Below, one piece after another: positions 1 through 64,000 of a stretch of 64,000 bases of DNA; position 1 is the stretch's first letter, and every line of letters starts with the position of its first letter. The translations under genes were made by a program, and so were the position numbers. The notes under the pieces are model-generated. The model did no database searches, had not been told where the DNA came from, and saw only the letters and a program-made list of their open reading frames with translations. The stretch is taken from assembly GCF_000426665.1 (NCBI RefSeq), contig NZ_AUFU01000001.1, positions 1 to 64,000 of the forward strand, written 5' to 3'. The DNA is from Centipeda artemidis DSM 19719. Lineage in GTDB: Bacteria > Bacillota > Negativicutes > Selenomonadales > Selenomonadaceae.

Positions 1-261
1 CTTCATGGCATAGCTGTCATAGATTGCATCCTCGATTCCCTCGTCCGAGAGACCGAACCAGTTCTGCATGAGATACATGCGCAGCATCGTTTCGAGCGGG
101 ATTAACTTCCTGCCACGCTCTTTCTGGACGTAGAACGGCGCAATGAGTTCCATCCATTCTTTCCAAGGGATGATGGATTCCATGGCATCCAGGAAGGCTT
201 CACGCTTTGTTGTTCTATTACGGTTTGCGTATTCCATGTCTGTAAATGTTTGCTGCACCAT
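1..261 (-). CDS. IS5-family transposase, N-terminal part (cut by window edge)
   Basis: The first 87 codons of a transposase are visible; the rest lies outside the window. The start ATG is at 261-259, preceded on the minus strand by a GAGGGAGAG ribosome binding site. The N-terminus contains IIPW, LIAPFY, the IPLETMLRMYLMQNWFGLSD region and a following EDAIYDS stretch. This matches the DUF772-type N-terminal domain of IS5 transposases, a helical DNA-binding region. The catalytic DDE part is not visible, so activity cannot be judged. The element's end probably lies between here and about position 350, but I could not identify its inverted repeat. Confidence 0.85.
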   Translation of the reverse strand, partial: MVQQTFTDMEYANRNRTTKREAFLDAMESIIPWKEWMELIAPFYVQKERGRKLIPLETMLRMYLMQNWFGLSDEGIEDAIYDSYAMK

Positions 262-370
262 TTTTGTCTCTCCCTCATCGTTTATTGTCTTTCTCTATTG
301 TAATCTTTCAAGGCAGAGTTGCGCAACATAAGAATTTATCAGTGTTTCCTTAATTTTTTCATCTTTGTCA

Positions 371-412
371 AACAAAAAAACTCTCCGAACAATCCGATTC
401 AGAGAGTTTTTC
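371..412 (-). terminator. intrinsic terminator of the methionine operon
   Basis: An AAAACTCTC arm and a GAGAGTTTT arm flank a loop of about 16 bases. Read on the minus strand, the second arm runs into a T tract. It lies about 12 bases beyond the stop of the last methionine gene. The arms are A/T flanked on both sides, so it may also stop transcription coming from the IS side. Confidence 0.8.
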
Positions 413-423
413 ATAGACGTATT

Positions 424-2202
424 TTATTTTTTTAGCGCCTTCACGATCCGCGCGACGAGCGCCGTACGCGAAAAGGGGGTGATGATGTAGTAACCGTCAA
501 TATAGGGTTCGATGTCGCGCGCGATCTCTAGGGAGAGGCGTACGGCGAGTTCTTCCGCCTGCGCGCGGTCAAGCCCGCGGTACATGTCGATGATGCGCTC
601 TTCGACGTGGATGCCGGTGATCTCGCTCTCCATGTAGCGCGCGTTGCGCTCGCTGACGACGGGCATGATGCCGCCGAGGATCAACGCCTCGGGGAAGGTC
701 TCGCGCACGGCGCGCATGTTCTCTTTCGCACGTTCGCTGAGGACGGGCTGGGTAAAGAAGCCCATCATGCCCTCCTCGACCTTTTTCTTGGCGAGGTTGA
801 TCTGCGTGCCGAAGAATTTGGCATTGACGTTGAGCGCGCCGAAGATATGGAACGGTACGACGTCGCCGCGGCTGCCAAGGCTCGTGATAAAGGAAGCGAG
901 CTTGCGCGAGTTGAACTGATAGACGCTCTTCACCTCGTCGCGCTCGGCGGTCGGGATGGGGTCGCCCGTAATGGTAATGATGTTGTGCACGCCCTCGGCG
1001 CTGAGTCCGAGGAGCAGGGATTTGATGGCGTTGAGGTTGCGGTCGCGGCAGGTCATGTGCGGGATCGGTTCGATACCGAGCTCCCGATGCACGCGCCCCG
1101 CGAGCATCGCGGCGTCCATACGTGCGCGCGCGATGGGATTATCCGCGATGGTGATGGCGTTGACACCCGCCGCCATAAGTTCACGCGCGCCCGCCATGAA
1201 TTTATCTGCGCTGCCGGTCTCTGGCGGGTCGAGTTCGACGGCGATGGGTTTTGCACCCGATTTGAGCGCCTCATAGAACGGACTTTTCGGAAGTTCCGCA
1301 ACCTGCGGCGGGGCTTCCTCGTCCTCCTCCGGCATTATATCGCCCTGCGCTGCGAGCGCATCACAGAGCGCCTTGATATGCGCGGGGGTCGTGCCGCAGC
1401 AGCCGCCGAGGATGGAGACACCGTCTCGCCGGACGGCGGCGAGACTCGATCCGAAATAGTCGGGCGCGCTCTCGTAGAAGGTGCGCCCGTCGACGACGAC
1501 GGGATGCCCGGCATTCGGCATGAGCGAGAGCGGCAGCTCGTGCGCACCAAGGTGGCGAATGAGCTCCTTCATCTGCTTCGTGCCGTTGACGCAGTTAAAG
1601 CCGACGGCATCGACGTATCCGCTGCCCGCAACGGCGCGCACGAGATCCTCGACGAACCGCCCGTCGCGCGTATAGCCGCCCGGATACGCGGAGAACGAGT
1701 TGAGGACGAATGCGTCGGGACATTTCTGCTTGATATGCGCCGCAGTCTCGATCAGCCCCTCGTCGGAGGAATTGGTCTCAAATATGAAGTACCGCGCGCC
1801 GAGCGCGAGGAATGTATCAGCAAGAAAGGCGTACTCGTCGATGATGTCCGCATGAGGAAGCCCCATGACGGGACCGATGTCGGCAAAGACATAGGCGTCA
1901 AAGGGCGCCGCCGCGCGCGCCGCGATCTCCCATCCGGCGGTGACGATGCGGCAGACGAGCTCTTCATCCCCTTGGTAGACGATGCGGTTCGCGGCAAATG
2001 TGTTGGTCTTAATCGCCTGCGCCCCTGCGCGCAAATACTCCGTGTGGATGTCGCCGACGACCATCGGCGTCTCGATATTTGCGAGCTCGACGCCTTTGCC
2101 GCGCGTATGCAGTTTTTGCGCGTAGTATGTCCCCATGCCGCCGTCAAAGATGAGCGGTGCCGTTTTCAAATAGTCCCGTAGTGCTACACGTCCCTGCGCC
2201 AT
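424..2202 (-). CDS. bifunctional homocysteine S-methyltransferase / 5,10-methylenetetrahydrofolate reductase
   Basis: This 592-residue protein has two domains. Residues about 8-285 are a homocysteine S-methyltransferase barrel with zinc cysteines at C204 (GFNCVNG) and C268/C269 (GGCCGTTP). After an acidic linker (about 286-310), residues 315-590 are a MetF-type flavin reductase with the EGVHNIITITGDP segment. The architecture and length match B. subtilis YitJ. The reductase would make methyl-THF for the MetH encoded just upstream; the N-terminal domain could remethylate homocysteine from another donor. It is the third gene of a leftward operon and starts 6 bases after the metH stop. Which methyl donor the N-terminal domain uses is not visible in the sequence. 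Confidence 0.9.
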   Translation of the reverse strand: MAQGRVALRDYLKTAPLIFDGGMGTYYAQKLHTRGKGVELANIETPMVVGDIHTEYLRAGAQAIKTNTFAANRIVYQGDEELVCRIVTAGWEIAARAAAPFDAYVFADIGPVMGLPHADIIDEYAFLADTFLALGARYFIFETNSSDEGLIETAAHIKQKCPDAFVLNSFSAYPGGYTRDGRFVEDLVRAVAGSGYVDAVGFNCVNGTKQMKELIRHLGAHELPLSLMPNAGHPVVVDGRTFYESAPDYFGSSLAAVRRDGVSILGGCCGTTPAHIKALCDALAAQGDIMPEEDEEAPPQVAELPKSPFYEALKSGAKPIAVELDPPETGSADKFMAGARELMAAGVNAITIADNPIARARMDAAMLAGRVHRELGIEPIPHMTCRDRNLNAIKSLLLGLSAEGVHNIITITGDPIPTAERDEVKSVYQFNSRKLASFITSLGSRGDVVPFHIFGALNVNAKFFGTQINLAKKKVEEGMMGFFTQPVLSERAKENMRAVRETFPEALILGGIMPVVSERNARYMESEITGIHVEERIIDMYRGLDRAQAEELAVRLSLEIARDIEPYIDGYYIITPFSRTALVARIVKALKK

Positions 2203-2208
2203 AGATTT

Positions 2209-4629
2209 TCAGTCCTCCTGCTCGTCCAGTACCCGCCGGGCGATCTCCACGATGCTCCGTGCGTCGCCTGCATAATAGTCCGCGCCGATCTCGCGCGCAT
2301 AGTCCTCCGTCAGCACCGCGCCGCCGACGACGGTGTGACAGTCGTGCCCCGCCTCGCGCAGGGCTTCGATCGTGCGCTTCATCGCCGTGACGGTTGTCGT
2401 CATGAGCGCCGACAGTCCGATGAGCCCGACCTTTTTTTCGATGGCGACCTCGACGACGCGCGTCACAGGGACGTCTCGTCCGAGGTCGATGATCTGATAG
2501 CCGTAGTTCTCGAGCACGACCTTGACGATGTTCTTGCCGATGTCGTGAATGTCCCCCTCGACGGTCGCGAGGATGATTTTTCCCTTCGAAACGCCCTGCC
2601 CCGCCTCGGCGAGTTTGACCTTGATCAGCTCGAGCCCCGCCGTCGCCGCATTCGCCGCGTTGATGAGCTGCGGCAGGAAGATGATTTCCTTTTCATAGCG
2701 GTCTCCCACGATGTCAAGTGCGGGGATGACCTTTTCCTGAATGATGTCCATGGGAGCCATCTCGGTGAGGAGTTTGCGCGTGATGCGCTCGGCGTCGTCG
2801 CTCAGCCCACGCATGATGGCATCCATCAGTGGATCAACGTCCCCCGCCTGCTCGACCGCCGTCTGCACCGCCGCATCTACGCCTGTATCGCCCGTCAGCC
2901 CCAGCTCCTTGCGGCGGCGCATCTCCGCCTGCTCGGGAGCAAACCGCGTGATATACGCGGCACAGTCGACATCCTCGCCCGAGACTGCACGATAGGAGAC
3001 GACGGCGTCCATGATTTCCTTTGTATTCGGGTTGACGATCGGGAAGTCAAGCCCGACGTGCATCGCCTGAATGAGGAAATTCTCCGTCATATGCACGCGC
3101 GCAGGGAGACCAAAGGAGATGTTGCTGACGCCGAGGGCGCAGTGCAATCCGAGACGGTCATGCACCTCGCGCACGGCGCGCAGCGTCTCCATCGCCTGCT
3201 CCTGCTGTGCGGAGACGGTGAGCGTCAGGCAGTCGATGATGATGTCCTCACGGTCAAGCCCGTATCGCTCCGCTTCCTCTATGATGCGCTCCGCGATGGC
3301 GACGCGCTCCGCCGCCGTCTGTGGAAGCCCCGACTCGTCGAGCGCCAGTCCGAGCACCGCCGCGCCGTAGTGTTTGGCGAGCGGAAAAATCTCGTCCATA
3401 CGCGCGCGTTCGCCGCTGACAGAATTGATGATGACGCGCCCGTTCGTGACGCGCAGCGCCGCCTCAATGACCTTTGGATTCGCTGAGTCGATCTGCAGCG
3501 GGAGGTCGACGACGCTCTGCACCGCCTTGACCACGCGCGGGATGATCGCCTCCTCGTCCACGCCCTGCGCGCCGACGTTGATGTCGAGGACGTTCGCGCC
3601 CGCTTCCTGCTGTGAGATCGCGAGCTTCTTGATATAGCCCATATCCTCTTCGAGGAGCGCCTGCTGGAGACGCTTCTTCCCCGTCGGATTGATGCGCTCG
3701 CCGATGACGTTGAGCTTGCCGTACTCCGCGACGCATCCGGGGGACGCGACGCCCTTGCGCTTTTTACGTTTCGGACGCTCCTCCGCTCCGCCCGCGACCG
3801 CCGCCGCGAGCGCGCGGATAAAGTCGGGATTCGTCCCGCAGCAGCCGCCCATGATGACGGCGCCGCGCCGCGCGAACTCCGCCATCTCCGTACCGAACTC
3901 CTCCGCCGCCATCTCGTACGCCCCCGTGCGCGGGTCTGGCAGCCCCGCATTCGGTTTCACGATGATCGGCAGATCCGTCCACTCCATCATCTGCGCGACG
4001 ATCGGCAGGAGCTCCACGGGACCGAGCGAGCAGTTGACGCCGAGCGCCGCAACGCCGAGCGCGTCGAGTGTGACCGCAACGGACGGAACAGCCGCCCCGA
4101 GGAAGGTGCGCCCGTTCTGCTCAAAGGTCATCGTCACCCAGATGGGGAGCTTCGTGTGTTCTTTTGCCGCGAGTACCGCCGCCTTCACCTCGTAGAGGTC
4201 GGTCAGCGTCTCAAAGATGACGAGATCCGCACCTGCTGCTTCGCCCGCCGTGACCATCTCGCGGAAGAGCTCATAGGCGTCCTCAAAGGAGAGCGTGCCG
4301 AGCGGCTCGACCAGTTCCCCGATGGGGCCGATGTCGAGCGCAACGCGCACGCCCGGGACGCCGGAGTTCTCCGCTGCGCGCCGCGCGATCGCCACGTTCG
4401 CCCCGATGACCTCGGCGACCGTTTTCCCCGTGCCGATGAGCTTGTGTCCGTTCGCGCCGAAGGTGTTGCTGTAAATAACGCGGCTGCCCGCCGCGATGTA
4501 GTTCCGGTGCACCTCTTCGATGACCTCGGGATGCTCCATGCCAAAGAGCTCGGGACGCTCCCCCGGCGCAAGTCCGCGCGCCTGAAGCTCCGTCCCCATG
4601 CCCCCGTCCAGTATGATGATGTCCTGCAT
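2209..4629 (-). CDS. metH: B12-dependent methionine synthase lacking the reactivation domain
   Basis: It transfers a methyl group from methyl-THF to homocysteine through cobalamin. From the chosen start the order is: homocysteine domain (C200, C263, C264 as zinc ligands), pterin-binding domain (about 305-565, with INPTGKK and DIN), cobalamin cap (about 590-675), and cobalamin domain with the DIHDIGKN motif, His695 being the lower cobalt ligand. It ends at about 806 residues, so the C-terminal S-adenosylmethionine-binding reactivation domain is absent; that domain is the separate gene next upstream. I chose ATG at 4629 because GGGAGA stands about 9 bases before it; an upstream ATG at 4644 has no comparable site. 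This split arrangement is known in other anaerobes such as Thermotoga. Confidence 0.93.
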   Translation of the reverse strand: MQDIIILDGGMGTELQARGLAPGERPELFGMEHPEVIEEVHRNYIAAGSRVIYSNTFGANGHKLIGTGKTVAEVIGANVAIARRAAENSGVPGVRVALDIGPIGELVEPLGTLSFEDAYELFREMVTAGEAAGADLVIFETLTDLYEVKAAVLAAKEHTKLPIWVTMTFEQNGRTFLGAAVPSVAVTLDALGVAALGVNCSLGPVELLPIVAQMMEWTDLPIIVKPNAGLPDPRTGAYEMAAEEFGTEMAEFARRGAVIMGGCCGTNPDFIRALAAAVAGGAEERPKRKKRKGVASPGCVAEYGKLNVIGERINPTGKKRLQQALLEEDMGYIKKLAISQQEAGANVLDINVGAQGVDEEAIIPRVVKAVQSVVDLPLQIDSANPKVIEAALRVTNGRVIINSVSGERARMDEIFPLAKHYGAAVLGLALDESGLPQTAAERVAIAERIIEEAERYGLDREDIIIDCLTLTVSAQQEQAMETLRAVREVHDRLGLHCALGVSNISFGLPARVHMTENFLIQAMHVGLDFPIVNPNTKEIMDAVVSYRAVSGEDVDCAAYITRFAPEQAEMRRRKELGLTGDTGVDAAVQTAVEQAGDVDPLMDAIMRGLSDDAERITRKLLTEMAPMDIIQEKVIPALDIVGDRYEKEIIFLPQLINAANAATAGLELIKVKLAEAGQGVSKGKIILATVEGDIHDIGKNIVKVVLENYGYQIIDLGRDVPVTRVVEVAIEKKVGLIGLSALMTTTVTAMKRTIEALREAGHDCHTVVGGAVLTEDYAREIGADYYAGDARSIVEIARRVLDEQED

Positions 4630-4651
4630 TCCTATATCTCCCATTTCATAG

Positions 4652-5347
4652 TCATGTCGATGATGCCGCCGTCTTTGCGCCCTCTCTGCATCTGCGCCCC
4701 GCCTTTCGGAACGGGCAGTTGCGGAACATGAGACAGTGCTCGCAGTCGGGCGGGCGATGCGGCTGCGGCGTACGCGCGATGCCCATGATCGCCGTCACGG
4801 ATTTGCGCGGTACCATGATGGTCGTCGGTGTCAGCGAGACGCCGACGCGGCGCGTCATATCGAGCAGCGCAAAGAATTTCGGCTGCTCGGAGATCGGAAG
4901 ATCCCCGTAACCCGGACTGAACCGATCCGTCAGATAGCGTCCGCCCGCCTCGATCTCCGCGCGCATATCGCTCTCAAAATTATTGCAGATATTCTCGATC
5001 GCCGTACTCGCGCACGCGTCCATGATGACGGCATCCGCCGCATTCGTGACCTCATAGCGCATCATCAGACGCTCCACGCCGGGACCAAGCGTCGCGCCGA
5101 ACAGCACGACCTCCTCGCATGGCGCGAGCATCGTCGGTATATCCTTCCCCGCAAACGTGACGCCGAGCACGGCACCGTCCTCGAGCGGCACTTGCCGATA
5201 GGTGAGGCGCGGCGTCGCCGCCTGCAGCACCTCGTCCGTGCAGCGGCGCAGCTGCTTTGCGATATCCTCCGTGAGTTCCTGCCCGCGGAAGCCAAGATAC
5301 TTGAGTATTTCGTTCATATTTAACGCTGTAAAGCGCGGTTCAAACAT
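4652..5347 (-). CDS. methionine synthase reactivation (S-adenosylmethionine-binding) domain protein
   Basis: This 231-residue protein corresponds to the fourth domain of full-length MetH, encoded separately. It carries RFSPGYGDLPISEQ, the family motif equivalent to the RxxxGY adenosylmethionine site, followed by a PTTIMVPRKSVTAIMG segment. The C-terminus adds a cysteine cluster (CEHCLMFRNCPFR) that could bind metal or an iron-sulfur cluster; this is inference. Its expected job is reductive methylation of inactive cob(II)alamin in the MetH encoded 22 bases downstream. The start is set at ATG 5347, since AGGAG lies 5 bases before it and the upstream GTG overlaps that ribosome binding site. It is the first gene of the operon. 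Confidence 0.9.
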   Translation of the reverse strand: MFEPRFTALNMNEILKYLGFRGQELTEDIAKQLRRCTDEVLQAATPRLTYRQVPLEDGAVLGVTFAGKDIPTMLAPCEEVVLFGATLGPGVERLMMRYEVTNAADAVIMDACASTAIENICNNFESDMRAEIEAGGRYLTDRFSPGYGDLPISEQPKFFALLDMTRRVGVSLTPTTIMVPRKSVTAIMGIARTPQPHRPPDCEHCLMFRNCPFRKAGRRCREGAKTAASST

Positions 5348-5450
5348 AAGCACTCCTAAAATTTTTCACAGATATATGGACGCGCATTCCATGCGCACGA
5401 AACCTTCCATAAATACAACGTATGTGTATCTTGCTCATAAAGGTTCTATA

Positions 5451-5479
5451 ATAATAATCGTCTTTCCCTCAAAAAGCAA
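5451..5479 (-). promoter_or_regulatory. candidate promoter of the methionine operon
   Basis: On the minus strand a TTGCTT -35 box (5479-5474) and a TATTAT -10 box (5456-5451) are 17 bases apart. The leader to the first start is about 95 bases. It can form two hairpins: AACCTT/AAGGTT, and GCGCAT/ATGCGC around 5375-5389. I do not recognise a SAM-box or cobalamin riboswitch in it. Confidence 0.5.
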
Positions 5480-5498
5480 GACGGCTGCGCACTTTATA

Positions 5499-5527
5499 TT
5501 GCTATTTCTCAAATACTTTGGTATAAC
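5499..5527 (+). promoter_or_regulatory. candidate promoter of the ABC transporter pair
   Basis: TTGCTA (5499-5504) and TATAAC (5522-5527) are separated by 17 bases. The expected transcript start near 5534 falls after the ATG at 5531. This supports the GTG at 5561, with its strong GGAGGGGGG site, as the true start of the ATPase. Confidence 0.55.
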
Positions 5528-5560
5528 AGGATGAGTACTATCGGCGGAGGGGGGAACATC

Positions 5561-6310
5561 GTGCTGCGCATCGAACGCGTATCTTTTGACTATGAAACGG
5601 ACGGGACGCCCGTCCCGGTGCTGGCGGACGCCTCGCTGCATGTGGAGCGCGGCACGGTACACGCGCTCATCGGCGCGTCCGGCTGCGGCAAGTCTACCCT
5701 CCTGCGGCTCGCGGCGGGTCTGCTGCACCCGACGGCGGGGACTGTGCTCATGGACGGCGCACCCGTTGATCCGGGGCATCGACGCATCGGATTTCTCCCG
5801 CAAAACTACGGGTTGCTCCCGTGGAAAACGGTGCGTGAAAATATCCTCCTCGGCGCCGAGATCAAAGGACGCGCGCGCGAGAGCCTTGCGGACGCACTCG
5901 AAGAACTCGCGGCAGAACTTGGGCTAACCGATTTGCTCAGGCGCTATCCGCGCGAGCTGTCGGGCGGACAGCAGCAGCGCGTGGGTCTTGCGCGCGTGTT
6001 CCTGCTCGCGCCCGATTTCTTGCTGATGGACGAGCCGTTCTCCGCGCTCGACGCGATCACGCGCGAATCCATGCAGGAGGTTTTTCTCTCGCTGTGGCAG
6101 AAACGAGCGGTCACGACGCTCCTCGTCACGCATGATGTCGACGAAGCGCTCACGCTCGCAAGCCGCGTCTCGGTGATGGGCGGACGTCCTGGCAGCATCA
6201 TCGAGGCGATTGCGCATCCGTTTGCGGGCGACCTCACGGGCCGCATATCGCGCGATTTTTTTGAGATGGGACAGATATTGCGGGCAAAGATTGCGGAGGC
6301 GAACGCATGA
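5561..6310 (+). CDS. NitT/TauT-family ABC transporter ATP-binding protein
   Basis: A 249-residue ATPase of the SsuB/TauB type. It has Walker A (GASGCGKST), Q-loop (FLPQNYGLLPW), signature (LSGGQQQR), Walker B (FLLMDEPFSALD) and the H-loop (VTHDVDEA). I set the start at GTG 5561: GGAGGGGGG (5546-5554) lies six bases before it, and the promoter geometry would put the ATG at 5531 ahead of the transcript start. It overlaps the permease gene by four bases, so the two are translationally coupled. The substrate cannot be read from the ATPase. No periplasmic binding protein is encoded in this unit. Confidence 0.9.
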   Translation: MLRIERVSFDYETDGTPVPVLADASLHVERGTVHALIGASGCGKSTLLRLAAGLLHPTAGTVLMDGAPVDPGHRRIGFLPQNYGLLPWKTVRENILLGAEIKGRARESLADALEELAAELGLTDLLRRYPRELSGGQQQRVGLARVFLLAPDFLLMDEPFSALDAITRESMQEVFLSLWQKRAVTTLLVTHDVDEALTLASRVSVMGGRPGSIIEAIAHPFAGDLTGRISRDFFEMGQILRAKIAEANA

Positions 6311-7050
6311 TGGGAAAACTTTCGCTGCGTTCCTTCGTCTGCGGCATCGGCGCGTTTCTCCTCCTCTGGGCGCTCGCGGCACATCTGCTCGCTATGCCCG
6401 TCGTCCCTCCGCCTTCGGAGGTATTTGCGCGGCTCGCCGAAAAATTCACGGGCGTCATCGCCGTCCACGCGGGATACAGCCTCATGCGCATCGCACTCGG
6501 GCTGTCCCTCGCCGTCGCCGTCGGCTACCCGATCGGCATCCTGATGGGATATTTCCCACGGGTCAACCGTATACTGGCGCCAATGCTTTATCTCGCCTAT
6601 CCGGTTCCAAAGATCGCGCTCCTCCCCGTTGTGATGCTGATCTTCGGTGTCGGAGAGTCGGGCAAAATACTGCTCATCTTCCTCATCATCGTATTCCAAG
6701 TCGTCGTCGCCGTGCGCGACGCAACTGCGGGAATCCCGGCGGCAACCTACGAGCCGCTGCGCGTCCTCGGCGCATCATTTTGGCAGATGGTACGCCACAT
6801 CGTCCTCCCCGCCTCGCTCCCGAAATTCATCACCGCCGTGCGCATCGCGATGGCGACGGCGATCTCCGTCCTCTTTTTCACGGAGACATTCGGCACGAAA
6901 TACGGCATCGGCTACTACATCATGGACGCATGGCTGCGTGTCAACTACCTCGACATGTACGCGGGCATTGCGGTGCTCAGCGCGATCGGTCTCCTGCTCT
7001 TTGCGCTCCTCGATGCGGCGGAGCATGTGTTCTGCCGATGGAAGAACTGA
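6307..7050 (+). CDS. NitT/TauT-family ABC transporter permease
   Basis: A 247-residue inner-membrane permease of the BPD_transp_1 family with about six hydrophobic segments. The cytoplasmic coupling loop reads AGIPAATYEPLRVLGASFWQ, a version of the EAA loop that contacts the ATPase. The ATGA overlap with the ATPase gene indicates joint translation. Family members import sulfonates, nitrate, pyrimidine precursors or thiamine precursors. Without a binding protein in the operon the cargo is unknown. Confidence 0.88.
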   Translation: MMGKLSLRSFVCGIGAFLLLWALAAHLLAMPVVPPPSEVFARLAEKFTGVIAVHAGYSLMRIALGLSLAVAVGYPIGILMGYFPRVNRILAPMLYLAYPVPKIALLPVVMLIFGVGESGKILLIFLIIVFQVVVAVRDATAGIPAATYEPLRVLGASFWQMVRHIVLPASLPKFITAVRIAMATAISVLFFTETFGTKYGIGYYIMDAWLRVNYLDMYAGIAVLSAIGLLLFALLDAAEHVFCRWKN

Positions 7051-7065
7051 ACACACCTGTATACC

Positions 7066-7095
7066 TTTACAAAATCCCCCGAAAAATGTTAATAT
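7066..7095 (+). promoter_or_regulatory. candidate promoter upstream of the glutamine synthetase
   Basis: TTTACA (7066-7071) is followed after 17-18 bases by TTAATAT (7089-7095). A transcript from here would begin near 7102, directly before the terminator-like hairpin at 7111-7140. Confidence 0.4.
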
Positions 7096-7110
7096 GAGCG
7101 TGGATTTTTG

Positions 7111-7140
7111 CCGTACGGAGGGGAATCCGTACGGTTTTTT
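7111..7140 (+). terminator. terminator-like hairpin in the leader of the glutamine synthetase
   Basis: A perfect 9-bp stem (CCGTACGGA 7111-7119 with TCCGTACGG 7126-7134), a GGGGAA loop and six T residues (7135-7140). It lies 60 bases after the permease stop and 24 bases before the synthetase start. It could end the transporter transcript, act as an attenuator for the synthetase, or both. Confidence 0.8.
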
Positions 7141-7164
7141 GGTGAAAAAGGATGGTACGCAAAG

Positions 7165-9039
7165 ATGAACGAACTTCTCTATAAGATTCCTGCCGACACC
7201 CCGCGCGAAGAGATTATCCGGACGCTACGGGAGCATCCGGAGGTGCGTTTCGTCTCGCTCGTGGGCATCGACATGGCGGGCAACGATACGGACGAGAAGA
7301 TCCCCGTGCGGATTTTCATCGAGGACATCGACAAGTTCTACGACGGCACCGCCGTGCAGACGGACGGCTCCTCCGTCGTCCTGCCGAAGATCGCGACGAT
7401 CAACAACGCCAAGGTCGATCTGCCGATCGATCCCGCAGTCAACTGGTTCGTCGACTACGATCAGGAGAGCCCCGACACGGTCGGCACACTGCGCATTCCT
7501 TCCTTTATCATCCACGAAGGAAAACGCGTCGATTCGCGCGCGGTGCTCGTGGACACGCTCGCCTATGTAAAGCGGGAACTGCTCGATTTCTTCCGCGCAA
7601 ATCCCGAGATCTCCGGCGCGACGAGCCTCAAGGGCTCAGATATTGTTGACATCCGCTTCACCTCCGCAACGGAGCTCGAATTCTGGGTCAAGACGCCGCT
7701 TGAGGACAACGCCTCCATCGAGGAGATGTCCGCCTCGCAGGTGATGAACGAACAGTATTGGGAGCGCACGCACGGTGCGGTGCGGACGGCGCTTGAGGAA
7801 TGCCTCATCGAGCTGGACAAATACGGTTTCCACATGGAGATGGGACACAAGGAGGTCGGCGGCCTCAAGGCACAGATCGACGAGAACGGGCGCATGACGC
7901 ACGTCTGCGAACAGATCGAAATCGACTGGCAGTATGACGGCGCCGTGCAGGCGGCGGACAACGAGCTCTTCGTCCGTACCATCGTGCGCGAAGTCTTCCG
8001 CCTGCACCGCCTTGAGGTCAATTTCAAGGCGAAACCCCTCATCGGTCTCGCGGGCAACGGCGAGCATACGCATCTGAGCATCGCCGCAGTCACCTCGGAT
8101 GGCAAGATGCACAGTCTCTTCGCCGCCGACGATCAGAATGCGGACTATATGAGTGCGATCGGCTACGGCGCGCTCATGGGACTGCTCAAGAACTACGAAG
8201 CCATCAATCCCTTTGTCTCGGCGACGAACGATTCGTTCAACCGTCTCAAACCCGGATTTGAAGCCCCTGTCTGCGTCGTCACCTCGTTCGGTCATACGCC
8301 CGCGATCCCCTCGCGCAACCGTACGGTGCTCGTCAGTCTCATCCGCGACCTCAAGAATCCAATGGCGACGCGTTTTGAACTGCGCGCAACCAATCCATAC
8401 TCGAACACCTACCTCGTCCTCGCCGCATGTTATCTCGCCATCCTCGACGGCATCAAGCACACGGCGGGACGCACGGCGGCGCAGCTTCTCGCCGAGCTGT
8501 CAAAACAGCCGGGCGAAGACGCGCACTATCTCGAACGCGACCGCGCCTATCGGAGCGAGGAGGACGTGTTCGAGTTCTACACGCCCGAGGAACGCGACGC
8601 GCGGTTTGGCAAACCGCCTGCGACGGTGTGGGAAAACATGCTCGGCTTTGATCTCTATCCGGAAAAGGTCGCCGTGCTGACGGCGGGCAATACGCTCCGC
8701 CCGCAGATCATCGAATCGTTCCGCACCGGGGCGCTCCTGCGGTGGAAGATCGAACTCATCAGCCGCATCATCCCCGAGTACCGTGACCTCGTCCGCCGCA
8801 TGAAGGAGATCAAGAGCGACTTCGTGACGGATCAGGATGCCTATATGTGGAACAAGATTCACGACCTGCGCATCTATCTTGCAAAGGATACCATCGACGA
8901 TAAGGCGCTCTTCAGTCTGCTCATCAAGGCGCTGAACGAGGGCGATTACCGCGTCGCCTCCGCCCTTCAGCTTGAGATGAATGCAAAGATTGAGGAGCTG
9001 AAGGAGCTGTATGATTGCTACAAGAAAAACATGATCTGA
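7165..9039 (+). CDS. large glutamine synthetase family protein
   Basis: This 624-residue protein should make glutamine from glutamate, ammonia and ATP. Recognisable parts are the TELEFW metal-site segment, a KEVGGLKAQI stretch in place of the usual EVGPGQ, IDWQYD...QAADNE, AGNGEHTHLS (the usual NGSGMHxH loop) and NRLKPGFEAPVC (the usual NxYKRLVPGYEAP). It is longer than classical type I enzymes (about 440-470 residues) and shorter than typical type III enzymes (about 700). The extra C-terminal 150 residues are helical and end in a charged segment. The start is ATG 7165, with an AAAGG site upstream; an earlier in-frame codon at 7108 lies before the hairpin. Several family motifs are altered, so activity is inferred. 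Confidence 0.82.
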   Translation: MNELLYKIPADTPREEIIRTLREHPEVRFVSLVGIDMAGNDTDEKIPVRIFIEDIDKFYDGTAVQTDGSSVVLPKIATINNAKVDLPIDPAVNWFVDYDQESPDTVGTLRIPSFIIHEGKRVDSRAVLVDTLAYVKRELLDFFRANPEISGATSLKGSDIVDIRFTSATELEFWVKTPLEDNASIEEMSASQVMNEQYWERTHGAVRTALEECLIELDKYGFHMEMGHKEVGGLKAQIDENGRMTHVCEQIEIDWQYDGAVQAADNELFVRTIVREVFRLHRLEVNFKAKPLIGLAGNGEHTHLSIAAVTSDGKMHSLFAADDQNADYMSAIGYGALMGLLKNYEAINPFVSATNDSFNRLKPGFEAPVCVVTSFGHTPAIPSRNRTVLVSLIRDLKNPMATRFELRATNPYSNTYLVLAACYLAILDGIKHTAGRTAAQLLAELSKQPGEDAHYLERDRAYRSEEDVFEFYTPEERDARFGKPPATVWENMLGFDLYPEKVAVLTAGNTLRPQIIESFRTGALLRWKIELISRIIPEYRDLVRRMKEIKSDFVTDQDAYMWNKIHDLRIYLAKDTIDDKALFSLLIKALNEGDYRVASALQLEMNAKIEELKELYDCYKKNMI

Positions 9040-9048
9040 GGCGTGCAT

Positions 9049-9367
9049 TGGGATCTTCGCGCCTAGCATTGTCATATCGTCGAACACTTCGGTCGACGTA
9101 GCTCTTTCACTACGCCTTCCCTCGTGTTCTCCTCATTCCTCGCTATGCATCGAAGCTTCCAACGCACTGAGTTAGCCTATGAGAGTGGGATTTTGGCGCC
9201 TAGCTGTGTCATTTCGAAAAATCCTGCGGTCGACGTAGCCTTTTTACTACGCCTTCCCTTGGATTCCTTGCTATGCATCCAAACTTCCGCGTCACTCAGT
9301 TTATCCTATCGAGTGCGAGATTTTGACGCATCACTGTGTCATTCGTCCGGACACTTCGATCGAATCT
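9049..9367 (+). repeat. imperfect tandem intergenic repeat, two full copies and one partial
   Basis: The unit is about 130-137 bases: copy 1 about 9049-9185, copy 2 about 9186-9315, partial copy 3 about 9316-9367. Shared words in order are GCGCCTAGC, TGTCAT, GGTCGACGTAGC, ACTACGCCTTCCCT, GCTATGCATC and ACTTCCG/GCTTCC, followed by CACT(G/C)AGTT and CCTAT. CGTAG and CTACG in each full copy can pair as a small stem whose loop differs between copies. No convincing gene is present. This is most of the only gene-free stretch over 300 bases (9040-9604). The repeat is not a known class to me. Confidence 0.8.
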
Positions 9368-9375
9368 GATGCTTA

Positions 9376-9415
9376 GACTGCTGCCCGAATATATTTCTGT
9401 GCAGCAGTCTTTTTT
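9376..9415 (+). terminator. intrinsic terminator
   Basis: GACTGCTGC (9376-9384) pairs with GCAGCAGTC (9401-9409) and is followed by six T residues. It follows the tandem repeat and is the likely end of the glutamine synthetase transcript, placing the repeat in its 3' untranslated region. Confidence 0.85.
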
Positions 9416-9513
9416 GTTTTTGAAAGACAATGATGCTCCCTGCCCTGCCGCAACGCGCGCATATATTGACCTGTAACGATTTACGGCGGCATATCTTTTA
9501 TATTTTCTCCAAA

Positions 9514-9552
9514 AGGTCAAAAAATCAAAAATAATATTTGACTTTTTGACTT
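9514..9552 (+). promoter_or_regulatory. two opposed CtsR-like operators upstream of clpB
   Basis: Site A on the plus strand reads GGTCAAAAAATCAAA (9515-9529). Site B on the minus strand reads AAGTCAAAAAGTCAAA (9552-9537). Both are direct repeats of a GTCAAA-like half site, and the two face each other. The half-site period is 8 bases, not the 10 of the classic CtsR box. Site B overlaps the -35 box. The same motif occurs at the ctsR promoter (58245-58260). Confidence 0.7.
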
Positions 9553-9565
9553 ATAGTGATATAAT
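9538..9565 (+). promoter_or_regulatory. clpB promoter
   Basis: TTGACT (9538-9543) and TATAAT (9560-9565) are 16 bases apart. The predicted transcript start is near 9572. The gene's ribosome binding site GGAGG is at 9592-9596, nine bases from ATG 9605. Confidence 0.8.
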
Positions 9566-9604
9566 AACGGTATCAACTAACACGAAGATGCGGAGGAACA
9601 CATT

Positions 9605-12178
<2,574 letters not shown>

Positions 12179-12190
12179 ATCATTTGAAGA

Positions 12191-12227
12191 GAACTGCTGT
12201 ATATTCATGTGCGGCAGTTCTTTTTTT
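12191..12227 (+). terminator. intrinsic terminator of clpB
   Basis: GAACTGC (12191-12197) pairs with GCAGTTC (12214-12220), extendable by two pairs including a G-T, followed by seven T residues. Confidence 0.88.
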
Positions 12228-12238
12228 ATGCTATTTTC

Positions 12239-12267
12239 TTGCGATACGAGGAAAAACATACTATAAT
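12239..12267 (+). promoter_or_regulatory. promoter of the envelope operon
   Basis: TTGCGA (12239-12244) and a perfect TATAAT (12262-12267) are spaced by 17 bases. Five genes in one direction with short gaps or overlaps follow, up to the terminator at 17249-17283. Confidence 0.75.
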
Positions 12268-12301
12268 GAAATTCGTTCTTTATTCTTAAGGGGGATTCCG
12301 A

Positions 12302-14014
12302 TTGAAATCATCTCTGCTGCGCATATTCTGGCAGCTGTTCAAAGGATATTGGAGCTCGGCGGAGAAATGGCGCGCACGTGGACTGTTCGCGGCGGTCATC
12401 GCGCTGAATCTCGCGAGCGTTTACATACTCGTCCGCATCAACGATTGGTACCGCGTCTTCTACGACGCCCTCCAGGCGTATGACTGGGCGTCGTTCTGGC
12501 CGCTCGTCGGCGAGTTCACAGTACTCGCGATGGTCAATATCTTCATCTCGGTCTATGCCGTCTATCTCCGGCAGATGCTCACCATCAAGTGGCGCACATG
12601 GATGACGGATCAATACCTCTCACGTTGGATGCGCGGGCAGACCTACTACCGTCTGCAGGTGCTGCACAGCGACACGGACAACCCCGATCAGCGCATCAGC
12701 GAGGACATCAATCAGTTCGTAACACTGACATTGACGCTCCTCATCGGCATCCTGCGCCAGCTCACAACGCTCGGCGCATTCGGCGTCGTCCTATGGAACC
12801 TCTCGGGCGTACTGACCGTTCCCGTCGGCAGCACAGAGTTTGTAATTTACGGCTACATGTTCTGGCTCTCGCTCATCTACTCCGGGCTTGGTACCTGCTT
12901 TGCCCATTTTGTCGGGCGAAAGCTCATCCGGCTCAACTTTGACCAGCAGCGCTATGAAGCGGACTTCCGTTTCAGCATGATGCGCGTCCGCGAAAACAGC
13001 GAGAGCATCGCATTTTATCGTGGCGAACAGGCGGAGTCCGTCGGCTTCAAGGAGCATTTTGCAAACGTCATCAAGAACTATTGGGATCTAATGCGCCGGA
13101 CAAAGCTGCTGAACTTCTACGTCAACGGCTATGGACAGCTCGCCATCATCTTCCCGCTCATCATGGCGGCGCCGCGCTACTATGCGGGTGAGATCGCGCT
13201 CGGCGGACTCATGCAGACCATGACCGCGTTCGACCGCGTGCAGGGCGCGCTCTCGTTCTTCGTCGACGCTTATGACTCCGTCGCACAGCTCGCGGCAGTT
13301 CTGCACCGACTCGGCGGCTTTACAGAGCACATGAAGGGTGCCGCACAGGTGACGGGAGAAATTGAACGCGTCGAAGGCGCAGGAAAAGATCTCACACTGG
13401 AAAATCTCACCGTTGCCCTGCCGAGCGGAACGGAACTCCTCTCGCAGTGTACGCTGTCCCTGCCTCAGGGGGCACACGTCCTCGTGACAGGCGTCTCTGG
13501 TGCGGGAAAGAGTACGCTTCTTCGTACGCTCGCCGGCATATGGCCGTACGGCAGCGGCAGAATCACCACACCGCAGAACATGCGCCGTCTCTTCCTCCCC
13601 CAGCGCCCGTATCTGCCGCTCGGCACACTCCGCCGCGCCCTCTTCTACCCGCGCACGAGCACGGAAAATGATGCGGAGACTGCACGCGTCCTGCGCCTTG
13701 TAGGACTGGAACAGTTCGCCGCACGTCTCGACGAAACGGACGACTGGAGCCGCATTCTCTCGCTTGGCGAGCAGCAGCGGCTTGCTTTTGCACGCGTCCT
13801 GCTCATTCGCCCCGACTGGATTTTCCTCGACGAGGCTACCTCTGCCCTTGATGAACCGCGCGAACGCGCGCTTTATGATATACTCAAACAGGAACTCCCG
13901 ACCGCAAGCATCATCAGCGTCGGACATCGATCGACCCTTTTTGCTGTTCATGACACGGAGCTCCGTCTCAGCCATCAAACGTATACCTATCAGGAGATCC
14001 CCCATGAATCGTAG
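12302..14014 (+). CDS. ABCD/BacA-type ABC transporter, fused permease and ATPase
   Basis: A 570-residue half-transporter. Residues 1-300 form about six membrane helices of the ABC_membrane_2/SbmA-BacA class, including the conserved NSESIAFYRGEQAE motif shared with peroxisomal ABCD and YddA proteins. The ATPase (about 350-570) has Walker A GVSGAGKST followed by LAGIWPYGSG, signature LSLGEQQR and Walker B WIFLDEATSALDE. Relatives move bleomycin, cobalamin, antimicrobial peptides or acyl-CoA. The start is TTG 12302, seven bases after GGGGG. It is the first gene of the operon and overlaps the amidase gene by 11 bases. The cargo is unknown; the neighbours point to the cell envelope. Confidence 0.88.
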   Translation: MKSSLLRIFWQLFKGYWSSAEKWRARGLFAAVIALNLASVYILVRINDWYRVFYDALQAYDWASFWPLVGEFTVLAMVNIFISVYAVYLRQMLTIKWRTWMTDQYLSRWMRGQTYYRLQVLHSDTDNPDQRISEDINQFVTLTLTLLIGILRQLTTLGAFGVVLWNLSGVLTVPVGSTEFVIYGYMFWLSLIYSGLGTCFAHFVGRKLIRLNFDQQRYEADFRFSMMRVRENSESIAFYRGEQAESVGFKEHFANVIKNYWDLMRRTKLLNFYVNGYGQLAIIFPLIMAAPRYYAGEIALGGLMQTMTAFDRVQGALSFFVDAYDSVAQLAAVLHRLGGFTEHMKGAAQVTGEIERVEGAGKDLTLENLTVALPSGTELLSQCTLSLPQGAHVLVTGVSGAGKSTLLRTLAGIWPYGSGRITTPQNMRRLFLPQRPYLPLGTLRRALFYPRTSTENDAETARVLRLVGLEQFAARLDETDDWSRILSLGEQQRLAFARVLLIRPDWIFLDEATSALDEPRERALYDILKQELPTASIISVGHRSTLFAVHDTELRLSHQTYTYQEIPHES

Positions 14015-14891
14015 AGACTTTCTGCGCCGTCTGGCACTCGTTGGCATCGGCGCCGCCGCACTCCCCTTCTTCCCCTCTGTCACAGAGGCTTCGTGGTACA
14101 TCCCGACCGTGCTTCCCGGCGTATCCGTTCGCCCCACACACCTGAAATTTGGCCCACTTGAGAACCGTTTTTTCACAAACAGCCTCGTCATACACCACAT
14201 CGGCAGTACAAACGACGACGTATCGGCGGAGACCGTCCATCAATGGCACCTCAATAACGGCTGGGCGGGCATCGGCTATCACTTCCTCATCCGCAAGGAC
14301 GGCACCATCGAGGAGGGGCGTCCCCTTGGTACCGTCGGCGCGCATGTCTACGGCGAGAACCGTCATACCGTCGGCATCAACATCGTTGGAAATTTTGAAA
14401 TGGCGGCGCCCACCGAAGCGCAGCTCACTGCCGCCGCGCATCTCATCGCATCGCTCTGCACCGTCTACCAATTTGATCCCGTATGGGAACAGACCATATT
14501 CGGACATCGCGATCTCAGCGCAACCGCCTGTCCCGGCCGCTATCTCTACGCGCAGCTTCCGGGCGTCGTAGACCGTGCGCGTGTCTTCTACGGATCGGAG
14601 GAACTATCCGCTGAAAGAGCGCGCATCGCGCAGATGGAGTGCGAGGACAAGGAGCGCCAACGGGCGCTCACGCGTGCCAAAATGGAAGAGGCGCGCCGCA
14701 AGAATATGGCGAACGCGCGCCCGTCGCATCCGACGCCGAGCGCCCCGCAGTCTCCCCTGCCAAAGCCGACACCAAAACCGCAGCCGCCGAAAGCAGCGCG
14801 TCCACAGCCCGAGATCAAAAAGCCCAACATGCGCCCCGACATCCCGAAGCCGCAGAATATAAAGCCGACGCAGCGCAGGATCGCCGACTAA
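14004..14891 (+). CDS. Tat-exported N-acetylmuramoyl-L-alanine amidase (Amidase_2/PGRP fold)
   Basis: A 295-residue exported enzyme predicted to cut the bond between muramic acid and the stem peptide. The N-terminus MNRRDFLRRLALVGIGAAA is a twin-arginine signal. The amidase domain spans about 50-195, with zinc ligands in LVIHHIG and GHRDLSATACPG and the GIGYHFLIRKDG strand pair. The region after about 205 is a charged helix and then a long Pro/Lys-rich tail with repeated PKP and PQP, likely a wall- or membrane-spanning tether. The start ATG 14004 has AGGAGA at 13992-13997 and lies inside the end of the transporter gene, so the two are coupled. The tail has no recognised domain. Confidence 0.88.
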   Translation: MNRRDFLRRLALVGIGAAALPFFPSVTEASWYIPTVLPGVSVRPTHLKFGPLENRFFTNSLVIHHIGSTNDDVSAETVHQWHLNNGWAGIGYHFLIRKDGTIEEGRPLGTVGAHVYGENRHTVGINIVGNFEMAAPTEAQLTAAAHLIASLCTVYQFDPVWEQTIFGHRDLSATACPGRYLYAQLPGVVDRARVFYGSEELSAERARIAQMECEDKERQRALTRAKMEEARRKNMANARPSHPTPSAPQSPLPKPTPKPQPPKAARPQPEIKKPNMRPDIPKPQNIKPTQRRIAD

Positions 14892-14925
14892 GACGCGATA
14901 AATACGATAATAGGAGGTGACGCAG

Positions 14926-15273
14926 TTGGGATTTCATTATCGCTTTTTTGACCGAGACATGGAGAAAACGGACGAGATGGGCATCCCGCTCACACGCGCC
15001 GACATTGATGCGCGTGAACACGCAAGAGAGCCGGAGCGTATCTTTTCGCGCGGCGAGCAGACTGGCATTGTACTCTCCTCCGTAATTTTCGCCTACGGCT
15101 ATATGGAAGGCGATCTCTCCCTCGTATTCTTCTGTCTCTCCTTCCTCATCTTCGAACTGCGCAAAATTGTACGCCGCTATACGGGTAAATACGGACAAAA
15201 TATTGCAAACGCCATGCACGGATTCAGCATCGCGCTCATCCTTGGTGCGCTTGCCATGGTACTCACGACATAG
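14926..15273 (+). CDS. small membrane protein of unknown function
   Basis: A 115-residue protein not recognised as a known family. The first 50 residues are charged and soluble, with LTRADIDAREHAREPERIF. Two hydrophobic segments follow (about 52-75 and 95-115) with a short basic loop between them (RKIVRRYTGKYG). The start is TTG 14926, eight bases after a perfect AGGAGG (14912-14917); the GTG at 14917 overlaps that site and is unlikely. It sits between the amidase and VTT genes and ends 10 bases before the latter's start, so it is very probably translated as part of the operon. Confidence 0.75.
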   Translation: MGFHYRFFDRDMEKTDEMGIPLTRADIDAREHAREPERIFSRGEQTGIVLSSVIFAYGYMEGDLSLVFFCLSFLIFELRKIVRRYTGKYGQNIANAMHGFSIALILGALAMVLTT

Positions 15274-15283
15274 GAGGTTCTAT

Positions 15284-16006
15284 TTGAAACAACATATGGG
15301 CATGGGCGTCATGAAAGTCGGCGCCGCCGCCGCGATCGTCCTTCTCTTCGGTATCATCCACCTTGCCGCCCCGGGATTCCTGCCCGAGCTCTTCGCGCTC
15401 CTCTCGACCGGAGACATCTCCGCCACGGTCGAGTATATCCGCGGCTATGGAGACTGGGCGGCGGTCTTCGCATTTTTCCTCACGCTCTTTGTCAACGCCC
15501 TCGGATTCCCGCCCGCGATCATCTTCTCTACGGCAAACGTCATGCTGTTCGGCATTGTCCCGGGCATCATCCTCTCCTGCGCGGCGGAGACCGTCGGCGT
15601 CACAATCGCCTTCCTGCTCATGCGCTTCTACTTCCGCGACGCGGCGGAGAAAGTAATTATAAAGAGCCCCTTCCTCTCAAAAATTGACCGGTACAGCGGA
15701 ACAAAAGGATTCTTTGTCATGCTCATCGCGCGCATGATTCCCTACGTCCCATCCGCGTTGCTCAACGCCGTCGGCGCACTCTCCTCGATTCGCCTGCGCG
15801 ACTATGTAATCGCCTCGTTCGTGGGGAAATTCCCCTCCACGGGCATCGAAGCGATCATCGGACACGACCTCATTGTCAAGCAGCCGGACAATACCCGCCT
15901 CGTTGTTGTCATCATCTGCGCGATCGTTCTCATCGCAGGTGCATGGCGCTATGAAAAACATGTCATGAAGGCAGAATCCGTGCATGCGAAGGAGGATGCA
16001 TCATGA
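15284..16006 (+). CDS. TVP38/TMEM64 (VTT-domain, DedA-like) membrane protein
   Basis: A 240-residue integral membrane protein with about six hydrophobic segments. The VTT core includes NALGFPPAIIFSTANVMLFG, the re-entrant region, and later ARMIPYVPSALLNAVGALS with the conserved arginine and proline. The superfamily includes lipid scramblases and undecaprenyl-phosphate recycling flippases. The start is TTG 15284, six bases after GGAGG; the gene before ends at 15273 just within that site. Its stop overlaps the phosphoesterase start by four bases. In this operon a role in lipid-carrier movement for the envelope is plausible but unproven. Confidence 0.85.
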   Translation: MKQHMGMGVMKVGAAAAIVLLFGIIHLAAPGFLPELFALLSTGDISATVEYIRGYGDWAAVFAFFLTLFVNALGFPPAIIFSTANVMLFGIVPGIILSCAAETVGVTIAFLLMRFYFRDAAEKVIIKSPFLSKIDRYSGTKGFFVMLIARMIPYVPSALLNAVGALSSIRLRDYVIASFVGKFPSTGIEAIIGHDLIVKQPDNTRLVVVIICAIVLIAGAWRYEKHVMKAESVHAKEDAS

Positions 16007-17268
16007 CACGCAGACATTTCTTACAGGCCGCCACGAGCGCCGTTCTATCTATGGGGCTCGGCGGTCTCTTTTCATCTCATCATGCGGCGGCACACATGCG
16101 TGAAATCAAATATCTGCGGCAGATCGTCACGCACGATCCGCAGACGACGCGCATGATCCAATGGGACAGCGTGAACCTCCTCCCGGACGTGCGCGTCGAG
16201 GTGCGCCCCGCGGGAACGCATCCGCATATCGATATCTACATTCCGTCCTATACCTATTTTGACATAGATGATGCGCCGCAGTACACCTACCACGCGGAGA
16301 TACGTGTCCCACGAGGCGGCGGCGACTATCGCGTCACATCCGCGCACGGCACAAGTGCGTGGATACCGATCGCACAACCCGACCGAAACGGTACCGTACG
16401 CGCCCTTCTCTTCTCCGACAGTCAGTGCGGCGAGAGCTATGACGTGTGGCGCGGCCTCTATCATGCGGCGTGGCGGCGCCATCCTCATGCCGATTTTGCG
16501 GCACTCGTCGGCGACCTTGTCGACAACGGCGAATCCTCGTGGCACTGGGAGAGTTTTCTCTCCGCAATGGGGGGTGCGGACAGTCCCCTCGCGCGGCACA
16601 TCCACGCCCCCGCCCTCGGCAATCACGAATACTACGGCCTCAGCTGGACGGCAGTGCCGCCCGCACGCTATCTGCATACATTTGCCCTGCCCGATAACGG
16701 CAGTACGGCTTTTCCCGGGCACTACTATTCCTTTACCATGGGCGTCGTGCATTTCATGGTACTCGATACACAGTTTCTCGAACTCGGCACACGCGGCTCA
16801 TTGCTCAAGGTGGAGCAACTTGCGTGGCTGATCCGGGATGCAGCGGAGTCTCATGCTCCTTGGCGCGTCGTCCTCATGCACAAGGATATCCTCGCCTGCG
16901 GGGACTACCAGACCGAGCAAGGCACGACCGCAGGCATCAGCGACGTCGGGCGCGTCTTTATGGACACATTTGACGCGCTCGGCATCGATCTCGTCGTCTC
17001 GGGGCATATCCACACCTACCGCCGCCGCCAAATCCGCGCACAAAAAACGGATCAAAACGGCACCCTCTACCTCCTCGCGGGACCCGCGGGCAACGAATAC
17101 TTCGACGTCCCTGCCGAGTCCTACGACCTCGCCGCCTCCGCGAATCCCGCGCCTTCCAACTACCTCTATATGGAGGCAAATGCAAAAGAGCTGCACGTCG
17201 CCTGCGAAACGGCGGACGGCACGGTCATCGATACGGTAACACTGAGAAAATCAAAACCACCCGCATAG
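16003..17268 (+). CDS. Tat-exported calcineurin-like metallophosphoesterase
   Basis: A 421-residue exported phosphoesterase. The N-terminus MTRRHFLQAATSAVLSMGLG is a twin-arginine signal. Residues about 40-125 resemble the beta-sandwich of purple acid phosphatases. The catalytic domain shows the metal motifs in order: FSDSQCGE, LVGDLVDNG, LGNHEYYG, VLMHKD and SGHIHTYRR. Relatives remove phosphate from nucleotides, phospholipids or lipid carriers outside the cytoplasm. ATGA overlap with the VTT gene shows co-translation. The stop codon lies inside the terminator loop. Confidence 0.9.
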   Translation: MTRRHFLQAATSAVLSMGLGGLFSSHHAAAHMREIKYLRQIVTHDPQTTRMIQWDSVNLLPDVRVEVRPAGTHPHIDIYIPSYTYFDIDDAPQYTYHAEIRVPRGGGDYRVTSAHGTSAWIPIAQPDRNGTVRALLFSDSQCGESYDVWRGLYHAAWRRHPHADFAALVGDLVDNGESSWHWESFLSAMGGADSPLARHIHAPALGNHEYYGLSWTAVPPARYLHTFALPDNGSTAFPGHYYSFTMGVVHFMVLDTQFLELGTRGSLLKVEQLAWLIRDAAESHAPWRVVLMHKDILACGDYQTEQGTTAGISDVGRVFMDTFDALGIDLVVSGHIHTYRRRQIRAQKTDQNGTLYLLAGPAGNEYFDVPAESYDLAASANPAPSNYLYMEANAKELHVACETADGTVIDTVTLRKSKPPA

Positions 17269-17283
17269 CGGGTGGTTTTGATT
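17249..17283. terminator. bidirectional terminator
   Basis: A 16-bp perfect stem: AATCAAAACCACCCGC (17249-17264) pairs with GCGGGTGGTTTTGATT (17268-17283), with an ATA loop. The stop codon of the phosphoesterase is at 17266-17268. A/T tracts on both arms let it serve the converging minus-strand gene as well. Confidence 0.85.
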
Positions 17284-17298
17284 ATTGCATTTTAGCGT

Positions 17299-17622
17299 TT
17301 AATGCCGCCAAGGTTTACGGTTGTTGTAATCGCGCATGATACGCTTGACCGCTTGGTCATGTCGTTTTTGTTCCTCGCGCATGGAGCGGTTATACTTCTC
17401 TTGATCGCCGTCGCGGCGGAAGTCAAACTTGATTCTGCGGACGTTCTCGTCGTGGATGCGGTCTTCTTCCTTCATACGGAAGCTGTACTCGTTCGACGCG
17501 CCGTCCTCATAGGACAGCCGTGCCTCCGACGACGCGGCATTTGCGGGGGGCGCTGTGGCGGCAATAATCCCGAACCCCATCACAGCGGCAATGGCGGCAG
17601 TAAAATAACGGCTTTTCTTCAT
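17299..17622 (-). CDS. small exported charged protein, unknown function
   Basis: A 107-residue protein with a classical signal peptide (MKKSRYFTAAIAAVMGFGII, cleavage expected near PANA-ASS). The mature part is very rich in R, D, E and K and is probably helical, with KRHDQAVKRIMRDYNNR near the end. No family is recognised. The start is set at ATG 17622, ten bases after AAGGAAG; the GTG three codons upstream is too close to that site. It stands alone between a bidirectional terminator and the usp locus. Confidence 0.65.
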   Translation of the reverse strand: MKKSRYFTAAIAAVMGFGIIAATAPPANAASSEARLSYEDGASNEYSFRMKEEDRIHDENVRRIKFDFRRDGDQEKYNRSMREEQKRHDQAVKRIMRDYNNRKPWRH

Positions 17623-17719
17623 GTTTCCCACACTTCCTTAAACAAGATCTATAAACATATTTACTTTAGCATATATCCCTTGGAGGGCATTTAAGAACAT
17701 GTAAACACGTTATTAAAAG

Positions 17720-18200
17720 TCATTTGCTGAGAAATACGGGACAATGCGAGTGTTTGCTGACATACGAGGACACGCTGCCAAAGGCAAGTCGCTCGAACGT
17801 GCCGAAGCCGCGTGTGCCCATGACGATGAGGTCGCTCTCCTCCTCAGCGGCGACGGCAACGATGGTCTCGCCGGGATTTCCTTCGGCGACGCGCGGATGG
17901 GCGCGCACGTTGTGCGGAATCTCGTGCATCAGCTCCGCGAGGAGGCGATAGGCGGAAATCTTCAGTTCGGCGGGCAGATAGCCGCTCGTGCTGACCTGCT
18001 CGAATGCCGAGACATGTGCGTCGTAATCGACGACCATGAGTACTGTTAGCTCCGCCCCCCGTACGGCGCCCAAGCTCAATTGCCCATGTTGCGGCATGGA
18101 ACGACGCATGAGAGCCGTCGATAGCGACGAGGATGCGCTCGCATCGAACGTCGTGCGCGGGGCGACTCTTGATCTCTGCGATCAGTGATGCCGTGTCCAT
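17720..18200 (-). pseudogene. universal stress protein (UspA family), frameshifted in a G6 run
   Basis: Two overlapping reading frames together make one UspA protein of about 159 residues. The N-terminal frame (from ATG 18200, AAAGGAGG site) gives RILVAIDGSHASFHAATWAI and IELGRRTG. The C-terminal frame gives GAELTVLMVVDYDAH and later the ATP-site motif MGTRGFGTFERLAFGSVS. They join exactly if the G6 run (C6 on plus at 18055-18060) were G5. The rest of the gene is intact, which suggests a recent slip, a phase-variable tract or a sequencing error. It is the last gene after hlyD and the permease. Confidence 0.85.
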
Positions 18201-18214
18201 CTCGAATACCTCCT

Positions 18215-19384
18215 TTAGGTTTCTAGGTGCAGTCTTGTCCCTGCGGGCTGCCCGTCCGCATCGCGCGCAAGCAGCTCCTTTTTCGCGCTGTAAAAACGCA
18301 GCGTGTAGAGGACGCCAACGACGGCGATGTAGATAAGGAACGCGCCAAATGTCGCTGCATATCCCATGAAGTCGGCACCGCGCGTGACGATGTCACGCGT
18401 GAAATGGAACTCCCATGTGAGCGGCCAAATATGCGAGAGTGCCACGACCCAGTCGGCGAAATGCGAAAGAGGTCCCGTCGGACCGCCGAAAATGAAGCCG
18501 CCGGGGATGATGAGGATCATGCGGCTCGCGGCGACGCCGGGATTCGCCGCCGACCAGCCCGCGAGCGTCGTCACCATGCCGAGCACAAATACATAGAAAA
18601 TCTGGACAAAGATGAAGTTCGCAAGATGCCCCGCAAAGATGAGGTCGCCCCAAACGCGCAGTACCGCCATGCCGACGCACCACGAGACGATAAGGAGTCC
18701 GCCGTAGGGAAGCGTCCGCAGGACGAGATCCCACGGTGTCCCCGTGCGCACGATGGCATCAAGCTCCCCCGTCAGGCGCAGGCGCGGGATCATACCGATA
18801 GTCGCAAAGGTGTAGAACATCGAGCCGAAGAAGAACAGGAAGCCAAGTGTCATGCTGTTGCTCGTCGAGGTATTCGGGCTAAAGAGCACGCGGTCGGCAA
18901 TCTGTATGCCGCCGTCGATCGTGTCGTTCGTGCTGCCGGAATCGCCGTTTGCCGCCGCGTTCTCAAGCACGGCGAGCTCATTCATCGCTTCCTTTATCTC
19001 GGCGGTCTGTGCGGCGTTCGTGTTGTCATAGAACACGCCGATGTGATTCGCCGTCCCCGTATAGCGGTCTTTTTCGAGACCCTGCGGGAAATAGACGACG
19101 GCAATCGCCTTGTCGCGGTACAGGAAGGAGCGCGGATCAGCGGGCGTATTGACCACCGCCGTGACCTTCATGTACTCCGAGGCGTCGATGCGGTTCGTGA
19201 GCTCATGCGTGTAGGCGGAGTTGTCGAGTTCGATGACGACGACGCCAGCATCTTTGGAGAAATTGCCCGCGAGCATCACGGACAGCACGACGGAGATCGC
19301 CATGGCGACCATGATGGAGACCTTTTCATACGGCATTCCCTGCCCGGAAAAAAGGTATTTGAGCTCAGCTTTGAGTGAATGCAC
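18215..19384 (-). CDS. ABC-2 type transporter permease (YhhJ/YbhR-like)
   Basis: An inner-membrane permease of about 389 residues. One N-terminal helix (about 25-45) is followed by a large extracytoplasmic domain to about 185, then five helices (about 190-375), the ABC2_membrane_3 layout. The domain includes VVVIELDNSAYTHELTNRID and FYDNTNAAQT, typical of the efflux-type subfamily. Two GTG codons are possible; I prefer 19384, nine bases after GGAG, over 19390, which is too close. It overlaps the end of the hlyD gene. No ATPase is encoded nearby. Confidence 0.82.
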   Translation of the reverse strand: MHSLKAELKYLFSGQGMPYEKVSIMVAMAISVVLSVMLAGNFSKDAGVVVIELDNSAYTHELTNRIDASEYMKVTAVVNTPADPRSFLYRDKAIAVVYFPQGLEKDRYTGTANHIGVFYDNTNAAQTAEIKEAMNELAVLENAAANGDSGSTNDTIDGGIQIADRVLFSPNTSTSNSMTLGFLFFFGSMFYTFATIGMIPRLRLTGELDAIVRTGTPWDLVLRTLPYGGLLIVSWCVGMAVLRVWGDLIFAGHLANFIFVQIFYVFVLGMVTTLAGWSAANPGVAASRMILIIPGGFIFGGPTGPLSHFADWVVALSHIWPLTWEFHFTRDIVTRGADFMGYAATFGAFLIYIAVVGVLYTLRFYSAKKELLARDADGQPAGTRLHLET

Positions 19385-20164
19385 GGTCACTCACTCCAAT
19401 CGTCATGCCGGGAATGATCTCGTCGGTCGGGTCGACGTAGATGCGAATCTGAAACGCGGAGAGATCCGCCTGGCTCTTCTCGCGCGACATCTTGAGGTCG
19501 GCGAACCCCGGCGCCTTCGTCACGAGACGCACCGTCCCCGGCACCTCGCGGTCGCCCGCAACGGCACGTCCCGTGATGCGGTCGCCCTCGTGAATCCCGC
19601 GTACCTGATCCTCGCTGACGTAGATGTCATAATAGCCTCGATTGCTTTCGAGGAGGACGACGGGGCGTCCCGGGGAGATCATCTCGCCTTCTTTGGCGAG
19701 GAGCTTCAGCACCTTGCCATCCTCGGGCGTACGCAGCACGAGACGATCGCGCGCAACATCGAGTTCCTTTTTCTGCACGAGGAGCATGTCGCGCTGTGCT
19801 TCGAGCGCCGCAACGTCGTTCCCCATATTTGCCGCGCTTCGGCGCGCCTGCTCGATGGTCGGCAGGGAGATGGACTCCGTATTGCCCGTATCCGCTGCGC
19901 CGCCGAGGAGCTGCGCGAGATTTTGCGCCTGCTGCTGCGTCGCGGCGCGCGCACCTCGTCGCCTTCCCTCACAGCCTCGCGCACGAGACGCCCGCTCACG
20001 GAGTCAAAGGACATCTTAACCTGCTCGGCGGTGAGGATGCCCTCTTTTTGCCGCGTGGCGAGCACGACGGCATCGCTTCCCGTATACATGAGCACAAGCC
20101 CCGCGACGATGAACAGTACGATGAACGCAGCGCCGACGCGCTTTGCCTTTGCCTTCGGATCCAT
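19365..20164 (-). pseudogene. HlyD-family periplasmic adaptor protein, frameshifted
   Basis: Two frames together form one membrane-fusion protein of about 266 residues. The upstream frame has one membrane anchor (FIVLFIVAGLVLMYTG) and the lipoyl-type SFDSVSGRLVREAVREGDEVRA. The sense then moves to another frame that reads ATQQQAQNLAQLLGG, a coiled-coil hairpin, DRLVLRTPEDGKVLKLLAKEGE and a C-terminal beta domain. The change lies in a GC tract at about 19931-19953 and needs one inserted base or two deleted bases to repair. The start ATG 20164 has an AAAGGAG site. It would have linked the permease to an outer-membrane exit duct. Confidence 0.8.
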
Positions 20165-20199
20165 ATGACCGCTCCTTTCTTTCCCCTCTCATCCTATGT

Positions 20200-20231
20200 A
20201 AAAAGCGCCGCACCCGTGAAGGTGCGACGCC
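20200..20231 (-). terminator. terminator of rpsF-ssb-rpsR
   Basis: On the minus strand GGCGTCGCACC and GGGTGCGGCGC pair around a TTCAC loop and are followed by five T residues. It lies 30 bases after the rpsR stop. Confidence 0.85.
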
Positions 20232-20260
20232 GGAAGAATCTCAGATTCTTTGTGTTTCCC

Positions 20261-20494
20261 TTATTCCGCAGTGAACGGAAGAAGTGCGATATTACGGGCA
20301 CGCTTGATGGCAAGCGTGACCTGTCTTTGATGCTTTGCGCAGTTGCCGGAAATGCGGCGCGGGAGAATCTTCCCTCGCTCCGTTGTGAAGCGGCGCAGTT
20401 TCGCGGCGTCCTTGTAGTCGATATGGTCTACCTTATCAACGCAGAATGAGCAGACCTTGCGGCGGGGCTTGCGTCCCCGATCTCGTCTCATCAT
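20261..20494 (-). CDS. rpsR: 30S ribosomal protein S18
   Basis: A 77-residue S18, complete in length. It contains KVCSFC, the [22 protein letters not shown] signature and the [13 protein letters not shown] end. It binds S6 on the small-subunit platform. The CSFC part belongs to the zinc-type S18 N-terminus, but the other two cysteines of a full zinc site are not evident, as only one further cysteine (GNCAKHQ) is seen. AAGGAGG lies about nine bases before the first of two adjacent ATG codons. It is the third gene of the conserved rpsF-ssb-rpsR operon. Confidence 0.97.
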
Positions 20495-20538
20495 TTTATT
20501 TTTCCCTCCTTGTCACGGGATATTCCGGGCGCGCGCGC

Positions 20539-20985
20539 TCAGAATGGAATCTCGTCGTCCGGAACCACGGGTCCCATCATGTCGGGCGCACCGCCGCCTG
20601 CGGCAGGTGCAGCGCCGGATCCGGCGGGGGCATCATAGCCGCCCATACCGCCGCCGGCATTTTTCGAATCAAGAAACTCTACATTGTCCGCTACGACATC
20701 GGTCGCGTATTTGCGCTGTCCGTCATTGCCGTCGTAGCTGCGCACCTGAATGCGCCCCTCGACGCCAATACGGCGTCCCTTCGTGAGGTTGTTGCCGCAA
20801 ATTTCGGCGAGCTTGTCCCAGCAGGTGACGGGGATAAAATCAGCGGTCTGCTGCCCCTCCTGCTGCGCCGCACGCGAAAAACGGCGGTCAACAGCAACGG
20901 TGAACCGGCAAAATGCTTTGCCGCTCTGTGTGTAGCGTATATCGGGGTCGCGCGTGAGGCGCCCGATCAGTATGACTCTGTTCAT
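20539..20985 (-). CDS. ssb: single-stranded DNA-binding protein
   Basis: A 148-residue SSB. Residues 1-105 are the OB fold, with MNRVILIGRLTRDPDIRYT and the EGRIQVRSYDGNDGQR strand pair. A Gly/Ala-rich flexible linker follows, and the acidic tip DDEIPF recruits replication and repair partners. It lies between rpsF and rpsR, as in most bacteria, which ties its level to ribosomal protein expression. Confidence 0.97.
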   Translation of the reverse strand: MNRVILIGRLTRDPDIRYTQSGKAFCRFTVAVDRRFSRAAQQEGQQTADFIPVTCWDKLAEICGNNLTKGRRIGVEGRIQVRSYDGNDGQRKYATDVVADNVEFLDSKNAGGGMGGYDAPAGSGAAPAAGGGAPDMMGPVVPDDEIPF

Positions 20986-21021
20986 TCGATTGTTCTCTCC
21001 CGCATGTCGATGGGATTCGTT

Positions 21022-21330
21022 TTACTCTTTGTCTGTTTCCGGAACACCGTTCTCCGCACGGACGATCATATGCTTTAGGAGATCGTCGGTGATCTTCATC
21101 ACGCGGTCGCACTCGGCGACACAGGCGGGCTCTGCATTGACATACAGCAGAACGTAGTATCCCTCGCTGTGGTCATTGATCTCATAGGCGAGGCGCTTCT
21201 TGCCCCAGCGATCCTCTTTCTCAATCGTACCGCCGTTTGCCTGAATGAGCTTCGTGAACTTCTCGATGACGGCGTTGGTTGCCTCTTCCTCCATCGGCTT
21301 CACGATAAATATGACTTCGTACATTCTCAC
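21022..21330 (-). CDS. rpsF: 30S ribosomal protein S6
   Basis: A 102-residue S6 with MYEVIFIVKP at the N-terminus and EDRWGKKRLAYEINDHSEGYYVL in the core. It pairs with S18 on the 30S platform. A strong GGAGGTG precedes a GTG at 21330; the ATG two codons later is an alternative. It is the first gene of the operon, and its leader holds a hairpin that may be the S6:S18 feedback site. Confidence 0.97.
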   Translation of the reverse strand: MRMYEVIFIVKPMEEEATNAVIEKFTKLIQANGGTIEKEDRWGKKRLAYEINDHSEGYYVLLYVNAEPACVAECDRVMKITDDLLKHMIVRAENGVPETDKE

Positions 21331-21349
21331 GAAATCACCTCCTCTTTGG

Positions 21350-21379
21350 TCTGTGGCCGCCGCTCATCGCAGCGGCAGA
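21350..21379 (-). promoter_or_regulatory. candidate S6:S18 autoregulatory hairpin in the rpsF leader
   Basis: On the minus strand an outer TCTG/CAGA stem encloses a CCGCT/AGCGG hairpin and an unpaired CGGCCA-like stretch. Its place just before the rpsF ribosome binding site and its CCG content are reminiscent of the known S6:S18 mRNA motif. I judged this by eye only. Confidence 0.35.
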
Positions 21380-21432
21380 GTGAAATTTTTCGCTGCAAGC
21401 GCGCACGAAAGACGCGCTTGACAACGTGACTT

Positions 21433-21461
21433 AGTATAGCATGTTTGTGACGCACGCGCAA
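21433..21461 (-). promoter_or_regulatory. promoter of rpsF-ssb-rpsR
   Basis: On the minus strand TTGCGC (21461-21456) and TATACT (21438-21433) are 17 bases apart. The leader to rpsF is about 95 bases. Confidence 0.65.
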
Positions 21462-21511
21462 GATGCAGGAGGCAATTTTTATTCCCGTCGAGGCATTTGC
21501 TCAATGCGCGT

Positions 21512-21539
21512 TTGAATTGGGAGAAAATTATGGTATACT
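21512..21539 (+). promoter_or_regulatory. promoter of the trk operon
   Basis: TTGAAT (21512-21517) and TATACT (21534-21539) are 16 bases apart. The trkA start lies about 30 bases beyond the predicted transcript start. Confidence 0.6.
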
Positions 21540-21575
21540 TCTTTATGATATCAGTTGCTGCGGGAGGGAATTATT

Positions 21576-22925
21576 TTGCGTATTGTCATAGCGGGAGCCG
21601 GGCGCCTGGGCTACAGCATCGCGTCCCTGCTCTCGGAGGAGGGCATGGACGTCGTGGTCGTAGACGGCGAGGAGAGCCAGCTTGAGGCGGCAAAGACGAC
21701 GCTCGACGTGCTCACGATCGCGGCGAACATCTCAAGTCCGCTCACGATGAACGATCCTGACATTAAAGGAGCGGACATCCTCATCGCCGTCACAGAAAGC
21801 GACGAGGTGAACATGGTCGCCTGCATACTCGCGAAGAAACACGGCATCCCCCACACGATCGCCCGCATCCGTGACATGAACTTTACGGTGGAGGCGAGCG
21901 CCTATCTCAAGGAAAATTTTGACATCGACCTCGCGCTCAATCCGGAGCTGATTACAGCGCGCGAAATTAACCGCATCCTCATGACGCCAGCTGCGCTCAA
22001 TGTGGAGGACTTCGGTCAGGGCAAGGTGCGTCTCTTTGAGACGCGTATCCGGCGCAAATCCGCGATCGCGCGTACGCCGCTAAAATCGTTGAAGCTCCCG
22101 CCCGGGGTTCTCGCGGGACTCATTTTCCGCGATCACCGCATGATCATCCCCCACGGCGACGATGTGTTCCTGCCGGGCGACAACGCCTACTTCATCGGTC
22201 TGCCGGACAAGATTGAACAGTTCAGCCAAAGTCTGGTGCAGAGCGACACGCACAAGCTGAACCGCGCCGCAATCATCGGCGCGGGACGCACGGGGCGCGC
22301 CCTTGCGCTCATGCTCGAGCAGCAGGGCGTGCAGGTCAAGGTCATTGATAAGAACCGCGAGCGCTGCGAATTGCTCGCGGAGAAGCTAAAGACGGGGCTT
22401 GCGATCTGCGGCGACGGGACGGATATCGATCTCCTCACAGAGGAGGGCGTCGCAGAGGCGGACGTCATCATCTGCCTCACAGAGGACGATAAGCTGAACC
22501 TCATGCTCGCTCTGCTCGCGCGTCACCTCTCCGACAACCGCATCAAGACGGTCGTGCGCGTCGACCGCAACGAATACATCGACCTCATGGAGAAGGTCGG
22601 CGTCAACATCGCGCTCTCGGCGCGTCTGCTCTCGGCGAGCGAGGTGCTTGCTTATGCGCGCGGCGGTGATGTGGCACGTGTGACCCTGCTCGAGGGGGCG
22701 CGTGCGGAGGCGCTCGAGGTGATCGTCAGTCCGGGCGCACCCGTGACGGGCAAACAGCTCATGAACGCGCAGCTCCCGCGCGAATGCCTCGTCTGTGCCT
22801 ATGTGCGCAACGAGGAGGCAGCGATCCCGAACGGGATGACGGAGCTGATGCCGGGCGACCGCGTGATCCTCTTCGTGCTGAAGAGCTTCGCACAAAAGGC
22901 GCTGTCTTATTTTGGAGACGACTGA
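21576..22925 (+). CDS. trkA: Trk potassium channel regulatory subunit TrkA
   Basis: A 449-residue cytoplasmic gating subunit with two RCK units. The first nucleotide-binding fold begins RIVIAGAGRLGYS, with the acidic strand end VVVVDGEE. The second begins RAAIIGAGRTGRALA, with VIDKNRERC. Each fold is followed by a TrkA_C domain (about 140-225 and 365-449). The start is TTG 21576, seven bases after GGGAGGG. The stop overlaps the next gene's ATG, so channel and gate are made together. It probably binds NAD(H) or ATP/ADP to open the membrane subunits. Confidence 0.94.
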   Translation: MRIVIAGAGRLGYSIASLLSEEGMDVVVVDGEESQLEAAKTTLDVLTIAANISSPLTMNDPDIKGADILIAVTESDEVNMVACILAKKHGIPHTIARIRDMNFTVEASAYLKENFDIDLALNPELITAREINRILMTPAALNVEDFGQGKVRLFETRIRRKSAIARTPLKSLKLPPGVLAGLIFRDHRMIIPHGDDVFLPGDNAYFIGLPDKIEQFSQSLVQSDTHKLNRAAIIGAGRTGRALALMLEQQGVQVKVIDKNRERCELLAEKLKTGLAICGDGTDIDLLTEEGVAEADVIICLTEDDKLNLMLALLARHLSDNRIKTVVRVDRNEYIDLMEKVGVNIALSARLLSASEVLAYARGGDVARVTLLEGARAEALEVIVSPGAPVTGKQLMNAQLPRECLVCAYVRNEEAAIPNGMTELMPGDRVILFVLKSFAQKALSYFGDD

Positions 22926-24364
22926 TGCGGTTCGATTTATTTTGGGTACTCATGGGGCGCACAGCGTATGTGTTCGCACCGCTCTACCTCGTGCCGTTCG
23001 CCTACGGGTTCATCTACGGTGTGGATGGCGCGAGCTCATTTTTCGCACTCAGCATTCTGACGGCGATCCTTGGCATGGTGTTCGGCAATATGGGGCGCAG
23101 TCATATGCGTCAGCTGTCCGTGCAGGAGGGGATGCTGTTCATTCTCGCCATTTGGCTGCTGCTCGCCGTCCTCGGGATGCTGCCGTTCCACCTTGCTGGT
23201 CTGCATCTGTCGCCTGTCGATACGTTCTTGGAGTGTATCTCCGCGCTCACGACGACGGGCATGACGTCGCTCGGCGATATGCTGCCGCCGACGCTCCTCC
23301 TCTGGCGGGCACTCCTCAGCTGGTTCGGCGGGCTGCTCTTCGTGGTCATTCTCGTGACGGTACTGCCCGTCGTTGGCGGATGTTTCGGCGTGGATTTCAC
23401 CGTGGGGCAGGATCGGCTGTTCAGCCCGCTCTGGAACCGCATGACAAAGCCGATGCACGAGATGATGCTGCTCTATATTGCGCTGACCGCGGTTGCCGCC
23501 GGCATCTATCTTGCGGCGGGAGATGCGGCGCTGCCCGCATTCATGCTTGCGCTCTTTACCATCTCCTCGGGTGCCGGCTCAATGACGGGCGGTATCTCTC
23601 CCACCCCCGCGCTGATGGCTGCGGGCGGCATCGTCTCGCTGCTCTCCGCCCTGCCGCTCCTTACGCTGTGGCAGGCAGGGCGACGGCACACGGCAAAGAA
23701 CCTTCTTCATCATGCGGAGCTGCGTGCCTTTTTCACACTGCTCCTCTGTGCCGGCGTTCTTCTCGCTCTTTTGCCCATACTGCACGGGCTGCTCCCCGTG
23801 GGGGCTGCACTCGGGCACGGGTTCTTCTACGCCGCCTCCTTTCTCTCGACAAACGGTCTGACGCTGCGCCCGGCGGATGAGTTTCACGGATTTGCACAGC
23901 TCCTCCTCATCCTGCTCGCCATCATCGGCGGGTGTATGGGATCCGCGGCAGGCGGTTTCCGCATCTCGAGGCTCCTCGTATTATGTTCACTCGCGTGGAC
24001 GGAACTGCTGCGCACGCTGCACCCACGTATGGTTTTCGCCGTGCGCCAAGGCGGCGAGATCGTCCCCCTGCACGCGGCGGGGCGCATTCTCATGCTCGTG
24101 TTTTTCTTCGCGGCGGTGTTCGGCGGCGGCAGTCTCCTGCTTGCTCTCGCAGGGCTCTCGCCCATCGAGACAATCTCCCTCACTGTGGCGTGCCTGACGA
24201 CAACGGGCAGTGTCTCCTCACTCGCCGGGCTCGATACGCTCGCGGGGCTGCCCGCATGGACAAAGTTCTCTTGTGCGTTCTTGATGGTGCTCGGACGCAT
24301 CGAGGTCTTTGCGTTCTTCCTGTTCGTCGGCGCCCTCTTTGAAAACATGCAGCGCAAGTGGTGA
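22925..24364 (+). CDS. TrkH-family potassium uptake protein, divergent paralogue
   Basis: A 479-residue membrane protein with about ten hydrophobic segments and four pore loops. The loops read LTTTGMTSL, SSGAGSMTGG, LSTNGLTL and LTTTGSVS, so a glycine is kept in each filter. The second and fourth differ from the usual IGTGGFS and NVGPG forms. The ATG 22925-22927 shares its A with the trkA stop codon. A second, more canonical TrkH gene follows seven bases after this stop. The altered loops could change ion selectivity (potassium versus sodium), which is inference. Confidence 0.88.
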   Translation: MRFDLFWVLMGRTAYVFAPLYLVPFAYGFIYGVDGASSFFALSILTAILGMVFGNMGRSHMRQLSVQEGMLFILAIWLLLAVLGMLPFHLAGLHLSPVDTFLECISALTTTGMTSLGDMLPPTLLLWRALLSWFGGLLFVVILVTVLPVVGGCFGVDFTVGQDRLFSPLWNRMTKPMHEMMLLYIALTAVAAGIYLAAGDAALPAFMLALFTISSGAGSMTGGISPTPALMAAGGIVSLLSALPLLTLWQAGRRHTAKNLLHHAELRAFFTLLLCAGVLLALLPILHGLLPVGAALGHGFFYAASFLSTNGLTLRPADEFHGFAQLLLILLAIIGGCMGSAAGGFRISRLLVLCSLAWTELLRTLHPRMVFAVRQGGEIVPLHAAGRILMLVFFFAAVFGGGSLLLALAGLSPIETISLTVACLTTTGSVSSLAGLDTLAGLPAWTKFSCAFLMVLGRIEVFAFFLFVGALFENMQRKW

Positions 24365-24370
24365 GAAGCT

Positions 24371-25819
24371 ATGAACATCTACACGGTCAATTACATTCTC
24401 TCGCGTCTCGCCTTTGCCGTTTCGGTATCGCTCGTCATCCCGCTCGTACTCGCCGTCCTTTATCATGAAAGCAGCCGTGAGGCATTCATGCTCGCCGCAC
24501 TTGTCAGCGCGTTCCTCGGCGCTGCATTCCGCCGATACGGGCGGCCTGCCGAGGAACTGACGGCACGCGAGGGGATCGCCATCACGGCATTCGGCTGGAT
24601 GACGGGGACGTTTCTCGGGATGCTGCCCTATCTGCTCGGCGGCTACCTCGGCTTCCTCGATGCGCTCTTTGAGAGCATCTCGGGATTTACCGGGACGGGC
24701 GCGACAGTCTTTGCTTCACTCAGCTCCCTTCCCTACAGCATTCTTTTTTGGCGGATGATGACCGCGTGGATCGGCGGTCTCGGCATCATCGTTATCTTCA
24801 TCGCGCTCCTCCCGCAGTCGGGGGCAAGCACGATCTACATGTATAACGCCGAGGGCGCAGGGCCGACCATGGATCGCGTGATGCCGCGCCTGCGCGACAT
24901 GACGATGGCACTCTTTAAGATCTACCTCTTCTTTACCGTGGTGACAACGGTCGTCTATATGCTCTGCGGCGTCGATTTCAGCATCGCTGTGACCCATGCC
25001 ATGTCCACGATTGGCAGCTGCGGATTCTCCACCTACGATGACAGCGCGATGCACTTTCACAGCGTCGCTTTCGAGCTGTGGACGGCGCTCTTCATGTTCC
25101 TCACGGGCGGCAGTTTTTCCCTGTACTATCGCGTGTGGATCAAAGGGCCGGGCGTGATTCGCCGCAATACGGAATTCCGTACTTATTTCTTTATCGCGGT
25201 CGGGGCGATTCTCCTCATCACGCTGAACCTCAGTATAGAGATGAAGGTGGATATCCTCTCCGCGCTGCGCGCCGCCGTCTTTCAAGTGCCGTCACTCTCG
25301 ACGACGGGTTTTGTCTCCGCCGATTTTGAAACGTGGCCGACCTTTTCCAAAATGCTGCTCCTGACACTCATGATGATCGGCGGGTGTGCGGGCTCGACGG
25401 CAAGCGGCATCAAGGTCGCGCGCATCGTGCTCCTCTTTCGAAGTGCCCGCGCCGTCATTCAACAAAAACTGAACCCGCACCGTGTCGTCGACGTCTCACT
25501 CGGCGGCGTCCATGTGGACGGCGCCGTGCTGATGCGCGTGGGAACGTTCTTCTTCCTCTATCTCCTCATCATCTGTATCACGGCGCTCCTGCTCACAGCG
25601 GACGGGCTCGCACCGTTCGACGCCGTCGCTGTCGCCGTCACGACCATCGGCAATATCGGCCCCGCGTTCGGCATCGTAAGCGCAACGGCGACCTACGCGC
25701 CCCTCTCCGATTTCGTCAAGTCCGTGCTCTGCATCACGATGCTCCTCGGGCGGCTCGAAATCTTTACGCTCCTCATTCTCCTGCGCCCATCGTTTTGGAG
25801 GAAGACCAAGCGGTGGTAA
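24371..25819 (+). CDS. trkH: TrkH-family potassium uptake protein, canonical
   Basis: A 482-residue membrane subunit. Its pore loops read FTGTGATV, IGSCGFST, LSTTGFVS and IGNIGPAF, matching the standard TrkH/KtrB filters. The AGSTASGIK segment near residue 345 is the conserved stretch before the gating loop. The gene begins six bases after the first trkH and completes a trkA-trkH-trkH operon. The two TrkH proteins may form separate homodimers served by one TrkA. It is less likely that they form one mixed dimer. Confidence 0.92.
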   Translation: MNIYTVNYILSRLAFAVSVSLVIPLVLAVLYHESSREAFMLAALVSAFLGAAFRRYGRPAEELTAREGIAITAFGWMTGTFLGMLPYLLGGYLGFLDALFESISGFTGTGATVFASLSSLPYSILFWRMMTAWIGGLGIIVIFIALLPQSGASTIYMYNAEGAGPTMDRVMPRLRDMTMALFKIYLFFTVVTTVVYMLCGVDFSIAVTHAMSTIGSCGFSTYDDSAMHFHSVAFELWTALFMFLTGGSFSLYYRVWIKGPGVIRRNTEFRTYFFIAVGAILLITLNLSIEMKVDILSALRAAVFQVPSLSTTGFVSADFETWPTFSKMLLLTLMMIGGCAGSTASGIKVARIVLLFRSARAVIQQKLNPHRVVDVSLGGVHVDGAVLMRVGTFFFLYLLIICITALLLTADGLAPFDAVAVAVTTIGNIGPAFGIVSATATYAPLSDFVKSVLCITMLLGRLEIFTLLILLRPSFWRKTKRW

Positions 25820-25891
25820 AAATAAGCGGGCAGTGTCCGCATCGGCATATAAATGATTTATGGTTTGTTGAAGTTCAAAGGAGGCAAAATC

Positions 25892-26380
25892 ATGGGTATG
25901 TGTGCCAATTATTATGAAATCAGTGACGAACAGTTTAAGGAAATCGAATCCTCTTTGGATGTGATCTACGATTTCTCGGAGCGCGGAGAGGTCAATGAAG
26001 CCGATATCGACAAGATGTGGGACGCGCTCCATTTCTTACTAACCGGAGAGTCTGCCATGTACCGCCTTGAAGACAACCTGCTCAGCAATATGGTCGTTGG
26101 AAAGACCGCCCTTGATAATAAAGGAATTTTAATAGGGTACACTGAGCCCACAAGGGTAAAAGAGATTGCAAAAGAGTTGGATCAGGTCAATTTCGATGAC
26201 ATACTAAAAAAATTCAATATGCAAGAATGTAAAGAAGAGGAGCTCTATCCGAACATATGGGACTACGAAGAAGAGACGGAGGAAATCATGGAGGATCTAA
26301 CATACTCCTTTGACACACTCAACAAACTCTATCACAGTGCCGCCGAACACAATCACGGCGTTCTCGTCATGATCGACTAA
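25892..26380 (+). CDS. DUF1877 (YfbM-like) family protein
   Basis: A 162-residue soluble acidic protein. It begins MGMCANYYEIS, the usual DUF1877 opening, and contains DKMWDALHFLLTGE, the second family landmark, then an acidic EEETEEIMEDL stretch. The function of the family is unknown. The start ATG 25892 follows an AAGGAGG site. Base composition is lower in GC than the neighbours, and an IS element lies 120 bases downstream, so recent acquisition is possible. Confidence 0.82.
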   Translation: MGMCANYYEISDEQFKEIESSLDVIYDFSERGEVNEADIDKMWDALHFLLTGESAMYRLEDNLLSNMVVGKTALDNKGILIGYTEPTRVKEIAKELDQVNFDDILKKFNMQECKEEELYPNIWDYEEETEEIMEDLTYSFDTLNKLYHSAAEHNHGVLVMID

Positions 26381-26405
26381 ATGATTTTCCAACAGCACAT
26401 CATTT

Positions 26406-26473
26406 TCGCATCATTACCTCCTCAATCGCATCATTTGCGCATCACATGAGGAGGTAATGATGCGATTGAGGAG
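26406..26473. repeat. nested inverted repeats forming two mutually exclusive long hairpins
   Basis: A 19-bp perfect stem pairs 26406-26424 with 26447-26465. A separate 18-bp perfect stem pairs 26418-26435 with 26456-26473. The arms overlap on both sides (CTCCTCA and ATGATGCGA), so both stems cannot form fully at once. GCATCA occurs three times on the plus strand (26408, 26428, 26438). No T tract follows. It lies 25 bases after the DUF1877 stop and 29 bases before the IS3-type element. Confidence 0.85.
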
Positions 26474-26562
26474 ATAAATGCAAAAAACAGCCTGCATTTT
26501 CGTGTAGTGCCCCCAAAAAGTTAGACCTTGAAAGCGTAGGAAAGTGATTTCCTGCGCTTTTG

Positions 26563-27444
26563 TTATGTAGCAGCATGTTTGTGTCGGTACTCAGCAGGAC
26601 TCATCCAGCCGAGAGACTTCTTGATGCGGCGCTCGTTGTAGTAGACGATATATTCCTCAATAGCTGTTTTGAGTTCCTCGTAGCTGTGGTAAACACGCCC
26701 ATAGTAAAGCTCTTGCTTCAACAGACCAAAGAAGTTCTCCATCACACTGTTATCCAGGCAGTTCCCCTTACGCGACATACTCTGAAAGATTCTCTCCTCC
26801 TTCAGGCGATTCGTGTAGGCCTTCATCTGATACGCCCACCCCTGATCGGAATGAAAGGTACGGCGGTAAGGACAGTCCGCCGTGATACGAATCGCCTCCT
26901 CAAGTGCTGCTTGAATCCCCGCTGCCGACGGTGTCTGTCCGATATGGAAGCTAACGATCTCGTCGTTAAACAGATCCATATACGGATCGAAATACAGCTT
27001 ATGTACGATGGACTTGCCATCTTTGCCGTGCAGCCAATACTTGAATTCACTCGTATCTGTTGTGATTTTCTGGTGCGGGATGCAGGTTTTGAATCTGCGC
27101 TTGAGGAGATTGTCTGCAATATTGCCGACAGTTCCCCTGTAGGAACTATACCTACGGCTCTTACGCGTAAAGGAATGCACTTGAAGCTCCAGTTTCTGCA
27201 CAATCCGCTGCACCGCCTTATGGTTGATCATATACCCAAGATTTCTCATATGCGCCCAAAGACGCCGATACCCGTAATCTTTGTGTTCTTTGCGAATGGC
27301 AAGGATAATCTGTTCTCGTTTATCCGGTACTTCGGGCTGAGCAAATTTCTTTTGCCAATACATATAGGTCGCTTTGGGAAAACCAAGAGCCGCAAGGATG
27401 TCTTTCAGCTGAAATTCTCCTCGGAGGCTGCGGACGATCCTTGC
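26563..27444 (-). CDS. IS3-family transposase OrfB (catalytic part)
   Basis: About 293 residues in the -1 frame relative to orfA. It starts with a HTH_21-like region (KREQIILAIRKEHKDYGYRRL), followed by the rve integrase core. Catalytic acids are in TTDTSEFKY, FHSDQGWAYQ and MENFFGLLKQE, the DD(35)E pattern of IS3. I see no ribosome binding site for separate translation. Production by -1 frameshifting at CAAAAAG (minus strand, 27450-27444) is expected, so the given start marks the frame change. The reading frame is intact. Confidence 0.88.
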   Translation of the reverse strand, partial: ARIVRSLRGEFQLKDILAALGFPKATYMYWQKKFAQPEVPDKREQIILAIRKEHKDYGYRRLWAHMRNLGYMINHKAVQRIVQKLELQVHSFTRKSRRYSSYRGTVGNIADNLLKRRFKTCIPHQKITTDTSEFKYWLHGKDGKSIVHKLYFDPYMDLFNDEIVSFHIGQTPSAAGIQAALEEAIRITADCPYRRTFHSDQGWAYQMKAYTNRLKEERIFQSMSRKGNCLDNSVMENFFGLLKQELYYGRVYHSYEELKTAIEEYIVYYNERRIKKSLGWMSPAEYRHKHAAT

Positions 27445-27965
27445 TTTTTGCTCTGCATCGCTTCTTGCAGGCGCAACCTCCTCAATTCTTTTAAATAGGC
27501 ATTCTCGATGCGCAGCCTCAGATTTTCCTCTTGAAGCGCATGCAGTTGCTGTGTGGTCTCGTCTTGCGGCGTGTCTAGGATGCGTTCTTTGCGTTGTTTC
27601 GGCATAGCGGGAGACCTTCCTTTCGATTTTGGGCGAAGGGCATCCACACCGCCCATGCGGTACTGCTTTGTCCAACGCACAAGCAGGGACGGATTGTTCA
27701 GGCCGAGGCAGATGGCTGCCTCCTGATAGGATGCCTCTGTTGACAGATAACATTCTACCGCAGATCGCTTAAACTCGAAAGTGTATGTTTGCTGTGCACG
27801 GGAACGCTCTAATCCCTTGGCACCGAATGCTTCATACACTTTCACCCAAGTCTTGATGTGCCCTGATGCAATCTTATGTTGTTTAGATAAGGCCTCATAG
27901 CTGCCTTTTCCTGCAAGATATTCTCTCACGATCTTCAGTTTACATTCCATACTGTATTTTGCCAT
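27405..27965 (-). CDS. IS3-family transposase OrfA (DNA-binding part)
   Basis: About 186 residues. Two helix-turn-helix units are followed by a leucine-zipper helix (LHALQEENLRLRIENAYLKE) used for OrfA-OrfAB association. The start ATG 27965 follows GGGGG by seven bases; that site is one arm of a 15-bp hairpin. The 3' end overlaps orfB, and the AAAAAG run at 27449-27444 lies 37 bases before the stop, a normal place for programmed frameshifting. Confidence 0.87.
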   Translation of the reverse strand: MAKYSMECKLKIVREYLAGKGSYEALSKQHKIASGHIKTWVKVYEAFGAKGLERSRAQQTYTFEFKRSAVECYLSTEASYQEAAICLGLNNPSLLVRWTKQYRMGGVDALRPKSKGRSPAMPKQRKERILDTPQDETTQQLHALQEENLRLRIENAYLKELRRLRLQEAMQSKKQGSSAASEENFS

Positions 27966-27972
27966 TACAATA

Positions 27973-28011
27973 CCCCCAAAAGTTAGATTCTTCAAGTCTA
28001 ACTTTTGGGGG
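27973..28011 (-). promoter_or_regulatory. hairpin covering the orfA ribosome binding site
   Basis: A perfect 15-bp stem (27973-27987 with 27997-28011) and a 9-base loop at the right end of the element. A transcript entering from the nickel/peptide operon would fold it and hide the GGGGG of orfA. Such hairpins protect insertion sequences from activation by neighbouring promoters. Confidence 0.6.
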
Positions 28012-28046
28012 TCAGGTCATAAAGAGGTACGGCAGTCCTTTTTACA

Positions 28047-28826
28047 TCAAATTACCGAACGATGCGGCAGCTGAGCCGCTAAGAGTCTCCTTGTAAACGG
28101 ATGGCACGCCTCGTCGCGAAGGCGGTCGGCGGGAAGCCGCTCGACGATTTCGCCGCGCTCCATGACAAAGACAGTCGTAGTCATGCGCCGAACGACGGCG
28201 AGGTCGTGCGTGACAAACAGTCCGGTGAAGGGCTGCGCCCGGTGCAGTTCTTCGATGAAGGACAGCACAGACTCCTGCGTCACGACGTCTAACGCACTTG
28301 TCGGTTCGTCAAAAAGAAGCAATTCCGGTCGAACGAAGAGCGCGCGGATGAGCACGACGCGCTGGAGCTGCCCGCCCGAGAGTTGATGCGGCAGACGCTC
28401 CGCCGCAGCGGTCTCAAGACGCGCCCGTGCGAGCATGTCGGAGAGTGCCGCCGCCTCGCCTTTGGGCTCGACGATGCCAAACGCCCGCAGCGGGGCAAGC
28501 AGGAACTCTCCGATGGTCATGCGAGGACTGAACGCTTCGAGCGGATTTTGGAAGATGAGCTGCATCTGTCGATAGACAGAATTCCCGCATCCGTCCGCGC
28601 CCGGCGTCAGCACCGTCCCCGCAAAGGAAATCGTGCCCGCGCTCGGTGGCTCAAGCCCCGCGAGCATTTGCAGCAGGGTTGATTTGCCGCATCCGCTCGC
28701 GCCGACGATGCCCGTGATCTCGCCTTTGGCGAGACTGAACGATACACCGCGCACTGCCTCGATGACGCGCGCGCCCTCGCGATAGGTCTTGCGGAGGTCG
28801 CGCACCTCCAATACATCATCCGCCAT
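28047..28826 (-). CDS. nickel/peptide ABC transporter ATP-binding protein (NikE/OppF type)
   Basis: A 259-residue ATPase. It has Walker A (GASGCGKST), a Q-loop (LIFQNPLEAFSP), signature (LSGGQLQR), Walker B (LLLFDEPTSALD) and H-loop (VTHDLAVV). The YRQMQLIFQNP segment is typical of the nickel/peptide family. The start ATG 28826 follows AAGGAG by five bases; an upstream ATG at 28844 has no such site. It is the last gene of a nikBCADE-ordered operon. An IS3 element begins 28 bases beyond its stop and no terminator is visible between. Confidence 0.88.
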   Translation of the reverse strand: MADDVLEVRDLRKTYREGARVIEAVRGVSFSLAKGEITGIVGASGCGKSTLLQMLAGLEPPSAGTISFAGTVLTPGADGCGNSVYRQMQLIFQNPLEAFSPRMTIGEFLLAPLRAFGIVEPKGEAAALSDMLARARLETAAAERLPHQLSGGQLQRVVLIRALFVRPELLLFDEPTSALDVVTQESVLSFIEELHRAQPFTGLFVTHDLAVVRRMTTTVFVMERGEIVERLPADRLRDEACHPFTRRLLAAQLPHRSVI

Positions 28827-28844
28827 GCCCGCTCCTTGTCTCAT

Positions 28845-29633
28845 TCAACCGTCCGCCATATGCGGCACCGCGCGCAGGAGCACCCGCGTATATTCCGCTG
28901 CGGGACGCTCCAGTACGGTGCGGCAGTCGCCGCGCTCGACGAACGCGCCCGCCTGCATGATGAAAATACTGTCCGCCACATACGCCGCCGCATCGATATT
29001 GTGCGTGACGAAGATGACGCAGCAGCCCTCTTCCTCCACGCGCGCCCGCAGACGGTCGAGCAGACTGCGGCTCGCAATCACGTCGAGCGCGCTTGTCGGC
29101 TCGTCAACGAGCAGGAGTTTCGGCGTGAGCGCGAGCGTCATGGCGGTGGCGGCGCGCTGCCGCATCCCGCCGCTGAGCTGGAAAGGATATGCCGAGAGGA
29201 GCTTTTCCGCGTCCTCTAGGTTCTCCCGACGCAGCGCTTCGACCGCAATCTCACGCCATCCCTCCCCCGCGCCGTGCGCCGCGAGGTAGTCGCGGAACTG
29301 TGCACCGATGCGGCGGATGGGACTGAGATATGTGCCCGGCTCTTGAAAGAGAAAGGCAATATCCTGCCCCATCATGGAGCGCCGCGCCCGTGCGGACAGT
29401 GCGAAGAGATCGGCGCCGTAAAAGCGTACCGTTCCCCCCGTCACCGCACCGCCGTCCGGAAGGATGCCGATGAGCGTGCGCAGGAGCGTAGATTTGCCGC
29501 AGCCGCTCTCACCGACGACGGCGGCGATCTCGCCGCGTCGCACGGTCATGGACACATCACTCAGGAGGCGGCGCGTGCCGACCTCCACGCGCAGCGATGC
29601 GACCTCGAGCAGAGGAATTTTATTTTCCGTCAA
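28845..29633 (-). CDS. nickel/peptide ABC transporter ATP-binding protein (NikD/OppD type)
   Basis: A 262-residue ATPase with GESGCGKST, FLFQEPGTYLSPIRR, LSGGMRQR and LLLVDEPTSALD, the OppD/NikD pattern. The most likely start is TTG 29633, eight bases after AAGGA, which overlaps the end of the binding-protein gene by 14 bases. An earlier ATG at 29705 lies deep inside that gene and would add residues unlike any ATPase. It should form a heterodimer with the NikE-type subunit encoded downstream. Confidence 0.87.
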   Translation of the reverse strand: MTENKIPLLEVASLRVEVGTRRLLSDVSMTVRRGEIAAVVGESGCGKSTLLRTLIGILPDGGAVTGGTVRFYGADLFALSARARRSMMGQDIAFLFQEPGTYLSPIRRIGAQFRDYLAAHGAGEGWREIAVEALRRENLEDAEKLLSAYPFQLSGGMRQRAATAMTLALTPKLLLVDEPTSALDVIASRSLLDRLRARVEEEGCCVIFVTHNIDAAAYVADSIFIMQAGAFVERGDCRTVLERPAAEYTRVLLRAVPHMADG

Positions 29634-31140
29634 CGGTGAGATCCTTCGTGATGAGATAGTAGTCGATCGGATGCACGACGACGCCTTTGACATTCGACTG
29701 TGCAACGACTTGGTTCGTCGGGCAGACGAGATAGAGATTCGGCACGTCTTGGAGCACGAGATCCTGAATCTTCCCGGCGAGCTCCATGCGCTGCTTAGCG
29801 TCCGCCGCCGTGACCATCGCGTCGAGGAGTTTGTCGACCTCGGGATTCGCGTAGTGTCCGACGTTCTCCGGGCTCGTGGAGCGGAGCGTCTGATCCATAT
29901 ACCAGTAAGGATCGTTCGTCCCCATCGTGATCCAGTTGCTCTCGGTCAGGTCAAAGTCGCGCTTCGTCTTTGCCTCCTCCGAGTTTTGGACACGGCGGAG
30001 ATTGACCTTAATCCCGGCTTTTTGGAGCTGGTTCTGTACCGCTTCGTACAGCTCCGTCTTGCTGCCCCACACGTTGATCGTGAGTTCGAGCGGCTTGCCG
30101 TCCTTCGTCACATATCCCTCGGCGTTCTTCTCCGTATAGCCCGCCGCCTTCAGCAGTTCCTCCGCCTTCGCGAGATCCATATGCTCGCGCAGGGATTCTT
30201 GATACTTCGGTCCGATGTTCGGCGGGAAGGGTGCGCCCGCAACGACCGCACCGTTGCCCTCGATCTTTGCGAGATCGTCATAGTTCACCGCATAGCTGAC
30301 CGCACGGCGCAGGTTCGCGTCCTTCAGTACGCCGTCAAAATTCATGCGCAGCATGTAGACGCGCACGCCGACGATTTCCTCGATCTTGTAGGAAGCGTTT
30401 TCAAACAGGCTGCGGTTCGCGCTGTTGCAGCGCTGAATGAGGTTCACATCGCCGGACTGGAGCGCCATCGCGCGCTTGTTGTCGTCCTCGAGGTTCTTCA
30501 CCGTGAGGGTATCGAGACCCGGCGTGCCGTCCCAATAGTATTCGTTGCGCTTGAGCTGAATCTCTTCGCCCTTTTTGAACCCAACGATTTGATAGGGGCC
30601 CGTGAGCACGGGCGCGGATGCCACATTGGAGAGATCCGCCTTCGTGTTCAAAATGACGAATGCCGGCTCGGTCAGCGCGGCGAGCAATGCGCCGTGCGGC
30701 TCCGTCGTCTCGACGACAAGATCCTGTCCCTCGACCTTGATTTCCTTAATCTTCGAGGATTTCTGCGAGCGGGTGCTCTCCTTGAGCGTGCGCTCGAGCG
30801 ACGCCTTCACGAGCTCGGGCGTCATGGGTGTGCCGTCTTGGAACTTAACGTTCTCACGAATGTGGAACCGCCACGTCGTGGGGCTCGTCGCTTCCCACTT
30901 GTCCGCGAGCTGCGGCGTGAACTCCATCTTATCCGAGACGGTGACGAGCGTTTCGCCCGCGCCGATGCGCGTGACCGTCCAGCCGTCCCACTCGTGCGCG
31001 GGATCGACGGATTCGCCAAACCAATAGAGCGCGGCGCTGAGATGCTTCCCGCTGTCCGCCGCCTTTTCCTGACCGCCGCAGCCCGCGAGCAGTCCAACGC
31101 TCAGCAGCATGACCGCCAGTATCACATAGATTCGTTTCAT
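29620..31140 (-). CDS. nickel/peptide ABC transporter substrate-binding lipoprotein
   Basis: A 506-residue family 5 solute-binding protein. The lipobox is GLLAGCGG, so the mature protein is lipid-anchored at Cys21. The FHIRENVKFQDGTPMTPELVK segment is typical of the SBP_bac_5 fold, as is the C-terminal VDKLLDAMVTAADAKQRMEL region. The gene order permease-permease-SBP-ATPase-ATPase is that of nickel (nik) operons, and the IGPKYQ and YGY-like loops fit either nickel or small peptide ligands. The ligand cannot be fixed from sequence. Start ATG 31140 with AAGGAGG upstream. Confidence 0.88.
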   Translation of the reverse strand: MKRIYVILAVMLLSVGLLAGCGGQEKAADSGKHLSAALYWFGESVDPAHEWDGWTVTRIGAGETLVTVSDKMEFTPQLADKWEATSPTTWRFHIRENVKFQDGTPMTPELVKASLERTLKESTRSQKSSKIKEIKVEGQDLVVETTEPHGALLAALTEPAFVILNTKADLSNVASAPVLTGPYQIVGFKKGEEIQLKRNEYYWDGTPGLDTLTVKNLEDDNKRAMALQSGDVNLIQRCNSANRSLFENASYKIEEIVGVRVYMLRMNFDGVLKDANLRRAVSYAVNYDDLAKIEGNGAVVAGAPFPPNIGPKYQESLREHMDLAKAEELLKAAGYTEKNAEGYVTKDGKPLELTINVWGSKTELYEAVQNQLQKAGIKVNLRRVQNSEEAKTKRDFDLTESNWITMGTNDPYWYMDQTLRSTSPENVGHYANPEVDKLLDAMVTAADAKQRMELAGKIQDLVLQDVPNLYLVCPTNQVVAQSNVKGVVVHPIDYYLITKDLTVDGK

Positions 31141-31174
31141 ACTTTTCCTCCTTCAACATTTCCCCAAAACGCGT

Positions 31175-32020
31175 TCAGTTTTTCTCCGCAGCATCACCTC
31201 CCGCAGGATCCATGACATCACGCAGGATGTCGCCGATGAAGTTGAACAGCAATATCGTGATAAAGATCGCCGCGCCCGGGTAAATCATGAGCTGCGGCGC
31301 CGTCTGCAAATAATCGCGCGCCCCCATGAGCATCGTCCCCCACTCGGGGTACGGCATGGGCACGCCGATGCCGATGAGCGACAGCCCCGCCACCGTGAGC
31401 AGGATCTCGCCGATGTTCTGAAAGACGAGCACCAGGAGACGCGGCACGACGTTCGGCAGGACGTAGGAGAACACGGTGCCAAAAAATCCCGCGCCCGCAA
31501 AGCGCGCATAGCGCACATAGGTTTTCTCCCGCTCCGCCTGTACGAGCGAGCGCGCGACGCGCGCATACTCCGCCCAATGCGTCAGGCAAAGAGAGAAGAT
31601 GAGATTGCCCGTATCGGGACCGAGCAGACCGATGAGCGCGATCGCCACAACGAGCGCGGGCATACTGAGGAAGAGATCGAGCGCCGCCGTTACGATGCGG
31701 TCGGCAAAGCCGTGCAGGAACGCCGCGAACGCCCCGATGAGAATCCCCCCGACAGCCGTGATCGCCACGATAACGAGCGAGAGCGTGATGCTGATGCGCC
31801 CGCCGCAGAGCAGGCGCGTGAGTTCGTCGCGCCCGAGCTGATCCGTACCGAGAGGATGCACCGCCGTATTCGGCGCAAGGCGCATCGTCAGATCCTGCGC
31901 ATAGGGATCACCGGGCGAAAGATACGGCGCACATACGATGACGAGCATCCACACGAGCAACAGCGTCCCGATGATGCGAAAATCGCGGCGATGCAGGAGG
32001 CGCGTCCAAAAGAATCTCAT
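31175..32020 (-). CDS. nickel/peptide ABC transporter permease (NikC/DppC type)
   Basis: A 281-residue permease with an N-terminal helix (IIGTLLLVWMLVIVCAPYLSP), the OppC_N-type segment with HPLGTDQLGRDELTRLL, and five further helices. The coupling loop (YVRYARFAGAGFFGTVF) precedes LPNVVPRLLV. The start overlaps the stop of the partner permease by four bases (ATGA). Confidence 0.88.
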   Translation of the reverse strand: MRFFWTRLLHRRDFRIIGTLLLVWMLVIVCAPYLSPGDPYAQDLTMRLAPNTAVHPLGTDQLGRDELTRLLCGGRISITLSLVIVAITAVGGILIGAFAAFLHGFADRIVTAALDLFLSMPALVVAIALIGLLGPDTGNLIFSLCLTHWAEYARVARSLVQAEREKTYVRYARFAGAGFFGTVFSYVLPNVVPRLLVLVFQNIGEILLTVAGLSLIGIGVPMPYPEWGTMLMGARDYLQTAPQLMIYPGAAIFITILLFNFIGDILRDVMDPAGGDAAEKN

Positions 32021-32964
32021 AGCTGCCGCGCCCCCTTTGCCTGCAAACGGCGTGGGTCAAGCCACAGCGAGAGCACATCCGCAACGAAATTCGCCGCGAC
32101 GAAAACGCCCGCCCCCCACAGCACATACGCCTGCATGAGCTGATAGTCGCGCGCGAGGATCGCCGCCGTCATGAGCTGCCCCATGCCGCGCCAGCCGAAT
32201 ATCGTCTCGATGACCGCCGAGCCGCCCATGATATTCCCCATCGTGATGCCGAGCATCGGCAGGAGCGTCATCAGCGCGTTCGGCATGATGTACTTCCACA
32301 GCACCGTGCGCTCCGAGAGACCGAGCGTGCGCGCGCCGAGCACATAGTTTTTCCCCGCCTCCTCAAGCAGCGCCGAGCGAATCCTTCGGATATAGAGCCC
32401 CGCAAGCCATAGGGCAAGCGCGGTGCTCGGCAGGATCATCCCGCGCAGATCGTCCGTCGCCACGACGGGGATGAGCCGCAGTTTCACAGAAAATATGAGG
32501 ATGAGCAGCAGCCCCACCCAAAAGGTCGGCAGCGAAATGCCGAGAAACGAAACGATGCGGATCGCCTCGTCCACGCGCGACCCGTGCCGCCGATAGGCGA
32601 GAATACCGAGCGGCAGCGTCACGGCGAGCGCCATGAACGAAGCGAGCGCCGCGAGTTCGAGCGTCCGCGGCAAGGCTTCTTTTATGAGCACCGCGACGGG
32701 CGAGCCGAACGCGATGGAGTAGCCCATATCCCCCGTAAACAGCCCGCCAAGCCATCTCACATATTGGACAATCAGCGGATCGTCGAGCCCGAGCTCTGCC
32801 CGAATCTGCGCGGCGAGCACAGGATCTGCGGGCGTCCCCATCGCCACGAAGTGGAGCGCCACAGGATCCACAGGCGACAGCCGCATGAGGAGGAACGTCC
32901 CGCCCGTCATTGCGAGCAGCACAACGGCCATATGCAGCAGTCGGCGCAAAATCGCCCGTGCCAT
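32017..32964 (-). CDS. nickel/peptide ABC transporter permease (NikB/DppB type)
   Basis: A 315-residue permease beginning with a membrane helix, then the RLSPVDPVALHF motif of DppB/NikB proteins and a further five helices. The coupling loop includes NYVLGARTLGLSERTVLWKY. The start ATG 32964 is placed seven bases after a long AAGGGGGGGG run; upstream in-frame codons overlap the promoter and operator. First gene of the operon. Confidence 0.88.
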   Translation of the reverse strand: MARAILRRLLHMAVVLLAMTGGTFLLMRLSPVDPVALHFVAMGTPADPVLAAQIRAELGLDDPLIVQYVRWLGGLFTGDMGYSIAFGSPVAVLIKEALPRTLELAALASFMALAVTLPLGILAYRRHGSRVDEAIRIVSFLGISLPTFWVGLLLILIFSVKLRLIPVVATDDLRGMILPSTALALWLAGLYIRRIRSALLEEAGKNYVLGARTLGLSERTVLWKYIMPNALMTLLPMLGITMGNIMGGSAVIETIFGWRGMGQLMTAAILARDYQLMQAYVLWGAGVFVAANFVADVLSLWLDPRRLQAKGARQL

Positions 32965-32989
32965 ACAAACGCCCCCCCCTTCATATCCC

Positions 32990-33016
32990 TTGCCAATCCC
33001 CAATATTGATTGGCAA
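32990..33016 (-). promoter_or_regulatory. palindromic operator of the nickel/peptide operon
   Basis: TTGCCAATC (32990-32998) and GATTGGCAA (33008-33016) form a perfect 9-bp inverted repeat with a 9-base spacer. It begins at about the predicted transcript start, a classical repressor position. The half site does not match the NikR, Fur or Zur boxes I know; TTGCC/GGCAA slightly recalls DtxR/MntR-type sites, but the spacing is different. Confidence 0.6.
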
Positions 33017-33020
33017 TCTC

Positions 33021-33049
33021 ATCATAGGGCAAGCACACAGGGTTGTCAA
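33021..33049 (-). promoter_or_regulatory. promoter of the nickel/peptide operon
   Basis: On the minus strand a perfect TTGACA (33049-33044) and TATGAT (33026-33021) are 17 bases apart. The operator lies directly downstream. Confidence 0.82.
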
Positions 33050-33151
33050 TAAAATTGAGCTGAACGAACAGGTACGGGATACTTCAAAAATTTTGGATAA
33101 TCCATCCCGCCTTTCTTTGTGGTACAATGACCGTTAGGGACTCATGGGAAT

Positions 33152-34174
33152 ATGGGAAAGGGGATGCATATCAATCATATGAAAACAATCCTTGTCCTCG
33201 CCCTGCTGCTCGCCGTCAGCATGGTACTCTCGCTCGGCTTCGGCTCCGTGTCGATCCCGCCCGAGCGCATCGTGCAGACACTCATGAGCGGCAGCCCGGA
33301 CACAGCCGGGACGAACGGCATGGTACTCTACACGATCCGGATGCCGCGCACACTGTTCGCCGTATGCGCGGGCGCGGGGCTATCGCTCGCGGGACTGCTG
33401 CTCCAGACCATCACGCGCAACGAGCTCGCCGATCCCTATGTGCTCGGCGTCTCCTCGGGCGCGAGTACGGGCGCCGTCTGCGCGATCATCTGGGGCGCGT
33501 TCGCCTTCCTCGGCGCGTATGCCGTACCGTTCAGCGCGCTCCTCGGCGCGACCGTCGCCACCGTGCTCGCGGTGTTCTTCGTCGGCAAGAGCAGCAATCC
33601 GACGAAGCTCGTCCTCATCGGCATGGGCATGTCCGCGCTCTTTTCAGCGCTCACAATGCTCGTCATCTACAGTGCGAATCACGAAGCGCAGGTGCGCAGC
33701 GCCATGTTCTGGCTGCTCGGCAGCCTCTCCGGCATCGCGTGGGGGGATCTCCCGCTCGCCGCGATCGTCTGTCTCGGCATCTTCACCTTTTTGCAGCTCG
33801 TACGACATGAGCTGGACATCCTGCTCCTCGGAGAGATCGAGGCGCACGCACTCGGCATCTCAGTGAAAAAACTCCAGCTTGCCGCCGTCGCCGCCTCGTC
33901 GCTCGCCGTCGCGGCGCTCGTCGCAAAGGCGGGCATCATCGGCTTCGTCGGGCTCATCGTGCCGCATATTGCGCGCATCCTGAGCGGAGCGAAACACGGC
34001 AGACTAACTGTTGTCTGCACCTTGCTCGGCGGCTGCGTCCTGCTGTGGGCAGACGTACTTTCGCGCACACTGTTCCGCCCCGAGGAGCTGCCGATCGGTG
34101 TGCTGACCGCGTGCCTCGGCGCGCCGCTCTTCATTTGGATCATCTGCAGACGGTATGGTGACGCCTATGATTGA
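33152..34174 (+). CDS. FecCD-family ABC transporter permease (iron siderophore/cobalamin type)
   Basis: A permease of up to 340 residues with about ten hydrophobic segments. It contains RMPRTLFAVCAGAGLSLAGLLLQTITRNELADPYVLGVSSGA, the hallmark loop of BtuC/FecD proteins, and the later GFVGLIVPHIAR coupling segment. The start is uncertain among ATG 33152, 33164 and 33179; each has at best a weak GGGA-type site. The stop overlaps the ATPase gene by eight bases. Cargo may be a ferric siderophore, haem or cobalamin. Confidence 0.9.
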   Translation: MGKGMHINHMKTILVLALLLAVSMVLSLGFGSVSIPPERIVQTLMSGSPDTAGTNGMVLYTIRMPRTLFAVCAGAGLSLAGLLLQTITRNELADPYVLGVSSGASTGAVCAIIWGAFAFLGAYAVPFSALLGATVATVLAVFFVGKSSNPTKLVLIGMGMSALFSALTMLVIYSANHEAQVRSAMFWLLGSLSGIAWGDLPLAAIVCLGIFTFLQLVRHELDILLLGEIEAHALGISVKKLQLAAVAASSLAVAALVAKAGIIGFVGLIVPHIARILSGAKHGRLTVVCTLLGGCVLLWADVLSRTLFRPEELPIGVLTACLGAPLFIWIICRRYGDAYD

Positions 34175-34913
34175 AATCAAACATCTGAGCTATGCTATCC
34201 GCGGCAATCCGATCCTAAAGGACATCTCGCTGACCTTCCCGCGCGGGAAGATCACGGGCATCATCGGCCCGAACGGCTGCGGCAAGTCCACACTGCTCGC
34301 CCACGTCGCGCGCCTGCGCCCGAGCCGAGAGACCATCTTCATCGACGGCACGCCCGTCGAGACGATCCCGGCGGCAGACTACGCGCGCAAACTCGCCGTG
34401 CTCGCGCAGCGGCACCTGCAGATGGCGGCGGAGCTATCCGTCCGCGACGTCGTGCTCATGGGACGCTATCCCTATAAGGAACGCTTCCAATCGTACAGCC
34501 CGCACGACATCGAGGTCGCAGAGGCGGTCATGCAGCAGTTTCGCATTCTCTCCATGGCAGAGAAAAAAATTGGCATGCTCTCGGGCGGCGAGCTCCAGCG
34601 CGTCTTTGTCGCAAAGGCGCTCGCACAGGAACCCGAGGTGCTGCTCCTCGACGAGCCGACCAACCACCTCGACGTAAAGTACAAAATCTCCCTCATGGAG
34701 GAACTGCGGCGATTTGACGGCACCGTCGTCATCGTCCTGCACGATCTCGGACTCGCGGCGCGCTACTGTGACCATGCCGCCGTCCTGCGCGCAGGCGAGA
34801 TCGTCGCGGAGGGGGCAGCACAGGACGTACTCACCCCCGCACTGCTCGAGGACGTGTTCGAAGTGCCGTTCTTCACGAGCATCCGGCAGGACACACGATA
34901 TCTATATTATTAA
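34167..34913 (+). CDS. FecCD-type ABC transporter ATP-binding protein
   Basis: A 248-residue ATPase of the FecE/BtuD class. It shows GPNGCGKST, a Q-loop (LAQRHLQMA), LSGGELQR, LLLDEPTNHLD and VLHDLGLAARYCDH. The RDVVLMGRYPY segment is typical of siderophore and cobalamin ATPases. I prefer ATG 34167, six bases after GGTGA, over 34155. It overlaps the permease gene and precedes the binding-protein gene by 21 bases. Confidence 0.9.
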   Translation: MIEIKHLSYAIRGNPILKDISLTFPRGKITGIIGPNGCGKSTLLAHVARLRPSRETIFIDGTPVETIPAADYARKLAVLAQRHLQMAAELSVRDVVLMGRYPYKERFQSYSPHDIEVAEAVMQQFRILSMAEKKIGMLSGGELQRVFVAKALAQEPEVLLLDEPTNHLDVKYKISLMEELRRFDGTVVIVLHDLGLAARYCDHAAVLRAGEIVAEGAAQDVLTPALLEDVFEVPFFTSIRQDTRYLYY

Positions 34914-34934
34914 CACCCATAAAGGAGGACATTT

Positions 34935-35945
34935 ATGTTCAAGACAAAGAAGAAAATCCTGGCAAGCCTTGGCGCAGCGGTACTGCTCCTCGGCGCAGGA
35001 TGCGGACAGCAGCAGGCGGCGGAAACCAAGACGGAAAGCGCGTCATCGTCCTACACGCCCGTCTCGTGGACGGAGAACATCGGCGGCACAGATCTGCAGA
35101 TGAAGACAACCGCCCCGCCCTCACGCGCCGTCTCCATGTCACAGGCAACGACGGAGATGCTGCTCACACTCGACCTCGGCGACCGGATGGCAGGCACGGC
35201 GTTCAAGGAGGAGGAAATCTATCCGCCCCTCCAAGCGGCATATGAAAAAGTCCCCGTCCTCGCCGAGAAGTGGCCTTCCTACGAAGTCTTTATGGCGGCA
35301 AAGCCGGACTTTGCAACCGGCTGGGAAGTCCCCTTCACGAAGCGCGGCATCGAGGCGGATAAAATCACCGCACAGAATATCCCCATCTTCGTCCCCGATT
35401 CCATGCAGTCCACAAAGGCGGATCTCGACATGGTATTCGCCGACATGGTCAAATTCGGCGAGATCTTCGGCGTGAAAGATCGCGCCGAAGCATGGGTCGC
35501 AGATCAAAAGAAGCAGCTCGCCGCCGTGCAGGACAAAATCGCAAAACTGCCGCACAAGCGCGTCTTTGTCTTTGACTCCGAGGACGGCGAGCCGTTCACC
35601 GTATTCGAAGGCTATACGCCGAACCTCCTGCGGCTCATCGGCGCGGACAACGTGATGAGCGGACAGGGCGTCGACAAGACGTGGAGCAAGACGAGCTGGG
35701 AGAGCGTAGTCGCCGCCGATCCCGAGTACATCATCGTCGCCGACTACGGCACGAGCATCCGCAACGAAGACGACTTCAACCAGAAAGTAGAGAAGCTCAA
35801 GGCAAATCCGCGTCTCCAAGGCACCACCGCCGTCAAGGAAAATCACTTCGTCCGCGTGAAACTCTCCGAGATCACGCCGGGCGTGCGCAGCGTCGACGCA
35901 CTGAAGCGTCTCGCCGAGCAGATCCACGGCGTCAAGATCGACTAA
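34935..35945 (+). CDS. FecB/BtuF-type substrate-binding lipoprotein
   Basis: A 336-residue class III binding protein. The lipobox is LLGAGC, followed by a Gln/Ala/Ser-rich linker. The fold is two lobes joined by a long helix: PSRAVSMSQATTEMLLTLDLGDRMAG, KPDFATGW, a backbone helix at about 170-200, then PNLLRLIGADNVM and DPEYIIVADYG. The VSMSQATTEMLLTL segment corresponds to the conserved opening of siderophore and cobalamin receptors. AAAGGAGG precedes the start. The ligand is not determined. Confidence 0.9.
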   Translation: MFKTKKKILASLGAAVLLLGAGCGQQQAAETKTESASSSYTPVSWTENIGGTDLQMKTTAPPSRAVSMSQATTEMLLTLDLGDRMAGTAFKEEEIYPPLQAAYEKVPVLAEKWPSYEVFMAAKPDFATGWEVPFTKRGIEADKITAQNIPIFVPDSMQSTKADLDMVFADMVKFGEIFGVKDRAEAWVADQKKQLAAVQDKIAKLPHKRVFVFDSEDGEPFTVFEGYTPNLLRLIGADNVMSGQGVDKTWSKTSWESVVAADPEYIIVADYGTSIRNEDDFNQKVEKLKANPRLQGTTAVKENHFVRVKLSEITPGVRSVDALKRLAEQIHGVKID

Positions 35946-35965
35946 ATACACAAAGGCACAGCAAA

Positions 35966-36007
35966 AGGGCTATTGCATCTTCGTTTTCTTAGATGCAATA
36001 GCCTTTT
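35966..36007 (+). terminator. intrinsic terminator of the FecCD-type operon
   Basis: GGCTATTGCATCT (35968-35980) pairs with AGATGCAATAGCC (35991-36003) and is followed by TTTT. The A tract before the first arm may let it act on the minus strand too, although the converging gene ends at 36059. Confidence 0.9.
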
Positions 36008-36058
36008 ATATACCGACCATCTTAAATTATTCTCTCGTTTGCTCTCACAAGAGCCAAT

Positions 36059-36550
36059 CTATTCATCCTCCGTGAAATACTTCATCGAGGTTTTTTTCCA
36101 TTCATGCTTCGTATAGAGCATTCGACGATCCGCAATTCCGGTCTCCGCGGCAAGTATGGCAGCAATCTCCTCACACTCATCGCGGCTGTAGCCATGGATC
36201 ATGGTATAGAGGTTATAGTGCCAATCTTCGCTGCGGTTGCGGTCATAGCAGTGCGAGACGCGCGGATGCTCCGCCATGTGGTGCGCGACCTCATCCATTT
36301 GCGCGTCGGGGACATCCCAAACACAGAGGGCGTTTGCGGTGAAGCCGACTTCGCGGTGGCGGAGCACCGCCCCCACTTTGCGAATTTTTTTCTCCTCACG
36401 CATGGAAGCAATCCGTGCGAGAAGATCTTCCTCGGTGATGCCGATCTTCTCTGCCAACATTTTATAGGGCTCGGCAACAAGCGGGAACTCTCCCTGCAGG
36501 AGACGGATGATCTTCTTGTCGAGTGCGCTGATTTCTGCCGTATCGGTCAT
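36059..36550 (-). CDS. ahbB: siroheme decarboxylase subunit AhbB (Lrp/AsnC-like)
   Basis: A 163-residue protein with an AsnC-type winged helix (about 5-65, LDKKIIRLLQGEFPLV) and a RAM-like domain. The segments GAVLRHREVGFTANALCVWDVPD and HYNLYTMIHG match AhbB/NirDLGH siroheme decarboxylases rather than true regulators. With AhbA it converts siroheme to didecarboxysiroheme in the alternative haem route. It lies 12 bases after ahbA. ahbC and ahbD are not in this window. Confidence 0.85.
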   Translation of the reverse strand: MTDTAEISALDKKIIRLLQGEFPLVAEPYKMLAEKIGITEEDLLARIASMREEKKIRKVGAVLRHREVGFTANALCVWDVPDAQMDEVAHHMAEHPRVSHCYDRNRSEDWHYNLYTMIHGYSRDECEEIAAILAAETGIADRRMLYTKHEWKKTSMKYFTEDE

Positions 36551-36562
36551 GTCACGCCTCCC

Positions 36563-37024
36563 CTATGCCAGCTTGAACTGGACATTGATTTTGTAGCGCC
36601 GCTTTGCCCGAAGGCTCATCGCGCGTTTTACCCCCGGGAGTGCAGCAACCTCTCGGAGAATCTTCTCCTCCGCGGCCTGTGATGCTGTCAGCAGTGTAAA
36701 CCAAAGATTGTAATTCCCTCCCGCACGCTCGTAGTTATGCGTTGCGCCCGGATAAAGGTTGACCGCCGCCGCAACGTCGGGCAGGCAGCTTTCGTCCACT
36801 TCAAGCGCAATGAGCGTTCCTCTGTAACCGAGGCGCTCGGAGTTAAAAAATGTGCCGATGCGCCGGAGATAGCCCTCACGTTTCAGAACAGCAAGCCGTT
36901 CGAGTACATGCGCCTCGTCGGTCTCAAGCTGCTCACCCAAACGTGCAAACGGCCGCGAACACACCGGCAGGTTCCCCTGCAGGAGGTTCAGCAGCCGTTT
37001 GTCAAAATCCGTCAATGCTGACAT
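36563..37024 (-). CDS. ahbA: siroheme decarboxylase subunit AhbA (Lrp/AsnC-like)
   Basis: A 153-residue partner of AhbB. The winged helix (FDKRLLNLLQGNLPVCSRPFARL) is followed by GTFFNSERLGYRGTLIALEV, NYERAGGNYNLWFTLL and the basic end SLRAKRRYKINVQF. These match the AhbA side of the decarboxylase heterodimer. The start is set at ATG 37024, nine bases after GGGAG; two ATGs upstream overlap or lack that site. It begins the two-gene unit. Confidence 0.84.
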   Translation of the reverse strand: MSALTDFDKRLLNLLQGNLPVCSRPFARLGEQLETDEAHVLERLAVLKREGYLRRIGTFFNSERLGYRGTLIALEVDESCLPDVAAAVNLYPGATHNYERAGGNYNLWFTLLTASQAAEEKILREVAALPGVKRAMSLRAKRRYKINVQFKLA

Positions 37025-37048
37025 GATGTTCATCTCCCTAAAATACAC

Positions 37049-37078
37049 ACAGCGCGGTCACTTCGCGTACCGCGCTGT
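37049..37078 (-). other. 10-bp hairpin before ahbA
   Basis: ACAGCGCGGT (37049-37058) pairs with ACCGCGCTGT (37069-37078). On the minus strand the stem is followed by GTGTATTTT, a weak T-rich tail. It may end transcription from engB or lie in the ahbA leader. Confidence 0.4.
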
Positions 37079-37143
37079 ATGTCCACCTTGCTCAGGGGCG
37101 GATGGCTCGGCATAAAGATGAACCGCATTCATTTCTCTTGTGC

Positions 37144-37767
37144 CTATTCTATCAGATTGTCCTTCATCACGTCAAGCAATTCTGAACGACCTTCATTTTT
37201 TGGAGACGCATAGGGAAGTATTGTAAGCTCCGGAACACCGAGTGCGCGCCGCATCGCCGCGATCTGCGTGCGGCGGGCGTTCTTGCCGAGTTTATCCGCC
37301 TTCGTCGCAACGACGAGGACAGGGATGTCATGTGCGATGAGCCACGAAAACATATTTCGATCGGACTCCATCGGGAGATGGCGGATGTCGAGCAGGAGGC
37401 AGACAAAGCGCAGGTATTCGGAGGTCAAAAAATATTCTTCGATGAATTTTGCCCATATCTTTCTGCTGTCGCGCGCCGCCTTTGCATAACCGTAGCCCGG
37501 CAGGTCGACGATATGCACGGAATGCCGCTCCTCTCCCCCGTCGATGCGCAGCAACAGTTCATAGAAGTTGATGGTCTGCGTCTTGCCCGGCTTCGAAGAG
37601 ACACGTGCAAGCTGCCGTATCCGTGTAAGGGAGTTGATCAGGGATGATTTTCCGACATTGGATCGCCCGATAAAGGCGACCTCGGGACGACGTACCTCCG
37701 GATACTGGTCTTTCCGTACGGCGGACGAGAGATAGACCGCTTTCGTGACTACGACGCTTTCCTGCAC
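37144..37767 (-). CDS. engB: ribosome biogenesis GTPase EngB (YsxC/YihA)
   Basis: A 207-residue GTPase that helps assemble the 50S subunit. G1 is GRSNVGKSSLIN, G2 lies around KPGKTQTINFYE, G3 is DLPGYGYAK, G4 is ATKADKL and G5 is PYAS. The start is GTG 37767 after an AGGAGG that begins just behind the lon stop. The lon-engB pairing is common in Firmicutes. Confidence 0.95.
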   Translation of the reverse strand: MQESVVVTKAVYLSSAVRKDQYPEVRRPEVAFIGRSNVGKSSLINSLTRIRQLARVSSKPGKTQTINFYELLLRIDGGEERHSVHIVDLPGYGYAKAARDSRKIWAKFIEEYFLTSEYLRFVCLLLDIRHLPMESDRNMFSWLIAHDIPVLVVATKADKLGKNARRTQIAAMRRALGVPELTILPYASPKNEGRSELLDVMKDNLIE

Positions 37768-37777
37768 GGCATACCTC

Positions 37778-40093
37778 CTAGTTGTAGAGTGCGATTTTCA
37801 GCACCTCATCCATATGCGTGACCGGTACGAACTCAAGCGCCTCGCGCACGGTGTCGGGGATGTCCTCGATGTCGGGGGCATTTTCCTGCGGGAGGACGAT
37901 GGTCTTCATCCCTTCGCGATAGGCGGCAAGCGTCTTTTCCTTCAACCCGCCAATGGGAAGAACGTTGCCGCGAAGAGTGATCTCCCCCGTCATCGCAACA
38001 TCGCCGCGCACCTTGCGCCCCGTGAGGGCAGAGATCATCGCGGTCGCCATGGTAATGCCGGCAGAGGGGCCGTCTTTTGGAATGGCGCCTTCGGGCAGAT
38101 GGATATGGATGTCGTCCTTTTCGTAAAAATCCTCCGCGAGCGAGAGCGCTTCGCTGCGGCTGCGTACATAGGAGAGTGCCGCCTGTGCGGATTCCTGCAT
38201 CACCTCGCCGAGCTGTCCCGTGAGGATGAGCTTGCCCTTGCCGCGCAGGATGTTGACCTCCGTACGCAGGACGTCACCGCCGACCTCTGTCCAGGCAAGC
38301 CCGGTAACAACGCCGACGAGCGGTTTTTTCTCCTGCTTCGCCGCATGATATGTGGGCTTTTCAAGGAATTCGACGAGGTTCGCCTTTGTGATGCTGATCG
38401 GCGTGCTCTCCCCTTCGACGATGCGCCGTGCGGCTTTGCGGCAGAGCCGTCCGATGACACGTTCGAGAGAACGTACACCTGCCTCGCGTGTATAGGAGCG
38501 AATGATCTCGGGATAGACGCCTGCGGCAACGCGGATATCCTTTGCCTTCAGCCCGTTCTGCATGCGCTGGCGCGGCAGGAGGTGACGGCGTGCGATCTCG
38601 ACCTTCTCGAGCTCGGTATAGCTCGATAGGTTCAGGATCTCCATACGGTCGCGCAAGGGCGCGGGAATACGCGAGACATTGTTCGCCGTGACGATCCAAA
38701 AGACGCGCGAGAGGTCAAACGGCAGCTCGACATAGTGATCGCTGAATGTGCAGTTCTGCACGGGATCAAGCACCTCAAGCAGTGCTGCCGACGGGTCGCC
38801 GTGAAAGTCCATCGCGATTTTATCCACCTCGTCGAGGAGGAACACGGGGTTTTTTACCCCCGCGCGGCGAATGCCCTCGATGATGCGTCCCGGCATAGCG
38901 CCGACGTAGGTACGACGATGACCGCGAATCTCCGCCTCGTCGCGGATGCCGCCGAGTGAGGCGCGAATGAATTTTCGTCCCATGGCACGCGCAATTGACG
39001 CGCCGAGCGAGGTCTTGCCGACGCCGGGCGCACCGACAAGGCAGAGAATCGGCGCACTCTGCTCAGGTGCAAGGCGACGCACGGCGATATAGTCGAGAAT
39101 GCGTTCTTTGATTTTCTCCAGCCCATAGTGATCACGCTCGAGAATGTTATGCGCCTCCGTCATATCGACGTGTTCCTCGGTCGTCTCCGTCCATGGCAGC
39201 TCCGCGAGGCAGTCAAGATAAGTGCAAATGACGCCGACCTCGGAGCTCGTCGCAGGACTGGCATCCAATCGGTGAATCTCACGCTCAATCGTCTCGCGCA
39301 CGTCCTTTGGAAATTCTTTTTTCTCCAGAATGCCGCGATAGCGTTCGACATCGGCGGATTTATCCGCGTCCTCGCCTAGTTCCTTATGAATTGCCTTGAT
39401 CTTTTCGCGCAGATAAAAGTCCCGCTGCACCTTATCCATTTGTTTTCGGACGCGGCGGCCGATCTTTTGCTCAATGCCCATGATATCAAGCTCATGCAGC
39501 AGTACCTCATAGAGGTATTCGAGGCGCGCGCGCACGTCGAAGAGGGTAAGGATTTCCTGCCGAACGTCGTATCTGAGATTGAGATGGCTTGCGATGATGT
39601 CTGCCAACCGCCCCGCATCCTCCATGATGGAGATGGATACAAGCGCTTCAGGAGGGAGTTTGTGCGAGATCTTTACCCACTCTTCGAACTTATCAGAAAC
39701 ACCGTGCGTAAGTGCTTCCACATCCTTGGAGACCGGTGCGCCCTCTTCTTCCTCATACTCTGAAACATCCGCCTCGGCATAGTTTTCCCCCTCGTGGTAG
39801 GCAAGGATCTTTGCCCTCGTTTTGCCGTCAACGAGGATGCGCAGAACCCCCTCGGGCATACGCAGGAATTGGCGAATCTCAACAACGGTACCGACCGTAT
39901 AGAGATCGCTCTCCGTCGGATCCTCGGCGTCGGGGTCACGCTGTGCAACGACAAGTACCTCGTTGCTGCCCGCAATGGCGCGTTCGGTGGCTGCAACAGA
40001 ACGATCACGCCCCACATCGACATTGACCATCATATGCGGGTAGACGACAAGACCGCGCAGGGGAAGCACCGGCAGTGTTCGTTTCTCGGACAT
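37778..40093 (-). CDS. lon: ATP-dependent protease La
   Basis: A 771-residue LonA. The substrate-binding LON domain (about 5-200) begins [15 protein letters not shown], followed by a coiled helical region, AAA+ domain ([21 protein letters not shown]) and the serine-lysine protease domain. The catalytic serine lies in [11 protein letters not shown], and the lysine in [16 protein letters not shown]. It degrades damaged and regulatory proteins in the cytoplasm. It is followed by engB. No CtsR-like site of the kind found at clpB was seen before it. Confidence 0.97.
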
Positions 40094-40127
40094 AGTATTT
40101 CCTTCTCAAAATATCGTAATTCGGGTC

Positions 40128-40162
40128 AAAAAAAGGGACTGCCGCAGAAGGCACGCCCCTTT
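40128..40162 (-). terminator. terminator between clpX and lon
   Basis: On the minus strand AAAGGGGCGTGCC and GGCAGTCCCTTT pair imperfectly around TTCTGC and are followed by a run of seven T residues. It ends the tig-clpP-clpX unit; I could not find a good lon promoter behind it. Confidence 0.75.
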
Positions 40163-40178
40163 CTCATGCAAAAATATA

Positions 40179-41444
40179 TCAGTTGGCAGCCGCCATCCGT
40201 GCAGCGCCCTTCCCTTCAATGGTAAGGATGGGATCGCTGTGATTCGCGACGACTTCCCTCGTCACCTGACAAGCCGTAACGCCTTGAATTGACGGCACCT
40301 CATACATCACATTACGCATGATGCCTTCGATGATGGCACGCAGTCCGCGCGCCCCCGTCTTGTGCGTAAGTGCTTCCTTGGCAATGAGGTGCAGTGCATC
40401 CTGCTCGAACGTCAGACGCACACCATCCATATCCAGAAGTCTTTGGAACTGCTTAACAAGCGCATTTTTCGGCTCCGTGAGGATGCGCACCATCGCCGCT
40501 TCGTCCAGCGAACTGAGCGTGACAACAACAGGCAGACGACCGATAAATTCGGGAATGAGCCCGTTCTTCATCAAATCCTCGGGGATCACCTTGCTGAGCG
40601 ATTCGCCGACGGAGACACGCTTCTTGGATCGCACCTCGGCGCCGAACCCCATCTGCTTCTTCCCAAGACGGGATTCGATGATCTCCTCAATTCCGTCGAA
40701 TGCGCCGCCGCAGATGAATAGGATATTCGTCGTATCGATCTGCAAAAGCTCCTGCTGTGGGTGCTTGCGCCCGCCCTGCGGCGGTACGGACGCCGTTGTC
40801 CCCTCAAGGATCTTGAGCAGCCCCTGCTGTACGCCTTCGCCTGAGACGTCGCGTGTGATGGAGGGATTCTCAGATTTGCGCGCGATCTTATCGATTTCGT
40901 CGACATAGATGATGCCGCGCTGCGCCTTCTCGATGTCGTAGTCTGCCGCCTGGATGAGTTTAAGCAGAATGTTCTCAACATCCTCGCCGACGTACCCCGC
41001 CTCTGTGAGCGAGGTTGCATCCGCGATGGCAAACGGGACGTTCAGAATGCGCGCGAGTGTCTGCGCGAGCAGGGTCTTGCCACTGCCCGTGGGACCGAGC
41101 ATGAGGATGTTGGACTTGCGCAGTTCCACATCGTCATTTTTTCCATGCCCCGCGTTGATGCGCTTATAGTGATTGTAAACCGCAACGGAGAGGGATTTTT
41201 TCGCCTCGTCCTGTCCGATGACGTACTGATCCAATATGTGGCGGATTTCCTTCGGTTTGGGGACATCCCTCAACCCGACTTCTACGTCGTCGCTGAACTC
41301 CTCCTCAATGATCTCGTTGCAGAGTTCAATGCACTCGTCACAGATATATACGCCGGGGCCGGCAACGAGCTTGCGCACCTGCTCCTGCGTCTTGCCGCAG
41401 AACGAGCATTTGAGCTGCCCCTTGTCTTCCTCGCCAAATTTCAT
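40179..41444 (-). CDS. clpX: ClpXP ATP-binding subunit ClpX
   Basis: A 421-residue unfoldase. The N-terminal zinc domain has CSFC and CDECIELC. The AAA+ domain shows [22 protein letters not shown], the pore loop GYVGEDVE and the sensor-2 TGARGLRA segment. The IGF loop for ClpP docking appears as PEFIGRLPV plus the KMQMGFGAE-like stretch at about 265-270. It lies 14 bases behind clpP and forms the ClpXP protease. Confidence 0.97.
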
Positions 41445-41458
41445 CGCGTCACACCCCC

Positions 41459-42076
41459 TCAGCCCTTATCTTTGCTCTCTTTGGATGCTGCCGGGGGACG
41501 TACGACCACTTCGTCGATCAGCCCGTAGGCTTTTGCCTCCTCGGCGGACATAAAGTTGTCGCGTTCGGTATCGACATTGATTTTATCGGTGTCCTGCCCC
41601 GTGTGGCGGGCAAGAATCTCATTGCCGACCTCACGCAGGCGCAGGATCTCCTTCGCCTGGATCTGAATATCCGTGGACTGCCCCTGCGCGCCGCCAAGCG
41701 GCTGATGAATCATGATGCGCGCATGCGGCAGTGCATAGCGCTTGCCCTTTGCCCCTGCAGTCAACAGGATCGACCCCATGCTCGCCGCCTGTCCGATACA
41801 GATGGTCGAGACATCGGGCTTGATGTACTGCATGGTATCGTAAATGGCAAGTCCTGCCGTCACGACGCCGCCCGGGCTGTTGATATAGAGATGGATGTCC
41901 TTATCGGGATCCTCGGATTCCAAAAAGAGCATCTGAGCGACCACGACGTTCGCAACATTGTCGTCAATCGGACCGCCGAGAAAGATGATGCGCTCCTTGA
42001 GCAGACGGGAGTAGATGTCGTAGGCACGCTCCCCGCGGCTGGAGTTCTCCACCACCATCGGTACATAGTAACTCAT
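41459..42076 (-). CDS. clpP: ATP-dependent Clp protease proteolytic subunit
   Basis: A 205-residue serine peptidase. The catalytic serine is in GQAASMGS, the histidine in ARIMIHQP and the aspartate in the DRDNFMS region ([16 protein letters not shown]). The N-terminal [19 protein letters not shown] is the family opening. The tetradecameric chamber serves ClpX and, with ClpC encoded at 53.5 kb, general proteolysis. It lies between tig and clpX. Confidence 0.97.
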
Positions 42077-42100
42077 ATATTCCTCCCCAAGGGGGACGCC

Positions 42101-43390
42101 TTACGCCGTGATATTGTCGACGATGAACTGTGCCGTCTTCTTGCGCAGCACAGTCGCCGCAAGATCGCTGACGCGTCCCTGCTCCTTGATGATCTTCTGA
42201 ACCTGTTTCGGTGTTGCACCGTAGGAAACCGCCATCGCATAGACTTCCCTGTCGAGGTCGCCGCCCTCAACCTTGATGCCTTCTGCCTTTGCGACTTCTT
42301 CGAGCATGAGATCCGTGCGGACGTTCTTCTCTGCGGTCTCCCGGTAATCTTCGCGGATCTTGCCGATGTCAAGCCCCGCGTACTGGAGGTACTGCTCGAG
42401 GCTCATGCCCTGCTGCTCAAGGCGCATCGCCATTTCTTGAATCATCGCAGTGATGCGGTTCTCCACCATGACGGGCGGAATCTCCATCGTGCAGTGATCC
42501 GTCGCCATATCAATCGCCTTTGAACGGCGCTCCGTCTCAGCCTTGCGCTCTGCGGCGGCAAGGAGGTTTTTGCGGACATCCTCGCGCAGCTCTGCAAGTG
42601 TCTCGAACTTGCTTGCCTTCTTTGCGAATGCATCGTCGAGTTCCGGCAGTTCGCGCGACTTGATGCTGCGAATTTTACACTTAAAGACGGCATCTTTGCC
42701 CTTGAGGTTTTCCGCATGGTACTCCTCGGGGAACGTGACGTTCACGTCGCGCTCCTCGCCGACCTTTGCGCCGATGAGCTGATCCTCAAAGCCGGGGATG
42801 AAGCTGCCCGAGCCGATCTGCAGCGGGTAGTCCTCGCCCTTGCCGCCCTCGAATGCCGCTCCGTCAACAAAGCCCTCAAAATCGAGCGTCACAAAGTCGT
42901 CGTTCTTAACGGCGGCGTCCGCCGGAGCATCGACGAGCGTCCCCTGATGTTGACGCATCCCCTCGATCTGGCGGTCGATATCCTCGTCCGCAACCGTGAC
43001 TTCTTCCTTCGGGACGGCGAGTCCCTTGTACGCACCAAGCCGGACGTCGGGGCGCTGCGTAAACTTTGCCGTAAAAACGACGTCTTTGCCGTCCTCAAGC
43101 GTCACAATGTCGATCTCGGGACGTGTCACAGGCTCCATATTCTGCTCCGTCAGAGCATCTTCAAACGCCTTCTGCGCGAGTCCTTCGAACGCCTCCTGCA
43201 AAATCGCATCTTTGCCGACAAAATTTTCAACAATCCTGCGGGGCGCTTTGCCCTTGCGGAAGCCCGGAATATTTACGCGCGCGGAAATGCGCTTTGCGGC
43301 GCCCTCCGACGCTTTTTCAAGCTTATCCTGCTCAACTTCAATCGTCAGAGTGACCTCGCGGTTTTCACCATGCTCTGCCGTAACCTTCAT
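42101..43390 (-). CDS. tig: trigger factor
   Basis: A 429-residue ribosome-bound chaperone. The N-terminal domain includes the ribosome-binding signature GFRKGKAPR at about 44-52. The FKBP-type isomerase domain (about 160-245) has DDFVTLDFEGFVDG and SFIPGFEDQLIGA. The C-terminal helical arm follows. tig-clpP-clpX is a common order that couples nascent-chain folding with degradation. Confidence 0.96.
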   Translation of the reverse strand: MKVTAEHGENREVTLTIEVEQDKLEKASEGAAKRISARVNIPGFRKGKAPRRIVENFVGKDAILQEAFEGLAQKAFEDALTEQNMEPVTRPEIDIVTLEDGKDVVFTAKFTQRPDVRLGAYKGLAVPKEEVTVADEDIDRQIEGMRQHQGTLVDAPADAAVKNDDFVTLDFEGFVDGAAFEGGKGEDYPLQIGSGSFIPGFEDQLIGAKVGEERDVNVTFPEEYHAENLKGKDAVFKCKIRSIKSRELPELDDAFAKKASKFETLAELREDVRKNLLAAAERKAETERRSKAIDMATDHCTMEIPPVMVENRITAMIQEMAMRLEQQGMSLEQYLQYAGLDIGKIREDYRETAEKNVRTDLMLEEVAKAEGIKVEGGDLDREVYAMAVSYGATPKQVQKIIKEQGRVSDLAATVLRKKTAQFIVDNITA

Positions 43391-43467
43391 TGTATGAAAC
43401 GACCTCCTGTTTCTTTCCTAAAATATGCGGACACACAAAGAACGCGCCGTCCGCCATTGTCATTTGT

Positions 43468-43496
43468 ATCCTATCATAAAACGGTCAAAATGACAA
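43468..43496 (-). promoter_or_regulatory. candidate promoter of tig-clpP-clpX
   Basis: On the minus strand TTGTCA (43496-43491) and TAGGAT (43473-43468) are 17 bases apart. It lies just after the GerMN gene. The nearby GGTCAAA is a single half site and does not form a CtsR-like repeat. Confidence 0.4.
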
Positions 43497-43502
43497 GCCG
43501 GC

Positions 43503-44078
43503 TTATTTCACCAATTCGGACATCCGTGCGATGGGTTCAGACAGATCCATATGCCCCGAAAGAGTCTCTACCTTTGCTCCGTCGATCAGAATCTGCACGT
43601 TCTTGACCTCCGGGAACTCCGTCAGTGTATCAACGATTGATCCGACAAGCATCTCCTCGCCCGTCGATCCGCCGCTGAAGTTTTGCTGCAGCTCCTTCGA
43701 AAAATCCACGGTTGCCGTGCCGTCCTGCACTTTGACGCTGTGGAGCTTCGCTTTCTTCGGAATGACCGTTATCTGTCCCTTCTCTTTCGTCCCGGTGAGG
43801 AGCGACTTCATCGCCGCCGTGTATTTATCGTCCTTCTCCGTGTTGACCGTGCGTGTCACCGCAACGAGCCCCATGCCGTCGTCCTTCGGATAGTAGACAT
43901 TTACCTTGAGCGCCTTCGGCTCTTTAGGACGGCAGCATTCCGGGACATCTTTGTCGCTCTGCGATTCGACAGAACTCGCCGCAGTCGGTTGGCGCTGCTC
44001 ATCCGAACACCCTGCCGCAAGTGTTAGGAACGCGGCACACGTGAGCGCGCAGACGCTCTTTTTGTAGTTCGATTGCAT
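43503..44078 (-). CDS. GerMN-domain lipoprotein
   Basis: A 191-residue exported protein. The signal ends in a lipobox (LTLAAGCS). Residues about 65-185 form a GerMN domain, seen in VNVYYPKDDGMGLVAVTRTV, SGGSTGEEMLVGSIVDTLTEFPEVKNVQILIDG and the central TVDFSKELQQNF. GerMN domains occur in germination and envelope proteins next to AMIN-type amidases, as here. I chose ATG 44078, six bases after CGGAG; earlier codons run into the amidase gene. Confidence 0.85.
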   Translation of the reverse strand: MQSNYKKSVCALTCAAFLTLAAGCSDEQRQPTAASSVESQSDKDVPECCRPKEPKALKVNVYYPKDDGMGLVAVTRTVNTEKDDKYTAAMKSLLTGTKEKGQITVIPKKAKLHSVKVQDGTATVDFSKELQQNFSGGSTGEEMLVGSIVDTLTEFPEVKNVQILIDGAKVETLSGHMDLSEPIARMSELVK

Positions 44079-44106
44079 CAACATCTCCGCATCTCTTCCT
44101 TTCATT

Positions 44107-45183
44107 TCATTCAAAATATCGTACAATCGCACGGAAGATCGCTTCCGCCATCTTCTTTTGATAATCGGCACTTGCGAGCAGCTCCTCCTCTTCGGGGTTT
44201 GAGAGAAAGCCCATCTCAACAAGAGATGCCGGAATCTCCGTGTGTCGGAGCAGGTAGAATTTCGCGTATTTTACGCCGCGGTTGAATCGCCCGCCCGCCT
44301 TTTCAAGCTCTTCGTTGAGCAGAATCGCAAAGTGCTCGTCCTTATCCGTCTTCGGATAATAATAAGTCTCCATGCCGTGCGCGTTCGGGTTCGTAAAGGA
44401 GTTGCAGTGAATGGAGAGGAACAACTCCGCCTTTGGATACGCCGCCGCGACGTCCACGCGCGCCTGCAGTTCCCCCGACGGGGAGTGATCGCTTGGCGAG
44501 ACGTCCGTATCGCGCGTGCGCGTCATCACGACGTCCGCCCCCGCCGCACGCAGAAGCTGCTCTGCTTGAAGGGCGACGGCAAGCGCGACATCCTTTTCCT
44601 TCACACCCGAGTATCCGATCGCGCCCGAGTCGCTGCCGCCATGTCCCGGATCGATAACGATCGTGTGTCCGCGCACCGCTCCGCCGAACACCTTGCCGCC
44701 GTCGGCAAAGAGTTCAATGACGAGCTTCTCATGCGTTTTGCCCTTCGCGTCTCCCGGTACCGTATAGATGCGGAAAGCATCTTCGCGAGCGAGCGACTGC
44801 GCCGCATAGATACGCAGCGCTGCTCGATTTTTCTCACGCTGTACGAGGACGAGTTTTTTCCCAATCGTCCCATCGAGTGCAAGCTGCTGTGGGAACTGCT
44901 CATGAACCTCGACGTTCTCCAGTTCGACAAGAAGTTGGTTCTCCGCATGATAACGCTCGGAAAGCGTATAGGAAAGCCCCTCCGGGCGATTCGTCTCAAT
45001 CTCAATACGCATTGCCGTGCGCCCTTCGATCTCCGTGACCGCGCTCGCGACATGTGTGAGACGCACTGTTTTCCCCTTTGCCTCACCGGTTCCCGTCCAT
45101 AATGCGCAAATACAGGCAAGTACCACCGCTGTTATGAGCAGCGGACTCATCCGCAAAACTTGTTTCCAAATACCGTAAAACAA
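44107..45183 (-). CDS. AMIN-domain N-acetylmuramoyl-L-alanine amidase (Amidase_3)
   Basis: About 358 residues. A signal anchor (LLITAVVLACICALWTG) is followed by an AMIN-like beta domain (about 40-150) that targets peptidoglycan, and the zinc amidase (about 175-355). Zinc ligands are in VIDPGHGGSDSGA, the following glutamate (VKEKDVAL region) and SIHCNSF; the catalytic glutamate is in PASLVEMGFLSN. The start is uncertain: TTG 45183 is 11 bases after GGAGG, while the GTG at 45195 abuts it. It lies in a five-gene operon. Confidence 0.9.
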   Translation of the reverse strand: MFYGIWKQVLRMSPLLITAVVLACICALWTGTGEAKGKTVRLTHVASAVTEIEGRTAMRIEIETNRPEGLSYTLSERYHAENQLLVELENVEVHEQFPQQLALDGTIGKKLVLVQREKNRAALRIYAAQSLAREDAFRIYTVPGDAKGKTHEKLVIELFADGGKVFGGAVRGHTIVIDPGHGGSDSGAIGYSGVKEKDVALAVALQAEQLLRAAGADVVMTRTRDTDVSPSDHSPSGELQARVDVAAAYPKAELFLSIHCNSFTNPNAHGMETYYYPKTDKDEHFAILLNEELEKAGGRFNRGVKYAKFYLLRHTEIPASLVEMGFLSNPEEEELLASADYQKKMAEAIFRAIVRYFE

Positions 45184-45198
45184 TACCGGTAACACCTC

Positions 45199-45402
45199 CT
45201 ATCGGCTGCTGAGCAATGCGCGTGCTTCCGCTTCTGCAGCCTCCGTCGCTGCGGCGTCACGCTCGATATGTATCTTAATATAGTCTCCCTCGTCGATATC
45301 CTCCGGCAGAAAGTTCCGTGGGAAATCCACCGATACAAAGTCGTCGCCGAGCAGGATGACTGCATATTCTTCTTCAAATCGGTCAATATAGCCGGAAATC
45401 AT
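45199..45402 (-). CDS. DUF3006 family small protein
   Basis: A 67-residue protein beginning MISGYIDRFEEEYAVILLGDD, a typical DUF3006 beta-barrel opening, with a Glu/Ala-rich helical end. The function is unknown. Family members usually sit next to a ComEC-like metallo-hydrolase, as here, where ATGA overlap with that gene indicates paired translation. Confidence 0.85.
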   Translation of the reverse strand: MISGYIDRFEEEYAVILLGDDFVSVDFPRNFLPEDIDEGDYIKIHIERDAAATEAAEAEARALLSSR

Positions 45403-46418
45403 TGCTTCCTCCCTGTTCCCTTGGATTCCTTTGGTTCGTCTTTTTCGCGCTTCTCATAGATGCCGAAATCGTTCTTATCGCCTTTCTCCGTCTCTACGCG
45501 ACAGGTTTTTCCATCACTCACAACGGTAATCATACCGTTGACAGGCGTGCTGTAGACGTCGATGCCGCGCTTACTCAGCGCGGTACGCGTACTCTTGTGC
45601 GGATGCCAATACTTATTCGGGAACCCGCAGGAGATGAGACCCACGCTCGGATGTACCGCCTCTAAAAAGGCAGACGTAGAGGATGTCTTGCTGCCGTGAT
45701 GCCCGACTTTCAGCACCGTACTGCGGAGACGATCCGCCGACGTATGCGCTAAAATAGACTCTTCCTCGACATCCTCGGCGTCTCCCGTAAACATCATGGA
45801 AAAATCGCCGAAAACGAGACGCCCAACCACGCATTCATTGTTCGGGTCGGATTTCTTTTTCTTCTTCGCGTGCACCTCGTCGATCATCGCCGCCGTCGGC
45901 GCGACGACTTCAAAGCGAGCGCCGCTTCCGAGGTCGATCGTATCGCCTGCTGTGAGCGCCCGGCTTGGGACACGCTTTTCCGCAAGCAGCTTCATATAGC
46001 CGCGGTAAATGGGCGAATTCGAGGGCTGCCCGTTGTCATAGACCTCCCCCACGGCATATTCTCTCAGCAGGACGTCCATACCGCCGATGTGATCGGCATG
46101 GGGATGTGTGAGGATGATTTTATCAATTCTTCCGCCCTTTTCAATGCCTGCCTTTGCCAGTTGTGTACGAAGTTGATCGCGTTCATCCACGTCCGCCGTG
46201 TCGATGAGGATATTCTCCGTCCCCGTCTGCACGAGGATCGCGTCGCCCTGCCCGATCTCAAGCATCCGAACGACAAGCGTTCCCTCTGCAGGGCGTACCT
46301 CTCCCGTACTGTGCGCAGAAGGTGCCGCGCTGAATCGCTGCACAAGGAACTGTGCGAGCACAAATATGATGACTGCCGCAAGTCCAAGCCAGAGATGTTT
46401 CCCGAAAGGTTTTTTCAT
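45399..46418 (-). CDS. ComEC/Rec2-like metallo-beta-lactamase-fold hydrolase
   Basis: A 339-residue protein with one N-terminal membrane helix (LWLGLAAVIIFVLAQFLVQ), placing the enzyme outside the cytoplasm. The hydrolase core has THPHADHIGGM, the later FTGDAE and VGHHGSKTS motifs, the same set as the C-terminal domain of ComEC. The membrane pore of ComEC is missing. Relatives are thought to cut nucleic acid or phosphoesters. It starts with ATGA overlap on the purine permease and ends with ATGA overlap on DUF3006. Confidence 0.88.
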   Translation of the reverse strand: MKKPFGKHLWLGLAAVIIFVLAQFLVQRFSAAPSAHSTGEVRPAEGTLVVRMLEIGQGDAILVQTGTENILIDTADVDERDQLRTQLAKAGIEKGGRIDKIILTHPHADHIGGMDVLLREYAVGEVYDNGQPSNSPIYRGYMKLLAEKRVPSRALTAGDTIDLGSGARFEVVAPTAAMIDEVHAKKKKKSDPNNECVVGRLVFGDFSMMFTGDAEDVEEESILAHTSADRLRSTVLKVGHHGSKTSSTSAFLEAVHPSVGLISCGFPNKYWHPHKSTRTALSKRGIDVYSTPVNGMITVVSDGKTCRVETEKGDKNDFGIYEKREKDEPKESKGTGRKQ

Positions 46419-47749
46419 GAGCGCAGCGCCAAATTGATCAGGAATGCGATCGAGACCAGATACATGATCCAGCTGACCTTCTTGTACTGCCCGGCAAAAA
46501 GTTTCATGACGGTATAGCTGATGAAGCCGAATGCGAAGCCGTTCGCAATGCTCGACGTGAGCGGCATCATGATGATCGTCAGGAATGCCGGAAGCGCATT
46601 TGTAAAATCCGAGAAGTCGATCTTGCCCACCTCAGACATGAGCAGCGCACCGACGAGAATCAGCGCGGGCGCCGTCGCAAAGGCGGGCACGAGGCCGATG
46701 AGCGGAGCAAAGAGGAGCGCCGCGAGGAAGAGCACGCCAGCGGCGACGGCAGTGAGTCCCGTCCGTCCGCCGGCAGCAATGCCCGCTGCGCTCTCGACAT
46801 AGGAGGTGACCGTGGACGTTCCGAACACGGCCGAAACCATCGTGCCGACGGCATCTGTCGTCAGCGCCTTGTCAATGTTTTCAATGTGCCCGTCGGGCTT
46901 TACCATCTTCGCCTTCGTCGTCACGCCGATCAGCGTTCCCATATTGTCGAAGAGCTCAACGACCGTGAACGTAAAGATGATCGATACGAGACCGTAATGC
47001 CATGCACCCGCAAGGTCCAACTGTCCAAACGTTTCTCCCATATGCGGAAACGAAGTGCTGATAATATCCCCGATGCCGTGTGGCGCAGGTGTCATACCGA
47101 GCGCCATCCCAAGGATTGTCGTTGCAAAGATGCCGATGAGAATTGCGCCGTGAATATTGCGCGCCATCAGCGCCGCTGTAAAGAGCAGACCAAAGAGAGA
47201 GAGCAGCGTCGTCGGCAACGTCACATGTCCGAGCGCGACATAGGTCGCGGAGTTCTCCACAATGAGTCCTGTCCCCTTAAGGCCGATAAATGCGATAAAG
47301 AGACCGATGCCAACGCTGATTGCCAGCTTCAGATCACGCGGCACAGCGTTGATGATTGCCTGACGAATTCCGCCGACGGTCAGAATCAGGAAGAGAGCCC
47401 CCGAGAAGAATACCGCACCGAGCGCAACCGTCCAATGCAGACCGAGAACCCCGCAGACATAATATGCGAAGAACGCATTGAGCCCCATACCGGGCGCGAG
47501 CGCGACCGGATAATTCGCAAAAATCCCCATGGACATGGAGGCAAGCGCCGCAATCCAAATGGTCGAGGCAATTGCCGCTTCCTTTGGAATCCCCGCATCG
47601 GCGAGAATATTCGGATTGACGAACAGGATATACGCCATTGCAATAAAAGTCGTCATGCCCGCGAGCAGCTCTGTCCGGAGGGATGATCCTTTTTCGCGCA
47701 CTTTGAAATATCGTTCAATAAATGACGGCGGCGCGCCCTGCATTCCCAT
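46415..47749 (-). CDS. NCS2-family purine permease (AzgA/PbuG type)
   Basis: A 444-residue membrane protein with about 13 hydrophobic segments. The family motifs are AMAYILFVNPNIL, the substrate-binding GLNAFF, VELFDNMGTLIGV and FGTSTVTSYVESAAGIA. These match hypoxanthine/guanine/adenine symporters. GGAGATG precedes ATG 47749. First gene of the operon that continues with the ComEC-like hydrolase, a possible link to salvage of DNA breakdown products. Confidence 0.9.
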   Translation of the reverse strand: MGMQGAPPSFIERYFKVREKGSSLRTELLAGMTTFIAMAYILFVNPNILADAGIPKEAAIASTIWIAALASMSMGIFANYPVALAPGMGLNAFFAYYVCGVLGLHWTVALGAVFFSGALFLILTVGGIRQAIINAVPRDLKLAISVGIGLFIAFIGLKGTGLIVENSATYVALGHVTLPTTLLSLFGLLFTAALMARNIHGAILIGIFATTILGMALGMTPAPHGIGDIISTSFPHMGETFGQLDLAGAWHYGLVSIIFTFTVVELFDNMGTLIGVTTKAKMVKPDGHIENIDKALTTDAVGTMVSAVFGTSTVTSYVESAAGIAAGGRTGLTAVAAGVLFLAALLFAPLIGLVPAFATAPALILVGALLMSEVGKIDFSDFTNALPAFLTIIMMPLTSSIANGFAFGFISYTVMKLFAGQYKKVSWIMYLVSIAFLINLALRS

Positions 47750-47770
47750 AGCAACATCTCCTTAACAAAC

Positions 47771-47791
47771 AAAAAAAGCCTGATAAAGGCT
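47771..47791 (-). terminator. short terminator after tRNA-Ser
   Basis: On the minus strand AGCCT and AGGCT pair around TTATC and are followed by seven T residues. It lies between the tRNA and the purine permease gene. Confidence 0.6.
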
Positions 47792-47803
47792 AATGGATAG
47801 AAA

Positions 47804-47894
47804 TGGCGGAGTGGGAGAGATTCGAACTCTCGCAGCGGTTACCCACTCTAACGATTTAGCAAACCGTCCTCTTCAGCCTCTTGAGTACCACTCC
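47804..47894 (-). tRNA. tRNA-Ser (anticodon GCU)
   Basis: A 91-base class II tRNA. The acceptor arms GGAGTGG and CCACTCC pair exactly, the CCA end is encoded, the anticodon loop contains GCT, the T arm has GTTCGAATC, and there is a long variable arm. It reads AGC/AGU codons. Confidence 0.96.
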
Positions 47895-47929
47895 ATATGT
47901 ACTTTTCCGCCGCATTTGCGACATGGAAT

Positions 47930-47958
47930 ATATTATCAGAACACCGCATGCTTGTCAA
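47930..47958 (-). promoter_or_regulatory. promoter of tRNA-Ser
   Basis: On the minus strand a perfect TTGACA (47958-47953) and TAATAT (47935-47930) are 17 bases apart, about 30 bases before the mature 5' end. Confidence 0.75.
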
Positions 47959-48071
47959 GGCGAAAAAATCGCACATTTCCGTACGCACATGAAAATTTAA
48001 TCATTTTATATCATACTGTATGGTAAATTGCATCGTATTTGGATCAGACGCATAGAACCCGGAGGAATCAT

Positions 48072-48968
48072 ATGGAGATTGCTCAGTTAAAATATTTTCA
48101 GGTCATGGCAAACATCCGCCATTTCACGCGCGCCGCGCGCATGGTGGACGTTTCGCAGCCCGCGCTCAGCCGCTCCATGTCAAAACTCGAACAGGAACTC
48201 GGCGTTCATCTCTTCAAGCGCAGCGACGGAGAGATCGAGCTGACCCCCGAGGGGGAACGCCTGCTGCGTCATGCCGACCGCATCCTGCGCGAAGTCGACA
48301 CGGCAAAGGAGGAGGCGCGTCTACATCGAACGGGAGAACCGCCGATGTTCAAGCTCTCCTTCATCCACTCGCTCGGCAGCTATCTGCTCCCGCGCATCCT
48401 GCGCGATTTTCGTGAGATTCATCCGGAGATCCACATTCGTCTCCATCAGCAGGACTCGGCAACGCTCGCGCAACAGGTCGCGACCGGCGAAACGGATCTC
48501 TGTCTCTGCTCGACCATCCCAACGACAGAGCACAGCGCATGGGTCTATCTCTGGTCGGAAGAGCTCTTTGCCACCGTGCCGCAGGGACATCCGCTTGCAG
48601 ACCGCACGCATGTAGACCTGCGTGAGCTCGAGGACGAGCCGTTGATCGCACCGAAGAAAAGCTACAGCCTGCGTATTCTCGTGGATCAATTCTTCGAGCT
48701 CGCGGGCATACATCCGACGATCACGTTCGAAGGCGACGACGTTTCGACGATCTCCGGTCTCGTCTCGGCAGGACTAGGCGTGAGTCTCCTACCCAAGTTC
48801 GCAGGGGTCGGCTATCCGGGACTCTGCTACATTCCCGTCTCCTTCCCCGTCTGCAAGCGCGCAGTCGGCATTGCATGGAACACAAACCTGCGCCTTTCCC
48901 CTGCGGCACTCTGCTTCCAACAGTTTATCATGCAGCGTTTTAATGCGAAAACGCCGCATGAAGGTTAA
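48072..48968 (+). CDS. LysR-family transcriptional regulator
   Basis: A 298-residue regulator. The N-terminal winged helix is typical (MEIAQLKYFQVMANIRHFTRAA, VSQPALSRSMSKLEQELGVHLF). The effector domain (about 90-295) has ETDLCLCSTIP and VSAGLGVSLLPKF. The start ATG 48072 follows GGAGG. It has no operon partner and its target is not evident: upstream lies a tRNA gene on the other strand, and downstream a converging unknown gene. Confidence 0.92.
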   Translation: MEIAQLKYFQVMANIRHFTRAARMVDVSQPALSRSMSKLEQELGVHLFKRSDGEIELTPEGERLLRHADRILREVDTAKEEARLHRTGEPPMFKLSFIHSLGSYLLPRILRDFREIHPEIHIRLHQQDSATLAQQVATGETDLCLCSTIPTTEHSAWVYLWSEELFATVPQGHPLADRTHVDLRELEDEPLIAPKKSYSLRILVDQFFELAGIHPTITFEGDDVSTISGLVSAGLGVSLLPKFAGVGYPGLCYIPVSFPVCKRAVGIAWNTNLRLSPAALCFQQFIMQRFNAKTPHEG

Positions 48969-49016
48969 CCTGCAGAGGGTTAAGGTTAATCGTCTTTAAT
49001 ATTTTATTGCAGAAAT

Positions 49017-49066
49017 AAACAACTGCCATATGCAGCGTTCAGTACGCTCTCGTATGGCAGTTGTTT
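49017..49066. terminator. bidirectional terminator between the LysR gene and the unknown gene
   Basis: AAACAACTGCCATA (49017-49030) pairs perfectly with TATGGCAGTTGTTT (49053-49066) over 14 bp. The arms are A/T-rich outside, suiting both converging genes. Confidence 0.85.
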
Positions 49067-49068
49067 TA

Positions 49069-49479
49069 TTACGCTGCGATATCTACATTTCTTCCGAGAT
49101 TTTCTACGGGATGACTCGTCGCATAGGCATCCTTCACCTGCTGCATCAGTTCATGCGTCACCTGACCTCCGACAGACTGCGCCTCGCGGTTCGACTGCTG
49201 AAACCTGCTCGAGCCAAGGCTCTCCGGATTCATATTCTCCGCCGACTGCTGCGCGGCGCGCGATGCGCTCTGCGTGCCGTTCTGTACGACACTCGACTGG
49301 GTCTGATGGAATTTACCCGTGCCGAGGGTTGTGCCGGCTCCGAAGTTCGAGCTGCCCGTGACCTCCTTGACTTCCTCCATCTTTGCCCGCGTCGCCTGAC
49401 TGCCAAGCGAATACAATCTCTGGTTTACCTGCTGGAAGAGGCTGGAACCGAATCCGCCTCCATTTAATGCCGATACCAT
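49069..49479 (-). CDS. unknown 136-residue Gln/Ser-rich protein next to flgD
   Basis: I do not recognise a family. The protein is hydrophilic, without signal or membrane segments, and rich in Q, S, G and N. It contains two related stretches: FGSSLFQQVNQRLYSLGSQATRAKMEEVKE (about 9-38) and LGSSRFQQSNREAQSVGGQVTHELMQQVKD (about 87-116). They share GSS-FQQ-N, a G-Q-T core and a helical M--VK end, so it may be an internal duplication. The start ATG 49479 follows CGGAGGG. It has its own promoter and a terminator on each side. Confidence 0.7.
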   Translation of the reverse strand: MVSALNGGGFGSSLFQQVNQRLYSLGSQATRAKMEEVKEVTGSSNFGAGTTLGTGKFHQTQSSVVQNGTQSASRAAQQSAENMNPESLGSSRFQQSNREAQSVGGQVTHELMQQVKDAYATSHPVENLGRNVDIAA

Positions 49480-49534
49480 ATGGATCCCTCCGTTCATTTC
49501 CCTGCCCCATTTTCCATTGGGACGATTCTACTAT

Positions 49535-49563
49535 ATTATAATAGAAAAATATCAGTTTCGCAA
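49535..49563 (-). promoter_or_regulatory. promoter of the 136-residue protein gene
   Basis: On the minus strand TTGCGA (49563-49558) and a perfect TATAAT (49540-49535) are 17 bases apart. This is a housekeeping-type promoter, unlike the sigma-28-type site before fliK. Confidence 0.75.
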
Positions 49564-49598
49564 GAGAAAATGTCGCTGAAATACTATTTCAACGACAT
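49564..49598 (-). terminator. terminator of fliK-flgD
   Basis: On the minus strand ATGTCGTTGAAA (49598-49587) pairs with TTTCAGCGACAT (49581-49570) over 12 bp with one G-T, followed by TTTTCTC. It lies 22 bases after the flgD stop. Confidence 0.78.
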
Positions 49599-49619
49599 AA
49601 ATTCTTGCTGTATGATGGC

Positions 49620-50162
49620 TCAGGGCGTCGGCTGCGGGGTCGGCGACGGTTTTTGTGCAGAAAGATCGCCGATGCGGACGAGTTCCGAGATCTTGACCTG
49701 ATGCGTCTTACCGTTGACGTCGGCGATCACGCTCGGCTCACCGTCCGTGATGCTGACACCGATGATCTTGCCTTCGAAGCTCTGCTTCGTCATCTTTCCA
49801 TCTTCGCCCTTGACCTGTGTGACCCACTGCGCCTTTTGACCGATCATTCCGCTGAGCTGACCGATGAGCACCGAGGAGTTGATATTGTCAACAACCTTCT
49901 GCACATCCGAAAGCCCTTTCGCAACGTTCGTCATCTGTTCAAGCGCGGAGAACTGCGCCAGCTGAGAGAGATACTGGCTGTTGTCCTGCGGGTCAAGCGG
50001 ATCCTGGTATTTCATCTGTGTAACGAGGAGCTGCAAAAAGGCATCTTTGCCGAGCGCGTCATTCTTCTTATTGGCAGCCTTTTCCTGATTCTTCGCCGCC
50101 TCATAGTCGGACAGCGCCTGTGTGACGCCGTTCGCCGTGATTGTATTCAATGGATTTGCCAC
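49620..50162 (-). CDS. flgD: flagellar hook capping protein FlgD
   Basis: A 180-residue hook scaffold. The conserved N-terminal motif is DAFLQLLVTQMKYQDPLDP, followed by FSALEQMTNVAKGL. A short C-terminal beta domain (GKIIGVSITDGEPSVIADVNGKTHQV) replaces the longer tail of enteric FlgD, and the end is a Pro/Thr-rich tail. It follows fliK by 22 bases. The cap is exported by the flagellar type III system to assemble hook subunits. Confidence 0.92.
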   Translation of the reverse strand: MANPLNTITANGVTQALSDYEAAKNQEKAANKKNDALGKDAFLQLLVTQMKYQDPLDPQDNSQYLSQLAQFSALEQMTNVAKGLSDVQKVVDNINSSVLIGQLSGMIGQKAQWVTQVKGEDGKMTKQSFEGKIIGVSITDGEPSVIADVNGKTHQVKISELVRIGDLSAQKPSPTPQPTP

Positions 50163-50184
50163 GATAATTCCTCCTCAGACCGCA

Positions 50185-51942
50185 TCATACGCGGTAATCC
50201 ACGCCGTCCGCCGTCATCACGCCGCCCGGCTCCGCCGCGCTGTGCGTCGGCAGTATGCCCTCTATGCCGTCCTCATAATCTTCCGCATCGCCGCGCGCAT
50301 AAACACGCGTATTACTGCGGCTTCCTTCACTCTGCTGCCAGGCTTCCTGTCCCTGTCCCTGCGGCATCTGTCCGTCCGCAAGACCGGTGTAAACGCCGAC
50401 GCGATCGACTTTCAGCCCTTGATTATTCAGCTCCTGGCGGAGCTGAACGAGACTGTTCTCGATCACATTGCGCACCTGTGCGTTGTCGCTGTGGAAGGAA
50501 GCCTGCACGGCGCCGTCCGAGCTGACGGCAACGCGGAGCGTGAGTTCACCGAGATGCGCCGGTTTCAGGCGAATGACCATCTGTGTATCGTTAAGCGTAC
50601 GCAGGAGACGCGCCTGCTCCACGATCTGACGCGGAATCTCATAGTCCGGCTGCGGTCGCTGCGGCACAGCTTCCTGTGCGGGCGCCGTGGGAACCTCGAC
50701 CTGCGGTGCGGGTGTCCCCGTGTGGACGCCGATGGGCTGAGGGCTCTGCTGCGGCAGGGGTTCTGCCGCACGCGGTGTTGCTGGCTCGGCAGTGATCTCC
50801 GTGCGCACAACCGGAATCTGCTGCTCCGCACTCTGATCGCCCTGACGAGCCTCTTGCTGCTGCGCGCCCTGTCCCATAGTCTCGCGGCGCATCGTCCGCT
50901 GCGCAAGTATATCGAGCGGCGAAGGCGTCTCGCCGCCCTCCTCCACGGTAAGCACATCACCCACGAGCTGTGCAGCACGCAGCGTATTCTGTACAGGCTG
51001 CTGCACCGCTGTCTGCACGATGGGCGCTGCGGTTTCTTCAACCTGCAGAACGCCCTGCACAACATTTTGTACGGCGCGGTTCAGCATGTTCTCCCGGGCG
51101 GTACTTTGCAGGAGCGTCCCTGCAGGGCTTTGCAGGGCGGCGCTATCAAGCTGCCGCTCCGTATTCTCGATCAAGCCGTCCATGGTGACCTGTGCAAGGA
51201 GTTCTTGATTTTCCTCCGCCACTGCGGGCAGGTTCTCCGACGTGCGCAGAATATCTTCGAGCACCGCACTGCGGAGCTGTGCCGAGAGCCCTATCTGCGT
51301 TATGGGTTCCGTCTGCGGCGCATTTCCCTCGCCGTTCATCTGCGCGAGCGGCTCTCCCGAGAGGGTACGAAGTAGGTTGAAGTTCTTCAGCCCCTCTTCC
51401 GGAATCCGTTGGAGCAGGCTCTGTACCTCTTTGGGCAGCACTTCTTCGGTTTTCTGTGCGCCGATAATCTCAAAGCGCTCCAAAATGTCCGTGAGCGCCT
51501 TGTCAAGTCCTGCGTTTACCTCTTCGCTGACTTCCGCCGCGTCAGTGGGGGCGACGGCAGCGAGCGCTGCGATTGCCGATTCCGGCTCACTTGCAGCATC
51601 GCGCGCCGTACTCTGCGCATCCTTTTGTACTGGCGCAGCTTTTTGCCCCGGTTTCGCCTTTGTCGACGCCTGTTTCGTCACATCCTGTGTGTCCTGCGCC
51701 GACGGCTGATCCGCAGCGGCGGACGCTTCGGTATTCTGCGTCTTTTCCGCGGCTGTGCCGCGCGCGCTTGTTTTGCTCTGCTGTTCTTTCTTTTGCAGTG
51801 CGTCAAACGTATCGCTGAACAAATTCTTCCCTGAGGTTGTCTGCGTGCGGCTCGCCGCGGATACCGGACGCACGCCCTGTGCGCCTGCTCCTGCGGAACC
51901 GCCTTCTGCTGTGGACACAGCCATCAGTCCGCTTGCATTCAT
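50185..51942 (-). CDS. fliK: flagellar hook-length control protein FliK
   Basis: A 585-residue ruler protein. The long N-terminal part (1-about 480) is low-complexity, rich in A, Q, T, P and E. The C-terminal Flg_hook domain (about 480-550) reads MVIRLKPAHLGELTLRV and NSLVQLRQELNNQGL, the part that triggers the export switch. GAGGTGA precedes ATG 51942. A near-consensus sigma-28 promoter lies about 16 bases upstream of the start region. It is followed by flgD. Confidence 0.9.
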   Translation of the reverse strand: MNASGLMAVSTAEGGSAGAGAQGVRPVSAASRTQTTSGKNLFSDTFDALQKKEQQSKTSARGTAAEKTQNTEASAAADQPSAQDTQDVTKQASTKAKPGQKAAPVQKDAQSTARDAASEPESAIAALAAVAPTDAAEVSEEVNAGLDKALTDILERFEIIGAQKTEEVLPKEVQSLLQRIPEEGLKNFNLLRTLSGEPLAQMNGEGNAPQTEPITQIGLSAQLRSAVLEDILRTSENLPAVAEENQELLAQVTMDGLIENTERQLDSAALQSPAGTLLQSTARENMLNRAVQNVVQGVLQVEETAAPIVQTAVQQPVQNTLRAAQLVGDVLTVEEGGETPSPLDILAQRTMRRETMGQGAQQQEARQGDQSAEQQIPVVRTEITAEPATPRAAEPLPQQSPQPIGVHTGTPAPQVEVPTAPAQEAVPQRPQPDYEIPRQIVEQARLLRTLNDTQMVIRLKPAHLGELTLRVAVSSDGAVQASFHSDNAQVRNVIENSLVQLRQELNNQGLKVDRVGVYTGLADGQMPQGQGQEAWQQSEGSRSNTRVYARGDAEDYEDGIEGILPTHSAAEPGGVMTADGVDYRV

Positions 51943-51966
51943 CTACACATCACCTCTTCTAACTGT

Positions 51967-51993
51967 TTATCGGCACAGGAGGATCTTTTCTTA
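51967..51993 (-). promoter_or_regulatory. sigma-28 (FliA/SigD) promoter of fliK-flgD, overlapping the radA stop
   Basis: On the minus strand TAAG (51993-51990) and an exact GCCGATAA (51974-51967) are separated by 15 bases. The sigma-28 consensus is TAAA-N15-GCCGATAA, so only one base differs. The -35 box uses the TAA stop codon of radA. Confidence 0.75.
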
Positions 51994-53370
51994 AATGTTT
52001 TTTGGCATAGCGCATTTGAGTGCATCGCCGATGGTCTCTGCACCAAAGAGGTCCATATCTTTGAACTTTCCGGCAAGCTGCCGATAGTTCTTCATCGGCA
52101 GAACCGCCGCGCGCAGTCCGAGCCGCCGTGCCTCCGCGACACGAAGTTCCGCCTGCGAAACGGCGCGCACTTCGCCCGACAAACCAACCTCTCCACAGAC
52201 GACCATATGCGGGCGCGGCAGACGATTGGCAAAGCTCGACGCCATCGCAACACACAGCGCAAGATCCGCGGCGGGCTCGTCGAGGCGTATACCGCCCGCA
52301 ACCTTGACGTAGACGTCCGCTCCGCCGATAGGGAGCTTTACACGCTTTTCGAGGACGGCAAGGAGAAGCTGGATACGCTTCACATCCACAGAGTCAGCCG
52401 TCCTGCGCGGCGGCTGATACGGCGTCGGCGCAACAAGAGCCTGTACCTCGACGAGCAGGGGCCGCGTCCCCTCCACCGACGGCACGATGACGGATCCACT
52501 TTCTTGGGCACGTTCGGAGAGAAAGAGCTTTGAAGCGTCCGGCACGTCGACGAGTCCCACATCACGCATTTCAAAGAGACCGAGTTCATTCGTGCTGCCG
52601 AACCGGTTCTTAACGGCACGCAGGACGCGGTATTCGGCGTTTCTCTCTCCTTCAAAATAGAGCACCGTATCCACGATGTGCTCGAGGACGCGGGGTCCTG
52701 CGAGACTGCCCTCTTTCGTCACATGTCCGATGACAAAGACGGCGATTCCCTCCGTCTTTGCGATGCGCATCAGCTCCATCGCGCACTCTCGCACCTGCGA
52801 GACGCTGCCGGGCGCACTCTCGATGTCGGGGCGGTACATTGTCTGAATCGAGTCGATGATGAAAAGCGCAGGCTTTTCCCGTACGACATGGGCGCAGATT
52901 GCATCGAGATTCGTCTCGCTCACAACGAGCAGGTCGTCTGCGATCGCCCGCAGACGATCCGCGCGCATCCGAATCTGACGCGCGCTTTCCTCTCCCGTCA
53001 CATAGAGAACACGCCGCCCCGCACGTGCAATGTCCGCCGACACGCGCAGTGTGAGACTCGACTTGCCGACGCCCGGATCGCCAACCACGAGCACCATCGA
53101 TCCTGGAATCACTCCGCCGCCGAGCACGCGGTCAAGTTCACCCGATCCGGTTGAAAAGCGCGGCAGATCCTCCGCTGTAATCTCCCCGATGGGCTGCGGC
53201 GGTGCGGCATCCGTACCGCCGAGTCCGCTGCGCCGCGCCTCCGACTCCGGCACAACGATCTCCTCTACCATAGAGTTCCATGCGCCGCAGCCCGGACATT
53301 TGCCCATCCACTTGCTCGTATCGTATCCGCAGGATTGGCAGACATATGCCGTTTTCTTCTTCTTTGCCAT
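51991..53370 (-). CDS. radA: DNA repair protein RadA
   Basis: A 459-residue RecA-like branch migration helicase. The N-terminal zinc finger is YVCQSCGYDTSKWMGKCPGCGAWN. The ATPase has GDPGVGKSSLTLR and ends before the RadA-specific KNRFG motif. A Lon-like C-terminal domain (about 290-455) includes GGIRLDEPAADLA. ATG 53370 is preceded by GGGAGAG; a TTG 12 bases earlier overlaps that site. It lies downstream of clpC, a classic neighbourhood in Firmicutes. Confidence 0.95.
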   Translation of the reverse strand: MAKKKKTAYVCQSCGYDTSKWMGKCPGCGAWNSMVEEIVVPESEARRSGLGGTDAAPPQPIGEITAEDLPRFSTGSGELDRVLGGGVIPGSMVLVVGDPGVGKSSLTLRVSADIARAGRRVLYVTGEESARQIRMRADRLRAIADDLLVVSETNLDAICAHVVREKPALFIIDSIQTMYRPDIESAPGSVSQVRECAMELMRIAKTEGIAVFVIGHVTKEGSLAGPRVLEHIVDTVLYFEGERNAEYRVLRAVKNRFGSTNELGLFEMRDVGLVDVPDASKLFLSERAQESGSVIVPSVEGTRPLLVEVQALVAPTPYQPPRRTADSVDVKRIQLLLAVLEKRVKLPIGGADVYVKVAGGIRLDEPAADLALCVAMASSFANRLPRPHMVVCGEVGLSGEVRAVSQAELRVAEARRLGLRAAVLPMKNYRQLAGKFKDMDLFGAETIGDALKCAMPKNI

Positions 53371-53387
53371 AAGCTCTCCCAATACAG

Positions 53388-53416
53388 ATAGGGAAGCCCC
53401 GTGGGAGCTTCCCTAT
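53388..53416. other. hairpin in the radA leader
   Basis: ATAGGGAAGC (53388-53397) pairs with GCTTCCCTAT (53407-53416) with a 9-base loop that can add two C-G pairs. No T tract follows on either strand, so it is a leader structure or a weak terminator between clpC and radA. Confidence 0.4.
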
Positions 53417-53549
53417 ACGACGTTATATTCTCTTTCTGATGAAACGACACGCTGACCGTGTAAGCCAGCAGAGCGACCATCCTAAGTTAAGCAGGAAATT
53501 CGCCGCATCACCGCTGCGTGTGCGGGGCGCAAGCACATTTCCGTGTATC

Positions 53550-56057
<2,508 letters not shown>

Positions 56058-56069
56058 GTCGTCCCCCTC

Positions 56070-57140
56070 CTATCCCCGGATGCGGTATGTATCAAGTATC
56101 TCGCGTACACGCGCGGCGCGCACGCTGTTTAATTCGTTTTGTGCCAAATTTTCATTCTCTGTCAAATTCTTGAGATACGCGTCGCGCGTGGCGACGAGAA
56201 TCTCCGCGTAGCAGTCGGGGCTGACCCCCGTAATGATGCCGCGATCAATGCCGAACCGCACACGCGAGGCAAGATCGAACACCTCCTGCTCCGTTAAGGA
56301 ACGTGCGTAGGCAAGGATTCCATAGGCACGCCACACAACGTCCTCTACGCCGTCCTTCCCAAAGTAGGAAAGTGCCTTGCGCGCGCGCCGCTCATGCCCC
56401 GTAATCTCACTGACGGCGCTGCGGACATTTTCGATGATCTCAGACTCGGAGTAGCCGAGCGTGAGCTGGTTTGATATTTTATAGAGATGCGCCGCCTCAC
56501 CGCCTCCTTCGAGCGGCTGCATGGCAAGCCCGAGCCGGAGCGATGTATTCACGATATTATCAATGTTGCGCGTATAGACAAGTCCCGGCAGATGCAGGAG
56601 CACCGAGGCGCGCAGCCCCGTGCCAAGATTCGTTGGATACGCCGTCAGGTAGCCCATCGTCTCATCAAAGGCAAGATCAATCTGCGCTTCGATGCAGTCG
56701 TCTACCTTTGATGCTGCCTCGAATGCCTGCGTGAGCCCGAGCCCCGGCGCCATCGTCTGAATCCGCAGGTGATCGTCCTCATTGACGAGAATGCTCACCA
56801 TCATATCGTCACTGATATAGGCTGTACGGTAGGGCTGCGCCTCGGCAAATTTTTCACTGATGAGACGCTTCTCGATGAGCACCGCACGCTGCAGTGCAGT
56901 CAACCGGTCGATCTCCGCACGCGCAAAGACAAAGCCCGTATCGGCAGTCACAGAGGCGAGCGCCGTATCCACCGTCCCGTGAATCTTGGCGAGCTGCGCA
57001 TGATCCGCACGATTTGGAAAAGGAAGCTGCACCAGGTTGCGCGCGAGACGCACACGGCTCGAGAGGACGACGTCGCCGTCCCGCCCGCCAACACCGAACC
57101 ATGGGAGGCGCCCGCTGCGAAGCAGATCATCCAGCGCCAT
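56070..57140 (-). CDS. mcsB: protein arginine kinase McsB
   Basis: A 356-residue phosphagen-kinase relative that phosphorylates arginines to mark proteins for ClpCP and to inactivate CtsR. It shows VVLSSRVRLARNL, the NEDDHLRIQ loop, and ASVLLHLPGLV near the ATP site. The C-terminal regulatory helices contain the RIRG end. The start ATG 57140 has GGAGG upstream within the end of mcsA; another ATG two codons earlier is too near it. Third gene of the operon. Confidence 0.94.
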   Translation of the reverse strand: MALDDLLRSGRLPWFGVGGRDGDVVLSSRVRLARNLVQLPFPNRADHAQLAKIHGTVDTALASVTADTGFVFARAEIDRLTALQRAVLIEKRLISEKFAEAQPYRTAYISDDMMVSILVNEDDHLRIQTMAPGLGLTQAFEAASKVDDCIEAQIDLAFDETMGYLTAYPTNLGTGLRASVLLHLPGLVYTRNIDNIVNTSLRLGLAMQPLEGGGEAAHLYKISNQLTLGYSESEIIENVRSAVSEITGHERRARKALSYFGKDGVEDVVWRAYGILAYARSLTEQEVFDLASRVRFGIDRGIITGVSPDCYAEILVATRDAYLKNLTENENLAQNELNSVRAARVREILDTYRIRG

Positions 57141-57142
57141 CC

Positions 57143-57658
57143 TCATCCCTCCTCCATCTGCTGTTCAAGATGACGGATACGGTCGCGGTACTCCGCAGCC
57201 TTTTCATACTCCTCGCGTGCAACAGCTTCCTTGAGTCGTATGCGAAGCTGCTCCGCCTCCTGCCGCAGAACGATAGCGCTGCCTGAACGATGCGGAATCT
57301 TGCCGCGGTGCACGCTCGACCCATGGATGCGGCGCAGGAGGGGCTGGAGTTCATGGTGGAACGTCTCATAGCAGACCGAGCACCCGATGCCCGCCTGTGA
57401 GAAGTCCTGGAACCGCATCCCACAGTTCGGGCAGGTCGTATGCACCGCATCGTCCGCCGTCTCACTCTCCTCATCACCGCTGCCAAAGATGCCGCGCAGG
57501 AAATCATTCACCGACACATTCTGCTGCTGTGCGCGAAGAATCGTCTCTCCGTAGCGTGCGGCGCAGCTCATACAAATATTTTTTTCACTTCGTCCGCCGG
57601 GGCCGATCTGCACGATGTGCACGATCGCCTCATTGCGTCCGCATTCTTCACAAAGCAT
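57143..57658 (-). CDS. mcsA: McsB activator McsA (zinc-finger and UVR domain)
   Basis: A 171-residue adaptor. Zinc ligands come as CEEC, CMSC, CPNC and CSVC, four pairs forming two sites. A UVR domain (about 130-168, IRLKEAVAREEYEKAAEYRDRI) follows. It activates McsB and may bridge it to ClpC. The gene overlaps or abuts mcsB, whose start codon lies right at its stop. Confidence 0.93.
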   Translation of the reverse strand: MLCEECGRNEAIVHIVQIGPGGRSEKNICMSCAARYGETILRAQQQNVSVNDFLRGIFGSGDEESETADDAVHTTCPNCGMRFQDFSQAGIGCSVCYETFHHELQPLLRRIHGSSVHRGKIPHRSGSAIVLRQEAEQLRIRLKEAVAREEYEKAAEYRDRIRHLEQQMEEG

Positions 57659-57746
57659 GACGGTAATCCCTTTCCCCTAGCTCCTGTGTAAACCGCCGCT
57701 TCTATTTACAATCATCGTATGCGGCGTCAAAAAAGTTCATGGGTAT

Positions 57747-58199
57747 CTACGTAAATTTCTCGAGTGTGAGGAGCATCGTCCTCAGCATCTGCACACGTTC
57801 GCGCGCATCCAGTGTCTTGGACCGATACAGTCCTGTCACCGTCTGCATCATGAGTGCCGCCTCGCGCGTCTCTACCATGCCGTGCTGCGCGAGATAGCGT
57901 ACCATCGACTGCATCGTGCTCATATCCGTATGCACATCAATCTTCGAGATCATATCCTCGTAGACGAGATCTTTGAGCGGCACCTGCACGATGCGGATAA
58001 ACCCGCCAAGCCCGCGCCGCGACTCCACAACAAAACCTTTATCCTGCGTAAAACGCGTCGAGAGCACATAGCTGATCTGCGACGGCGCGCATGAAATTTC
58101 ATCCGCAATATCCGTTCGCCTCAGCTCCACCTGCCCGTCCTGGCGTGCGGCAAGCTGCCGAAGGATATAGGATTCTATCATATCGGCAATATTGCTCAT
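57747..58199 (-). CDS. ctsR: transcriptional repressor of class III stress genes CtsR
   Basis: A 150-residue repressor. The winged helix (about 1-70) contains VELRRTDIADEISCAPSQISYVLSTRF and the glycine wing RGLGGFIRI, which serves as DNA wing and thermosensor in relatives. The C-terminal domain (about 75-150) binds McsB. The wing differs slightly from the usual RGGGGYIRI. GAAGGTG precedes ATG 58199. It heads the operon and carries an operator in its own promoter. Confidence 0.95.
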   Translation of the reverse strand: MSNIADMIESYILRQLAARQDGQVELRRTDIADEISCAPSQISYVLSTRFTQDKGFVVESRRGLGGFIRIVQVPLKDLVYEDMISKIDVHTDMSTMQSMVRYLAQHGMVETREAALMMQTVTGLYRSKTLDARERVQMLRTMLLTLEKFT

Positions 58200-58238
58200 T
58201 GTATCACCTTCTCTGTAATCCTCTAAAATCCTTCGTCT

Positions 58239-58267
58239 ATTATATTTGATTTTTTGACTTTTGGCAA
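58239..58267 (-). promoter_or_regulatory. promoter of the ctsR operon
   Basis: On the minus strand TTGCCA (58267-58262) and TATAAT (58244-58239) are 17 bases apart. The whole spacer is filled by a CtsR-like operator. Confidence 0.85.
58245..58260 (-). promoter_or_regulatory. CtsR-like operator in the ctsR promoter
   Basis: On the minus strand it reads AAGTCAAAAAATCAAA (58260-58245), two GTCAAA-like half sites with an 8-base period. It matches sites A and B at clpB and lies between the -35 and -10 boxes, so binding would block RNA polymerase. Confidence 0.75.
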
Positions 58268-58341
58268 GCAGAATATATGCACATCATATTTTCTCTATCT
58301 GAAAATAATTTAGTATATCGCCAATAAGCGTCCTTCAAAAG

Positions 58342-58361
58342 AAAAACCGCCCGGAGGCGGC
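58342..58361 (-). terminator. terminator after the UPF0104 gene
   Basis: On the minus strand CCGCC and GGCGG pair around TCCG, followed by five T residues. It ends the unit that begins with prkC or earlier. Confidence 0.7.
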
Positions 58362-58377
58362 AGCGTTTACAAAATGT

Positions 58378-59358
58378 TTAGTACCGCCGCAGAAATTCTC
58401 TGCCAAAGACGGCAAGCGTATAGTAAAAACCGATGAGGAACGGGAGGTATTCGGCGATAAGGCGCCAGCAGACGGCAACGATGCCGACAGTGCCGGCGGG
58501 CACGGTGGCGGCAAAGAGGAGGACAAAGCCGCCCTCGGCGATGCCCGATCCGCCCGGTGTGGGACTGAAATACAGCAGCATGTTCAGGAATATCATGCGC
58601 CCCATGACGGTGTACCAATCGACGTCCGTAACGCCGAGCCCGAGGAGGAGGCACGGTACGATGGCATAGATGCAGAGGAGGTTGAGCCCCGACTCCGCGA
58701 AGACGACGAGCATTGCGCGCGGCGCGCCCGTAAGGAGCGCGACGGCGCTCTTTGTATCGCGATAGAGCGCAAAGAGCTGTCGCCGCCGTTTCGCGCAGAG
58801 CCGCCGCGCAATCAAAATGACGAGAGAATCGAGATAGCCGCGCCGCGCGCCGACCACGAGGGCGACGATGCCGAGAAGCGCCGCAAGCGTAACGCCCATG
58901 AGGACGTCGTTCGAGAATCCCGGAATGATCCCCTCGTCATGCAGGAATATGAACGGCATACAGAGCGCAAGAAAGAAGATCGAGAGCAGCGTCCGCACGA
59001 TGGCGAGCACCGCCGCCTTTCCCGTCGGTACGCCCGCATGGCGCAGGAACATAACCTGCGCGACTGCGCCGCCCGTCGCTCCCGGTGTGAGCAGCGCAAG
59101 AAAATAGTTGCCGAAGATGACCTGCACCGCCTGATAGAGCGTGATGCGCTCATTGGAGATCTTGACGAGGTGCATGAGCCGGCTGCCGTCAAAGAACATG
59201 CCGAGCCCAACGGCGCAGAGCGCGAGCAGGAGCGACCACGGCTGAAACCGCGTCAGGTTTTGCAGCGTATTGATGTCGACGGTCGTGTAGATGACCGCAC
59301 CCGAGATGCCGACGACGAGCACAAAAAGAAGGAGAAAGCGGCGCGTGAATTTATTCAT
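58378..59358 (-). CDS. UPF0104 (YbhN/MprF-flippase-like) membrane protein
   Basis: A 326-residue membrane protein with about eight hydrophobic segments. It has LTPGATGGAVAQVMFLRHAG, the family landmark also seen in the flippase half of MprF, and later FSPTPGGSGIAEGGF. No cytoplasmic aminoacyl-transfer domain is present. It probably moves a lipid or glycolipid. It follows folE2 by 21 bases. Confidence 0.85.
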   Translation of the reverse strand: MNKFTRRFLLLFVLVVGISGAVIYTTVDINTLQNLTRFQPWSLLLALCAVGLGMFFDGSRLMHLVKISNERITLYQAVQVIFGNYFLALLTPGATGGAVAQVMFLRHAGVPTGKAAVLAIVRTLLSIFFLALCMPFIFLHDEGIIPGFSNDVLMGVTLAALLGIVALVVGARRGYLDSLVILIARRLCAKRRRQLFALYRDTKSAVALLTGAPRAMLVVFAESGLNLLCIYAIVPCLLLGLGVTDVDWYTVMGRMIFLNMLLYFSPTPGGSGIAEGGFVLLFAATVPAGTVGIVAVCWRLIAEYLPFLIGFYYTLAVFGREFLRRY

Positions 59359-59379
59359 GGCTCACTCTCTCCTTCGGTC

Positions 59380-60171
59380 TCAGTCTCTCAAAAACTCTTC
59401 GTGCGCCGCAAATGCATTGTGGCTGTGAATGGACTCCTCGTTCTCGCATTCCAGTGAAAAATACGCCAGCCCCGGAAGGGCGCGCAGGGCGAGGACGGTG
59501 TCGCGCAGGATGTCCTCGACAAATTTCGGATTCTCGTACGCGGCTTCCGTGACATATTTCTCATCCGCGCGCTTGAGCAGCGGATAGATGGGCGCGGAGC
59601 CCTGCCGCTCGAGCAGCGCCGCGAGCTCCTCAATGTAGATGCACGGTACGCCCTCGGCATAGCGCAGCCGCACGCGTGCCACGGAGCGCTGATTGTGCGC
59701 GCCGTACGCGGAAATCTCCTTGCTGCACGGGCAGAGTGAGGTGAACGGCATCGCGAGCCCGAGCTCAAAACGCATCGGCATCCCGCGCCGTTTCCGCCCC
59801 GTAAAGGATGCCTCAACGTCGAGCAGCGAGACTTTCCCGCTGACGGGCGCAATCTTTTCGAGAAAATAGGTAAAGGCGAGCGATACCTCCGCCTCCTCGG
59901 CGTGGAGACGCTCGAGCGCCTCCGTGAGCATCGCCTCCATCTCCTCCTCCGCAAGCGGCTGCTCCCGCCACGGGAGGAGAATCTCGAGGAAACGGCTCAT
60001 ATGCGTCCCCTTGAACTCCATCGGCAGGGCGACGGTGAAGGTGATGCGCGCGAGTACCTGCTGATAGCCGCCCGCCTGTTTCTTGATGAGGAAGGGGAGC
60101 TTGACCTCCTTCACCCCGACGCGCTGAATGGCGATGCCGCGCGCGTCCTCGCGGCTCTGTACGTCGAGCAT
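59380..60171 (-). CDS. folE2: GTP cyclohydrolase FolE2 (type IB)
   Basis: A 263-residue enzyme that makes dihydroneopterin triphosphate from GTP. The catalytic cysteine is in SLCPCSKEIS, and GAHNQR and VSLAFTYFLEK are family motifs. It begins with VGVKEVKLPF. The start ATG shares one base with the queC stop and follows a GGGGGTG site. Being next to queC suggests it supplies the pterin precursor for queuosine, although folate synthesis is also served by the same product. Confidence 0.92.
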   Translation of the reverse strand: MLDVQSREDARGIAIQRVGVKEVKLPFLIKKQAGGYQQVLARITFTVALPMEFKGTHMSRFLEILLPWREQPLAEEEMEAMLTEALERLHAEEAEVSLAFTYFLEKIAPVSGKVSLLDVEASFTGRKRRGMPMRFELGLAMPFTSLCPCSKEISAYGAHNQRSVARVRLRYAEGVPCIYIEELAALLERQGSAPIYPLLKRADEKYVTEAAYENPKFVEDILRDTVLALRALPGLAYFSLECENEESIHSHNAFAAHEEFLRD

Positions 60172-60857
60172 CAGCGCACCCCCGCCGCATAGGGAATGGG
60201 ATCGCGCCGCCCCGCCTCCGCAAATCCGCGCAGGCGCAGGCGGCAGCTGTCGCAGACGCCGCACGCTTCCGTACCGCCGTTGTAGCAGCTCGTCGTCATC
60301 TCATACGGCGCGCCGAGCCGCGTTCCCAATGCGATAATCTCGCCCTTTGAGAGGTATTGGAGCGGCGTCTCGACTACGATACGCTTTCCGCGCTCGGTCG
60401 CCGCGGCGGTCGCCATGTCCGCCACCGCTTGAAATTGCCGGATAAATTCCGGGCGGCAGTCCGGATAGCCGGAATAGTCGACGGAGTTGACGCCGATGTA
60501 GAGATGCGCCGCCCCTACGCGCTCGGCAAAGCCCAGCCCGTAGCTGAGAAAGATGAGGTTGCGCGCGGGCACATAGGTGAGGGGGATATCCGTGCGGTCG
60601 GGATCGCCCTCGGGCACGTCGATGGAGCGGTCTGTCACGGCGGAGCCGCCGATCGCGTCCATATTTGTCTCGATGATCAGGTGCTCCGCCGCGTGAAAAT
60701 GCGCGGCGATGCGCTTGGCACAGTCCACTTCGCGGTCGTACCGCTGCCCGTAGACGAAGCTGACGGGATAGAGTTCGCATCCCGCCTCCTGCGCGACCGC
60801 CATACAGGTACAGCTGTCAAGCCCGCCGGAGAGCAGAATCACCGCCTTTTCCCGCAT
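60171..60857 (-). CDS. queC: 7-cyano-7-deazaguanine synthase QueC
   Basis: A 228-residue ATP-dependent enzyme converting carboxy-deazaguanine to preQ0. The ATP loop is LLSGGLDS and the zinc-binding end is CYNGGTEACGVCDSC. The segment TYVPARNLIFLS is typical. GAGGG-type site upstream. Partner genes queD and queE are not in this window. Confidence 0.95.
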   Translation of the reverse strand: MREKAVILLSGGLDSCTCMAVAQEAGCELYPVSFVYGQRYDREVDCAKRIAAHFHAAEHLIIETNMDAIGGSAVTDRSIDVPEGDPDRTDIPLTYVPARNLIFLSYGLGFAERVGAAHLYIGVNSVDYSGYPDCRPEFIRQFQAVADMATAAATERGKRIVVETPLQYLSKGEIIALGTRLGAPYEMTTSCYNGGTEACGVCDSCRLRLRGFAEAGRRDPIPYAAGVR

Positions 60858-60883
60858 GGTATCCCCTCTTCCACTTCAAAAAA

Positions 60884-61651
60884 TTATCCGCGCAGCGCGC
60901 GAATCACCGCCGCAAGATCGGGCGCACCGTAGACGGCGGAGCCGGCAACGAGCACATTTGCGCCCGCCGAGCGCACGGACTCGCTCGTCTCTGCGTTGAT
61001 GCCGCCGTCGACCGCGATGTCCACGTTCAGCTCGTTCTCCATGACCGTATGATAGAGCGCATGGATCTTGCCGACCATGTTCTCGATGAATTTCTGCCCG
61101 CCAAAGCCGGGGTTGACCGTCATGAGGAGCACCATGTCGAGATCGTCGATAAGCTCTTCGAGCGTGTAGATGGAAGTGCCGGGATTGAGCGCGACGCCCG
61201 CCCTGCACCCTGCCGCCTTGATCTGCTGAATGAGACGGTGCGGATGCCGGGTCGCCTCGACGTGGAACGTAATGTTGTCCGCGCCTGCGCGCGCAAATGA
61301 GTCGATGTAGGTCTCGGGATGCTCGACCATGAGATGGACGTCGAATACGAGGTTTGAAACCTTGCGCAGACTCTCGACGACGCAGGAACCGATCGTGAGG
61401 TTCGGCACGAACGTCCCGTCCATCACGTCGATATGGAGGTAATCCGCACCCGCTTCCTCCACGCGGCGCACATCCGCGCCGAGATTGGCGAAATCCGCCG
61501 ACAGGATGGAGGGCGCGATGATGATCGGGCGCTCGACATGGACATGCTCTTCTTCCTCACAGCCGCATGAGCATGCCTCGTCATGCTCATGGGCATGGTC
61601 ATGCCCGCAGCCGCATTCGTGGTCGTGATGATGTTCGTGTTCGTTTGACAT
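60884..61651 (-). CDS. rpe: ribulose-phosphate 3-epimerase with His/Cys-rich N-terminal extension
   Basis: A 255-residue protein. Residues about 43-255 are a complete epimerase: APSILSADFANLG, HIDVMDGTFVPNLT, FDVHLMVEHP, VNPGFGGQKF and VDGGIN, with the metal ligands of the active site present. The first 41 residues are added and hold 11 His, 5 Cys and 13 acidic residues (with CGCG and CSCGC). Ordinary Rpe has no such part. The ribosome binding site AGGAG lies six bases before ATG 61651, so the extension is translated. It could store or deliver Zn, Ni, Co or Fe. It starts ten bases after rsgA ends. Confidence 0.93.
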   Translation of the reverse strand: MSNEHEHHHDHECGCGHDHAHEHDEACSCGCEEEEHVHVERPIIIAPSILSADFANLGADVRRVEEAGADYLHIDVMDGTFVPNLTIGSCVVESLRKVSNLVFDVHLMVEHPETYIDSFARAGADNITFHVEATRHPHRLIQQIKAAGCRAGVALNPGTSIYTLEELIDDLDMVLLMTVNPGFGGQKFIENMVGKIHALYHTVMENELNVDIAVDGGINAETSESVRSAGANVLVAGSAVYGAPDLAAVIRALRG

Positions 61652-61660
61652 TTGATTCTC

Positions 61661-62533
61661 CTATTTTCTCTTGGTACGAATTTCATTGAGGAGCGCAGCA
61701 TACGCCTCATAGCGTGCGCGCGAGACGGCGCCCGCCTCCACCGCCGCCTTGACGGCACAGTCCGGCTCGTGGCTGTGGCTGCACGGAGCGAACCGGCAGC
61801 ACGTATGCCCCGCAAACTCCGGGAAACACGCGGTCAGCTCCGCGGGCGTGAGATCCGAAAGATCCTGCTGCGTAAAGCCCGGGGTATCGACGACGTAGCC
61901 GTCCGCGTACGGGATCAGCTCCGCGCGCCGTGTCGTATGACGACCGCGCCCGATCTTCTCGCTGACCGTTCCCGTCGCAAGGGAAAGCGAGGAATCGACG
62001 GCATTGAGGAGCGAGGACTTCCCCGTGCCGGAGGGGCCTGCAAAGACGGTGATCTCCCCTGCGAGGCAGTCCCGCAGCGCCGCAATCCCCTCCCCCGTCT
62101 GTGCCGAGGTGCAGAGGACGGGGTAGCCCGCCGCCGTGTAATCCGCCGCAAGCGTGCGGACATCTCCGCGATAGAGATCCGTCTTGTTGATGCAGAGGAC
62201 GATTTTCCGAACGCCGGAGCGTTCCGCAAGGACGAGGAAACGGCTCACGACGAGCGGATGCGGATCGGGTGCGACGGCGGCAATCGTGACAACGATCTGT
62301 GTCAGATTCGCCACGCGCGGACGCGCGAGCAGATTCTGCCGCGCGTCGATGCGCTCGACGATGCCCTCCTCCTCATTCATGCGGACGAAGGTCACGATGT
62401 CCCCGGGGACGATCCCTGTGTCGCTGCGCCCTTTCTTCATCTTGCCGCGCAGCTTGCACGCGACGACGCCGTCCTCAGCTGCTGCGTAGAGCACGCTGTT
62501 GTATACCTTCAGAACACGCCCCTGCTCCAACAT
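61661..62533 (-). CDS. rsgA: ribosome small subunit-dependent GTPase RsgA
   Basis: A 290-residue circularly permuted GTPase. An OB fold (about 1-65) is followed by motifs in the permuted order: NKTDL, then GPSGTGKSSLLN, then DTPGF. The C-terminal zinc motif is CFPEFAGHTCCRFAPCSHSHEPDC. It checks late assembly of the 30S subunit. It lies 12 bases after prkC, a common pair in Firmicutes. Confidence 0.95.
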   Translation of the reverse strand: MLEQGRVLKVYNSVLYAAAEDGVVACKLRGKMKKGRSDTGIVPGDIVTFVRMNEEEGIVERIDARQNLLARPRVANLTQIVVTIAAVAPDPHPLVVSRFLVLAERSGVRKIVLCINKTDLYRGDVRTLAADYTAAGYPVLCTSAQTGEGIAALRDCLAGEITVFAGPSGTGKSSLLNAVDSSLSLATGTVSEKIGRGRHTTRRAELIPYADGYVVDTPGFTQQDLSDLTPAELTACFPEFAGHTCCRFAPCSHSHEPDCAVKAAVEAGAVSRARYEAYAALLNEIRTKRK

Positions 62534-62545
62534 AGTCCCCCGTTT

Positions 62546-64000
62546 CTACTCGGTTTTTTCCGCTTGGATGCGGCGTGCCGACGGCGGCTTCTCGCTGCTC
62601 TTGCTATTATTATTCTTCGTGTCCTTGCCCTTCGCGGGCGCAGACTTGCTGCCCTCGGAGACGGTCAGACGGACGGCAGTTCCCTCGTCGACCTCCGTCC
62701 CCGCCGCGGGAGACTGCGCGGTGACGGTTCCCGCCGCTTGGCTGTTCTCCTCCTGCGCGACGGTGCCGACCTTCAGATTGCTCTCTTCGATCATACTGCG
62801 CGCGCGGTCAATGGGAACCCCCTTGACATTCGGGACATTGGTCTTTTTCACCTTCTGCCCCTTGCTGACCGTAATGTCAACCGTCTGCCCTTTGCTGATG
62901 CGTGCGCCGCTGCGCGGATCCTGTGAGATGACCGTGCCGACCTCCTCGTCGGAGAACGTCTCGTAGGACGAGCCGAGCCGCAGCCCCATCTTTTGCAGGC
63001 GATCAATGGCGTCTGTCTGCTTCAACCCGCGCAGGTTCGGCATCTCAAGTGCCTCGCCGCCCTTGCTGACGTAGATGGTGATCGCGCGCTCTTCCTTAAC
63101 CGTCATGCCCGCCTCGGGCGACTGCGAGACGACGACGCCGACTGGCACATCCGCGTCGAAGGTCTCGGCGACGGTCACGCGCAGATGCTGATCCTCCAGT
63201 ATCTGACGCGCGAGCGTCATCTGTTTGCCCGTCACGTCGGGAACGGTGACCTCGACCGTGCTCCAGAACTTTCCAAAGCTGAGGAAAATCCCTGTAAAAA
63301 AGCCCAAAATGAGCACGAGTACCAGCCCGAAAATGAATTTCCTCGTGCGGAAGAATGAGCGTTTTTCCACCGCATCCGGAGACTCCTCCCCTTCTTCGGC
63401 AAATGCGGAGATCTCCTGTGCCTCGCCCGGCGTGAGCACGCGGGTGGCATCGGGATCAAACGCGGGGACACTCGCCGTTTCACCGATTGAGGCGGAAAGC
63501 TGCTCCGCACGGCGGATATCGCGGACGAGCTGTGCGCTGTCGGGTCGCTGCGCGGGGTCTTTTGCCATCATGCGCATGACGAGCGCATCGACCACGGGCG
63601 GAATCCCCGGGAGGATGCTGTGCAGCGGCTGAGGCTCCTCGTCGAGATGTCGGCGCGCGATGCTCACCGCCGTATTGCCGTCAAACGGCACATGCCCGGT
63701 CAGCATCTCGTAGAGCACGATGCCGAGGGAATAGACGTCGGATTTCGGTGTGATGGTCGTGCCGCTCGCCTGCTCGGGCGAGAAATAATGTACCGATCCC
63801 ATCACGCTGTCGTTATAGGTCATGGTGGATTCCGTCACCGCGCGCGCGATGCCGAAATCGGCGACCTTCACCGTACCGTCCGGCATGACGAGGATGTTGT
63901 GCGGCTTGATGTCGCAGTGTACAAGCCCGGCTGCATGTGCCTGTGCGAGCGCGCTTGCAATCTGCCCCGCGATACGCAGCGCCTCCGATACGGGCAGCGC
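62546..64000 (-). CDS. prkC: Ser/Thr protein kinase with three PASTA domains (PrkC type, N-terminus beyond window)
   Basis: The visible 484 residues run from the kinase C-lobe to the end. The catalytic loop reads HCDIKPHNIL, with Cys in place of the usual Arg of HRD; the metal motif is VADFGIAR. After the kinase come a linker, one membrane helix (about residue 210) and three extracellular PASTA repeats (about 235-300, 302-370 and 372-440), then an acidic/basic tail. It senses cell-wall fragments and phosphorylates division and translation proteins. The kinase N-lobe is outside the window. Confidence 0.93.
   Translation of the reverse strand, partial: ALPVSEALRIAGQIASALAQAHAAGLVHCDIKPHNILVMPDGTVKVADFGIARAVTESTMTYNDSVMGSVHYFSPEQASGTTITPKSDVYSLGIVLYEMLTGHVPFDGNTAVSIARRHLDEEPQPLHSILPGIPPVVDALVMRMMAKDPAQRPDSAQLVRDIRRAEQLSASIGETASVPAFDPDATRVLTPGEAQEISAFAEEGEESPDAVEKRSFFRTRKFIFGLVLVLILGFFTGIFLSFGKFWSTVEVTVPDVTGKQMTLARQILEDQHLRVTVAETFDADVPVGVVVSQSPEAGMTVKEERAITIYVSKGGEALEMPNLRGLKQTDAIDRLQKMGLRLGSSYETFSDEEVGTVISQDPRSGARISKGQTVDITVSKGQKVKKTNVPNVKGVPIDRARSMIEESNLKVGTVAQEENSQAAGTVTAQSPAAGTEVDEGTAVRLTVSEGSKSAPAKGKDTKNNNSKSSEKPPSARRIQAEKTE

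Follow-up and report, generated by a model that had tools for sequence, protein, structure and literature searches.

A conserved five-gene operon of oral Selenomonas and Centipeda joining a BclA-type transporter, two predicted Tat-exported hydrolases and an unnamed small membrane protein family

Mycobacterial BacA, a relative of the transporter encoded at the locus described here, carries cobalamin, bleomycin and Bac7 (PMC10960864). Of 10 Negativicutes species surveyed, 7 are reported to have BclA; the one tested, from Methylomusa anaerophila, rescued the peptide hypersensitivity of a bacA mutant weakly and variably (PMC12003926). In Agrobacterium, an ABC importer, YejBEF-YepA, replaces AmpG (PMC9790009). 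For the DedA undecaprenyl-phosphate (UndP) flippases, E39, D51, R130 and R136 are reported as essential residues (PMC10846249); another study considers COG0398-type proteins, defined by the absence of acidic tip residues and the lack of one or both arginines, unlikely to flip UndP (PMC10127716). A literature search for this gene set, or for a recycling role of BacA/BclA, covering mostly the openings of abstracts, retrieved no description of the five-gene set.

Here, we analysed a window of 64,000 nucleotides (the whole stretch of DNA under study) from Centipeda artemidis DSM 19719, focusing on five adjacent genes, hereafter A to E, and on their counterparts in related genomes.

Operon architecture and conservation within the genus

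The five genes are all located on the plus strand. Gene A (12302-14014, TTG start, 570 aa) encodes a BclA-type ABC transporter and overlaps by 11 bases gene B (14004-14891, 295 aa), encoding a predicted Tat-exported Amidase_2. After a gap of 34 bases follows gene C (14926-15273, TTG start, 115 aa), encoding a membrane protein, then, after 10 bases, gene D (15284-16006, TTG start, 240 aa), encoding a VTT-domain membrane protein and overlapping by 4 bases gene E (16003-17268, 421 aa), which encodes a predicted Tat-exported metallophosphoesterase. The start codons of C and D were chosen from the ribosome-binding site and from relatives, the mechanical list of open reading frames placing the start of C at 14917 as opposed to the chosen 14926.

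A predicted plus-strand sigma-70 type promoter (12239-12267, TTGCGA-17-TATAAT, 10 of 12 consensus positions) precedes gene A and ranked first among the 8 sites detected on both strands between 10500 and 19000, where 3.6 were expected by chance; the same scan revealed no plus-strand promoter-like site from 12543 to the end of gene E. The operon ends on a plus-strand terminator (17249-17283) with a 16-pair stem (-26.5 kcal/mol, z -8.1), and a terminator-like hairpin 3' of clpC (12186-12225, plus strand) sets it apart from the upstream gene, the fold of 12180-12235 reaching -25 kcal/mol (z -7.58) with a final T run. Together with the overlaps and short gaps, these signs are those expected from the original prediction of a joint unit, and A to E are, by sequence signs, five co-directional genes of one predicted transcription unit. 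The clpC-side hairpin was absent from the list of the feature scan and was found by folding. No Rfam family, cobalamin riboswitches included, reached its gathering score between 9000 and 20000.

The synteny check in relatives revealed the gene order and strand A-B-C-D-E to be intact in 13/13 genomes of the same genus (oral Selenomonas/Centipeda), the 11-base A/B and the 4-base D/E overlaps being each kept in 12 of them, a conservation beyond what chance would give. TTGC, the 17-base spacing and TATAAT are conserved in all 14 members of the genus, window included. In addition, exbB-exbD adjoin gene A in divergent orientation in the 13 relatives. In the genome of the window, a rearrangement between the promoter and exbB-exbD has placed exbB on a different contig and left the five genes whole. 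An operator-like inverted repeat located 5' of A in relatives was dropped as a part of the operon because it adjoins the promoter of the divergent exbB, and because exbB has kept a similar repeat in the window genome.

The exbB-exbD neighbourhood raises the question of nutrient scavenging, in which A would import cobalamin or another hydrophilic solute whose passage across the outer membrane is powered by ExbB/ExbD, with accessory roles for B, D and E. Such a role would be in line with the cobalamin transport of mycobacterial BacA and with ABCD4, a sequence relative of A named lysosomal cobalamin transporter in the PDB. We nevertheless hold it very unlikely, as exbB is detached in the window genome, ExbB/ExbD were not found at the loci examined from other genera, no cobalamin riboswitch reached the Rfam gathering score in the interval given above, and the operon has no receptor gene.

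The transporter, the two hydrolases and the membrane proteins

The assignment of A to the ABCD/BacA-type transporters held, with scores over the cut-offs for PF06472 (200.7 bits, cut-off 24.4), PF05992 (148.8, 24) and PF00005 (63.9, 25), and an alignment to PDB 6tqe, which we take to be Rv1819c, spanning residues 7-556 (E 1.3e-103). Gene A encodes an SbmA/BacA-type transmembrane domain followed by a C-terminal ATPase domain, as defined for BclA, with GVSGAGKST, LSLGEQQR and LDEATSALD, presumably the usual motifs of this domain. Outside Selenomonadaceae, A was found in 16/23 genomes of the class. A first possible function is antimicrobial-peptide handling, A clearing host or bacterial peptides from the periplasm by import as symbiont BclA does while B, D and E would repair or remodel the envelope under the same stress. 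The distribution of BclA in Negativicutes and the rescue, albeit weak and variable, by the Methylomusa anaerophila protein (PMC12003926) point in this direction. So would the origin of the relatives named in the homology listing, which presumably include oral species. By contrast, A is equally present in relatives with D and E elsewhere, the promoter is of the plain sigma-70 type and no Rfam regulatory RNA accompanies it in 9000-20000, and we regard this function as unlikely.

B scored 76.3 bits against PF01510 (cut-off 26). Its H64, H168 and C176 align with H17, H122 and C130 of T7 lysozyme, which we take to be the zinc ligands (His/His/Cys), and its catalytic residues are complete (H64, Y92, H168, C176). 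Among the 51 B proteins adjoining C, the tyrosine motif GY[HN][FY] and the H...CP motif are kept in all and RRxF[LIV] in 50; a tail as long as that of B, which spans ~95 residues with abundant Pro, Lys and Arg, is restricted to the 13 proteins of its own genus. B is thereby of the N-acetylmuramoyl-L-alanine amidase type and predicted to cut peptidoglycan. Two Tat-exported hydrolases had been anticipated, and besides the domain hits of B and E, both exceeded the cut-off (16.7) of the NCBIfam Tat-signal model TIGR01409, with 19.6 and 21.1 bits, respectively; tatC is present in the genome.

E matched PF00149 (43.2 bits). Its model (pLDDT 88.6) aligned over 363 residues with kidney bean purple acid phosphatase (VIA-align Z 38.5, rmsd 2.6) and with PhoD at Z 24.4, in agreement with the purple-acid-phosphatase-like enzyme initially proposed. 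E carries GDLVD where GDxxY, presumably the purple acid phosphatase motif with the iron-binding tyrosine, would be expected, D174 being invariant in 17/17 homologues, and its first motif is DxQ. As judged from the model, E is a metallophosphoesterase of two-domain purple-acid-phosphatase fold without the GDxxY tyrosine; it was rejected as a canonical member, the fold being found and the tyrosine ligand replaced by an aspartate.

D scored 82.1 bits against PF09335, and its pairwise matches were YdjZ (E 6e-20), YdjX (E 3e-12) and YqjA (E 1.4). Of the four essential DedA residues it retains the R130 equivalent only and lacks those of E39, D51 and R136, a pattern seen in 9/9 aligned D sequences. 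From these matches and residues, D is assigned to the COG0398 (YdjX/YdjZ/TVP38) type. In a second VTT protein of the genome, both arginines are conserved and the other two positions are acidic; since its matches to YqjA (E 5e-11) and to YdjZ (E 3e-11) are comparable, its own assignment rests on the residues. The search of the genome with PF04018, which we take to be DUF368/PopT, gave no match (positive in 3/14 control genomes). DedA essential residues were also sought in PMC12893004 and not found there. The original prediction had linked the VTT protein to UndP flippases and the operon to the export or recycling of a lipid-linked envelope compound. The VTT domain of D, the phosphatase-type Tat protein E and the proximity of D and E outside the genus (see below) would suit it. 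However, with three of four residues missing, YdjZ as nearest match, a second VTT protein keeping the charged positions, and D-like proteins placed outside the UndP flippases (PMC10127716), the UndP link fails and this lipid-linked scheme, with D as UndP flippase, becomes highly improbable.

The 115-residue membrane protein C remained unrecognised, as anticipated: the window protein reached no family cut-off in Pfam or NCBIfam. DUF4260 was rejected (16.2 bits against a Pfam gathering score of 27, with 1/23 homologues at E<=1), as was any other Pfam family, none matching more than one of the 23 homologues (best E 0.0055). In the AF2 model (pLDDT 83), C consists of three long helices behind an N-terminus that is charged. 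Fold searches returned a best Foldseek E of 0.58 and a best VIA Z of 9.0, a range common for helical bundles; on the model, such weak helical-bundle matches are evidence of neither a known fold nor a novel one. Homologues were detected in 168/189 Selenomonadaceae genomes and in 0/23 genomes of the class sample outside this family. A wider search with C listed five oral Selenomonas/Centipeda loci and one Planctomycetota contig, the latter match being taken as chance (24 residues, 58%, E 2e-5 computed against candidate stretches only). By its sequence distribution, C is a new, unnamed family of Selenomonadaceae.

Linkage across genera and a proposed recycling role

The neighbourhoods of C were compared at 109 loci hand-chosen among 167 relatives with a C match and covering 26 of 27 genera (g24 missing); genus g12 is represented by 17 loci only, and few of the weak matches for which no position was listed are included. 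In this set, 14 of the stretches were shorter than 10.3 kb, mostly ended by contig ends, and intergenic distances refer to open frames rather than start codons. C immediately follows B or A at 71/109 loci and in 14 of the 26 genera examined; at the 96 loci from other genera it directly follows B in 38 and A in 20. Neither A nor B stood at the required position within the stretch examined at 37/109 loci, and C was not detected in three genomes with A and B homologues (G020, G022, G034).

D was never found near C at the 96 loci outside the genus. Of 22 family genomes from other genera, 4 have D next to E and 3 have the two genes no more than 5 kb apart. The operon is, from these gene neighbourhoods, a join of an A-B-C and a D-E module that stand apart in other genera; the five genes foreseen as a single system remain together within the genus, but the parting of D from C beyond it weakens the view of them as inseparable. 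Some cross-module linkage does exist elsewhere. In g12, E-type genes occur near C at 8/17 loci; their nearest match is the E that accompanies D in this same genus (53-58% identity), so that they are counted as linkage and not as unrelated paralogues. In G052, a genome of another family, D and A homologues are 3.8 kb apart.

The two modules may therefore share no pathway at all, remaining independent under one promoter since the ancestor of the genus and kept by chance or for co-expression. The absence of D near C at those 96 loci and the occurrence of each operon part alone in relatives speak for such a history, and no reaction known to us would connect an amidase with a phosphatase and a protein of the COG0398 type. 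Yet the unit is unbroken in 14/14 genomes, the rearrangement in the window genome fell outside the five genes, and the linkages in g12 and G052 cross the modules, leaving this history conceivable but somewhat doubtful.

Our preferred reading, tentative and possible rather than probable, is that B frees wall peptides and A imports them, with C as partner of either and D and E as co-expressed maintenance. B, exported folded via Tat, would cleave the MurNAc-L-Ala bond, either in the wall itself or in fragments of it, and release stem peptides into the periplasm; A, whose relatives import peptides and other hydrophilic solutes promiscuously, would carry these, along with foreign peptides of a similar kind, into the cytoplasm, the pair standing in for AmpG-type recycling. 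C would sit in the inner membrane as a small protein partnering A or B. D would scramble phospholipids, as a COG0398-type protein, and E would dephosphorylate substrates in the periplasm, both maintaining the envelope without being steps of the A/B pathway. TIGR00901, presumably the AmpG family, had no match in the genome; as it was seen in just 5/14 control genomes (over the cut-off in 2), the missing AmpG is weak evidence. The gene order kept within the genus, the adjacency of C to B or A elsewhere, the complete catalytic residues of B and the parallels in mycobacterial BacA and in Agrobacterium speak for this reading; the 37 loci lacking that adjacency, the three genomes with A and B in which C was not detected, and the occurrence of A in class genomes outside Selenomonadaceae, where C was not found, speak against it. 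A more elaborate form, which we consider quite unlikely, would make C a dedicated subunit coupling an importer of the BclA type with an amidase of the periplasm in an AmpG-independent recycling machine of Selenomonadaceae, to which the oral genus would have added a phosphatase and a lipid scramblase, one promoter then driving the turnover of wall, lipid and phosphate. To our knowledge, little is known about wall recycling in diderm Firmicutes.

Comparison with described systems

The repeated linkage of A and B to C designates them as a candidate pair, and the family of C as worth naming. If true, wall-peptide recycling would provide a housekeeping role for transporters whose family is mostly associated with cobalamin and antimicrobial peptides. 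YejBEF-YepA offers the functional parallel of an ABC importer in place of AmpG in Agrobacterium (PMC9790009), a substitution only proposed for A, which presumably belongs to a different transporter family.

As far as our search could see, the gene combination and C are apparently undescribed, each of the known parts being ordinary. A resembles BclA and mycobacterial BacA in joining an SbmA/BacA-type transmembrane region to an ATPase domain, but shares its operon with an amidase, C, D and E. B has the domain and zinc ligands of the T7-lysozyme/PGRP-type Amidase_2 proteins, from which its Tat signal and long Pro/Lys/Arg tail distinguish it. The modelled fold of E is that of plant two-domain purple acid phosphatases and of PhoD, whereas the aspartate replacing the GDxxY tyrosine and the DxQ first motif set it apart from the plant enzymes. 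Finally, D matches the COG0398 DedA/VTT subfamily (YdjX, YdjZ, TVP38/TMEM64) in sequence and in its missing acidic residues, and differs from it in adjoining a phosphoesterase within an operon.

A five-gene unit conserved in oral Selenomonas and Centipeda

The five co-directional genes A–E (12302–17268, plus strand) encode a BclA-type ABC transporter (A), a Tat-exported Amidase_2 (B), a 115-residue membrane protein (C, 14926–15273), a VTT protein (D) and a Tat-exported phosphoesterase (E). Their positions were as originally predicted, and the operon features of that prediction were recovered from the sequence, with overlaps of 11 and 4 bases, gaps of 34 and 10, and a promoter and terminator of their own. 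The region's top-scoring promoter-like site (TTGCGA-17-TATAAT, 12239–12267, plus strand) lies immediately 5′ of A, and a promoter scan found no other plus-strand site from 12543 to the end of E. Since, in addition, clpC on the upstream side is followed by a strong hairpin ending in a T run, and another strong hairpin closes E, A–E is a predicted unit with its own start and stop.

Searching with the 115-residue protein detected C in each of the 13 further genomes searched from the genus (loci L031–L043), and the synteny check proposed with the original prediction revealed the same A-B-C-D-E order and strand around C in 13/13. The A/B overlap was 11 bases in 12 of these relatives (4 in the remaining one), the D/E overlap 4 bases in 12 (1 in the remaining one), and the promoter core TTGC-17 bases-TATAAT was kept in 14/14 genomes, window included. 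In all 13 relatives, a divergent exbB-exbD pair (families MotA_ExbB and ExbD) faces the operon just upstream of A; by eye, an inverted repeat (AAYGATA...TATCATT-like) was seen near the exbB promoter in most of them. For the window genome, the closest exbB relative maps to a different contig, where it adjoins a Glycos_transf_3 gene. The window operon comes after clpC, a gene not detected close to the operon in the 13 relatives. Downstream, a convergent gene for a small secreted-looking protein (110 aa, 17299–17631, minus strand) is still shared with 4/13 relatives. A rearrangement thus interrupted the neighbourhood just beyond the promoter while the five genes stayed intact, an argument for A–E being a unit. 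Further downstream, a universal-stress-type gene (17720–18200, minus strand) starts in one frame and continues in another, overlapping one, and reads as if frameshifted or mis-sequenced.

The transporter, the amidase and the C family

The BacA-type assignment of A was supported by an SbmA/BacA-type membrane region joined to an ATPase domain, with PDB 6tqe, which we take to be Rv1819c of Mycobacterium tuberculosis, as top solved-structure match (E 1.3e-103). Close homologues occurred in 53/60 genomes, including 16/23 outside the family Selenomonadaceae, so A is ordinary for the class Negativicutes; a second copy (43% identity) lies elsewhere in the window genome. Such proteins are named BclA and are reported from 7/10 Negativicutes species, with weak and variable complementation by the Methylomusa protein (PMC12003926).

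B retains the zinc ligands, as well as the tyrosine, of T7-lysozyme-type enzymes. Among the 51 B proteins adjoining C, 50 had a twin-arginine motif, 50 the first histidine pattern and all 51 the GY[HN][FY] and H...CP motifs (a stricter tyrosine pattern excluding GYHY gave 39 of 51), supporting a putative Tat-exported Amidase_2 as first proposed. Among these 51, the long tail noted originally is confined to the genus (280–294 residues from the signal vs 189–250), its composition being counted for the window protein alone.

C has a charged N-terminus, and its model predicts three long helices (pLDDT 83, pTM 0.60); the window protein exceeded no Pfam or NCBIfam cut-off. A family search based on an alignment of 23 members detected it in 168/189 Selenomonadaceae genomes (92/99 among good-quality ones), at one copy per genome among the matches listed, G125 excepted; across 150 genomes of the class, all 25 matches fell in Selenomonadaceae. 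Because representatives of three genera (G020, G022 and G034) have A and B homologues with no detected C, A and B are able to do without it. At 109 examined loci, 13 of them from the genus, C was directly behind B at 51 (≤60 bases between frames), directly behind A at 20 (≤300 bases), near A at 1 and beside neither at 37, the latter mostly from genera g12 (15/17) and g7 (6/6), with three each from g18 and g50 and singles elsewhere. Adjacency was seen in 14/26 genera; judged from gene order, the link of C to B and A recurs across genera, yet is not universal.

Two nucleotidyltransferase genes resembling glgC-glgD (named by eye; the L044 pair matches Pfam NTP_transferase) often lie downstream of A, B or C in other genera (e.g. 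L044, L047, L060, L068, L069), which suggests a shared older neighbourhood. Encoded divergently beside A (L046, L050, L051, L055, L060) or B (L056) is a family of 218–230-residue proteins that have a hydrophobic stretch at the N-terminus; its L060 member had no Pfam match at E 0.001.

Taken together, A and B are most economically read as a pair in which B would free wall peptides for import by A, and C would be a membrane partner. Antimicrobial-peptide handling by the operon is nearly as likely.

D and E as a separate module

The link originally drawn between D and undecaprenyl-phosphate (UndP) flippases was rejected: D matches E. coli YdjZ and YdjX, not YqjA, and lacks equivalents of E39, D51 and R136, described as essential in YqjA and YghB (PMC10846249). 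PMC10127716 describes three subfamilies and argues that COG0398 members, as possible phospholipid scramblases, are unlikely to flip UndP; its Table 1 counts in Negativicutes one COG0586 member in 56/62 and one COG0398 member in 43/62. The window genome fits this one-plus-one pattern: its other VTT protein retains the two arginines and is acidic at the two remaining positions, though it scores alike against YqjA and YdjZ.

Outside the genus, the set splits into A-B-C and D-E modules, E being less clear-cut. In 22 family genomes outside the genus for which a D homologue is listed, D adjoined E in 4 and lay at most 5 kb from it in another 3 (the rough chance of falling within 5 kb being 0.4% per genome), and none of 96 loci from other genera had a D homologue detected close to C. 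Plain co-expression of A–E, with no shared pathway, is nearly as likely as the wall-peptide reading; against it stand an E-type gene that precedes C by 2.5–3.6 kb in the same orientation at 8/17 g12 loci and is closest to the D-linked E of g12, and D and A homologues 3.8 kb apart in one genome of a different family (G052). At these g12 loci (L105–L107, L109–L111, L116, L167), other genes intervene. AMMECR1/LigB-type genes (Pfam on L058, others by eye) and a radical-SAM-like gene occur in the vicinity of C in g7 and g20 (L049, L058, L073, L124–L126), and also of D and E in G029. Most likely, D and E would target lipids and phosphate in the same compartment and would not be steps of the wall-peptide pathway.

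Relation to known systems

All parts but C belong to known families. Searches of open-licence papers yielded no description of the A–E combination, the two modules or the C family, which are to that extent undescribed. The E model aligns with plant purple acid phosphatases of the two-domain type (363 residues, Z 38.5, rmsd 2.6; Foldseek E 2.7e-22), so the purple-acid-phosphatase likeness first proposed holds for the fold; the enzyme identity does not, the iron-binding tyrosine being aspartate in 17/17 aligned sequences, and for this reason we call E a putative PAP-fold metallophosphoesterase. The AmpG-family model TIGR00901 had no match in the window genome, although it also responds in only 5/14 control genomes. 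For the import role proposed for A, a precedent is found in Agrobacterium, where, according to PMC9790009, an ABC importer stands in for AmpG.
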